Of a DNA stretch of 39,205 nucleotides, positions 1 to 39,205 are shown piece after piece. The position numbers and the translations under genes were made by a program. Positions within the stretch are counted from its first letter, which is position 1. Every line of letters starts with the position of its first letter. Source of the stretch: Opitutales bacterium. Lineage in GTDB: Bacteria; Verrucomicrobiota; Verrucomicrobiia; Opitutales; Opitutaceae. Location of the stretch: positions 1 to 39,205 of the forward strand of contig JABITN010000077.1 in assembly GCA_018700525.1 (NCBI GenBank). Reading direction: 5' to 3'. The notes beneath the pieces are model-generated. The model was not told the origin of the DNA and did not search any database. It saw only the letters and a program-made list of their open reading frames with translations.

Positions 1-1
1 G

Positions 2-493
2 AAAGGCGAATCGATACCGAGGCTTCGGGACCTTCTCGCTGCGATTCCTGAAGATAAGGTTTTAGTGATTGAGCTGAAGTGCGGTCCGGAAGTAGTGGCC
101 CCACTTGTCGGGCTGATAGACGAGTCAGGCCGTGGTCAGGAAAGTCTGCTTTTTATTTCGTTCAACGAGAAATCGCTCGTCGAATTGAAACGCGTTCGAT
201 CGACACTGAGTGCGTATTGGCTTTCGGATCTGGACGTTCAGGAAGATGGATCGATTAAGCCATCGATAGCGGAAATTTTGGATACGTTGGATCGGCTTGG
301 CGTTGATGGATTCGGTGGGCAGTCGGGCGAAGGGATTAGTCAATCGCTAGTCGATGCCCTCGACGCCAAGGGATATGCGTTGAATGTTTGGACTGTTGAT
401 GACGCTGAGGAAGTGCGTCGCATGAAGCGAATTGGAGTGACCTCGGTGACAAGCAACGATCCACGTTCTACGATAGATGCGTTGGAGCGGTAG
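2..493 (+). CDS. Glycerophosphodiester phosphodiesterase, C-terminal part (5' end outside window)
   Basis: This is the last 163 codons of a GDPD-family enzyme, which hydrolyses glycerophosphodiesters to glycerol-3-phosphate and an alcohol. The frame is open from base 2, so the gene starts upstream of the window. A GTG at 65 exists but lies inside the conserved strand and is not a likely start. Family signatures visible are IPRLRDLLAAIPEDKVLVIELK-like text (the VLVIELK strand carries a metal-binding Glu), the FISFNEKSLVELKR helix, and the terminal GYALNVWTVDD...GVTSVTSNDP, which matches the usual closing barrel strands (VWTVN..., G...ITD.P). The N-terminal HRG catalytic motif is outside the window. 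It ends in TAG and is convergent with topB. Family assignment is firm; substrate and signal peptide cannot be judged. Confidence 0.8.
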   Translation, partial: KGESIPRLRDLLAAIPEDKVLVIELKCGPEVVAPLVGLIDESGRGQESLLFISFNEKSLVELKRVRSTLSAYWLSDLDVQEDGSIKPSIAEILDTLDRLGVDGFGGQSGEGISQSLVDALDAKGYALNVWTVDDAEEVRRMKRIGVTSVTSNDPRSTIDALER

Positions 494-496
494 AGG

Positions 497-527
497 GGCC
501 TTCGATTGATTGTCGCTTCCGGAGGCC
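497..527. terminator. Possible bidirectional hairpin between convergent genes
   Basis: GGCCTTCG (497-504) can pair with CGGAGGCC (520-527), eight pairs with one G-U, around a 15-base loop. It lies between the stop codons of the convergent GDPD and topB genes. No T-tract follows on either strand, so the terminator role is inferred from position only. Confidence 0.3.
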
Positions 528-580
528 TCGATCCACCTTGTTCGATTTGAAAAGAGTGGTTTGCATTGCTGAATGCTCGC

Positions 581-2935
581 TTAGTCGGCGAATGCGAATT
601 TCACTTCGGAATTGATAAGCTTTAGTTTAGCGGAGAAGGGCTTTCCGGCTTTCGAAAGAAAGCCTTCAATTGGAGGGGTTTCGCCGTTTTTCAAAAGTTC
701 TTGGGCAACCTCCAAGGATATTTCTTTTTTGGCGATTGTTTTCCAAATGATGAATTTACAGCCTTCGCGCCAGTTGGCGCAGCCGTAGCCTTTGGGGTTG
801 TCAGATATATCGCCGCCGCAGGACGGGCAGGAACCAATCGCGTTTTGGTTGCTTGGTTTTGCTGCGGTCTCAGCCAGGGTGTAATTGAGTTTTCCTTTTT
901 TATCGAAGGTTAGGGTGGCCAATGCACGTTTGCCTTTGTTTTGGACTCCGTGGGCGGTCAGGGTCCTTTTGTTGAGAAGCAGCTCTCGCACGAGCGTGGC
1001 AGAGATGCGCATTCCGAGGGAATCTTCTTTGAGGGAAAATTTGCAGCCATCGCGCCATTGGGAGCACCCGTAACCGGTTTTGCCGCGAATGACTGGAGCT
1101 CCGCAGCATGGGCATGGACCGAGGTTTTTAAGGTTGATGGTTTTCTCTGCCGTTGCGTCAAGAATTTCACGAGTGTAGGACTCAACCTCTGTCATGAATT
1201 TCTGGGGGTTGTACTCACCCCGCTCCATTTGCTTGAGGCGGAATTCCCAGTCGCCGGTAAGTTCGGGCGATTTTAGGCGCTTGTTTTGAACTAGAGCAAT
1301 TAGCTGGCGACCATTGGATGTGCTGATGAGATTCTTGCGTTTGCGCTCGATGTAGTTTCGTTGAATGAGGACTTCTATAATGGAAGCGCGCGTAGCCGGG
1401 GTGCCAACGCCTTTGTCTTTGAGGGCTTCCTTGAGTTCTTCGTCGTTTACTATTTTTCCGGCAGTCTCCATAAGTTGGAGCAAACTAGCTTCGGTGAAGC
1501 GCTTGGGCGGCGATGTCTTGAACTTTTCGATACTCGGTTTATGAGAGTAGCGTTCGCCTTCTTGGAAATCGGGAAGCGTTTGCTCGAGTGATTGAGATGA
1601 GGTTGTTTTCTTAGCGGCCTTTTTTGCGGAGGGGCCTTTTGCGCCTCCTGGGTAAAGCGCTTGCCAACCAAGATCGACTAGAACGGTGCCGCGCACTCGG
1701 AAGGGTTCACTGGCCGATTGGGCATCTACGGTTGTGATGGCTTTGACGCAGGGCGGATAGAAGACAGCGATAAGGCGCGTGAGGACGGCGTCATAGAGCT
1801 TTTTTTCGTCGTGGTTCAGTTTCGATGGAAGCTCGTCGGTTGGGATGATGGCGTGGTGATCCGATACTTTTTTGTCATCGACGATGCGGTTGGTGAATTT
1901 GAGGTTTTGGAGGTCAAGCTGGTCAATTGCTTTAGAGCGGTGAAAGCGAAACTTTTCGAGCAGCGGCGCTATGGTCGGTTTGAGGTCGGAGGTGAGGTAT
2001 CGACTGTCGGTTCGGGGGTAGGTTATGTGTTTGGATTCGTATAGGTTTTGAGCTATCCGTAGAGTTTGGTCGGCGGTGAATCCGTAGCGCTTGTTGAGGT
2101 CGCGCTGCAATTCGGTTAAGTCGTAGAGCTGGGGGGCATTGGCGTTTTCGTTTTTCTTTTGGACCCCTTTTATAATCAGTTCTTGGCCAGTCACTTTTCG
2201 GACGATGGCTTCGGCGTTGGGAAGTTGCTCGAACTTGCCTTTGACGTGGCGAAATTTTGCGCCGTGAGCGACGGTGTGGACTTCCCAATAATCATTGGAA
2301 TCGAACTTTTCGATCTCATGGTCGCGGCCTACGATCATCGCAAGAATCGGCGTTTGTACGCGACCGATGCTCAGGAGGAGATTGCGTTTGCCGTATTCGA
2401 CAGTGAAAAAGCGGGTGGCATTCAGGCCGACGATCCAGTCGGCTTCGCTTCGGCATTTTGCGGCATGGTAGAGCGGATCGAAATCGCTGCCTTGGGATAG
2501 TTTTTCGAATCCTTTGGCAATGGCCTGTTTGGTTAGCGAACTGATCCAGAGTCGCTTGAACGGTTTGTTTTCGCATTTCGCCCAGGAAAGAATATAGCGG
2601 AAGATTAGCTCGCCTTCGCGCCCAGCGTCAGTGGCACAGATGATTTCGTCGCTGTCCTGGAAGAGTTTAACGATCGTTTCGAGTTGTTCTTGGACGGACT
2701 TTTCGGCTCGGGGTCTGAGTTCGAATGGACTAGGGATCATCGGTAGGGAATCGATTCGCCATGATTTCCACTCCGGTTTGTATTCTTCGGGTTCTTGCAA
2801 TTCGACGAGGTGTCCGAAGGCCCACGTTACCGCCCAGTCATTGCCTTCAAGGTAGCCGTTGCGGCGTTGAGTGGCCTTGAGATAGGTTGCTATGTCGCGT
2901 GCGACAGAGGGCTTTTCCGCGAGGACGATTTTCAT
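581..2935 (-). CDS. topB: DNA topoisomerase III (type IA)
   Basis: A 784-residue type IA topoisomerase that relaxes or decatenates DNA through a 5' phosphotyrosine. The Toprim domain opens with LAEKPSVA (catalytic Glu at residue 7) and carries ATDAGREGE (101-109), the TopB form of the acidic motif. SIGRVQTPIL follows near 189-198, and the active-site Tyr lies in ITYPRTDSRYL (Tyr306). Two C-terminal zinc-ribbon-like repeats, CPCC...GC and CPSC...GC (roughly 650-675 and 725-750), resemble the topoisomerase zinc fingers often appended to TopB of the Bacillus/Bacteroides type. The ATG start immediately precedes the conserved first strand, so it is well fixed. It is a single gene, divergent from the racemase-like locus. 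Function is highly likely; whether it is chromosomal core or once plasmid-borne cannot be told. Confidence 0.95.
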   Translation of the reverse strand: MKIVLAEKPSVARDIATYLKATQRRNGYLEGNDWAVTWAFGHLVELQEPEEYKPEWKSWRIDSLPMIPSPFELRPRAEKSVQEQLETIVKLFQDSDEIICATDAGREGELIFRYILSWAKCENKPFKRLWISSLTKQAIAKGFEKLSQGSDFDPLYHAAKCRSEADWIVGLNATRFFTVEYGKRNLLLSIGRVQTPILAMIVGRDHEIEKFDSNDYWEVHTVAHGAKFRHVKGKFEQLPNAEAIVRKVTGQELIIKGVQKKNENANAPQLYDLTELQRDLNKRYGFTADQTLRIAQNLYESKHITYPRTDSRYLTSDLKPTIAPLLEKFRFHRSKAIDQLDLQNLKFTNRIVDDKKVSDHHAIIPTDELPSKLNHDEKKLYDAVLTRLIAVFYPPCVKAITTVDAQSASEPFRVRGTVLVDLGWQALYPGGAKGPSAKKAAKKTTSSQSLEQTLPDFQEGERYSHKPSIEKFKTSPPKRFTEASLLQLMETAGKIVNDEELKEALKDKGVGTPATRASIIEVLIQRNYIERKRKNLISTSNGRQLIALVQNKRLKSPELTGDWEFRLKQMERGEYNPQKFMTEVESYTREILDATAEKTINLKNLGPCPCCGAPVIRGKTGYGCSQWRDGCKFSLKEDSLGMRISATLVRELLLNKRTLTAHGVQNKGKRALATLTFDKKGKLNYTLAETAAKPSNQNAIGSCPSCGGDISDNPKGYGCANWREGCKFIIWKTIAKKEISLEVAQELLKNGETPPIEGFLSKAGKPFSAKLKLINSEVKFAFAD

Positions 2936-3049
2936 TCGGTAGTGACCGCCGAGGAAGTGGGATTAGAAGAATAGGTCAAGCCATTGCTGGAGCGAATAGT
3001 TGCTTCAGATTCGTCTCGTCGTGTTTTTGAATAGAGTTAGTTTGAAAGG

Positions 3050-3802
3050 ATGAAGAAAAAATTGGCATTCTTACATACCTTGTAGGCGAATATACCAGTT
3101 TTTGATCAGCTGGTTTAAGAATGCGGCTACGAGGGCGAGGTGGTTCATCGTGTTAATGAATCGGTGTTGAAGGAGCTGATGGAACTAAGCGGAATTGACA
3201 GTGGTATTGCGGATCGGATACGAGGTGAAATTTCTGAATTGAGGGATGAAGGAGCGGATGCGGTTGTTTGCAAGTGTTCGTCCACTGGGGTGGTTGCTGA
3301 GGAGATGAACGATTCCGAGACGATAGAGGTTCAGCGAATCGATCGGGCGATGGCGGATACTGCCGTGGGTATTGGAGAGCGGATAGTGTTGGCGGCTTCT
3401 TTGCCGAGCACGCTAGGGCCAACTCGTAAGTTGTTGAAATCGTCGTCGCTGTGCTTAGGCAAATCGATTTCGATCCAAGAGGTCGTGATTCCAAGTGCTT
3501 GGGCTCTGTACGAGGCGGGGGACCAGGCGGGTTATTTCGAGGAAATCGCCAAGGCGATGACGGCCGAGTTCGAGAAAGGCGATGTTATCGTGTTGGCTCA
3601 GGCTTCAATGGCGGGAGCGGTATCGTTGGTATTAAATTATCCGACACCAATTCTAAGTAGTCCGAAATTGGGGGTAGATCGGGCGGTCGAAGCATTGAGG
3701 GAATCAGTAAGATCTCAGGATCGTCACGAATGCCGATCCTGCGGGTCTTTAAAAAAATCAGGAGAATCGCTTTATTGGCTCGGTTGGTCCCAGAGTCGGT
3801 AG
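3050..3802 (+). pseudogene. Asp/Glu racemase-family gene with two early in-frame stops
   Basis: The ORF visible from GTG 3140 lacks the first beta strand of the aspartate/glutamate racemase fold. Reading upstream in the same frame gives MKKKLAFLHTL, a TAG at 3083, ANIPVFDQLV, a TAA at 3116, then ECGYEGEVVHRVNES. This is exactly the expected N-terminus, so the ATG at 3050 is probably the ancestral start and two codons have become stops. The rest looks healthy: VVCKCSSTG carries the first catalytic Cys, and DVIVLAQASMAG sits where the second half-site strand is expected, although the usual second Cys is not obvious. The last ~25 residues after VEALRES appear to be read-through, and the frame overlaps the convergent sulfatase by 31 bases. 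Translation from 3140 would give a truncated, probably inactive protein. Substrate is unknown; arylmalonate decarboxylase or hydantoin racemase relatives are alternatives. Confidence 0.7.
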
Positions 3803-5322
3803 GGGTCCTGGTATTCGATCATTTGAGCGAGCAGGAGCGCTTCCATTTCTTTGAGCTTATTTGTGTAGCGAGGGTTGTTGGCGAGATTGACTTGATTGTT
3901 CTTTGGCTGGTTTTTCGTCAAAGCGATTACTTTTGGATCGTGATGCTCTTGTAAAAGTTCGTCGGGATTGTCGGCTAGGTTGAATAGTTGAGTCTTACGG
4001 ACGGTTCCATCGAGGGTATCGTATTTGATCAATTTCCAGTCACCGGTTTTCACGGTTCGCATGCCGGGTTTCGTGCCTCCGCTGTAGGTGCCGTAAAGGA
4101 CATCGCGTATCGTGTCTTGTTTTCCGTCCAGGATAGGCTTTAAACTAATTCCTTCGATTGTATGGGGTTTATCAATGCTGGCTAAATCGCAAAGGGTAGG
4201 CAAAACATCGAGCAAGTAGAAGTTTCCGGGAGCGCGGGTTCCAGGCCTTATTCCAGGGCCTTTGATAATGAAGGGGACGCGCCAAGTGTGTTCGTAGAGG
4301 TTTTGCTTTCCTTGCAATCCGTGGCGGCCGATGGCCATGCCGTGGTCGGCCGTGTAAATGATGTAGGTGTTGTCGAGCTCACCCATGGATTCGAGTTTAT
4401 TAAGAACGTTTTCGATTTGGATATCTATATTTTCACTACAAGCGTACTGACGTCCTAGTTCGTTGCGGATAGTGGCTTCGTCGCGGTTTTTCCACACGCC
4501 GGAAACTTTTTCCTCATCGCGAAGTCCGGGTTGCCCGTGGTGAAAGGGATGAGCGGGGAGGTAGTTGGTTTGCAATGCGGGTGCTGGTGTTTCTGGATTG
4601 AGTTTAGGCAGTGTATTGGGGTCTGTATGGTTGGTGGCTCCGTATTTTCTGAGCAGCTTCGGAGTGCCATCGCGCGTGTCATGGGGGTGGGAGAACCCGA
4701 AGTAGATGAGAAAAGGGTCCTGATCGTTACTGGCCTGTCGAGTGTCGAGGTATTCTAGAACGCGTTCGCCGTGCCAGGCGCTTCCGGTTTCTTCGGTTCC
4801 ACCACGTTTCGTGCTGTCTTGGCGCACGGTGAATTGTGCATTGGCGGCTTCGTAACTGTTTCCGTTTTTGCAGGTTCGCATCGTATCGTAACCGGCGTTA
4901 TTGAAGATAGCCGCCATGCTGTATTTGGTGGCGTCAAGCGTGTTGAGAAATGTGTTGTTGGGCGCAGGAGCCTCGTCGGAGAGGCCAATGACTTTCTTGG
5001 TCTTTCTGTCGGCTCGTTTAGGCAGATGCCAAAGCGTGCGACCGGTCATAATCATGTGACGAGATGGCATGCAGACAGCGCCTGAAAAAGAACCCATATG
5101 GTGCGCGTCGTCGAAGGTCATCCCTTCGGCAGATAGGCGGTTGATGGTCGGCGTGTCGAGTGGGGAATTGGGGTCGTACGTTTTTAGGTCGAATGGCGAT
5201 TGGTCATCGGCGATTATAAACAGAATATTTGGCCGGTCGGAGTGGTTGGCCGCTGTGGCGTGGGGAAATAAGTGGAGGCTAGCTGCGATTGCAGTGATGA
5301 GGAAAGGATGTTTTCGTATCAT
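3772..5322 (-). CDS. Secreted sulfatase (formylglycine type)
   Basis: A 516-residue family S1 sulfatase. Residues 1-25 form a signal peptide ending in PHATA, so it acts in the periplasm or outside. NILFIIADDQ supplies the paired metal-binding Asp (39-40). CMPSR (84-88) is the CxPxR motif whose Cys is converted to formylglycine. YIIYTADHGMAIGRHG carries the second metal site, and GKQNLYEHTWRVPFIIKGPG the conserved Lys/His region. The protein is full length with a normal C-terminal subdomain. It resembles choline- and iduronate-sulfatase-like marine enzymes, but the substrate cannot be read from sequence. No maturase gene (FGE or anSME) is nearby. It is divergent from the protease pseudogene, with a hairpin/palindrome in the spacer. 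Confidence 0.9.
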   Translation of the reverse strand: MIRKHPFLITAIAASLHLFPHATAANHSDRPNILFIIADDQSPFDLKTYDPNSPLDTPTINRLSAEGMTFDDAHHMGSFSGAVCMPSRHMIMTGRTLWHLPKRADRKTKKVIGLSDEAPAPNNTFLNTLDATKYSMAAIFNNAGYDTMRTCKNGNSYEAANAQFTVRQDSTKRGGTEETGSAWHGERVLEYLDTRQASNDQDPFLIYFGFSHPHDTRDGTPKLLRKYGATNHTDPNTLPKLNPETPAPALQTNYLPAHPFHHGQPGLRDEEKVSGVWKNRDEATIRNELGRQYACSENIDIQIENVLNKLESMGELDNTYIIYTADHGMAIGRHGLQGKQNLYEHTWRVPFIIKGPGIRPGTRAPGNFYLLDVLPTLCDLASIDKPHTIEGISLKPILDGKQDTIRDVLYGTYSGGTKPGMRTVKTGDWKLIKYDTLDGTVRKTQLFNLADNPDELLQEHHDPKVIALTKNQPKNNQVNLANNPRYTNKLKEMEALLLAQMIEYQDPYRLWDQPSQ

Positions 5323-5442
5323 AGTAATTGGTTTTGATAAAGATTGGATTCCGCTCGCAGGGTGGCAGTGATAGTTTTAGCTATTAGTTTGGTGGGCAAG
5401 GGGAAATTGAAGGTAATTGGTGGACTGGTTGTTAGGTTCAAT

Positions 5443-5460
5443 ATTGGACGCGAGTCCAAT
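5443..5460. promoter_or_regulatory. Perfect inverted repeat upstream of the sulfatase
   Basis: ATTGGAC-GCGA-GTCCAAT is a perfect 7-bp inverted repeat with a 4-base spacer, about 120 bases upstream of the sulfatase ATG and 112 bases before the protease pseudogene. As DNA it could be an operator half-site pair; as + strand RNA it would be a short hairpin with a GNRA-type loop. Role is unproven. Confidence 0.4.
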
Positions 5461-5572
5461 CAGCGCTCGGCATTTTGCTTTATGTAATTGATGAGGGCCT
5501 CTTGCGTAACTTGATTCTAGTTTAAATAATTATACCTTGTTTGGGGTTTTCGAGTTGGTCGCTTTTTTTTAA

Positions 5573-6795
5573 ATGAAATTTCTGGTTTTAGTCGTAATTG
5601 CTTTTGGGATTGGCATTCGATTGTCGGGTTCGACCAACTTGTTGGAGGCAGAGTTCAAATTAGCGACGGACGAGCTGATAAGTGTAAACCAAGAATTGTC
5701 GATTATCAAGCCAGTGTCGCCCCTCCCGGTTGATTTCAATGGTTTGACGAGGCGATTGAGAGAAAGAGCTGCAAAAGGGATTGGTGGCGATAGATTGGTT
5801 TTTTATGAAAAGGGCAAAGCTCGCCGGGAATCGACGCGACGAGCTCTGTTGGCATTGATCGCGGTGGAGCTCAGCGCACAGACGAATCCTGCTCGTTTAG
5901 GCGAAGCACTTAAGGCCTATTATCGCGGCGCTCTAAATTCTGGATCGAATATTCATCTCTATATGGTCGTGATTATGCGACGATAATGACGGTATTCCGA
6001 GGAATATCCGGTATGGATGGAGTTGTTGCTGCATGGCCGCAGCTTGGTCGTATTCACAGCAAACATTTAGTTCCAAACGATACGTATTTTCGCGAGCAAT
6101 GGCATTTGCAGAACGATGAGTGTGGTGTAGTGGATATTAATGTCTCGTCTGCTTGGGATAGCGTAACCGGATCGGGGATACGTATTGGAATTTTCGATGA
6201 CGGGGTTTAGCTAACGCATCCGGATTTGTTGGATAATGTCGATGTGGATTACCATTACGATTTTATCGATAACGATGACGATCCGAACCCCGATCTATTA
6301 GTTCCCGATGAAGATGACGGCTATCTAGATACTCAATTGTCACCAAATATCGGTTACGAATACCGCGTCCGTACTCGTAATTCGTGTGGCTATTCCGATT
6401 ATACAACGATTTCCAATTCTCAGACGGATTATGTGAATGAGGATTGGCTTGCCTAAAACGATTTCGATAGGAGCGAATCGATGAGCACTTTGGTGGGAGG
6501 AACGGATTACACGTTTTTGCAAGCTTACGCGATGGGATTGAATCCGGAGGGATTTTCAAACTCTGCGACTCCGCGTGTTGAGATGGATTTCGAGAATGGC
6601 TTGGTGACGTTCACTTGCTATAGGTCGAGGAACGATGTGGATTATGTCGTAGAACGTCGTCTGGTCGAAAGCGGTCTTTGGACAAGCGAAGGCGTAACGC
6701 AGGTTCATTCTGCGAATGGACGTCTGATTTCAGCCACTTGTCCGGTGAGCGTGACTGAAGCAGTGTTGCTTAGGCTTCGAATGGAATTGGAATAG
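5573..6795 (+). pseudogene. Subtilisin-family (S8, kexin-like) secreted protease, degraded
   Basis: The remains of one gene spread over several frames. 5573-5984 encodes a signal peptide and a prodomain-like region. A one-base shift near 5960 moves the frame, after which YGRDYATIMTVFRG...FREQWHLQND...SAWDSVTGSGIRIGIFDDGV is a clear S8 N-terminus with the catalytic Asp in FDDGV. A TAG at 6208 replaces the residue before LTHPDL, where Gln is the usual one. Around 6300 the sequence jumps straight to a fibronectin-III-like tail (YEYRVRTRNSCGYSDY), so the catalytic His and Ser regions are deleted. A further in-frame TAA at 6457 precedes the terminal FLQAYAMGLNP...YVVER domain common at the C-ends of secreted verrucomicrobial proteins. 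It cannot make an active protease. Confidence 0.75.
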
Positions 6796-6870
6796 GGTGC
6801 TAATTTGACAGCTCTTTGTCTGTCGGTGCTTGCTTGTGAGCGATTGGATCGATTTGTTCGCGACTCCACT

Positions 6871-7710
6871 ATGAGCGATTCATCTGTATCTAACGACTTT
6901 ATTGAGGAAATCCGCGATTTCGCGGCGAAGCTATCCATTCGCGCTGGCGAACGAGCTTTGGAGATGCGCGAAGGGGGTGCCTTGGCTCAGGATTTCAAGC
7001 AAGAGGTTGAGCTGGTGACGGAGGCTGATTTGGAAGTGAGCGACATGATTTGCGACGCGATCCGCCAAGCGTATCCAGATCATGAATTGCTTACCGAGGA
7101 GTCGGAGGGCGCAGCAGCAGCTCGTCCCGACTTGGAGAAACCGACTTGGATTATCGATCCGATTGACGGTACTGTTGGATATGCTCGCGGGCATTTTCAG
7201 TTTTGCGTATCGATTGCTTTCTGCATTAAAGGCGAAATTCAGGTGGGAGTGGTAAATTGCCCGGCGCTGAACGAACTTTTTACGGCGATTAAAGGGCAAG
7301 GGGCGCTTCTGAATGAAGAACCTATTCAGGTAAGCCAGACCGATGAATTGAAGCACAGCTTGGTCGCTACGGGTTTCCCGCACGGCTGGGATGGTATCGA
7401 TCGTTTGGTCGAGCGACTGGGCAGGGTACGGAATTGCTGTCGCGATGTTCGTCGTTCGGGTTCGTGCGCCTTTGACCTGTGTTGGGTAGCTTGCGGACGA
7501 ATCGACGCGTACTACGAGGAAGATTTGAAGGCTTGGGATCTAAGTGGCGGTAAGCTTATCGTTCTTGAAGCAGGGGCGGAGTATGGCTTTTTCGCTGATA
7601 ATCTACGTCACGAGCATCAGGAGATTCGCGGTTATGCAAATCTGGCGGGAAATCCCAAAGTGTTTCCTCAGATGTTGGCTATTCTTGACGAGCGAACTGA
7701 GCACGGTTGA
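6871..7710 (+). CDS. Inositol monophosphatase family protein
   Basis: A 279-residue phosphatase of the IMPase/FBPase/CysQ superfamily, acting on a small phosphorylated metabolite with two or three Mg2+ ions. Motifs are LVTEAD (49-53), LLTEESEG with metal ligand Glu76, and WIIDPIDGT with Asp96 and Asp99. The usual WD-x-AAG motif is WDLSGG here, with Asp223. Length is normal for the family. The frame is open back to a TTG at 6805, but the first 22 residues look non-coding and the ATG at 6871 gives the usual N-terminus, so 6871 is preferred although no strong ribosome site is visible. The SG in place of AG at the third motif is unusual. Inositol-1-phosphate, histidinol phosphate and PAP are possible substrates; the sequence does not decide. 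Confidence 0.85.
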   Translation: MSDSSVSNDFIEEIRDFAAKLSIRAGERALEMREGGALAQDFKQEVELVTEADLEVSDMICDAIRQAYPDHELLTEESEGAAAARPDLEKPTWIIDPIDGTVGYARGHFQFCVSIAFCIKGEIQVGVVNCPALNELFTAIKGQGALLNEEPIQVSQTDELKHSLVATGFPHGWDGIDRLVERLGRVRNCCRDVRRSGSCAFDLCWVACGRIDAYYEEDLKAWDLSGGKLIVLEAGAEYGFFADNLRHEHQEIRGYANLAGNPKVFPQMLAILDERTEHG

Positions 7711-7767
7711 TCGGGAGGAGACTTTTTTGAGGGAAAGAGCCGCTGGGTTCGCTCCCTTATCGAGGTC

Positions 7768-8250
7768 CTACCTTTGCGATAGTTTCGCTTTGAGGGCAGC
7801 CAGAACGTTTTCGGGGACGAATTGGCTGACGTCGGCTCCGTATTCGGCTACTTGTTTGACCAGCGTTGAGCTTGTGTAGTTATAGCCTTCTTTGGTCATC
7901 ACTAGGATCGTTTCGATTTCCGGTCCGAGGTGACGGTTCATGTTGGCCATTTGGAATTCGAATTCGAAATCGGAGACGGCTCGTAAACCACGAATGACGG
8001 CTGAAGCGCGTTGTTCTTTGGCAAAGTCGATGAGCAAGCCTTGGAAGACCATGACGGAGGCCGCTGGAAAGCAGTGGAGGTTTTCATTTACCAGCTGCAA
8101 ACGTTGTTCGGTTGAGAAAAACGGTTGTTTACTTTGGCTTTCGGCGATGGCGACAATGACCTTGTCGAATAGCCTACAGGCCCGCTCTAGAACATCAAGA
8201 TGCCCGTGCGTGATTGGGTCGAATGTACCTGGATAGATGCAGACTCTCAT
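7768..8250 (-). CDS. coaD: Phosphopantetheine adenylyltransferase
   Basis: A 160-residue cytoplasmic nucleotidyltransferase that joins ATP and 4'-phosphopantetheine to make dephospho-CoA, the penultimate step of CoA synthesis. YPGTFDPITHGHLD (7-20) holds the T/HxGH nucleotide-binding motif, VIRGLRAVSDFEFE the central substrate loop, and YNYTSSTLVKQVA the ISSTxVK-like motif. Length is typical. The ATG start directly precedes the first strand, so it is secure. It is convergent with the inositol-phosphatase gene and divergent from pgsA, with about 110 bases between starts. The gene is complete and shows no decay. Confidence 0.96.
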   Translation of the reverse strand: MRVCIYPGTFDPITHGHLDVLERACRLFDKVIVAIAESQSKQPFFSTEQRLQLVNENLHCFPAASVMVFQGLLIDFAKEQRASAVIRGLRAVSDFEFEFQMANMNRHLGPEIETILVMTKEGYNYTSSTLVKQVAEYGADVSQFVPENVLAALKAKLSQR

Positions 8251-8359
8251 AAGCCGTTATTGAAGAAAACCATAGAGGAGGCATTTGCAATGAAATGTTT
8301 CGCTCTTCCTCTGAGGCTGTGCTTTACTTTGGGAGCTCAAAAGCTTTGATTGGCCGTAG

Positions 8360-8950
8360 ATGAATTTGCCGAACCTTTTAACGTTATCGAGAATCCCGCT
8401 GATGTTTGTCATAGTATGGCTTATGCGCGGCGACTTTTCGGGTGCCGCGATCGCAGCATTCATCATCTTTGTGATCGCCGGTTTGACGGATTGGGCGGAT
8501 GGATATGCAGCCCGTAAAATGGGGCTCGTCTCGAATTTCGGTATTTTGATGGATGCGTTGACGGACAAGATTTTGATGCTTGGCCTGATGATTGCATTGG
8601 TGGATATTGGTCAGGTGCACATTTTTCTCGTGCTGTTGATTTTAGGGCGCGAATTCATGATCACTGGAATGCGTTTGGTTGCTGCGACGAAAGGCGTGGT
8701 GGTTTCGGCTGAAAGCTCAGGCAAGCAGAAGACAGTGACTCAGATCCTCGCGGTTGGGGCATTTCTTATTGAAGACGTATTCCGGAAAGACATCGGAGGA
8801 ATCGAGGGCGAGTGGACTATACAAGCTGCTAATGGATTGGGTTGGTTGGGAGCTGGCTTGTTTGTCTTGTGCGTCTTTATGACCTTGTATTCGGGGATGA
8901 AATACTTTCGGAAATACGGTGAATTGGTATTTTTAGAGGATAATCGTTAG
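8360..8950 (+). CDS. pgsA: CDP-diacylglycerol-glycerol-3-phosphate 3-phosphatidyltransferase
   Basis: A 196-residue inner-membrane enzyme that makes phosphatidylglycerophosphate from CDP-diacylglycerol and glycerol-3-phosphate. The CDP-alcohol phosphotransferase motif D-x2-DG-x2-AR-x8-G-x3-D-x3-D is complete: DWADGYAAR, eight residues, G, then D and D in GILMDALTDK. Four to six hydrophobic helices are evident. The NLPNLLTLSRIPLM start is the family N-terminus, fixing the ATG. pgpA, which encodes the next step, follows after 12 bases, so the two are very likely cotranscribed. The gene is complete. Confidence 0.95.
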   Translation: MNLPNLLTLSRIPLMFVIVWLMRGDFSGAAIAAFIIFVIAGLTDWADGYAARKMGLVSNFGILMDALTDKILMLGLMIALVDIGQVHIFLVLLILGREFMITGMRLVAATKGVVVSAESSGKQKTVTQILAVGAFLIEDVFRKDIGGIEGEWTIQAANGLGWLGAGLFVLCVFMTLYSGMKYFRKYGELVFLEDNR

Positions 8951-8962
8951 AAAGTCGATATT

Positions 8963-9466
8963 ATGATGCGCAATCCGAAATGGGCCCGTTACTGGAAGTC
9001 GAATACCGTGATTCGAGTAGCGACTTTGGGGAGTTTGGGGAATTTTAAAGCTCCGGGAACTTGGGGCTCAGCGGCCGGCGTTTTAATTTATTTGGTGTTC
9101 TTTTATCCATCGAGCGAGTTGGTTGGGGCTTTGCTAATGTTGGCGAGTGCCTATTTTGCGGTGGGAATATGCGGCGAGGCTGAAAAACGATTAAAGAAAG
9201 TGGATCCCGGTGAAGTTATTATCGACGAGGTTATCGCAATGCCGATTTGCTTTATTGGTATGAAGTCGTTTATTGCTGATGGCGATGGGGCATTTGTGTT
9301 GATCGGCGGTTTTCTAGTTTTTCGTATTTTTGATATTTTGAAGCCCTTTGGGATCAAAAATCTCCAGCGCTATTATGGCGGTTTTGGAGTGGTGGTTGAT
9401 GATGTGGTCGCTGGTTTAGCGACTTGCGCGATTATGAATGTGGCCGTCAGGCTTTGGTTGGGGTGA
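8963..9466 (+). CDS. pgpA: Phosphatidylglycerophosphatase A
   Basis: A 167-residue membrane phosphatase converting phosphatidylglycerophosphate to phosphatidylglycerol, the reaction after PgsA. Signatures are the substrate loop FKAPGTWGS, DPGEVIIDEV with catalytic acidic residues, FRIFDILKPFGIKNLQ, and GGFGVVVDDVVAG near the C-terminus. Three to four hydrophobic segments match the family. Two ATG codons stand in tandem (8963 and 8966) and either could be used. It lies 12 bases after pgsA in the same direction, so the pair is a pathway-specific operon. It is convergent with lgt, leaving about 100 bases with no strong hairpin. Confidence 0.93.
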   Translation: MMRNPKWARYWKSNTVIRVATLGSLGNFKAPGTWGSAAGVLIYLVFFYPSSELVGALLMLASAYFAVGICGEAEKRLKKVDPGEVIIDEVIAMPICFIGMKSFIADGDGAFVLIGGFLVFRIFDILKPFGIKNLQRYYGGFGVVVDDVVAGLATCAIMNVAVRLWLG

Positions 9467-9565
9467 TGCAGTTGCGGTTGCTCGGGACGGGCAAGCCTAC
9501 CTTTGCGAGGTGTTGATTTTAGTGTAGGAATTAGCCGCGACCTTTATGATTGTGTTTTGCTTAGG

Positions 9566-10396
9566 TTAAAGCTCTGAGCTACGGGTTTTGTTGCGGGCTC
9601 GCCAGATCATCCAAAGTCCGGCTGGGGCCATGAGGATGGAAAGAGTCGTGCCCCGGCTGAGAAGGTTGAATGTTAGGTCTGCATCAGGCTCTCGGAATTG
9701 TTCGCCGACGATGCGAAGGACTGAGTAGAGGAGTAAGAACTCACCTACCAGAGTGCCGGGATGGCTTTTAAGTACGGGCGTTTTCCAGATGCGAAATTGC
9801 GAGTAGGCGAGCATGACGAATCCTTCGAGAGCAGCTTCGTAGAGTTGCGATGGGTGGCGCGCGATGGTGCCGCCGTCTGGCGCCGTCGGGAAAAAGAATG
9901 CCCAGGAAACGGTGGCGGCTTTTCCCCAAAGTTCGCCGTTGAGGAAATTTGCTATGCGACCGAATAGCAATCCGGCTGGAGCAAGCGAGCAGACTAGGTC
10001 AGCAGTGAGCCAGAAGGATTGCTCGTGCTTGCGGGCGATGTAGGCTGTGGCTGCTGCGACTCCTAGAAAACCGCCGTGACTGGCCATACCGCCTTCCCAT
10101 ACAAAGAAGATTTTCCAAGGCTCGCTGAGGATGAGTTCAGGAGTGTAAAAGAGAAAGTAACCCGTGCGTCCGCCTAGGACTACGCCGATAATCAATGCGA
10201 CAAAGAGGTCGGATTGCTGATTGGCGTCGTAGGGAGATCGGTCGTACTTGTAGTAGCGAGCTAGCAGCCAGGCTCCTACGACGAATCCGAGAATGTAAGC
10301 GACTCCATAGTAGCGGATCCCCCAGTTTTCGCTAAACTGGATAAGGAACGGGTGAGCGTTGTGTTGGAAGTATCCGAGAATGGAGCTCGCGGTCAT
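9566..10396 (-). CDS. lgt: Prolipoprotein diacylglyceryl transferase
   Basis: A 276-residue inner-membrane enzyme that transfers diacylglycerol from phosphatidylglycerol to the lipobox Cys of preprolipoproteins. IRYYGVAYILGFVVGAWLL forms the first membrane helix. The conserved HGGFLG loop, the Lgt signature GRIANFLNGELWG and RHPSQLYEA are all present, followed by the FREPDADL loop and a last helix. Length is normal. It follows the CBS-domain membrane protein gene after 23 bases on the same strand, so the two are likely cotranscribed. Its phospholipid donor is made by the nearby pgsA-pgpA pair, and the lipobox FKBP at 14586-15113 is a plausible client. Confidence 0.95.
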   Translation of the reverse strand: MTASSILGYFQHNAHPFLIQFSENWGIRYYGVAYILGFVVGAWLLARYYKYDRSPYDANQQSDLFVALIIGVVLGGRTGYFLFYTPELILSEPWKIFFVWEGGMASHGGFLGVAAATAYIARKHEQSFWLTADLVCSLAPAGLLFGRIANFLNGELWGKAATVSWAFFFPTAPDGGTIARHPSQLYEAALEGFVMLAYSQFRIWKTPVLKSHPGTLVGEFLLLYSVLRIVGEQFREPDADLTFNLLSRGTTLSILMAPAGLWMIWRARNKTRSSEL

Positions 10397-10419
10397 GAAA
10401 TTGGAATGGGAACGGACGG

Positions 10420-11493
10420 CTAGTCCGTATCTTTAGAGGCCTGTTCTTGGTGAGTGAGCGGGTCGTTGGTTTTGCTGTGTTCGTTGCGAGCGAGTTCGCG
10501 CATGTCGATAGCTACGTCGTCTTTTTCGAAGATTTCCCGTCCGAGGATATACTCCATAATATCTTCCATGGTAACGACCCCAGCAAGTGAGCCAAATTCA
10601 TCTACTACAGCGAGAAGCTGTTGGTGAGTTCTGAGAACTGTCTGAAGAGCGGTGTAGGCGGTCACGGTTTCCGGCACGAATTGTACCTCGTCCATGATGT
10701 CGGAAATTTTGACGAGATCGTGGTCGTCCGCTTTTTGCCTGAGAAGATCGCGGCGACGGATTACGCCTACTACATTATCGAGATCTTCGTCGTAGACGGG
10801 AATCCGGGCGAATGGAATGTGAGGAGACGCTCGAAAAACTTCGTCCACGGTGAGGCTCTTTTCGATGGCGGTGACAACGACTCGCGGCGTCATTATTTCG
10901 CTGACGAGGACGTCGTCGAGTTTCAGGGCATTGGTCACCATATCCGATTCGCCGGAAGTGAGGCGGCCTTCTTTGGCTCCTTTTTCGGCGAGGAGGATAA
11001 TCTCCTTTTCATCGGCGTCGGGGTCTTCTTCTACGTTGTCTTTGACGACAAGTCTAACCGAAAGGTTGGTTAGGTAGGTTATCGGTGACATGAGCCACCT
11101 CAGGATGACCAGTGGTCTGACGACCCAAGGGTGGAGTGTTGTACGGTAGACGAATCCAAGATTTTTTGGAATGACTTCGGAGAAGATCAGAACTCCAATG
11201 GTCATCCCGCCAGTGATGATGCCGACTATCGCGTTTCCCCACATGATGACCGCTAAACCGCTCACTAGGGCAGTACCTGCAGTGTTGGAAATGGTGTTGA
11301 GCGTGAGGATCGCCGAAATCGTATCGGAAATGTCTGCCTTCAGCTCTTCGAGCTTTGCACCTTTGCGCGGCTTACGTTTTTTGAGATCCTCGATCTCGGC
11401 AGTGGTTGTGCTCAAAATGAGCGCTTCCAGCAATGAACAGTAAAAAGACGTTCCGATGGTGAAGGCTACGGCTCCAATAAAGGCTAAGAGCAT
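10420..11493 (-). CDS. CNNM/HlyC-CorC-like membrane protein with tandem CBS domains
   Basis: A 357-residue protein of the CNNM (DUF21) plus CBS family, linked to Mg2+/Co2+ homeostasis. The N-terminal half has about four membrane segments, including LISTT-type helices and the GVLIFSEVIPKNLG stretch typical of DUF21. The CBS pair follows, with EIMTPRVVVTAIE, FARIPVYDEDLDNVVGVIRRRDLL and LLAVVDEFGSLAGVVTMEDIMEYILG. The usual C-terminal CorC_HlyC transporter-associated domain is missing; only a ~35-residue hydrophilic tail remains. The frame is open to 11649, but those extra 52 residues are not family-like, so the ATG at 11493 is preferred. It is upstream of lgt in a probable operon. Confidence 0.85.
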   Translation of the reverse strand: MLLAFIGAVAFTIGTSFYCSLLEALILSTTTAEIEDLKKRKPRKGAKLEELKADISDTISAILTLNTISNTAGTALVSGLAVIMWGNAIVGIITGGMTIGVLIFSEVIPKNLGFVYRTTLHPWVVRPLVILRWLMSPITYLTNLSVRLVVKDNVEEDPDADEKEIILLAEKGAKEGRLTSGESDMVTNALKLDDVLVSEIMTPRVVVTAIEKSLTVDEVFRASPHIPFARIPVYDEDLDNVVGVIRRRDLLRQKADDHDLVKISDIMDEVQFVPETVTAYTALQTVLRTHQQLLAVVDEFGSLAGVVTMEDIMEYILGREIFEKDDVAIDMRELARNEHSKTNDPLTHQEQASKDTD

Positions 11494-11675
11494 GGGCGGC
11501 TTGAGAGAATACGCATTGTTTAGGTGGTTTAAGGTGTTAGGTAGCTTCGAGAAAAAGGCAAGCGCACATCTCAAATCGGCAATGGCTTGGTTTTTTAGGA
11601 CGTTTTTGCTTTCGTTTTTCTTGAAATTCGAGAGCGTTAGGCGAATCAAATAACCACAGTTACAATTAAGATATT

Positions 11676-12143
11676 ATGTCAGATTCAAAGCCCTTGGTAG
11701 GGATCCTCTCCGGAAGCGCATCGGACAAACCGATCATCGAAAAAATTACGGGTGTGCTCGACGGTTTCGGCATCGCTTGGGAGTACAACGTGCTTTCGGC
11801 TCATCGCACGCCGAATCGCTGCGCGGAATACGTTAAGGGAGCAGAGGCGAAAGGCATGAAGGTGCTGATCGGCGTCGCTGGCTTGGCGGCTGCTCTGCCT
11901 GGTGTTATGGCAGCGCATACATTGCTCCCAGTTATTGGCGTTCCTGGCGACGGGGGACCGATGAAAGGAACGGACGCGCTGCACAGTATCGTGCAAATGC
12001 CTCCTGGAATTCCAGTGGCGACTGTTGGAGTCGGTAACGGGCGCAATGCAGGTTATTTGGCGACGCACATTCTCGCGTTGATCGACGATTCCATTCGGGC
12101 CAAACTCGTGGCCTATCGCGAAAGCTTAGGCGATAGCGAGTAG
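11676..12143 (+). CDS. purE: N5-carboxyaminoimidazole ribonucleotide mutase (PurE)
   Basis: A 155-residue cytoplasmic enzyme of purine synthesis that rearranges N5-CAIR to CAIR. ILSGSASDKP is the phosphate-binding motif (usually MGSxSD) and VLSAHRTPNR carries the catalytic His. Differences from Escherichia coli-type PurE are visible: the common GGAAHLPG loop reads GLAAALPG, without the His, and the following loop reads VPGDGGPMKGTDALHSIVQMP. The end has GVGNGRNAGYLA instead of the usual IGxAGAxNA. These look like a sub-family variant rather than decay, because the frame and length are intact. The purD gene lies about 10 kb away, so purine genes are not clustered. It is divergent from the CBS protein. 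Confidence 0.93.
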   Translation: MSDSKPLVGILSGSASDKPIIEKITGVLDGFGIAWEYNVLSAHRTPNRCAEYVKGAEAKGMKVLIGVAGLAAALPGVMAAHTLLPVIGVPGDGGPMKGTDALHSIVQMPPGIPVATVGVGNGRNAGYLATHILALIDDSIRAKLVAYRESLGDSE

Positions 12144-12200
12144 ACGCCAATTCGTTCAAATTGGTTTTGATCTTCACCCATCTCGCGTTAAGTTAGGTTG

Positions 12201-13691
12201 GTGAGTTTCATTCTATCCCTCGACCAAGGCACCACTAGCTCGCGTGCGATCCTTTTTAATAGGGACGCGGAGATCGTTGCCGTTGGGCAAAGCGAGTTTC
12301 AGCAATTCTATCCGAAGCCTGGATGGGTGGAGCATGATGCCGCTGAGATTTGGAAGACGCAGATTGAGTCGGCCCGAGAAGCATTGAAGCAGGCTTCTGC
12401 TTCATGGCAGGACGTCGAGGCGATCGGGATTACGAATCAGCGCGAAACGGTAGTCCTCTGGGATCGCGAAACGAGCGAGCCGATTGCGAACGCGATCGTT
12501 TGGCAGGATCGCCGAACTGCTGAGTTTTGCGATGCGTTGAAAGCCGAAGGTAAGGAAGCCTGGATACAGGAGAAAACGGGTTTGCTTTTGGACCCGTATT
12601 TCTCGGCTACCAAAATAAAATGGATGCTTGACGAGCGTCCCGAGCTTCGGGCAAGGGCTGAAGCAGGAGAGCTGGCTGTTGGGACGATCGACTCTTGGCT
12701 AATTTGGAATCTGTCAGGTGGACAGGCTCATATTACGGACGTATCCAATGCTTGCCGCACCTTGCTCATGGATCTTCGAACCTGCGAGTGGGACGATGCT
12801 TTGCTAGAGTTGTTTGATATTCCGCGATCGATTTTGCCGGAAATCGTAGATTCAAGTGGTAAGCTCGCGGAAACTTCTGTGGATACGACCGAAGTTTCGA
12901 TTCCGATTGCCGGTATTGTGGGTGACCAGCAGGCGGCGCTTTTTGGCCAAGCCTGTTTCGAGCCGGGGATGGTGAAGAACACGTATGGGACGGGATGCTT
13001 CATTCTAATAAATGTGGGCACGGAACCAGCGGTTTCGAAGAATAAGTTGCTGTCGACGATCGCATGGAGAATTGACGGGAAAACGGAATATGCATTGGAG
13101 GGCAGCGTGTTCATCGGCGGCGCTTTAGTGCAGTGGCTTCGCGATGAATTGAAAATTATTGAATCGGCTTCGGAGATCGAGGAACTGGCGGGTCAGGTTG
13201 AGGATTCCGGTGGGGTGACGATCATACCGGCTTTTTCCGGACTTGGGGCGCCGTATTGGGATCCTTATGCCCGAGGAGCGATATTGGGTATTACTCGAGG
13301 AAGTTCGCGGGCTCATATTGCTCGAGCGGCTCTGGAGGGGATTGCGTTTCAGGTGGCGGATGTCGCGCAAGTGATGGAGGAAGATTCCGGAAGAGAGCTC
13401 GAATCGCTCCAGGCGGATGGGGGGGCTTCGGCCAACGACATTCTTATGCAAATTCAGGCGGATCTTTTGGGAGTGACGATTCGTTGCTCGCAGCTTGCCG
13501 AAACGACGGCTTTGGGCGCGGCGTTCATGGCGGGCTTGGCGGTTGGCTATTGGGAGTCGCAAGAATCGCTGTCGGCGTTGTGGAAAGAGAGTCGGAGATT
13601 CGACGCGAAGACGGATGTCGAGCAGCGTGAAACTGCTCTTCGGAAATGGCGCAGGAGCATCGAACGGATCCGAGATTACGATCGAGAATAA
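12201..13691 (+). CDS. glpK: Glycerol kinase
   Basis: A 496-residue FGGY-family kinase that makes glycerol-3-phosphate from glycerol and ATP. ILSLDQGTTSSRAILF is the GlpK phosphate-binding N-terminus, followed by ITNQRETVVLWDR, AIVWQDRRT, the substrate loop DPYFSATKIKWML and DVSNACRTLLMDL. GDQQAALFGQACFEPGMVKNTYGTG and ADGGASANDILMQIQADLLG are the FGGY signatures. The GTG at 12201 gives the natural start; a TTG directly before it (12198) could add one residue. No glycerol facilitator or glpD is next to it. The product feeds phospholipid synthesis, matching pgsA nearby, and could also use glycerol released by the GDPD at the window start. It is complete. Confidence 0.95.
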   Translation: MSFILSLDQGTTSSRAILFNRDAEIVAVGQSEFQQFYPKPGWVEHDAAEIWKTQIESAREALKQASASWQDVEAIGITNQRETVVLWDRETSEPIANAIVWQDRRTAEFCDALKAEGKEAWIQEKTGLLLDPYFSATKIKWMLDERPELRARAEAGELAVGTIDSWLIWNLSGGQAHITDVSNACRTLLMDLRTCEWDDALLELFDIPRSILPEIVDSSGKLAETSVDTTEVSIPIAGIVGDQQAALFGQACFEPGMVKNTYGTGCFILINVGTEPAVSKNKLLSTIAWRIDGKTEYALEGSVFIGGALVQWLRDELKIIESASEIEELAGQVEDSGGVTIIPAFSGLGAPYWDPYARGAILGITRGSSRAHIARAALEGIAFQVADVAQVMEEDSGRELESLQADGGASANDILMQIQADLLGVTIRCSQLAETTALGAAFMAGLAVGYWESQESLSALWKESRRFDAKTDVEQRETALRKWRRSIERIRDYDRE

Positions 13692-13752
13692 GGCGGAGGG
13701 ACCTCGGAAATGAGGATTGCATTTTGAGCTGAAGGAATCGATAAAGCGTTTT

Positions 13753-14253
13753 ATGGCACAAAACGTTATCGAATTTAACTACACGCTAAAGAACAAGGCG
13801 GGAGAAATTTTGGACCGTACTTCGGATCGCCCTATGGCATTCCTCGAAGGTTCGGGAGCAATTATCGAAGGACTCGAAGAGAGTCTGGCTACAATGACCG
13901 CAGGCGATAGCGGCGAAGTGATCGTTCGTCCTGAGAAAGGATATGGCTTTCGCGATGAGTCGCAGATCAACACGGTTTCCAAATCTCTGTTGCCAGCGGA
14001 TGAGGTGAAAGTGGGTGATTTCTTTCAAGCCGGTGGCGACCAGCATGCTCCGGTTGTGAAAGTTATCGAAGTTGATGGCGACGAAGTTAAGTTAGATGCG
14101 AATCACCCGTTGGCGGGCGTCGACTTGATCTTCGATGTAGAGGTTGTTCAAAAGCGCCCTGCGACAGAAGAAGAATTGTCGCATGGCCATGTCCACCAAG
14201 CAGGCGAAGGCGGCTGCTGTGGCGGTGGCGGTGGCGGTGGATGCGGTTGCTAG
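13753..14253 (+). CDS. SlyD-like FKBP peptidyl-prolyl isomerase with metal-binding tail
   Basis: A 166-residue cytoplasmic peptidyl-prolyl cis-trans isomerase and chaperone of the SlyD type. The FKBP halves are NVIEFNYTLKNKAGEILDRT and MAFLEGSGAIIEGLEESLATMTAGDSGEV; the insert-in-flap domain lies between RPEKGYGFRDE and ANHPLAGVDLIFDVEVV. The C-terminus HGHVHQAGEGG then CC, a Gly run and CGC is His/Cys-rich like the Ni/Zn-binding tail of SlyD. The frame is open upstream to a TTG at 13717, but MAQNVIEFNY at 13753 is the normal start, with an AAGGA 15 bases ahead. It follows glpK after about 60 bases on the same strand. It is the first of three FKBP-type isomerases in the window. Confidence 0.9.
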   Translation: MAQNVIEFNYTLKNKAGEILDRTSDRPMAFLEGSGAIIEGLEESLATMTAGDSGEVIVRPEKGYGFRDESQINTVSKSLLPADEVKVGDFFQAGGDQHAPVVKVIEVDGDEVKLDANHPLAGVDLIFDVEVVQKRPATEEELSHGHVHQAGEGGCCGGGGGGGCGC

Positions 14254-14585
14254 GGATACATTTTGGATACTGCGTTGATGTAGCCCGTTTCCTGCGAAGC
14301 GAGTACGTGTCAGCTTAAGCCTGGGAAGTCGGGTTATTGGAGAATCCAAGCGAGTCCCTCGCGTCACTACGTTGCAGAGCAGCGTGGTTTTAGCTGGATT
14401 CAGTTAGGTTGGCGGCTACGCACTGAATTGGGTCGGAGCTGGTATGGAAATGAGCGGTATCCAACATCGTGTCCAGAGACTTCGATGCGCGTGACCAAGG
14501 TCGACCAAGGTGGCGTAAGACGTCCTGGTTCGGGATCACTTCGAGATATGCGGCTCGACGCGAGGGTTGGCCCTATGAAAAGACT
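14254..14585. other. Non-coding stretch with no recognisable gene
   Basis: These 332 bases separate the convergent slyD-like and FKBP lipoprotein genes. No frame gives protein-like sequence. It holds a short tandem duplication (GACCAAGGTC/GACCAAGGTG near 14492-14512) and a block at 14353-14397 loosely similar to 15948-15985. No tRNA-like fold or T-tract hairpin was found. Confidence 0.4.
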
Positions 14586-15113
14586 TTAGAAGTCGATAAG
14601 TTCGACTTCGAATATCAGAGTCGCGTTGGGCGGGATCGAGCCGCCTGCGCCACGTGATCCGTAGCCGAGTTTGGAAGGAATGATTAGCTTGCGCTTTTCG
14701 CCCTTTTTCATGGCAAGGAATGCTTCGTCCCAGCCTTTGATTACGTTGCCTAGTCCGACCTGGAATTCGAAGGGATCTCCGCGATCGTAGGAACTGTCGA
14801 ATTTTGCGCCGTTTAGTAGGGTCCCCTTATAGTGGGCAGTGACCGAGTCGCCCTTATTCGGAGTGGCGTCCCCGGCACCTTCCTTGGTGACGATGTAGTG
14901 TAGGCCTGAATCGGTGCTTTCGGCTTCAGGGAATGCTTTGTGGATACGTGCGAGCTCGGGATCCTTGATTATGAGGTCGACCGTCTCTTCGAGGGAGTCG
15001 ACTCGTGATTCTAGTTCGGGATCGCTTTCTTGAGCTGTCTCAGCGGGTTTCGAGCAACCGGCGAGAAAGAATAAAGTTATGGATAGAAGTGCAAGTGATG
15101 AGATGATTTTCAT
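14586..15113 (-). CDS. FKBP-type peptidyl-prolyl isomerase, lipoprotein
   Basis: A 175-residue envelope isomerase. From the ATG at 15113 the sequence MKIISSLALLSITLFFLAGCSK is a lipoprotein signal with lipobox LAGC, so the mature protein should be lipidated at Cys22 by Lgt (encoded nearby). A short acidic coiled region (ESRVDSLEETVDL) leads to one FKBP domain: GDSVTAHYKGTLLNGAKFDSSYDRG, FQVGLGNVIKGWDEA, KLIIPSKLGYGSRG and IPPNATLIFEVEL, with the aromatic active-site residues present. The frame extends to 15197, but the lipobox fixes the start at 15113. It is convergent with the slyD-like gene and divergent from the YgjP-like gene. Likely role: folding of exported proteins. Confidence 0.92.
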   Translation of the reverse strand: MKIISSLALLSITLFFLAGCSKPAETAQESDPELESRVDSLEETVDLIIKDPELARIHKAFPEAESTDSGLHYIVTKEGAGDATPNKGDSVTAHYKGTLLNGAKFDSSYDRGDPFEFQVGLGNVIKGWDEAFLAMKKGEKRKLIIPSKLGYGSRGAGGSIPPNATLIFEVELIDF

Positions 15114-15196
15114 ATGTGTACAAATACGAGCTATGACTTGCGTCGATTGTGTCGAGCCTAGAAGCTTTTTAAAAGCGATAAGTAGTGGGTACGGCA

Positions 15197-15892
15197 ATGA
15201 GTTTCGAGCAAAATACAGCGGTTTTGAAAAAGGATGAAATATCCTTTTGCCGTCGTTCCAATGCTAAGCGCTACATTGCCAAGGTGGATTCGAAAGGCGA
15301 AATTATCGTGACGATACCGAGAGGTGGGACGCAGCGGGAGGCCTTGGGTTTTGCTCGAAAACATACGGACTGGCTTCGGGGGCAACAAATGAAATCTCGC
15401 GAGACCCTTAAGGGAAAAGGGTTACATCCCGGTGATCGAATCTGGTTTCGCGGCGAATTTGTGGAGTTAGAGGTATCTAAGCACTGGGGACGCCCGGTAC
15501 TTAGGTTCGCCGATCAACAATTTTTCATAGCAGACGTAGGAATGGACCTATCGCGCCCGTTGGCGGAGCACCTTAGAGGTTTAGCAAAAAAAGAGTTACC
15601 CGCGTTGGTTCGTGAAATGGCGATGCGTTTTAACCTTTCCTTCAAGCGTGTGAGTATTCGCGATCAGAAAACTCGTTGGGGATCATGTTCAGGGCTGGGG
15701 GCGATTTCGCTAAATTGGCGACTCGTTTTGGCTCCCCCTCAAACGGCGGAGTATATCGTCATTCATGAGTTGATGCATTTGGAGGAAATGAATCACTCTG
15801 CTGCATTTTGGGCATTAGTCGAATTAGCCTGTCCTCGATATAAGGAGCATGAGCGTTGGCTCAACGATCACCAAAGTGAATTGCATTGGTGA
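15197..15892 (+). CDS. YgjP-like metallohydrolase (SprT/DUF45 family)
   Basis: A 231-residue protein of the YgjP/DUF45 (WLM-SprT-like) metallopeptidase family. The signature IRDQKTRWGSCS...ISLNWRLVLAP is followed by IVIHELMHLEEMNHSAAFW, an HExxH-type zinc site in which the second position of the core is LM (HELMH), with the downstream His in NHS. The C-terminal CPRYKEHERWL matches the family end. The ATG at 15197 is preferred over an upstream GTG at 15185. Family members have been assigned as UTP pyrophosphatase or putative peptidase; the true substrate here is unknown. It is divergent from the FKBP lipoprotein, with about 83 bases between the starts. Confidence 0.85.
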   Translation: MSFEQNTAVLKKDEISFCRRSNAKRYIAKVDSKGEIIVTIPRGGTQREALGFARKHTDWLRGQQMKSRETLKGKGLHPGDRIWFRGEFVELEVSKHWGRPVLRFADQQFFIADVGMDLSRPLAEHLRGLAKKELPALVREMAMRFNLSFKRVSIRDQKTRWGSCSGLGAISLNWRLVLAPPQTAEYIVIHELMHLEEMNHSAAFWALVELACPRYKEHERWLNDHQSELHW

Positions 15893-16008
15893 CGACCGTG
15901 TATTAATCAGCCTGTTACAAATTGATGTAACTCAATGTCGTACTGGTCCCTCGCTTAGCTACGGCGCAGCACGGTTTAGATAAGAGCAACCGGCTCCACT
16001 TTCAAACC

Positions 16009-16242
16009 TTAGATAGCGCAGGCTTCGAGCTCGACGTGATCGAAGAGATATTCGTCGAGGCTTGCCATCGCTTCCGATACGACTCTGGGCATGTAGTCCC
16101 CGTTCTCCAGTCGATGTTTCGAATGGATAATTATGTCGAGGATTGGGTCAACCTCTACGCAGGCAAAACAAGGATCTTCCAGTTGCACCTTGATATAAGT
16201 CTCAAGGTCTCCGATAGTTAGTTGTGTTTCTATCGTCATCAT
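16009..16242 (-). CDS. Small hypothetical protein (77 aa)
   Basis: The reading frame MMTIETQLTIGDLETYIKVQLEDPCFACVEVDPILDIIIHSKHRLENG... has ordinary amino-acid composition, with alternating hydrophobic strands and an acidic C-terminus (DEYLFDHVELEACAI). No family is recognised. Its ATG overlaps the stop of the upstream small ORF (ATGA-type overlap on the minus strand), which suggests translational coupling. There is no signal peptide or membrane segment. It could be real or a remnant. Confidence 0.4.
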   Translation of the reverse strand: MMTIETQLTIGDLETYIKVQLEDPCFACVEVDPILDIIIHSKHRLENGDYMPRVVSEAMASLDEYLFDHVELEACAI

Positions 16243-16460
16243 GAAATCGTTCTCTCGTTAATCCTAAATCGTTGCGATTGTGGTTCTTCTCTAATCGGAT
16301 AAATCTCGCGATTCGTTAGCTTGGGGACCGTCAAAGATGCGTGAAGTTCTGTCAAAAACGCTAAAAAACCGTTTGTAGTTAAACTATCTTGCCGATCTTC
16401 AGTAATTACCCTGGGCAATATTTGCAGTAACGGCGATATGTTGAGATTGGCCACAGTCAT
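16239..16460 (-). CDS. Small hypothetical protein (73 aa), coupled to the next ORF
   Basis: MTVANLNISPLLQILPRVITEDRQDSL... is not recognised. The middle FLAFLTELHASLTVPKL is amphipathic; the C-terminus is basic and Arg-rich. Its stop overlaps the start of the 77-residue ORF by 4 bases, the only reason to treat the two as a pair. It lies downstream of parC on the same strand after about 90 bases. Low confidence that it is expressed. Confidence 0.3.
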   Translation of the reverse strand: MTVANLNISPLLQILPRVITEDRQDSLTTNGFLAFLTELHASLTVPKLTNREIYPIREEPQSQRFRINERTIS

Positions 16461-16549
16461 TGAGTCTCGCAGTATAACACGCCTTTGAAGGCTGACTCGG
16501 ATTAAATCATACGATTGAGAATAGTGGGGAAGGAAGTGACCGGCGGCGT

Positions 16550-18625
16550 TTATCGCCGTTTCATTTCGGTATCGAAGAGGGCTCTAACGACTTTGATTGC
16601 GTATTTCGTTATACGGTTCCCATTCGAACCGCGACCTTTGACCGCAAGTTCGCCGAGATCGAATTCGAATTCCTTAATGCGAGCGCTGCAAGTCTGCGTT
16701 AGTCGTACGATAATCGGGCGAGTCGATCCATCGGGATTGGCTCGAAAATAGTGCACCTTCGAGCTTTTGTTTCCCTTGGTTAGATTGTAGGTTTTGTCAC
16801 GAGTAACGCCGCTGATAATAAAGCGTTTGACGAAGGAATCACCACGGGGTCCATCACGATAGACCAAATCGTAGATCGTTTCTTCATCGCCTTTTTTCCA
16901 GACGGCCACGTGAACAATGTCTTGGCCCATATAGACCTTGTCCGCGACTCGAGAGACGCGGAACGTGCCGTCGCCGCAGAAACAAATGATGTCATCCAAT
17001 TGCGTGCATTCGCCTATGAATTCGTCTTTTTTTAGATTAGTGCCGATAAAGCCGTCTTCGCGGTTGACGTAGAGTTTTTCGGTAGGCAGGGCGACTTCGG
17101 TGGCTTTAATTGTCTCGAAGCTTTCGATACGAGTCTTGCGTTCACGTCCTTTGCCGAATTTTTCCATCAATCCTTCCAGGTATGTTATGGAGAATCCAGT
17201 TAGATTCTTTAGGTTGCGTTTGGTCGCCCGAATTTCCTTCTCGGTATTCTTTAGGACTTCGGTTGCTTTGAAGGAATTGTATTTGGAGATCCGCTTAATG
17301 CGAATTTCCGTTAGGCGTGCGACATCTTCATCGGTAACTTCTCGTTTGAGCTGATCTTTGAAAGGGTCCAATCCGATGTGGATCTCTTCGATTACAGATT
17401 CCCAAGTCTCGCATTCTTCAATACGGTGGTAGATCCGTTCTTCGATGAATATACGTTCAAGCGAATCGAAGTGCCATTTCTCTTCCAGTTCGCCGAGTTT
17501 GATTTCGAGCTCCAATTTTAAAAGATCGCGAATTGAATCAGTGGCGCGTCTCAGAATGTCGCTTATACCGATGAAGATCGGCTGATCGTTTTCGATGACG
17601 CAGGCGTTTGGCGAAATGGATGTTTGGCAATCGGAGAATACGTATAGCGCGTCGATCGTTGCAGCGGTGTCGGCACCAGTTGGTAGAGTGACGAGGATCT
17701 CAGCTTTTTCTGCGGTGTTGTCTTCGATTTTCTTGATCTTAACTTTGCCTTTGGTGTTGGCTAAGAGAATGGAATCGATAAGCGAGCTGGTGGTCGTTCC
17801 GAAAGGAATTTCGGTAATGACGAGTTGGTATTTACTACGCGTTTCGAAAATCGAACGGACAAGTATACGTCCTCCACGAATACCGTCGTTGTAGTTGGAA
17901 ACATCCATTATGCCGCCGGTTTCGAAATCCGGATAGAGTTCGAAAGCTTCGTCTCGGAGGTAGGCGATAGAGGCTTGGATGATTTCGTTGAAATTGTGGG
18001 GTAGGAATTTGCAGGCGAGTCCGACGGCAATGCCTTCGCAGCCTTCAGCTAGTAGCAAGGGAAATTTTGCGGGTAGGTGGAGAGGCTCTTTGTTGCGTCC
18101 GTCATAGGAGGCTTGCCAGTTAGTGGTCTTCGGATTGAAGACGACTTCTCGGGCGAATGAGGATAGGCGGGCTTCAATGTAACGAGCGGCCGCGGCTCCA
18201 TCTCCTGTAAGCGTGTTGCCCCAGTTTCCTTGGGTATCAATCAAAAGGTTACGCTGGCCCATGCCAACCATGGCTGAGTAGATGCTGGAGTCGCCATGCG
18301 GGTGATAGCGCATGGAGTGACCGACGACATTAGCGACTTTGTTGTAGCGTCCGTCATCAAGCTCCTTGAGAGAGTGCATAATCCGGCGTTGGACGGGCTT
18401 GAGACCGTCGTTGAGAGCTGGCACGGCTCGATCGAGGATTACGTATGAGGCGTATTCGAGAAACCAGTTCTTGTAAGAAGAGGCGAGGGGCGCGTTTTCA
18501 TTGCCGTCTTCGAACGCAGGTTTTTCGATTTCGACGATTTCGGCCTCGGGTTCGACTTCAGGTTGGTTATCTTTGAATTCGAACGTTTCTTGATCGGAAT
18601 CGTCGTTAATATTATTGGAACTCAT
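16550..18625 (-). CDS. parC: DNA topoisomerase IV subunit A
   Basis: A 691-residue type IIA topoisomerase breakage-reunion subunit. After an acidic, low-complexity N-terminal extension (residues 1-45, rich in Glu/Asp), YASYVILDRAVPALNDGLKPVQRRI opens the GyrA/ParC core. MRYHPHGDSSIYSAMV is the conserved winged-helix region, and AAAARYIEARLS contains the catalytic Tyr149. The tower and coiled-coil region (roughly 370-500) is followed by a short, atypical C-terminal region rather than the six-bladed GyrA propeller, as in Bacteroidetes-type ParC. It is 84 bases downstream of parE and surely cotranscribed. A GyrA function cannot be formally excluded, but the partner and architecture favour topoisomerase IV. 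Confidence 0.92.
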   Translation of the reverse strand: MSSNNINDDSDQETFEFKDNQPEVEPEAEIVEIEKPAFEDGNENAPLASSYKNWFLEYASYVILDRAVPALNDGLKPVQRRIMHSLKELDDGRYNKVANVVGHSMRYHPHGDSSIYSAMVGMGQRNLLIDTQGNWGNTLTGDGAAAARYIEARLSSFAREVVFNPKTTNWQASYDGRNKEPLHLPAKFPLLLAEGCEGIAVGLACKFLPHNFNEIIQASIAYLRDEAFELYPDFETGGIMDVSNYNDGIRGGRILVRSIFETRSKYQLVITEIPFGTTTSSLIDSILLANTKGKVKIKKIEDNTAEKAEILVTLPTGADTAATIDALYVFSDCQTSISPNACVIENDQPIFIGISDILRRATDSIRDLLKLELEIKLGELEEKWHFDSLERIFIEERIYHRIEECETWESVIEEIHIGLDPFKDQLKREVTDEDVARLTEIRIKRISKYNSFKATEVLKNTEKEIRATKRNLKNLTGFSITYLEGLMEKFGKGRERKTRIESFETIKATEVALPTEKLYVNREDGFIGTNLKKDEFIGECTQLDDIICFCGDGTFRVSRVADKVYMGQDIVHVAVWKKGDEETIYDLVYRDGPRGDSFVKRFIISGVTRDKTYNLTKGNKSSKVHYFRANPDGSTRPIIVRLTQTCSARIKEFEFDLGELAVKGRGSNGNRITKYAIKVVRALFDTEMKRR

Positions 18626-18709
18626 TTAAGCGAGAAAGGGTTGCGCGACCGAGTTTCGGGTTTCTTCTGGATGAATCGGTCGATGGAGTGTGGTTTGCAA
18701 AAAGGCGAA

Positions 18710-20557
18710 CTAGGATTCGGTTTCGAGCAGATCTTTTTCTACATGAAGATTTTCGATGATAAAGCCTTGGCGAAGGGGAGTGTTCTTTCCCATGTAAAAG
18801 GTTAGAAGACCGTCGATGTTGTGTAGCTGTTTCATGGTTACGTGTTCGAGTTTCATCTTTGGTCCGATGAAAGTAGCGAATTCGGCAGGGGAAGCTTCAC
18901 CGAGTCCTTTGAATCGAGTAATTTCCGCGCTCTTGCCCATCTTTTCGAGGGCTTTATTTTTTTGGGCTTCGGTGTAGCAATAGACGGTTTTCTTTTTTGT
19001 GCGAACGCGAAAGAGAGGCGTCTCTAGTATGTAGAGGTGCCCTTGGCGAACGAGATCGGGGAAGAACTGAAGGAAGAAAGTGAGCAGCAAAAGTCGGATG
19101 TGCATGCCGTCGACGTCGGCATCGGTTGCGATAATCACTTTGTTGTAGCGAAGCGATTCTAGGTTTTGCTCGATGTCGAGGGCACTTTGCAGACAATTGA
19201 ATTCGTCGTTTTGATAGACAATTTTCTTAGTGAGTCCGAAGGCGTTGAGCGGTTTCCCTTTTAAACTGAATACGGCTTGCGTATTGACGTCGCGCGTCTT
19301 TGTGATCGAGCCGCCGGCCGAATCGCCTTCCACTATGAAGAGCGTGGAGTCGTTGCCTTGCTTGTGCTTCGTATTGAAATGAGCACGGCAATCGCGGAGT
19401 TTTTTATTGTGCAAATTAACCTTCTTCGCTTTTTCGCGTGCCAGCTTGCGAATTCCGGTAAGCTCTTTGCGCTCCTTTTCGCTCGCGACGATTTTCTGTT
19501 GAATCGCCTTCGCGGTTTCGGGGAATTGGTGAAGGTGAAGGTCGAGTTCCTTCTTGATGAAATTGTTGATGAAGTTTCGAATACTCGGGCTTTTCGGGCC
19601 CATGTTTTGCGATCCTAGCTTGGTCTTGGTTTGGCTTTCGAATACGGGTTCTTGGACGCGTATGGAAATCGAGGATAATATAGAAGTGCGAATATCCGAG
19701 GAGTCGTAGTCCTTTTTGAAGAATTCCCGGATGGTTTTGACGATTGATTCCCTGAATGCGGCTTGGTGGGTGCCGCCCATGGTCGTGTGTTGCCCGTTGA
19801 CGAACGAGAAATACTCTTCGCCGTAGTGCGTTCCATGGGTCATTGCGACTTCGATGTCTTCGCCTTTGAGGTGAATGATCGGGTAGAGGATGTCGCCGCT
19901 CAGGTTGTTTTCGAGAAGATCCTTGAGGCCGTTTTCGGAGCGAAAGGTTTTGCCGTTAAGCGAAAGCGTTAGCCCGGTATTAAGGTAAGCATAATTCCAG
20001 AGCATGGTTTCGACGTATTCCAACCGGTAGTCGAAAACGCTGAAAATGGAGCGGTCTGGAGTGAATTCGACGTAGGTCCCATTTTTTTCGTCGGTTTTGC
20101 CCTGGCGGCTTTCCGACTGGATATCGCCTTTCGAGAAAATGGCCTGCTTCATTTTGGACTCCCGATAGGACTCGGCGAGGAAGTAGCTGGAAAGTGCGTT
20201 GACCGCTTTGGTGCCGACTCCGTTTAGGCCGACACTCTTTTGAAAAGTTTCGCTATCATATTTGGCGCCGGTATTGATTTTGGAGACGCAATCGACGAGC
20301 TTTCCGAGCGGGATGCCGCGACCGAAGTCACGAATAGAGACCACCTCGTCGCCTATTGTGATGTCAATTCGCTTCCCGTGTCCGCTGGAATGCTCGTCGA
20401 TCGAGTTGTCGATAATCTCTTTGAGCAAGACGTATATGCCGTCATCGGGGGAAGCTCCACTGCCTAGCTTACCGATGTACATGCCCGGGCGCAGTCGAAT
20501 GTGCTCCTGGGGGCTTAGGGACTTGATGCTCGATTCAGTGTAATTCGATTCTGCCAT
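18710..20557 (-). CDS. parE: DNA topoisomerase IV subunit B
   Basis: A 615-residue ATPase subunit of type IIA topoisomerase. RLRPGMYIG (21-29), the GHKL ATP-binding Asn in EIIDNSIDE (Asn51), DFGRGIP (77-83) and [14 protein letters not shown] (110-123) build the ATPase site. The Toprim domain has [11 protein letters not shown] (407-417) and [12 protein letters not shown] (477-488). The length and the lack of a long GyrB insert fit ParE. It is the promoter-proximal gene of parE-parC on the minus strand and is divergent from a methyltransferase gene. It is complete, with no sign of decay. Confidence 0.94.
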
Positions 20558-20729
20558 CTATTGGGCTCGATAGGATAAAGACCGCGGCGCGAAATCAAGC
20601 GGGAATATCGGTAATTTCGCCTTAGCGCTCTTTTCTTTTGCCGACGTGCCTTTTCGCTTTACATGGATTCTGTTGGACGTTGGTTTGCCGTCGCTATTCT
20701 CCGTTTGGTTTTCCTGCGTCTTTCCCATT

Positions 20730-21551
20730 ATGAGCAATCACGCCCCCACAGCTGCAAAAGCGAAAAACGATCGTGCTTTGAGATTTTATCGCGATGTATT
20801 AGGATTAGAGCGCCTGCACTACGGAATGTGGTTGCCGGAGGACGAGCTGACGATGGAAGCCCTCAAGGCCGCTCAGAAGCGCTATGAGGATTTTTTGATA
20901 GATAGCGTGCCCGAGGGTGCTCGGCGGATATTGGACGTGGGTTGCGGAACGGGTGAGCTTTGCTTGCACTTGAAGGATCGAGGTTACGATGTGCATGGAC
21001 TCTCGCCGGATATCAACCAGAAGAAGGTGTTCGCCGAGAAAGTGGAGGCTCCGTTTCATTTTACGCGATTCGAAGATTCGCATTTGGAAGGTGGATACGA
21101 CGTGATTATAATGAGCGAGTCCTGCCAGTATATCCCGATCGACAAGGTTTTCGATGTGGCGGCCAAGGCGTTGAAACCTGGAGGGCATTTGATGGTGTGC
21201 GATTATTTCGTGCTTGATCAAAATGCAGGAGAGCTTTCGAAGAGCGGACATGATTATGAAGCGTTTATGGCGAAGGCCGAGGCGAGTCGTTTCGAGATCG
21301 TGAAGAGCCGCGATGTGACGCTGGATATTCGCAAAACGTTGGAAATCGCCGATGGTTGGACCGACAAGATTTTACTTGGAGCCGATATTTTCACGGAAAA
21401 GTTTCGCGAGAAGAATCCGTTTATTTGGAAAATCTTGGTTTGGCTTTTCGGCAAAAAGTACCAAAAGGCAGTTTCGCAGAAAGTCCTATTGGATGCGGAC
21501 CGTTTCTCCGAAGTTAAGAAATACGAGTTCTTCTTGTTTCAACTAGGCTAA
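20730..21551 (+). CDS. Class I SAM-dependent methyltransferase
   Basis: A 273-residue Rossmann-fold methyltransferase. Motif I is ILDVGCGTGELC (67-78), the post-I acidic loop follows at DVHGLSPDINQ, motif II/III lies at YDVIIMSESCQYIPID, and LKPGGHLMVCDYFV is the typical strand before the C-terminal half. The N-terminus RFYRDVLGLERLHYGMW resembles small-molecule or lipid methyltransferases (cyclopropane-synthase or tocopherol-methyltransferase style), but no substrate can be named. The C-terminal region is basic with amphipathic helices (WKILVWLFGKKY), which might associate with membrane. The open frame extends to 20646, but ATG 20730 gives the natural start. It is divergent from parE and stands alone. 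Confidence 0.82.
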   Translation: MSNHAPTAAKAKNDRALRFYRDVLGLERLHYGMWLPEDELTMEALKAAQKRYEDFLIDSVPEGARRILDVGCGTGELCLHLKDRGYDVHGLSPDINQKKVFAEKVEAPFHFTRFEDSHLEGGYDVIIMSESCQYIPIDKVFDVAAKALKPGGHLMVCDYFVLDQNAGELSKSGHDYEAFMAKAEASRFEIVKSRDVTLDIRKTLEIADGWTDKILLGADIFTEKFREKNPFIWKILVWLFGKKYQKAVSQKVLLDADRFSEVKKYEFFLFQLG

Positions 21552-21599
21552 GAAACTAAGGCATCTCTACTTGGCTCCGGTTGCTTTCGTCTTGTTAGA

Positions 21600-21815
21600 A
21601 TCAATGTAAATCAGTGCTCAGCGGTTGGAATTCATTCTTCTTGGGATCGGAGGATTTTTCACCACTGAGGAAACTGATAAACGCTGATATTTTTACTCTG
21701 TGATGGACCTTTTGCCAGAGACGGGAGAGCGATGGGAGGATTTTCGAGCCCATTAATATAGTGGCCTGGCCCACGCTGAGCGGGACCAGCTACAATGAAT
21801 CAGTGTAATTACTAA
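21600..21815. repeat. Degenerate copy of a dispersed intergenic repeat
   Basis: The sequence has phrases such as AAATCAGTGCTCAGCGGTTGGAATTCATTCTTCTT, CACTGAGGAAACTGATAAACGCTGAT and, at 21796, GAATCAGTGTAATTAC (written here as short fragments). I know this vocabulary (ATCAGTG..., AACGCTGAT..., CACTGAGG...) from intergenic repeats of Verrucomicrobia and Planctomycetes. The first and second phrases are partly inverted copies of each other. No gene is present. Confidence 0.35.
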
Positions 21816-21821
21816 GCGTCT

Positions 21822-23111
21822 CTAGGAGCGATTAAGTTCTTTGGCTCCGATGTCGCGTCTTAGGTATTTGGACTTAAAATTGATTTTGTCACAGAGGGCG
21901 TAGGCTTTTTGCGAGGCTTCTTTTAGGTTCGTTCCGAGTGCGGTGACGCCTAGAACCCGTCCCCCATTGGTGACGACATCTCCGGCTTCCGAGCTGGTAG
22001 TGCCTGCGTGGAAGATGAATTCGTTTTCGCCGACGGTCTCTGGGAACGATATGGCCTCGCCCTTTGGGTAGTTTTCTGGGTAACCTTTGGAGGCGAGAAC
22101 GACGACCATTGCGTATTCATCTTTCACCTTAACGTCGATCTTGGTTAGCTCGCCTTTGGCGGCCGCTAGCATGATGGCTACAGGATCGGTTTCCAGGCGG
22201 GTTAGGAGGACTTGGGTTTCGGGGTCGCCGAAGCGGGTATTGTACTCAAGTACTTTCGGTCCTGTCTTGGTCATCATGAGGCCGATAAATAGGGTACCTC
22301 GAAAATCGATGCCTTCGGCTGCGATACCATCTACGCTCGGTTTGACGATTATTTCTTCGATGTGGCGCATCATTGCCTCATCGATTAGATCGGCTGGAGA
22401 GTAGGCACCCATGCCGCCGGTATTGGGGCCGGTGTCGCCTTCGAAGACTTGTTTGTGGTCCTGGCTGGTGGGGAGGATGACGTAGTCTTTGCCGGATACG
22501 ATGACGTGGATGGAAGTCTCTTCGCCGAATAGGCATTCTTCGATGAGTACGGTTTTACCGCTATCGCCAAAGGCGCCACCGTCGATCATGTCGCTGACAG
22601 TCTGAGTAGCGGTTTCGTGGTCTTCGGCGATGATGACGCCCTTTCCAGCAGCGAGTCCGTCAGCTTTGACGACGATTGGGTAAGAAGCGGTGCCGAGATA
22701 TTCAATTGCCGCTTGGGCGTTATCGAAATTGGCGGCGGCTCCCGTCGGAATGTTGTATTTTAGGAGAAGTTCTTTCGTGAAGGTTTTACTGCCTTCGAAG
22801 CGAGCTCCGTCGGCTTTGGGGCCGTAGGCGAGGATGCCTTTTTCATTGAGGCGATCGACGAGTCCCAGGCAAAGGGGGACCTCCGGTCCGACGATGACGA
22901 AGTTTACGTCTTCGTTGTTTGCGAGTTTGAGAAGGCCGTCGATGTCATCGCCGCCGACTGAGTGGCATTCGCAAATTTGAGCTATGCCTGGATTTCCAGG
23001 GGCGGCGAGCGTTCGGCCTACGAGCGGGCTATCGACGCTGATTTTTGCGATTGTGTGTTCGCGGCCGCCTGAGCCGACGATGAGGGTGGTGAGAGGAGAA
23101 TGGTCTGACAT
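21822..23111 (-). CDS. purD: Phosphoribosylamine-glycine ligase
   Basis: A 429-residue ATP-grasp enzyme of purine synthesis joining phosphoribosylamine and glycine. LIVGSGGREHTIAK is the GARS N-domain, VGPEVPLCLGLVD and LAYGPKADGARFEGSKTF follow, and VVKADGLAAGKGVIIA is the ATP-grasp nucleotide loop. FRGTLFIGLMMT and LEYNTRFGDPETQVLL carry the metal site. The C-domain ends at the LRRDIGAKE region. The frame extends to 23201, but ATG 23111 immediately before SDHSPLTTLIVGSGG is the normal start. It is the last intact gene of a minus-strand run in which the three upstream genes are all broken. It must therefore still have a working promoter somewhere in or after the LOG pseudogene. Confidence 0.95.
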   Translation of the reverse strand: MSDHSPLTTLIVGSGGREHTIAKISVDSPLVGRTLAAPGNPGIAQICECHSVGGDDIDGLLKLANNEDVNFVIVGPEVPLCLGLVDRLNEKGILAYGPKADGARFEGSKTFTKELLLKYNIPTGAAANFDNAQAAIEYLGTASYPIVVKADGLAAGKGVIIAEDHETATQTVSDMIDGGAFGDSGKTVLIEECLFGEETSIHVIVSGKDYVILPTSQDHKQVFEGDTGPNTGGMGAYSPADLIDEAMMRHIEEIIVKPSVDGIAAEGIDFRGTLFIGLMMTKTGPKVLEYNTRFGDPETQVLLTRLETDPVAIMLAAAKGELTKIDVKVKDEYAMVVVLASKGYPENYPKGEAISFPETVGENEFIFHAGTTSSEAGDVVTNGGRVLGVTALGTNLKEASQKAYALCDKINFKSKYLRRDIGAKELNRS

Positions 23112-23211
23112 ACCGCTGCGATTTAGAAAGCACGAAAAACTGGAATGCAATGAAAAGATGAAATTGGGTTGCCCTTCGTTATTCAAAGGGCATCCGGGCA
23201 CGATGGATCGG

Positions 23212-23934
23212 CTACAGAACTTGCAGGGTTTTGCGGTAGAATTCGATGATGATTTCGGGGTCGCCAGTGAAAAGAAGGTAGTCTTCTACTCAGCGTGGTA
23301 TTCGTCCCTCGACGGACATTCGATGCAGTTGAGCTTCTAGATCCGATAAGTAATCAGGGTGGAAGAAAACATAGGGCACACGTGGGCGAATGCCGAGTTT
23401 TAGGTTGCAGAGTTCGATCCCAATTTCCTCCATCGTGCCGGCTCCGCCGATGCTGAAAATACAAAAGTCGGCGACCTGAAACCACTTTTGCCGATTTTGG
23501 CGGTTCTTTTCCTGAAAGGTATTGAAGAAGTCAACGCCGACTTTGGGCGGTTGGGCTTCGAGTTCGAGGTAAGCGGCGCCGGTGAGGCAGTTGTTGGCTC
23601 AGCCGACGTCTGCGGTGAGTCCCATCACGCCTTCGCCTCCTCCCGTTAGAATTCCGACATTGGGTCCTAAAAAGCGCGTCATACGATCGACGAGTGCGGT
23701 AATGTTGCGTTTTTCTTCGGCATCCATTTCCAAGGCCGAGCCGTAGAAGGCGAGAATCGTACAGGCGAGAAAGCGGTCGACATTTTCTTCTTTGATGAAG
23801 AATCCATGTTCGTTTTAGAATACGTGTAGGTAGATGTCGTTGATCAGGGCACTGAACCAGTAGACCTTGATTCCGAGTTGCTCGTAGGTTTCGAGTTTGC
23901 CGTGGGCGTCGCTAGACAAGAAAAAGTCCTGCAT
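23212..23934 (-). pseudogene. LOG-family (TIGR00730-like) gene with three in-frame stops
   Basis: One frame of 241 codons runs from ATG 23934 to TAG 23212 with three internal stops: TAA at 23815-23817, TGA at 23599-23601 and TGA at 23290-23292 (window coordinates, minus strand). Context shows what was lost: YLHVF-stop-NEHGF (Gln likely), LTADVG-stop-ANNCLTG (Trp) and GRIPR-stop-VEDYLLF (Trp). The fold is the lysine-decarboxylase-like/LOG Rossmann type: GPNVGILTGGGEGVMG, then SIGGAGTMEEIG in place of the usual PGGxGTxxE. Intact relatives are phosphoribohydrolases acting on nucleotide 5'-monophosphates. There is no frameshift, so decay here is by substitution only. It lies 12 bases downstream of the next pseudogene and 100 bases upstream of purD. 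Confidence 0.75.
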
Positions 23935-23946
23935 GGGGGTCGCTTT

Positions 23947-24776
23947 TCAAAACACGATTCGCTTAAGAGACAGTTTTTGGACTCGGGTAAGGATCTCGAT
24001 ATGTTCGAGTAAACTGGGAAAAGTGTCCATGACACAGCGTGTCGGCTGACGCATCGCCTTTTCGGATAGCTTGGTTTACAGTTCGAAAGCCGAAGTGATC
24101 TTTGCTGCCGATGCGCTTGATCTCTTTTGATATATTGCCTTCGATGCGAATGAGCGGGCTTTGGTTTTCGCTTAGGGCGCTGGCTCCGCTGACCGAGATG
24201 CTAGTTGCTGGGCGGACCCTTGAGAAATGAGGTTTCGGGTTGTCGTCGAGTTGCTGATACACGCGATCGAGGTTAAGAAAGAATGTGCGGCTTTGCTTGT
24301 ATAGAGCTTGTTTTTGATCGAATTTGGGAGAATTGTGTACTTCGATCGAGACGAGTGGGTTGGTTACTCCGATTGTAGATTTCCAGGATGACATTGGATC
24401 CGAAGGTTTTGCCGGGATCGAGTAAGACGGCTCCGGAGTGAATGCCGAAATTTTCTTCGCCTCGATTGAGGACGACGTAGTGGTCTTTTAGGTACATCGA
24501 GCAGCTTGTGAGTAGGCCCGAACGCGGGGGGAGTTCGACGACCACGATGTCTTGGTGCTTCTGGACTTTGTCCAGAAACGAACGTGGGTGGTAGCCTTGG
24601 ATAAGGCGTATATGATCTTGTTTGGAGACGCTATTGGGGAGGGTGTAGCGAACTTTGTGCGGGGTGAGGAATACGCTTCCAAATCGGTCGATCGATGTCG
24701 TTTCAGGTAGCTTGATCCGGTTGGATTCAAGCGCTTGCCAAATTTCGTCGGAGGATAGCTTTTGGCTTTCAGGGGC
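23947..24776 (-). pseudogene. Unrecognised degraded gene in three frames
   Basis: The first part is open from 24776 to 24273 in one frame (LSSDEIWQALESNRIKLPE...VVVELPPRSGLLTSC...GVLLDPGKTFGSNVILEIYN-like text) but lacks an ATG, GTG or TTG start until 24545. After about 24380 the protein-like text moves to a second frame (TNPLVSIEVHNSPKF...FFLNLDRVYQQLDDN), and the last 35 residues (MDTFPSLLEHIEILTRVQK...) are in a third, ending with TGA at 23947. At least two frameshifts are therefore needed. The PPRSG...GSNVILEIYN segment recalls dUTPase/dCTP-deaminase-type barrels, but this is only a guess. It is followed after 12 bases by the LOG pseudogene. Confidence 0.5.
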
Positions 24777-25221
24777 TTAAAATAGGCGCCCAGCTGCTGT
24801 TCCGGGCTTGGGGAGGTCGCGATAGTATGTGGCGAAGGGGAAGGAGGAGTCGTAAAGGAATGCCTTGCATTGAAGGACGAGGCGATCGCGGTTTAGGCGA
24901 GGTGTCGGGAGGCGGCGATTTCGATTTCGATGCGGGCAAGGGTACTGCGTTCGCTGAAGTGGACGGATTTGAGGAGGTCGGCGACGAATTGGGTCTCTTC
25001 AGGATCGCGGAGGTGGAACGTGATCGTCAGTTCGAGGGTTTTGGTTTTGGACTTTTCCTATACGGTGGTGATGAGGCCGTCTTCGCTTATCCAGAATGTT
25101 TCTCGATTCATTTGGCGTTGGATTGGAGTTTGCAGGATTGTTTGGCGTGGGGCGGTTTGTTGATTCCGGGAGCGGCGAAGGCTCTGTCTATCGGGTTTTC
25201 GGCGTTTGGAATTTTGGTCAT
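24777..25221 (-). pseudogene. Unrecognised small degraded gene
   Basis: Protein-like text runs from ATG 25221 (MTKIPNAENPIDRAFAAPG...), changes frame near 25110 to NRETFWISEDGLITTV, meets an in-frame TAG at 25058-25060 where Gln would fit, and continues KTLELTITFHLRDPEE...ARIEIEIAASRHL. Near 24900 it changes frame again to NRDRLVLQCKAFLYDSSFPFATYY and ends at TAA 24777. No family is recognised. The plus-strand open frame across the same bases looks like a shadow, because its residues are biased to Gly/Phe/Val without motifs. It is the first gene of the broken minus-strand run leading to purD. Confidence 0.45.
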
Positions 25222-25314
25222 TTACAAAGAATCGGATTTCGCTAGTTGTTTCAATGCGCAAAACGTGTCTGATCGCGTTTGTTTTTATTGCTTCTTTTTG
25301 CCAACGAATAACTT

Positions 25315-26073
25315 ATGAAAAAGTCTATCCCATTAATCGCCATTTGCGTATCGGTACAGGCATTGTGGAGCCAAGATGCCGCTTCGGCAAAATTGCCTGA
25401 TTTGCAACCTGAAGTGGAGCAATTCACGTCGATGGAGCTCCTTGAAACCTGGGGGTTTCTCTTGTCGGAACGTTTTAATTTGGGCGGCTTGGATGTTACG
25501 GCGTCCGAAGTCGATGCGATAGCTCGTGGTATGAAGGCCTATGTGAATCGCGAAAAGGCGCCGACGGATTTGTCGAAGTCGATCGATCCGATGCAGGCTT
25601 ATTTCGTAGAGCGAGAAGAGGCTGTTCGGAAGAATCACCTTGAGGTGAACAAGTTGGAAGAATTGGAGTACTTCGATGAGATGTTTGGCCAACCTGATTA
25701 CCAGTCTTTGGGGACGGGGCTTTATTTCCAGATTTTGGAAGAAGGTGGTGAAAAGCGTGCGGAATCTAAGGATCGGGTTCGCTGTCACTATCGAGGCACT
25801 TTGCTTGATGGAACGGAATTCGATTCTTCTTACGATCGTGGCGAACCGGCAGAATTTGTGCTGAATCAGGTTATTCAGGCATGGACTCAGGGGGTTCCGT
25901 TGATTGGCGAAGGTGGTAGGATTAAGCTCTTCGTTCCTTCGAAGTTGGGTTACGGCGATGAAGGTACTCAAGGAATTCCTCCTGCAGCGGCATTGATCTT
26001 CGACATCGAGCTCGTTGAGATTTTGGGACCGGATGCACCAGGCACGCCTCAACAATTGCCAGGTATTCAGTAA
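25315..26073 (+). CDS. Secreted FKBP-type peptidyl-prolyl isomerase (Mip/FkpA-like)
   Basis: A 252-residue exported isomerase. Residues 1-20 (MKKSIPLIAICVSVQALWSQ) are a signal peptide. Residues about 35-125 form an alpha-helical dimerisation-type domain (LLETWGFLLSERFNLGGLDVT...VNREKAPTDLS...) as in Mip and FkpA. One FKBP domain follows: VRCHYRGTLLDGTEFDSSYDRGE, NQVIQAWTQGVPLIGEGG, KLFVPSKLGYGDEG and IPPAAALIFDIELVEI. The short Pro/Gln-rich tail has no known role. It is the only intact gene between two stretches of pseudogenes, which argues that it is still under selection. It is the third FKBP-type gene in about 12 kb. Confidence 0.92.
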   Translation: MKKSIPLIAICVSVQALWSQDAASAKLPDLQPEVEQFTSMELLETWGFLLSERFNLGGLDVTASEVDAIARGMKAYVNREKAPTDLSKSIDPMQAYFVEREEAVRKNHLEVNKLEELEYFDEMFGQPDYQSLGTGLYFQILEEGGEKRAESKDRVRCHYRGTLLDGTEFDSSYDRGEPAEFVLNQVIQAWTQGVPLIGEGGRIKLFVPSKLGYGDEGTQGIPPAAALIFDIELVEILGPDAPGTPQQLPGIQ

Positions 26074-26169
26074 ATATTCGGCCGAGTTGAATTTGTTCCG
26101 AGGAGCGCCACCTTAGTAGATCGAGTTCGGAACAATGTAATTTACATCGATAGCGGGAGTAGTTTGACG

Positions 26170-26982
26170 ATGAGGGAGGAGATGGTTTTTATAATTAATC
26201 CCTTGTCGGGAAAAGGAGGCAAGGGACCCGTTCGGAAGCAGAAGATTGATGCGTTTATTCACAAGAAGGGATTGCGCGTTCGCTCGGGTTATTTGCGTTG
26301 GTGGTGACGGAACCATGAATGAAGTGGCTCGAGCTTTAGTGGGGACGGAGGTTTTATTCGGCCTTGTTCCGATGGGTTCGGGCAATGGGCTCGCTCGGCA
26401 CTTGGGACTTCCTCTGAAATTCGAAGACGCTCTTGGGAATGCAACGAGCAAATCAGCGCTTAGGATCGATACGGGAGTGGCGAATGGGCATCCGTTTTTC
26501 AACGTTATGGGCATTGGTTTTGATGTAGAAATCGGTACGCGATTAAACCGAACTAAAGGGCGAGAATTTGCGACTTACATCGTTGTCGGGCTCAAGACTT
26601 TTGCGTTTCATCGTTCTTCTCACTACGTGGTGGTATTCGATGGAAAGGCCTTTCCACTAAACGTCGATCTGATCCTCGTGGCCAACTCATAGCAGTATGG
26701 AAATGACGCGTACATCGCGCCGGATGCCTCCTAGGAAGACGGAAAGCTTAATTTGGTGGCAGTCGAGCCGTTCGTTTTTTTGCCGGGTTGAACTTACTTC
26801 GGCGGGTTTTCTCTAAAACGCTATACGGAAGCGCAAAGGTGCACGCTTTCTGCTCGGAAGCGTTTAAGGTTAAGCTTAGCAAGGCCGAGTATTTCCATGT
26901 CGATGGCGAGATATTGGAGTGTGATGAGGAAATCGACATTCGCGCTGGACCGAAGTCATTGCGAATGATCATACCTTCGTAG
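26170..26982 (+). pseudogene. Diacylglycerol kinase-family (LCB5/YegS-like) gene, broken several ways
   Basis: MREEMVFIINPLSGKGGKG (from ATG 26170) is the N-terminal strand of the lipid-kinase fold. At about 26275 the text jumps, in another frame, straight to VICVGGDGTMNEVARAL, the catalytic GGDGT motif, so the intervening ~30-40 residues are deleted. FGLVPMGSGNGLARHLGLP and the second domain follow. TAG codons lie at 26690 (VANS-stop-QYGND) and 26732 (APDAS-stop-EDGKLNLV). A T-run at 26768-26774 is one base short of the frame needed to continue into LNLLRRVFSKTLYGSAKVH, and that frame ends normally at 26980-26982. Four independent lesions make it certainly non-functional. Confidence 0.8.
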
Positions 26983-27041
26983 TTTTGTAGGGGGAGATTG
27001 GTTTGTGGGCGGTAGGGGATCGACCTAGCTGGCGAAGGTGT

Positions 27042-28049
27042 TTAGCCTCTTGATCGTTGTGCTAGAAAGTCGATCCATGCGGGGTGTTCGTTCATGCAGG
27101 GAATGGCGACGAATGATTCTCCTCCCGCTTCGAGGAACATCTCTTTGCCTTCCATTGCAATTTCTTCGAGGGTTTCGAGGCAATCGGAAACGAAGGCGGG
27201 CATCATGATAAGAAGCCGCTTCGTCCCGCTTTTCGCTAGCTCGGGTAAAACGGCGTCGGTGAAGGGTTCGATCCAGGGTTCACGTCCGAGGCGAGATTGG
27301 AAGGAGATTGAATATTGATCCTCGGAGATGCCGGCTCGTTTGACGAATGCCGCTGTAGTGGCGATTACTTGAGCTTTATAACAGGTGCTGTGGGCGGGGC
27401 TGCAAGTGGTGCAACAGTCTTTGACTACCTGACAGTGAGCTTTAGAGGAATCGGCTTTTGTGAGGTGCCGCACCGGGATTCCATGATAGGAAAAGAGGAG
27501 GTGATCGTATCCACTTTCCAGATGAGGCTTTGCGGATTGATAGAGTGCTTCGATGTAATCCGGTTCTTTGTAGAATGGCTGAACGGTCTCTACTGTAGCT
27601 TCTGGCATTTGCTCGCCGACTTCTTCCATGACGCGTACGACCACGGTCTCGTAGCTGGACATTGCGTAGTGCGGATAGAGTGGGATAAGTAGAATGTTGG
27701 TGATTCCCTCAGCCTTGAGATTGGCGATGGCGTTTGGAATGGAGGGTTTGCCGTAACGCATTGCCAATTCGACGTGATCGTCGATCCGTTCCTGAAGCAG
27801 GGTCTGTATGGTTTTACTTGCGACGATTAGGGGAGAGCCTTCGTCAGTCCAAACTTTTTTGTAGGCTTCGGCGGAACGCTTGGGGCGAGTAGGCAAAATG
27901 ATGCAGTTCAGGACGAATTGCTGGATCGCCTTGGGCAAGTCCAATACACGATCGTCCGAGAGGAACTCTTTCAAATAGCGACGGACATCCTTGGTGGAAG
28001 TCGAGTCGGGCGATCCTAGATTGACGAGCAATACGGCATTTTTCTGCAT
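27042..28049 (-). CDS. hemH: Ferrochelatase
   Basis: A 335-residue class II chelatase that inserts Fe2+ into protoporphyrin IX, the last step of haem synthesis. VLLVNLGSPDS is the family N-terminus. SYHGIPVRHL contains the catalytic His, YSISFQSRLGREPWIEP the second conserved block, and MMPAFVSDCLETLEEI the active-site Glu region. The Cys-rich insert KDCCTTCSPAHSTCYKAQ is like that of Bacteroidetes and proteobacterial enzymes; whether it binds an Fe-S cluster cannot be judged. The ATG start is followed at once by the first strand. It is complete. Haem made here would serve the cytochrome c fusion at the window end. Confidence 0.96.
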   Translation of the reverse strand: MQKNAVLLVNLGSPDSTSTKDVRRYLKEFLSDDRVLDLPKAIQQFVLNCIILPTRPKRSAEAYKKVWTDEGSPLIVASKTIQTLLQERIDDHVELAMRYGKPSIPNAIANLKAEGITNILLIPLYPHYAMSSYETVVVRVMEEVGEQMPEATVETVQPFYKEPDYIEALYQSAKPHLESGYDHLLFSYHGIPVRHLTKADSSKAHCQVVKDCCTTCSPAHSTCYKAQVIATTAAFVKRAGISEDQYSISFQSRLGREPWIEPFTDAVLPELAKSGTKRLLIMMPAFVSDCLETLEEIAMEGKEMFLEAGGESFVAIPCMNEHPAWIDFLAQRSRG

Positions 28050-28107
28050 TGTGTGGTGTCTATAGCCAAGCCAGTAGGGACTGTCAAATATACAGGTTGG
28101 GTAGGGC

Positions 28108-28914
28108 TTAAATTGCTCGGCTGCGGCGAAGCGCTTCTGGGGCGAAACCGACGCGCTTTAGGAACTGGCGTTCGAAGAAACTCTGATTCTCATAGCCTAG
28201 TTGAGCGCTGATTTCGTGCAAGGAGAGGTTGGTTTCGAGAACGAGACGTTTGGCTTCTTTCATCCGACGGTTGATGAGGTTTCGAATGGGTGGCTCACCG
28301 TATTGTTTGGAAAAGAGTCGGCTGAACTGCGATGGGGAAAGTCCGGACGAATCGCCGAGCTCTTCGAGGGTCCACTTGCGTCCTAGGTCCGAGTCGATTA
28401 GGGTCGAAGCTTTGGCGATGCGATCGTCGAAGCTTGGATGAGCGGCATCGGCGATCACGAGGAGAAGCATGCGGAGGGCATGATCTTGGATTTGTCGCTC
28501 GATTTCATTTTCAGGGTCCCAGGCGAGGGCGAGATTGGCGATCGCTTCGAGGCTGGCGGGAGCGCTGGTCTGGATCGGATTACGTTGAAGTTCGAGTTGA
28601 TGGTTGGGGATTGGTTCGCCGTTGGTATCCAGAATCTCAAAACGCACGGCAAATAGGGAAAGCGGATCTAGGGGATCCTGTTCCGCTTCGATTTGATCTT
28701 GGGGGGAGAAGAGGAAGCAGTATCCGGGTTTAAGCATGTGGCTTTCGCCGTTTTGCGTTAGCTTGCCCGATCCTTCGAGGATCCCCCAAATGGCGAAGTC
28801 GGGCAGTGCTGTGGCCTTCCAGCTCCAAATCGGTTCGCAGTGATAGAGAACAGGGGTTGCGGTGAGCTTTAAGTCCGCGTACTTCGATAGCCAAAACGCA
28901 TCCATTGGGGGCAT
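28108..28914 (-). CDS. AraC-family transcriptional regulator
   Basis: A 268-residue regulator with an N-terminal cupin-like sensor (FAIWGILEGSGKLTQNGESHMLKPGYCFLF) and a C-terminal double helix-turn-helix (about 175-265: WTLEELGDSSGLSPSQFSRLFSKQYGE and LSLHEISAQLGYENQSFFERQFLKRVG). Such proteins usually sense a sugar or related ligand and activate nearby genes. The ATG at 28914 and an in-frame ATG at 28905 are both possible starts. It stands between hemH and rlmF, with about 60-70 bases on each side, and is not obviously in an operon. A link with the sulfatase block 1.5 kb away is possible but not shown by sequence. Confidence 0.88.
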   Translation of the reverse strand: MPPMDAFWLSKYADLKLTATPVLYHCEPIWSWKATALPDFAIWGILEGSGKLTQNGESHMLKPGYCFLFSPQDQIEAEQDPLDPLSLFAVRFEILDTNGEPIPNHQLELQRNPIQTSAPASLEAIANLALAWDPENEIERQIQDHALRMLLLVIADAAHPSFDDRIAKASTLIDSDLGRKWTLEELGDSSGLSPSQFSRLFSKQYGEPPIRNLINRRMKEAKRLVLETNLSLHEISAQLGYENQSFFERQFLKRVGFAPEALRRSRAI

Positions 28915-28987
28915 GGAGGATGATGGCGGTTTTCAGTGGGAGGCCGCAATTGAATAATGTTAGAAGCCATGGGGCTGTCGGTCGTTG

Positions 28988-29887
28988 TCAGCTAGTGTGT
29001 TCAATCCGGCCCTGAGCTCCAAAGCTCCACGCAAGCAGACGACTGACTTTATTCCCTTGGGCCATGTTGATGACTTCGACTTGTTTAGCATCGAACCGGT
29101 TCAGTGCGCTTTTTAGGACTCGAAGGTGTTCATTTTGGGAGACCAGGCTCGTGAACCAATTCACTTGATCAGCAAATTCGACACTCTCCTCAATCATTTG
29201 AGAAATGAACGCCACCTCTCCGCCCCGGCACCAGAGCTCATTGGACTGCCCGCCGAAATTCAAAGTAGCATTGCCCTTGGCTGCGCTTCGGCCACCCAAG
29301 TTACGAACCTTGCGCTGATTAACCGCTTGCGCTGCCTTGGCAGACTCATGGAACGGCGGGTTGCACATCGTTAGATCAAAGTGATCACTCGGCCGAATGA
29401 TACCACGAAAGATGGCATCGCTATCTCTCTGTCGCACTACGCGCACATGTTTCGTCAAGCACGGATTCAGTTCAACAATCGCCCGCACCGTCTTGATTGC
29501 ATTTGGGTCGATCTCGGTCGCCACAAACGTCCAACCATAGCTCTGGCTTCCAATGATGGGGTAGATACCATTGGCCCCAGTGTCAATATCGAGCACTCTC
29601 ACCGAAGAGTCATCATCTTCATTCCCCAACAGGTCCGCGAGGTAATGAATGTAATTTGCACGACCGGGTATAGGCGGACAAAGATAACCTGCAGGAATCA
29701 TCCAGTGGGCAACCCCATAATAGTGCGCTAGCAAGGCGCGATTGAGACAGAGCACCGCAGAGGGATCGCTAAAATCGATCGTTTGATCGCCAGCTGGGTT
29801 CGGTTGAAGAAAAATCTCCAGATCGGGAAACGTTTGGCAAAGGGCAACGAAATCATATCGTCCTTGATGTAGATTGCGGGGATGCAC
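28988..29887 (-). CDS. rlmF: 23S rRNA (adenine(1618)-N6)-methyltransferase
   Basis: A 299-residue SAM-dependent rRNA methyltransferase that modifies A1618 of 23S rRNA. HPRNLHQGRYDF is the family N-terminus, VRVLDIDTGANGIYPIIG the SAM-binding loop, and LTMCNPPFHES the catalytic NPPF motif with the RlmF-specific HES. NLGGRSAAKGN and GGEVAFISQMIEESV complete the signature. It starts with GTG, since an in-frame TGA lies 33 bases upstream and no ATG intervenes. Bases here look richer in C and A than in the neighbours, a mild composition difference that might reflect transfer, but the protein is complete. Confidence 0.92.
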   Translation of the reverse strand: MHPRNLHQGRYDFVALCQTFPDLEIFLQPNPAGDQTIDFSDPSAVLCLNRALLAHYYGVAHWMIPAGYLCPPIPGRANYIHYLADLLGNEDDDSSVRVLDIDTGANGIYPIIGSQSYGWTFVATEIDPNAIKTVRAIVELNPCLTKHVRVVRQRDSDAIFRGIIRPSDHFDLTMCNPPFHESAKAAQAVNQRKVRNLGGRSAAKGNATLNFGGQSNELWCRGGEVAFISQMIEESVEFADQVNWFTSLVSQNEHLRVLKSALNRFDAKQVEVINMAQGNKVSRLLAWSFGAQGRIEHTS

Positions 29888-30352
29888 TCGACGATGATTC
29901 GAAGAAGGCAGGAGAGGTCAAACGTCGAACCCACTGAATAGCTAATCTTCATCGATTGCTGCCTTCGGGAAAACACTGCGGCGCTCTTGGCGGGCGAAGA
30001 CTGTTGTCCCAGATCTTAAGCCTGTCGAAGGGCTTCGTTGTTGATATTGGTAGCGACCTACCTCCGAGCGGCCATTCTGAACGATGGAATCGTTTAGCTA
30101 ATCTGGCAAAAATGACTATTCCGAGATCGGTCTTCACCTTTTAAATACCTCGGGGCTTTCCCAGAGGGGACATTTAAATTGAATGTAGGATTTTCGATAG
30201 CTTTGAATCGATTTAGTGCAGTCATTTAATTCAACTAGGATGAGGATGTTGGTTTTCGATAGGTTGTTGTTGATGGAAAACCTTTGCGGTGCGCTCGAGG
30301 AATTTCTACAAAAGAGGTTCTTTTTACCAATTGATCCCAATCCAATTGAATT
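29888..30352. other. Intergenic region before the sulfatase cluster
   Basis: 465 bases with no protein-like frame, between divergent rlmF and the first tandem sulfatase. It contains a CTTAAGCCTGTCGAAGGGCTTCG segment (near 30013-30035) resembling widespread intergenic repeats with the core CCTTCGACAGGC. It also holds the bipartite inverted repeat at 30140-30178 and two TTTTCGATAG decamers near 30188 and 30251. The sulfatase promoter presumably lies in the last 200 bases. Confidence 0.5.
30140..30178. promoter_or_regulatory. Bipartite inverted repeat upstream of the tandem sulfatases
   Basis: TTTAAAT (30140-30146) is the inverse of ATTTAAA (30172-30178). Nested inside, CCTCGGGG (30148-30155) pairs with CCCAGAGG (30160-30167) except for one position, around a CTTT loop. 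It lies about 175 bases upstream of the first sulfatase ATG. It could be an operator or a leader hairpin; the role is unproven. Confidence 0.35.
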
Positions 30353-31783
30353 ATGGATATGAAACGCATCAATCGAGCTTCGGTTTTTTGTTCTGCCTTT
30401 GTTTTGGCTCTAGTGTTATCATCAGCAACTGCGGGTGCGTCGCAGCCTAATATTCTCGTTATTATCGCCGACGATTGTACTCACAATGATCTACCGCTTT
30501 TTGGTGGGCAGAACGCGAAAACGCCTCGCATCGATGCTTTTGCGAAGCAGGGCTTAGTGTTTAATAAGGCGTATGTGAGCGAGGCTATGTGTCAGCCTTG
30601 TCGTTCGGAAATGTACTCCGGCCAGCATCCCATTCGCAATGGCGCTGCGTGGAATCATTCTGGAAGTCGTTTGGATACGAAAACACTCCCGCATTTCATG
30701 GAAGATTTGGGCTACCGAGTCGGGCTTGCAGGTAAGGTGCATGTTACGCCGAAGGCAGTGTTTCCGTTTGAGCGTGTTGAAGGGTTCGATATCAGTTGCG
30801 TTCGCTCGCCTACTAAAGAGCACGAAACGAATTCGATCGAACAATTCATGACGCGGGATGTCGATGAACCATTTTGTCTGGTGGTTGCTCTTGTCGAGCC
30901 GCATGTGCCTTGGGTTATGGGGGATCGCTCGCAATATCCGGACGATAAAATAAAGCTGCCCCCGTACATGGTGGATACGCCGACCACGCGAGATGCGTAC
31001 GCACGTTATTTGGCGGAGATAACGTACATGGACGGGCAAGTAGGCGAGATATTGGATACGCTGGAATCGACAGGAAAAGCGAATGAAACGTTGGTGCTAT
31101 TTACATCGGAGCAGGGAGCTCAGATTCCTGGGTGCAAGTGGACCAATTGGGATAATGGACTACACACGGCCTTGATAGCTCGCTGGCCAGGGCGTATCGA
31201 CGCAGGGTATCGTACGGACGGTATTGTGCAGTACGCGGATTTCGCTCCGACATTCGTTGAATTGGCCGGAGGCGATGCAGGCGATCATAATTTCGATGGA
31301 ACGAGTTTTCTTGGAACGCTCTTCGATTGTAAAAAGCCTCACCGCTCCTTTGCCTATGGCGTTCACAATAATATCCCAGAAGGACCTGCTTATCCCATTC
31401 GCACCGTTACGAATGGAGAATTTCGATACATTCGAAATTTGTCGCCCGATGAAATCTATATCGAAAAGCATTTGATGGGAGTTAAAGGGAATGGTGCCTT
31501 GAATAATCCCTACTGGAGCACCTGGGTTTTCGAGAGCGGACAGACGGAAGAAGCAGAGGCGATCGTGAAGCGCTATATCAAGCGTCCAGCCGAGGAGCTC
31601 TACCGTACGAGCGAAGACCCTTTCGAATTAACCAATTTGGTAGGCGATCCGCGGTATGCAGCGATTAAGGAGGAATTGAGCCGTGAGCTCGATTTGTGGA
31701 TGCACGATCAGAATGATCCCGGGATTCCAATGGATACTCGCGAGGCTCATACCGCAGCGAAGAAGGGGAAGCATATTTATTAA
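30353..31783 (+). CDS. Secreted sulfatase with CxPCR active-site motif
   Basis: A 476-residue family S1 sulfatase exported by an N-terminal signal (hydrophobic 10-25, cleavage near AGAS). NILVIIADDC gives the metal-binding Asp pair (40-41). The formylglycine motif is CQPCR (80-84): it keeps the CxPxR core but has Cys where Ser is usual. HSGSRL and GKVHVTP follow, and VLFTSEQGAQIPGCKWTNWDNGLHTALIARWPG carries the C-terminal metal/sulfate region, with SEQG replacing the common SDNG or SDHG. The substrate is unknown. It is first of three sulfatase genes in one direction, followed after about 20 bases by the next, so probably one transcript. Confidence 0.9.
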   Translation: MDMKRINRASVFCSAFVLALVLSSATAGASQPNILVIIADDCTHNDLPLFGGQNAKTPRIDAFAKQGLVFNKAYVSEAMCQPCRSEMYSGQHPIRNGAAWNHSGSRLDTKTLPHFMEDLGYRVGLAGKVHVTPKAVFPFERVEGFDISCVRSPTKEHETNSIEQFMTRDVDEPFCLVVALVEPHVPWVMGDRSQYPDDKIKLPPYMVDTPTTRDAYARYLAEITYMDGQVGEILDTLESTGKANETLVLFTSEQGAQIPGCKWTNWDNGLHTALIARWPGRIDAGYRTDGIVQYADFAPTFVELAGGDAGDHNFDGTSFLGTLFDCKKPHRSFAYGVHNNIPEGPAYPIRTVTNGEFRYIRNLSPDEIYIEKHLMGVKGNGALNNPYWSTWVFESGQTEEAEAIVKRYIKRPAEELYRTSEDPFELTNLVGDPRYAAIKEELSRELDLWMHDQNDPGIPMDTREAHTAAKKGKHIY

Positions 31784-31806
31784 CCTGGAAGTGCAGAAGC
31801 TTGAAA

Positions 31807-33477
31807 ATGATGAAATTGAAATTTCTGATCTGTTTGGCGTGTAGTTTCGTTTTATGCGGACAGGCGTTTGCGGTTGATCGACCGAATGTATTGTTGATTT
31901 TGGCTGATGATCTCGGGTATTCGGATCTTGGATGTTTTGGAGGGGAGATTGATACGCCGCATCTGGATGCGTTGGCTCGCGATGGATTACGGTATACGAG
32001 TTTCTATAATTCGGCGCGCTGTTGTCCGTCACGGGCATCACTCATCTCCGGGTTGTACCCGCACCAAACGGGAATCGGATCATTCGTACGAAAGAACAAA
32101 AAACCGCCCAATGGATTCGGGCCTGCCTATCAAGGGTTTTTAAACGATAATTGCGTGACGATTGCGGAGGTCTTGAAGGGATCAGGCTATTCGACTTGGA
32201 TGTCGGGCAAGTGGCATATGGGATCCGATCCTGGTCCGGTCGAGCGTGGGTTCGACCAATTCTTTGGATACACTCAAGCCCACTCGCATAGTCAGTGGGA
32301 TGCTGGTTTCTATAAACGGTTGCCGGGAACGGTTAAGCCGGAATTAAACTACTCCGAGGGCGAGTTTTACGCAACCGACGTATTCACTGATTACGCGCTT
32401 GAATTTCTGGACCAGGCGAGACGTCAAGAGGATACGCCCTGGTTTTTGTATTTAGCTCACTCGTCGCCTCATTTTCCCGTTCAAGCTCCGGCGGAGTTGA
32501 CGGATAAGTATATGGCTACCTACCGACGTGGTTGGGATGTTTTACGTAGCGAACGATTGGAGAGGATGAAGGCTATGGGTCTCGTCTCTGCGAATACGGA
32601 ATTGCCGCCGTTGGCAATGGTTCCGGTTGATCGGGACGATATTGCGAATGGCTATTCGGGGCAGTCGAACCCAGCGTGGGATTCGTTGCCGGCGAATCGG
32701 CGGGAGGACTTAGCGCGGCGGATGGCGATTTTCGCTGCGAGTGTCGAGCATGTCGACCGAGGGGTAGGAAAGATCGTGGATGATCTTAAGGCGAAGGAAG
32801 AGTTCGAGAACACGCTGATTCTTTTCACGAGTGACAATGGGGCTTGTTACGAGTGGGGTCCATTTGGTTTTGACGGGGTTTCGCGTCGGGGAGTGACGAC
32901 CTTGCACGAAGGCGAAGCGCTTCGGACGATGGGCTTGTCTGAGTCGCACCACTCATATGGGAGTGCATGGGCAAACCTGGGAAATACGCCATTGAGTCTC
33001 TACAAGCATTTTTGTCATGAAGGAGGTATTTCAAGTCCGCTAATCGCTCATTGGCCAGATGAGATAGACGGAGCGAATGCGATTCGAACCGATGTGTCGC
33101 ACGTTATGGATTTGATGCCTACGATTTTGGAAGCGACTGGTTCGACGTATCCGTCGCATTACAAAAGCAATGCAGTTCAGCCAATGGAGGGCGTGTCGCT
33201 TTTGAGTTCTTTTAACGGCAAGGATTTGGGCGAACGTACGATTGGGTTTGAACATCAGTTTGCTCGAGGATGGCGTAAAGGGAATTGGAAAATAACCTGG
33301 GGAAAGCGAATGCCCGAAGAAGCTGAATGGGAGCTCTACGATTTGTCGGTAGATCGAATTGAGCAAAACAATTTGGCTCAAAGCTACCCCGAAATGACTC
33401 GAGCTTTGGCATTTGAATGGGCAAATTGGGCGGAGCGTCTTGGAGTGCAAGTGAACAGTCCCGCTTCAAAAAAGTAG
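31807..33477 (+). CDS. Secreted arylsulfatase
   Basis: A 556-residue arylsulfatase-A-like enzyme. A signal peptide (KFLICLACSFVLCGQAFA) precedes RPNVLLILADDLGYSDLGCFGGEIDTPHLD, with metal ligands Asp34-Asp35. CCPSR (72-76) is the formylglycine motif, with Cys72 as the residue to be modified. SGKWHMG supplies the catalytic Lys/His, and LILFTSDNGACYEW the second metal site. GGISSPLIAHWP and the ELYDLSVDRIEQNNLA end match large planctomycete/verrucomicrobial arylsulfatases. The frame extends to a TTG at 31801, but ATG 31807 or 31810 is the better start. It is the middle gene of the sulfatase triad. Confidence 0.92.
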   Translation: MMKLKFLICLACSFVLCGQAFAVDRPNVLLILADDLGYSDLGCFGGEIDTPHLDALARDGLRYTSFYNSARCCPSRASLISGLYPHQTGIGSFVRKNKKPPNGFGPAYQGFLNDNCVTIAEVLKGSGYSTWMSGKWHMGSDPGPVERGFDQFFGYTQAHSHSQWDAGFYKRLPGTVKPELNYSEGEFYATDVFTDYALEFLDQARRQEDTPWFLYLAHSSPHFPVQAPAELTDKYMATYRRGWDVLRSERLERMKAMGLVSANTELPPLAMVPVDRDDIANGYSGQSNPAWDSLPANRREDLARRMAIFAASVEHVDRGVGKIVDDLKAKEEFENTLILFTSDNGACYEWGPFGFDGVSRRGVTTLHEGEALRTMGLSESHHSYGSAWANLGNTPLSLYKHFCHEGGISSPLIAHWPDEIDGANAIRTDVSHVMDLMPTILEATGSTYPSHYKSNAVQPMEGVSLLSSFNGKDLGERTIGFEHQFARGWRKGNWKITWGKRMPEEAEWELYDLSVDRIEQNNLAQSYPEMTRALAFEWANWAERLGVQVNSPASKK

Positions 33478-33508
33478 ATCAATCGAATTCGGAGAAAATT
33501 TATAAACC

Positions 33509-34915
33509 ATGAAAATCTTATCTATCCGCGTAATTGCTTTCTTTTTGATTACGATACTCGTTTCAATCGGAACCGTTCAAGGCGCTCGTTCAAGCGAGAA
33601 TCCCAATGTGATTATCTTTTATGTCGATGACATGGGTTATGCGGATCCGTCCTGTTTTGGGAATCCCGATATGGAGACGCCGAATATAGATCGGTTCGCC
33701 TCGGAAGGATTGAAGTTGACGAATTACTATTCGAATTCGCCGATCTGTTCTCCGTCGCGAGTGGCATTGAATACGGGACAAGCTCCGGGGCGACATAAGG
33801 TTTGGGCTCATTTCGCTTCGAAAGAGCAAAACCGCGTCCGAAATATGGTCGATTTTTTGGACCCGAGCGTTCAAACGATGGCTCGCAGTTTTAAGGCGAA
33901 TGGATACGCGACCGCGCATTTTGGGAAATGGCATATGGGGGGCGGACGAGATGTGGTCGCTCCTCTGCCTCAGGAATACGGCTTCGAGGAATCGTTGGTA
34001 ACATTCGAAGGATTGGGGGATCGGATTTTGTGGGACAAGAAAGGATTGAATGGGCAAAGCGCTAAGTTGGGTCGGGGGAATATTACGTTCGTAAAGAAGC
34101 ATGAGACGACCGGGATTTATGTGGATCGCGCGATTGATTTTATGGAGCGTCACCGTAACGAGGCTTTTTACCTCCATGTCTTTCCGAACGACGTGCATGA
34201 TGCTCATGTGCCCGATGAAGCGTGGCTTGGGAAATACGAGAAGTATTCGACTCATCCATACGTTCAGAAATTTTATGCGACCTTGGATAATATGGATCGG
34301 CAATTCGGTCGTTTAATTGATTCGGTTGATGAGATGGGCCTGAGTGAAAAGACCATGATCATATTCACGAGCGATAACGGTCCCACGGATTGGCCACGTT
34401 ATTACAAGGAAGGTTTTACGCCGCCGGGATGGACAGGTCCGTTGTACGGACGTAAGTGGAGTCTTTACGAAGGGGGAATCCGCATGCCGTTTATCGTTCG
34501 ATGGAAAGGCCAGGTTCCTGAAGGGAAAACGAATGAAACGACGATTATGGCAGCGGTGGATTTGTTTCCTTCGCTTCACGCAATGGCTGGATTGGAATTA
34601 CCGTCTGAGTGGGACTTGGATGGCCAGGATCTAAGCAAGGCGCTAGAAGGTCGCAAAATGAAGCGTAAGGAGCCTGTTTTCTGGGAATATGCGGGTAACC
34701 CAGGAATTCTAAAACCAGGTAATCCGCTTTTCGAAAGCCCGACCAATGCGATGCGCGATGGGGATTGGAAACTGTTGACCAATGACGATGGAAGCGAAAC
34801 GAAGCTGTTCAATTTGAAGCGCGATATCGGTGAATCCTCGAATTTGGCAAGGGAGTATCCTGAACGCACGGAAAGTATGAAAAAAGCGCTGCTTGATTGG
34901 CGTAACGGTTTGTAG
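33509..34915 (+). CDS. Secreted sulfatase
   Basis: A 468-residue family S1 sulfatase with a signal peptide (residues 1-25, cleavage after VQGA). NVIIFYVDDMGYADPSCFGNPDMETPNIDR holds Asp40-Asp41. CSPSR (80-84) is the classical formylglycine motif, FGKWHMGGG the Lys/His pair, and MIIFTSDNGPTDWPR the C-terminal metal site. GPLYGRKWSLYEGGIRMPFIVRWKG matches the sulfatase consensus after it. It is closer in style to N-acetylgalactosamine-6-sulfatase-like or carrageenan/fucoidan-type sulfatases than to its neighbours, so the three enzymes probably attack different positions. It is 31 bases downstream of the second sulfatase and last in the run. Confidence 0.92.
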   Translation: MKILSIRVIAFFLITILVSIGTVQGARSSENPNVIIFYVDDMGYADPSCFGNPDMETPNIDRFASEGLKLTNYYSNSPICSPSRVALNTGQAPGRHKVWAHFASKEQNRVRNMVDFLDPSVQTMARSFKANGYATAHFGKWHMGGGRDVVAPLPQEYGFEESLVTFEGLGDRILWDKKGLNGQSAKLGRGNITFVKKHETTGIYVDRAIDFMERHRNEAFYLHVFPNDVHDAHVPDEAWLGKYEKYSTHPYVQKFYATLDNMDRQFGRLIDSVDEMGLSEKTMIIFTSDNGPTDWPRYYKEGFTPPGWTGPLYGRKWSLYEGGIRMPFIVRWKGQVPEGKTNETTIMAAVDLFPSLHAMAGLELPSEWDLDGQDLSKALEGRKMKRKEPVFWEYAGNPGILKPGNPLFESPTNAMRDGDWKLLTNDDGSETKLFNLKRDIGESSNLAREYPERTESMKKALLDWRNGL

Positions 34916-34982
34916 GCCTGGATGGGAAATCGGGTTGCTGCGGTAGGACGTCCTCAGAGGCTGAATGATAAGTCGGAACTCC

Positions 34983-35037
34983 ATAGGGCCGGCCCAGGTG
35001 CGAGCTCTCTGTTGAGATCGGTTAGTTTCGGCCCTAT
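34983..35037. terminator. Long inverted repeat after the sulfatase run
   Basis: ATAGGGCCG (34983-34991) is the exact inverse of CGGCCCTAT (35029-35037), separated by 37 bases. A second small hairpin, GTCGC/GCGAC (35057-35074), follows. No T-tract is present. Position between convergent genes suggests a terminator or an intergenic repeat element. Confidence 0.35.
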
Positions 35038-35084
35038 TGAACGGTCTCTCAGGCTTGTCGCTACGAGCTGCGACGAGAATTTAC

Positions 35085-36641
35085 TCAGTTCACCTTGTCG
35101 AGCAGCGGTATGCGGTAGCAGGCTGCTTCCAGGTGGTTTCGGACGAGTAGGTAGGGACCGACGAGCGCTGGAGGGTTCCAGCTTTTCCCTTCGAGAGCTT
35201 TGAATGTCCCCAGAACTCGCGGTTCTTCGGGCGTGGGATCGAAGAGCATTATGTCGCCGTTCTCAGCAGTTAGCAATAAGAGGTCGTTTACGAGGATCAA
35301 CTGGCCGTGACCGTAGCGTCCTTTTTTCCACGCGCGTCGTCCTGTCTCAATGTCGATGCAGGTAAACATGCCGTCATCGAGACCGTAAATGTATCCGTCT
35401 TTGAATACGAAGTTGTTGAATTTTGATTTCAGGTGAAGGCTTGTCCAAATTTCTTCGACCGATTGCTTACCTCCATTGCTTGGTGATATTTTCAGCATTG
35501 CTGCCCCAGCTCCGTAACCGCTGGACATAATTATGCGGTCTCCAGGAATTAGGACGGGAATTGCTACACGTGGATAGGAGGTCGATTTCGTCCAAGGATG
35601 TTCCCATAGGATTGCTCCGGTATTCACATTGTGGGCGTAAAGTCCGTCTCGGTTGAAAATGAGGATTTGCTTGCTGCCGGCGATTTCATGGAAAATGGGC
35701 GAACTCCAGTGGGCCTGGTCATTTCCTCCGCCCCAAATGAAGTCGCCTGATTGCTTATCGTATGCCACTAGCGACTTTCCGTCGCTGCCGCCTACGTTTA
35801 CGATGACAAGGTTCTCGTGAATCAGGGGTGAGCTTGACATGCCCCAATCCGGTAGTGGGGCATTGTGCGTTTGGAGAACATTGCTACTCCAAATCGGATT
35901 CCCCGTCGTCAATTCGAGACATTGCAATTCGCCAGTGGCTCCCATCGTGTAGAGACGATTTTCGTCAATGGTTGGCGTTGCGCGCGGCCCAATTCCTCCG
36001 AGAGGGTTGTCGTATCGAGCCGTTAGCTCGTTTTCCCAGAGTCGCTTGCCGGATAGTAAATCGTAGCAGACGACTTTTTCGAGGGGACCATCTTGCTCTT
36101 GGGTGAACGCTCGATTTCCGGAGGTGACGAATCCCGACCACGCTTCGCCAATCGGCTGTTTCCAGAGCAATTGAGGTGGTGAGCTTTCCCAATCGGGATT
36201 GAGTGAGATGTCTGATACCGTCGTGTTCCGGTTTGGGCCAAGGAATTGCGAGTAGCTAATGAAATTTGAGGGGAGGCTGAGGTCGCCTTGGGTTGATTCG
36301 GATAAAGCGATTTGCATTTCCGTTTGATGCCATCGCCAACGAAAAATAGGTATTAGATCACCAGATACACCTTCGTATTTGAATGCACTTCCGACTCCCG
36401 CTCCGATAATGATTAGTCCGGCCGCGACGCCAATACGAATTCGCCAAGGCAATCGCGATAAGGCGAGTAGCCATATCAAGGAGAGAATGGATGCGAATGA
36501 GGCGATGCCGATCGATTTCATGACAATGGCTTGGCGGCTCTCGCTTTCACTCAAAGTTACGAAAAGCAGGAAGCCGATTGTAAGCAAGGCGATTGCTTGG
36601 AGAGGCCACCAGCGGGTTGGCGAGTTGTTGGTTTTACTCAT
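35085..36641 (-). CDS. Membrane-anchored PQQ-like beta-propeller protein
   Basis: A 518-residue protein with three N-terminal membrane helices (about 13-30, 44-64 and 68-90) followed by a large periplasmic domain of PQQ-like blades. Typical blade motifs recur: YDLLSGKRLWENEL, LELTTGNPIWSSNV, YDKQSGDFIWGGGN, VNTGAILWEHPW and IDIETGRRAWKKGR. An 'SYSQFLGPNRN' segment opening the propeller is common in planctomycete/verrucomicrobial proteins found beside sulfatases and glycan enzymes. Real PQQ-binding active-site residues are not evident, so it may be structural or sensory rather than a dehydrogenase. Its ATG directly follows the TAA of the SGNH hydrolase gene (TAAATG), so the two are translationally coupled. 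Confidence 0.85.
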   Translation of the reverse strand: MSKTNNSPTRWWPLQAIALLTIGFLLFVTLSESESRQAIVMKSIGIASFASILSLIWLLALSRLPWRIRIGVAAGLIIIGAGVGSAFKYEGVSGDLIPIFRWRWHQTEMQIALSESTQGDLSLPSNFISYSQFLGPNRNTTVSDISLNPDWESSPPQLLWKQPIGEAWSGFVTSGNRAFTQEQDGPLEKVVCYDLLSGKRLWENELTARYDNPLGGIGPRATPTIDENRLYTMGATGELQCLELTTGNPIWSSNVLQTHNAPLPDWGMSSSPLIHENLVIVNVGGSDGKSLVAYDKQSGDFIWGGGNDQAHWSSPIFHEIAGSKQILIFNRDGLYAHNVNTGAILWEHPWTKSTSYPRVAIPVLIPGDRIIMSSGYGAGAAMLKISPSNGGKQSVEEIWTSLHLKSKFNNFVFKDGYIYGLDDGMFTCIDIETGRRAWKKGRYGHGQLILVNDLLLLTAENGDIMLFDPTPEEPRVLGTFKALEGKSWNPPALVGPYLLVRNHLEAACYRIPLLDKVN

Positions 36642-37277
36642 TTATTTGAAGTTTGCTTGTATGAAATCAGCAATCGCGTTCCCGATTGCAGTGGATCCTA
36701 TTTCATCGATATGCACTCCGTCGCCACTAGCGGGGGGAGTGGCCGATTTGCTTGCATCCAAAAAATGGACGCCTTGAGCGTTCGTGATTTCTTTGTAGGC
36801 AGAGGGGAAACATTTGGATTTTTCGACTGCTCCTTCGAAGAGGCGACCAAAGGGCTGATTGGTATCCACGTATTGAGGGGGCGCGATGACGAGGATTTCA
36901 GGCGTAACGCCGTTTCTTCCGCATTGGCTTTCCCGGATGGTATCGATCAACTGGCTGACTCCCATAGCCGAATCGATGGGATTCAGGTTGAGGTAGCGCT
37001 TTAGATCATTAGTACCGAGCATGATTGAAATGAAATCGATGGGACGATGCGTTTCCAGTATTATCGGCAATTGTTTGGCTCCGTTTTTGTCGGGATTCAA
37101 TGGGTCTTCCCAATGCGTCATACGACCGTTGAGAGCTTCTTCGATCACTCGAGCTGAATCGCCAAGCCGGTTTTGCAGAACACCGCCGATGCGTTGCGCG
37201 AACGGGAAACGCTCTCCATCGGATGCGGGTCGGTAGCCCCAAGTGTTCGAATCGCCGAATAGAAGGTAGTTTTTCAT
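36642..37277 (-). CDS. SGNH/GDSL hydrolase (arylesterase-like)
   Basis: A 211-residue esterase of the SGNH superfamily. LLFGDSNTWGY (5-15) contains the nucleophile Ser, EEALNGRMTHWEDP the block II Gly, IMLGTNDLK the block III Asn, and DGVHIDEIG the catalytic Asp and His. This combination (GDSNTWGY, NGR, GTNDLK) is that of rhizobial-type arylesterases. There is no signal peptide from ATG 37277; the frame runs to 37379, but the extra residues are not conserved. It ends exactly one base before the ATG of the PQQ-like propeller gene. In this context a deacetylase role on a decorated glycan is possible, but that is inference. Confidence 0.88.
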   Translation of the reverse strand: MKNYLLFGDSNTWGYRPASDGERFPFAQRIGGVLQNRLGDSARVIEEALNGRMTHWEDPLNPDKNGAKQLPIILETHRPIDFISIMLGTNDLKRYLNLNPIDSAMGVSQLIDTIRESQCGRNGVTPEILVIAPPQYVDTNQPFGRLFEGAVEKSKCFPSAYKEITNAQGVHFLDASKSATPPASGDGVHIDEIGSTAIGNAIADFIQANFK

Positions 37278-37475
37278 CTCGATATCGTAGAGAATCGAAT
37301 TGTTGCGATCCTTCAATAAGCAAAAGTCGTTTCGTCTCGGATTCTCAATTGGGAGAGAACTCTTTCCGGCGGCTGACAATGGAGTTGATATCTTTGGGAG
37401 AAAGAGCTTTGAATGTTGTTACGGATAACGGAATGCGTTTTGACTTCCCGAGCTCTAACCCCCAAAAAATAGCAC

Positions 37476-39205
37476 ATGAAGAACTTTTTTTGCGCCGTCA
37501 TTTTAATCGCCCTGCAGCCGGTCCTGATGATGGGGCAGAGCAGGATCGGTACGGGCTCGATAATGGAGCTCTATACCCAGAATTGCGCAACTTGCCATGG
37601 TCAGAACATGGAAGGTGGTTTGGGAAGCTCTCTCATTGATGACGTTTGGAAGTATGGTGCCTCGGATGATGCGATCGCCAAAGTGATTCGGGACGGAGTT
37701 CCGGAAATGGGAATGGTGCCCTGGAAAGGTGTTCTCGGCGAGGATCAGATTCGGGCTTTGGTTATTTTAATGCGTGAGCAAAAGCTATTGGCCGAAACTT
37801 CGGGAATTCTAGAGAAGGTAAAGCCTTTGGGGGGCGTCTTTTCGACGGAGCGTCATAATTTCCGTTTAGAAAAGGTTGCAGAGCTTGAAGACATTCTTTG
37901 GTCCATCTCGTTTTTACCGGACGAGTCGATCTTGATAACGCAGCGTAACGGCAAACTCTGGAACATCCGGAATGGGAAAAAGCATGAAATCAAAGGCATA
38001 CCAAAGGCTTGGGTAAAAGGTCAGGGTGGCTTACTCGAAGTGGCACCTCATCCGGACTATGAAAAGAATGGCTGGATTTATCTTTCGTTCAGCGAAAACG
38101 TCGGCACTAAGGTCGAGGGCAAAGATGCTTCTATGACGGCGGTAGTGCGCGGAAGGATTAAGAATGACAGGTGGGTCGACGAAGAAGCGATTTTTCGGGT
38201 ACCTCCAAAATTCCATGTCAGTACCGGTGGCCACTACGGCTCGCGATTCGTTTTCAAGGATGGCTATGTCTTCTTCAGTATTGGAGAGCGGCAAATTTCG
38301 GAGATGGCCCAGGACCTAACCAAGCCGAATGGTAAAGTGCATCGGCTGTTTGATGATGGCCGCGTCCCGAAGGACAATCCGTTCTATAGCAAAAAAGGTG
38401 CGTACAAGAGTATTTGGTCTTATGGGAATCGAAACCCTCAAGGTTTAGATCTGCATCCGGTTACTGGAGACATTTGGGAAACGGAACACGGCCCTCGGGG
38501 TGGGGACGAGCTTAATGTGATTCGCAAAGGTCGAAATTACGGGTGGCCCGTTATTACTTACGGTATGAACTATAATGGGAAGCCGCTTACTGATAAGACA
38601 CACATGGAAGGGATGGAACAGCCAGTGCATTATTGGCTTCCGTCTATTGCGACGGCTGGTATCGATTTTTACGAGGGAGATGGCTTTCCTGAATGGTCGG
38701 GCAATTTGCTGGTGACGGGAATGTCGGCCGAAGAGTTGCAGCGTTTGGTGATAGAGGACGGACAAGTCGTGCACAGCGAGACGATTTTGAAGAAGCAAGG
38801 ACGCGTCAGAGATGTGGCTTCGGGGCCGGATGGCATGATCTATGTTTCGCTTAACACGAGAGGACCGAATTCTGGAACGCTCTATCGAATGGTTCCGCTT
38901 GGCGAACCGCGTTGGGCGAGTTTGTTTAACGGAAGGAATCTTGATGGGTGGGAGACACGCGATGGATCGTCGACGGCGCTAGTGGATGATGGGGCGATCG
39001 TAGCGTTTCATCAGGATACGAAAGCGTTGACCTATCTTAATACGAAAAAGTCGTATGGGGATTTTATCTTCGAAGCAGAAGTAAAGGTCGTGGGCGATTT
39101 GAATTCGGGTATTGTCTTGCGTGGCGGAGGCGGATCGGTTTCGATCCGAAACGTGCGTATCATTTCGGAAAATGCCGGCGATCAAATTCAAGGGATATCC
39201 ATTCC
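37476..39205 (+). CDS. Cytochrome c / PQQ sugar dehydrogenase / DUF1080 fusion (3' end outside window)
   Basis: The frame is open from ATG 37476 to the window end, 576 codons. Residues 1-20 are a signal peptide. NCATCHG (36-42) is a CxxCH haem c site in a short class I cytochrome c domain (to about 115), with a Met-rich EMGMVPW segment as possible axial ligand. Residues about 130-465 are a soluble-glucose-dehydrogenase-like beta propeller (Yli/GSDH family): GGHYGSRFVF, SYGNRNPQGLDLHPVTGDIWETEHGPRGGDELN and GRNYGWPVI are its hallmarks and include likely PQQ/Ca ligands. From about 480 a DUF1080 (3-keto-disaccharide hydrolase) domain begins: WASLFNGRNLDGWE...YGDFIFEAEVKV...NSGIVLRGG. It likely oxidises a periplasmic sugar and passes electrons to its own haem. 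It is divergent from the SGNH gene. Confidence 0.88.
   Translation, partial: MKNFFCAVILIALQPVLMMGQSRIGTGSIMELYTQNCATCHGQNMEGGLGSSLIDDVWKYGASDDAIAKVIRDGVPEMGMVPWKGVLGEDQIRALVILMREQKLLAETSGILEKVKPLGGVFSTERHNFRLEKVAELEDILWSISFLPDESILITQRNGKLWNIRNGKKHEIKGIPKAWVKGQGGLLEVAPHPDYEKNGWIYLSFSENVGTKVEGKDASMTAVVRGRIKNDRWVDEEAIFRVPPKFHVSTGGHYGSRFVFKDGYVFFSIGERQISEMAQDLTKPNGKVHRLFDDGRVPKDNPFYSKKGAYKSIWSYGNRNPQGLDLHPVTGDIWETEHGPRGGDELNVIRKGRNYGWPVITYGMNYNGKPLTDKTHMEGMEQPVHYWLPSIATAGIDFYEGDGFPEWSGNLLVTGMSAEELQRLVIEDGQVVHSETILKKQGRVRDVASGPDGMIYVSLNTRGPNSGTLYRMVPLGEPRWASLFNGRNLDGWETRDGSSTALVDDGAIVAFHQDTKALTYLNTKKSYGDFIFEAEVKVVGDLNSGIVLRGGGGSVSIRNVRIISENAGDQIQGISI

Follow-up and report, generated by a model that had tools for sequence, protein, structure and literature searches.

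The 39,205-nt stretch of Opitutales DNA analysed here (hereafter the window) ends in a gene whose product joins an N-terminal class I cytochrome c domain, a PQQ-type sugar dehydrogenase propeller of the GSDH family and a DUF1080 domain in one polypeptide. All of the Pfam matches lie above the curated cut-offs, which places this observation far beyond chance, and the three-domain architecture is almost certainly real. Judging by its sequence, the fused protein is most likely a periplasmic quinohaemoprotein. Haem c, a quinoprotein and DUF1080 are also united on a second, unrelated propeller scaffold in other genomes of the order, which favours functional coupling of sugar oxidation and glycoside cleavage.

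Domain architecture and full length of the fused gene

The open reading frame occupies positions 37476-39203 of the forward strand (576 codons) and is open at its 3' end. Its product matches Cytochrome_CBB3 (PF13442; residues 30-96, E 4e-12), GSDH (PF07995; residues 141-461, E 2e-120) and 3keto-disac_hyd (DUF1080; residues 480-551, E 3.5e-15), the last over profile positions 2-75 of 187 only, that is, the first 40% of the domain. The Pfam search bears out the preliminary description of this DNA, made from its letters, which had read the same three parts in one polypeptide and had placed CATCH at residues 37-41, a position that was confirmed. The N-terminus is probably a Sec signal. The source genome assembly (4.8 Mb in 268 contigs) is 96.5% complete. 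The features of the locus are listed below, together with identities to L077, a contig of the Opitutaceae MAG ANT-100.

30353..33477, forward strand: two further sulfatases (30353-31783 and 31801-33477), from Pfam
33509..34915, forward strand: sulfatase, syntenic in L077 (82% identity over 218 aa)
35085..36641, reverse strand: PQQ_2 (BamB-like) propeller protein, syntenic in L077 (79% identity)
36642..37379, reverse strand: GDSL lipase/acylhydrolase, syntenic in L077 (80% identity over 213 aa)
37476..39203, forward strand: haem c-GSDH-DUF1080 gene, open part of 576 codons; the remainder is on contig C49 of the same genome
37476..37538, forward strand: hydrophobic N-terminus, about residues 1-21, probable Sec signal (sequence by eye)
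37563..37763, forward strand: Cytochrome_CBB3 (class I cytochrome c), residues 30-96, from Pfam
37584-37598, forward strand: CxxCH, within Cytochrome_CBB3
37713-37715, forward strand: probable distal Met80, within Cytochrome_CBB3, from alignment
37896..38858, forward strand: GSDH propeller, residues 141-461, Asd/YliI-like, from Pfam and the model of orthologue L073
38232..38234, forward strand: His253, aligned with sGDH His144
38430..38441, forward strand: R319-N320-P321-Q322, of which R, N and Q align with sGDH Arg228, Asn229 and Gln231
38490..38495, forward strand: G339-P340, aligned with sGDH Gly247-Pro248
38913..39128, forward strand: start of DUF1080 (3keto-disac_hyd), residues 480-551, profile positions 2-75 of 187, from Pfam
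39123..39205, forward strand: tail identical to C49 nt 370-452, with 303 nt of DUF1080 skipped at the GGCGG repeat, from contig comparison

The rest of the gene was found on C49. Window positions 39057-39127 are identical to the first 71 nt of the C49 reverse strand and positions 39123-39205 to C49 nt 370-452, so that, relative to C49, 303 nt (101 codons, in frame) are missing from the last 78 bases of the window at a 5-nt GGCGG repeat. This skip is either an assembly error or a strain variant with an in-frame deletion; the longer form is present in all complete fused relatives that were aligned (two sets of seven, partly the same genes). The bases past about 39127 are consequently not a simple continuation of the gene. 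C49 carries DUF1080 profile positions 52-186 followed by a stop codon, and window and C49 read together give a gene of 684 codons, which is also the length of the relative in genome G111 and of L077 (684 aa, complete on a single contig, ATG at 3064 and TGA after 5115). The C-terminal tail on C49 is similar to that of L077, and the DUF1080 domain is complete in both L073 and L077 according to Pfam. The early stop or frameshift just past the window that the preliminary description had allowed for did not occur, given the completion of DUF1080 on C49 and the full-length syntenic gene of L077.

That the DUF1080 segment was joined to GSDH by a chimeric contig is highly improbable: the contig end does fall within the gene and its last 78 nt do skip 303 nt, but the fusion point (about residues 476-480) lies inside the contig and the same join is seen on single contigs of relatives from other assemblies, including the syntenic L077, so this explanation is refuted for the fusion and stands only for the 303-nt skip.

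The gene order sulfatase, PQQ_2 protein, GDSL protein and fused gene is the same in L077 as in the window, and the two fused proteins are 88% identical in the haem part, 90% in GSDH and 83% in DUF1080. The sulfatase cluster had been put forward as the setting of the enzyme. Since the source genome contains at least 150 sulfatase matches (150 of 334 candidates scored), sulfatase neighbours are expected and mean little, and we rejected them as a clue to the substrate.

ThuA is linked to 3-keto sugars. A ThuA-type gene lies directly 3' of the fused gene, with overlapping stop-to-stop frames, at all five genus g79 loci examined (L073 and L165-L168), and carries ankyrin repeats in L073, L166 and L167 according to Pfam. 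L165 and L168 are the contigs of L075 and L074, and their ThuA-type gene was assigned by sequence cluster. In L073 the ATG of the ThuA-type gene overlaps the TGA of the fused gene. No ThuA gene was found downstream of the fused gene in the window's genome or in G111. The four loci with enough upstream sequence (L165-L168) also have a DUF1080-like gene and an MFS-like gene near the fused gene. Pfam identified the former in L166 and the latter in L074 and L166; the other assignments are by cluster or a similar N-terminus. The enzyme of G156 (genus g56) has ankyrin repeats as part of its own chain. Neither arrangement occurs in the window's genome. C49 encodes a 255-aa protein with a sub-threshold DUF1080 match.

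Haem, PQQ and DUF1080 positions

The window protein has the CxxCH motif and distal Met of a class I cytochrome c. C37, C40, H41 (one gap) and M80 (one Leu) are each kept in 39 of 40 aligned homologues, suggesting that M80 is a haem ligand. A CDH-type haem b domain before the propeller, which characterises AA12 quinohaemoproteins of the CcPDH type, is not found in the window protein, whose sole N-terminal match is Cytochrome_CBB3 with CxxCH.

For the propeller we compared the residues that we take to form the PQQ/Ca site of sGDH (1c9u), with the roles that we assume for them: His144 presumably catalytic, Arg228, Asn229 and Gln231 presumably in the PQQ site, and Gly247-Pro248 presumably binding Ca. 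Gln76, His144, Arg228, Asn229, Gln231, Gly247, Pro248, Arg406 and Arg408 are identical in the window protein, as they are in all seven fused relatives compared. The position of Lys377 is Ser in the window protein and, across the set of eight fused proteins, either Ser or Ala; alignments show that it varies among solved relatives too. The position of Asp163 is Glu in the window protein and Asp or Glu in relatives. On the absence of PQQ/Ca ligands, which the preliminary description had named as telling against its reading, the comparison gives a mixed picture: most mapped positions are retained, Lys377 is not kept and Asp163 is replaced by Glu.

A structure model of the orthologue L073 was built with 40 alignment rows (mean pLDDT 76.7, pTM 0.62). 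Its propeller is well predicted and matches 7cdy, 7cgz and 2g8s at Z 47-48 (48 for 7cdy and 47 for 2g8s, the Asd/YliI protein, with 40-42% identity to these two), in agreement with the PF07995 match in the window. The propeller also matches the AA12 enzymes 6h7t and 6jt5 (Z ~31, 13-16% identity). The DUF1080 blocks, from residue 481, mostly have pLDDT values of 45-79, and the placing of the domains relative to one another is uncertain. At this lower confidence, the DUF1080 domain matches BT3469 (4jqt) at Z 22.7 (rmsd 2.5 over 198 residues, 37% identity). The stretch GYxxEID....WxGGIYxE..RxWL is common to BT3469 and all seven fused sequences of alignment A1, and three putative DUF1080 active-site positions are marked in a figure of PMC9765024.

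Distribution of the fusion and a second propeller scaffold

The relatives with the fusion belong to the Opitutales (Verrucomicrobiota), and the domain order haem c-GSDH-DUF1080 recurs among them. Matches running into DUF1080 were found in 5 of 150 genomes of the family sample (G000, G111, G145, G012 and G057; E up to 1e-60), and 9 of the 372 genomes of the order sample were fused (G000, G012, G156, G180, G195, G210, G223, G233 and G253; E up to 1e-130). Among 387 genomes of the phylum sample, only G000 matches past residue 489 at E up to 1e-150, a threshold that would miss weaker fusions. The fused relatives L073-L080 are MAGs labelled Opitutales, Opitutaceae, Opitutia or Verrucomicrobia; six are the same contigs as sampled genomes, and L076 and L077 are additional. 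G111:C13 was kept out of the fused count because its match to residue 530 runs through a stop codon. The frameshift that breaks G145 was left uncorrected, which accounts for the long branch of this gene in the GSDH tree. Of 42 ranges translated for alignment A2, L079, L088, L100 and L115 had an internal stop and L137 was out of frame; L079 was cut before its stop, and L088, L100, L115 and L137 were left out.

The fusion is not a fixed, essential property. In the GSDH tree the fused state requires four changes, at least three of them forced by well-supported branches, and in five genomes of the same genus (G137, G078, G101, G048 and G120) the closest homologues, with 74-75% identical GSDH domains, have no DUF1080 attached or directly downstream in the translated flanks, inspected by eye. 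These five proteins nest within the main fused clade, which indicates that DUF1080 is dispensable, and they are best read as cases of DUF1080 loss, or of transfer. G012 and G057 lie far from the main fused clade in the GSDH tree (branch 1.78) and represent a second GSDH lineage with a different DUF1080. In the DUF1080 tree, whose deep branches are weak and some of whose rows are long, the fused domains form three clades: the main GSDH lineage (9 rows, 100/98), G012/G057 (100/99) and a PF01011 lineage (7 rows, 100/99). The G012/G057 domains group with the sulfatase-, esterase- and cytochrome-fused DUF1080s at 80/96. When unlabelled rows are set aside the GSDH-fused DUF1080s need one change only, so the separateness of G012/G057 rests on the intervening rows at 80/96 together with the GSDH tree, and an independent origin of this fusion is likely, though not proven.

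The PF01011 lineage is the second scaffold. In G156, a gene about 5 kb from the g56 relative (L164) encodes a protein of 848 aa in which a PF01011 quinoprotein domain is combined with DUF1080. A search of the order with this protein gave matches reaching its DUF1080 end in 8 of 344 genomes (E up to 1e-80): G156, G233 (split over two contigs), G242, G223, G180, G210, G078 and G054. All six inspected, L181-L186 (from G180, G078, G223, G054, G210 and G242) combine PF01011, an inserted Cytochrome_CBB3 domain with CxxCH, and DUF1080; the G156 form lacks the haem insert, with no cytochrome match in Pfam. PF01011 quinoproteins that end in DUF1080, six of them with an inserted haem c, are new here. 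The nearest NCBIfam family of the G156 propeller, matched below its cut-off, is the membrane-bound glucose/quinate/shikimate group, and quinate dehydrogenase oxidises a ring C3 hydroxyl. The recurrence of the same trio on two scaffolds is the strongest argument for functional coupling. A bolder reading, in which the Opitutales apparently built single-chain oxidative glycosidases three times, on two unrelated propeller scaffolds, is less likely than not.

Candidate mechanisms and comparison with known systems

In the mechanism that we narrowly and tentatively favour, the fused protein would be a quinohaemoprotein of the periplasm that carries its own DUF1080 domain. Its GSDH propeller would bind PQQ and Ca and oxidise a saccharide, the N-terminal haem c would take up the electrons of reduced PQQ and hand them to the respiratory chain, and the C-terminal, BT3469-like DUF1080 domain would then cleave the oxidised (keto) glycoside. 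The protein would be a one-piece counterpart of the Caulobacter LacABC dehydrogenase and a periplasmic DUF1080 hydrolase, and it is by analogy with that pair that oxidation followed by cleavage is favoured. PQQ-to-haem electron transfer is quite probable and a catalytic role for DUF1080 somewhat probable; PQQ loading and the order of the two steps are inferred, and the full sequence of events in this order is less likely than not. The oxidative glycosidase of the preliminary description remains plausible and has partial support. It is one of three explanations still in play; the second scaffold adds to its weight and the other partners of DUF1080 lessen it.

Characterised GSDH relatives oxidise aldoses, mainly at C1, and we know of no C3-oxidising GSDH. 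PQQ-dependent oxidation of a C3 hydroxyl has been described for DepA acting on deoxynivalenol (PMC10685049), so quinoproteins can attack ring secondary alcohols. PqqC was found in none of the ten fused genomes, and in none of nine other genomes tried as a positive control either. Six of the 387 phylum-sample genomes, all of family f30 and none of the window's order, had PqqC over the cut-off, with two more below it. The PqqE match in the source genome was below the cut-off, which none of 14 control genomes passed either. Since PqqC was not found in fused genomes, PQQ, if used, would need to come from outside the cell; uptake without synthesis is described for many Gram-negative bacteria that have PQQ enzymes (PMC12124388).

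About as likely as oxidation followed by cleavage is that DUF1080 serves as a carbohydrate-binding module, making the protein a bacterial counterpart of fungal CcPDH that would oxidise sugar ends at C1 while bound to the glycan. CcPDH is built on the same three-part plan and attaches to cellulose (PMC4332668), and the relation of the propeller to AA12 fits this reading. So do the associations of DUF1080. DUF1080 matches number 43 in the source genome, of which 40 exceed the cut-off; some are fragments of a single gene. Its fusion partners there include sulfatases (L175, and L177 with a partial domain), an esterase-like hydrolase (L176) and a protein that matches cytochrome c (L174), as would fit a general accessory module. 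In Planctomycetota, DUF1080 is reported as the most abundant exclusively periplasmic domain on membrane kinases (PMC11032199), and in Thermogutta proteins DUF1080 annotations overlap with those of CBM66 (PMC5673643). The apparent DUF1080 loss in sister species points the same way. Against a binding role, the stretch shared with BT3469 is kept in the seven fused sequences of A1, and the stand-alone DUF1080 proteins BT2157, CCNA_01705 and THTE_1561 are reported or proposed to be hydrolases (PMC9007349 and PMC10881899). The joining of quinoproteins to DUF1080 in three DUF1080 clades exceeds what general binding would lead one to expect, yet is compatible with it. The kinase-borne domains and the caveat on G012/G057 make the coupled mechanism slightly less likely and a binding module slightly more so.

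Less probably, the order of the steps is reversed: DUF1080 would act first and cleave a glycoside that another enzyme may have oxidised, and GSDH would oxidise the freed aldose at C1 and pass electrons to haem. This is chemically the most conservative scheme, needing only the known chemistry of both domains, and the GSDH relatives 2g8s and 1cq1 are titled aldose sugar or glucose dehydrogenases. The many DUF1080 matches in the genome mean that another protein could produce the keto-sugar, but no 3-dehydrogenase was identified among the neighbours examined by Pfam, and reversed order does not by itself explain the repeated joining of haem-c quinoproteins to DUF1080.

If oxidation followed by cleavage by the quinohaemoprotein-DUF1080 fusion is correct, glycoside cleavage would be coupled directly to respiration, and GSDH or PF01011 quinoproteins would oxidise glycosides away from C1. 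Single-chain oxidative glycosidases would release sugars outside the cytoplasm, would need no classical glycoside hydrolase to do so and would yield respiratory energy. With both steps in one expressible protein, it would become possible to test what the large DUF1080 families of this group act on.

Neither a quinoprotein-DUF1080 fusion nor PQQ-dependent 3-oxidation of glycosides appeared among the matches listed from open-licence PubMed Central titles and the starts of abstracts, and no open-licence PubMed Central paper naming DUF1080 had 'PQQ' or 'sorbosone' in its main text. To our knowledge, cleavage of keto-glycosides is known with NAD- or flavin-linked dehydrogenases that are separate proteins. 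The LacABC dehydrogenase is a GMC flavoprotein with a cytochrome c subunit. In Caulobacter, periplasmic LacABC and the DUF1080 protein CCNA_01705 are proposed from fitness data to carry out oxidation followed by cleavage (PMC9007349). The likeness to the proposal made here is one of mode of working only, since LacABC and CCNA_01705 are separate proteins with a dehydrogenase of another family, in contrast to the single GSDH chain.

In propeller fold, identity to L073 and retention of most sGDH PQQ/Ca positions, the closest solved relatives are Asd/YliI (2g8s) and 7cdy. Each of these soluble aldose sugar dehydrogenases consists of one propeller of some 350 residues and lacks a haem domain, and 2g8s has Lys at the Lys377 position, where the window protein has Ser. 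CcPDH shares the arrangement of an N-terminal cytochrome, a middle PQQ propeller and a C-terminal carbohydrate-related module, but has a CDH-type haem b and CBM1 instead of haem c and DUF1080, with a propeller that is only 13-16% identical, and its authors suggest C1 oxidation (PMC4332668). BT3469 (4jqt) has the fold of the fused DUF1080 domain at 37-40% identity; it has two DUF1080-like matches, the second weak, and no other matched domain, in contrast to the three-domain chain. Another stand-alone DUF1080 protein, BT2157, is reported as a 3-ketotrehalose hydrolase. L181-L186 likewise have haem c, a PQQ propeller and DUF1080 in a single chain, but differ from the window protein in propeller family, in having the haem domain inserted rather than N-terminal, and in the clade of their DUF1080.

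Incomplete and divergent copies of the fused gene

Comparison of window positions 39057-39205 with the end of C49, the contig of the same genome that holds the rest of the haem c-GSDH-DUF1080 gene, showed that both contigs stop inside this gene. The two differ by 303 nt, in frame and placed at a 5-nt repeat, which represents either an assembly branch or a strain variant. A further copy was taken as found, with its frames left unmended:
G145:C6:40866-42408 (L180), fused gene split over two frames

Sulfatase and DUF1080 fusions in the same genome

The 4.8 Mb genome contains at least 150 sulfatase matches (a lower bound, as 150 were scored out of 334 candidates) and 43 DUF1080 matches. Other fusions include:
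L175:2438-4651, DUF1080 and sulfatase
L177:2787-4877, partial DUF1080 and sulfatase
L176:2284-3996, DUF1080 and esterase-like hydrolase
L174:2737-6084, 1116-aa protein with N-terminal DUF1080 and a cytochrome c match near the C-terminus
L170:10579-13068 (-), 830-aa sulfatase-haem c protein on C49, downstream of the haem c-GSDH-DUF1080 gene

The 830-aa protein carries a sulfatase (with SGSH_C) and two cytochrome c-type matches in one chain, an unusual joining.

Ankyrin repeats and PF01011 quinoproteins

Ankyrin repeats occur in ThuA proteins encoded directly downstream of the fused gene in three genus g79 loci, and are fused to the G156 enzyme itself:
L073:2846-4267, ThuA protein with ankyrin repeats
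L166:7223-8656, ThuA protein with ankyrin repeats
L167:10301-11752, ThuA protein with ankyrin repeats
L164:14282-16966, haem-GSDH-DUF1080 enzyme with ankyrin repeats

A C-terminal DUF1080 is also found on PF01011 quinoproteins (L181-L186 and L164:6779-9322), all in the window's order, and six of these seven proteins have an inserted haem c domain.
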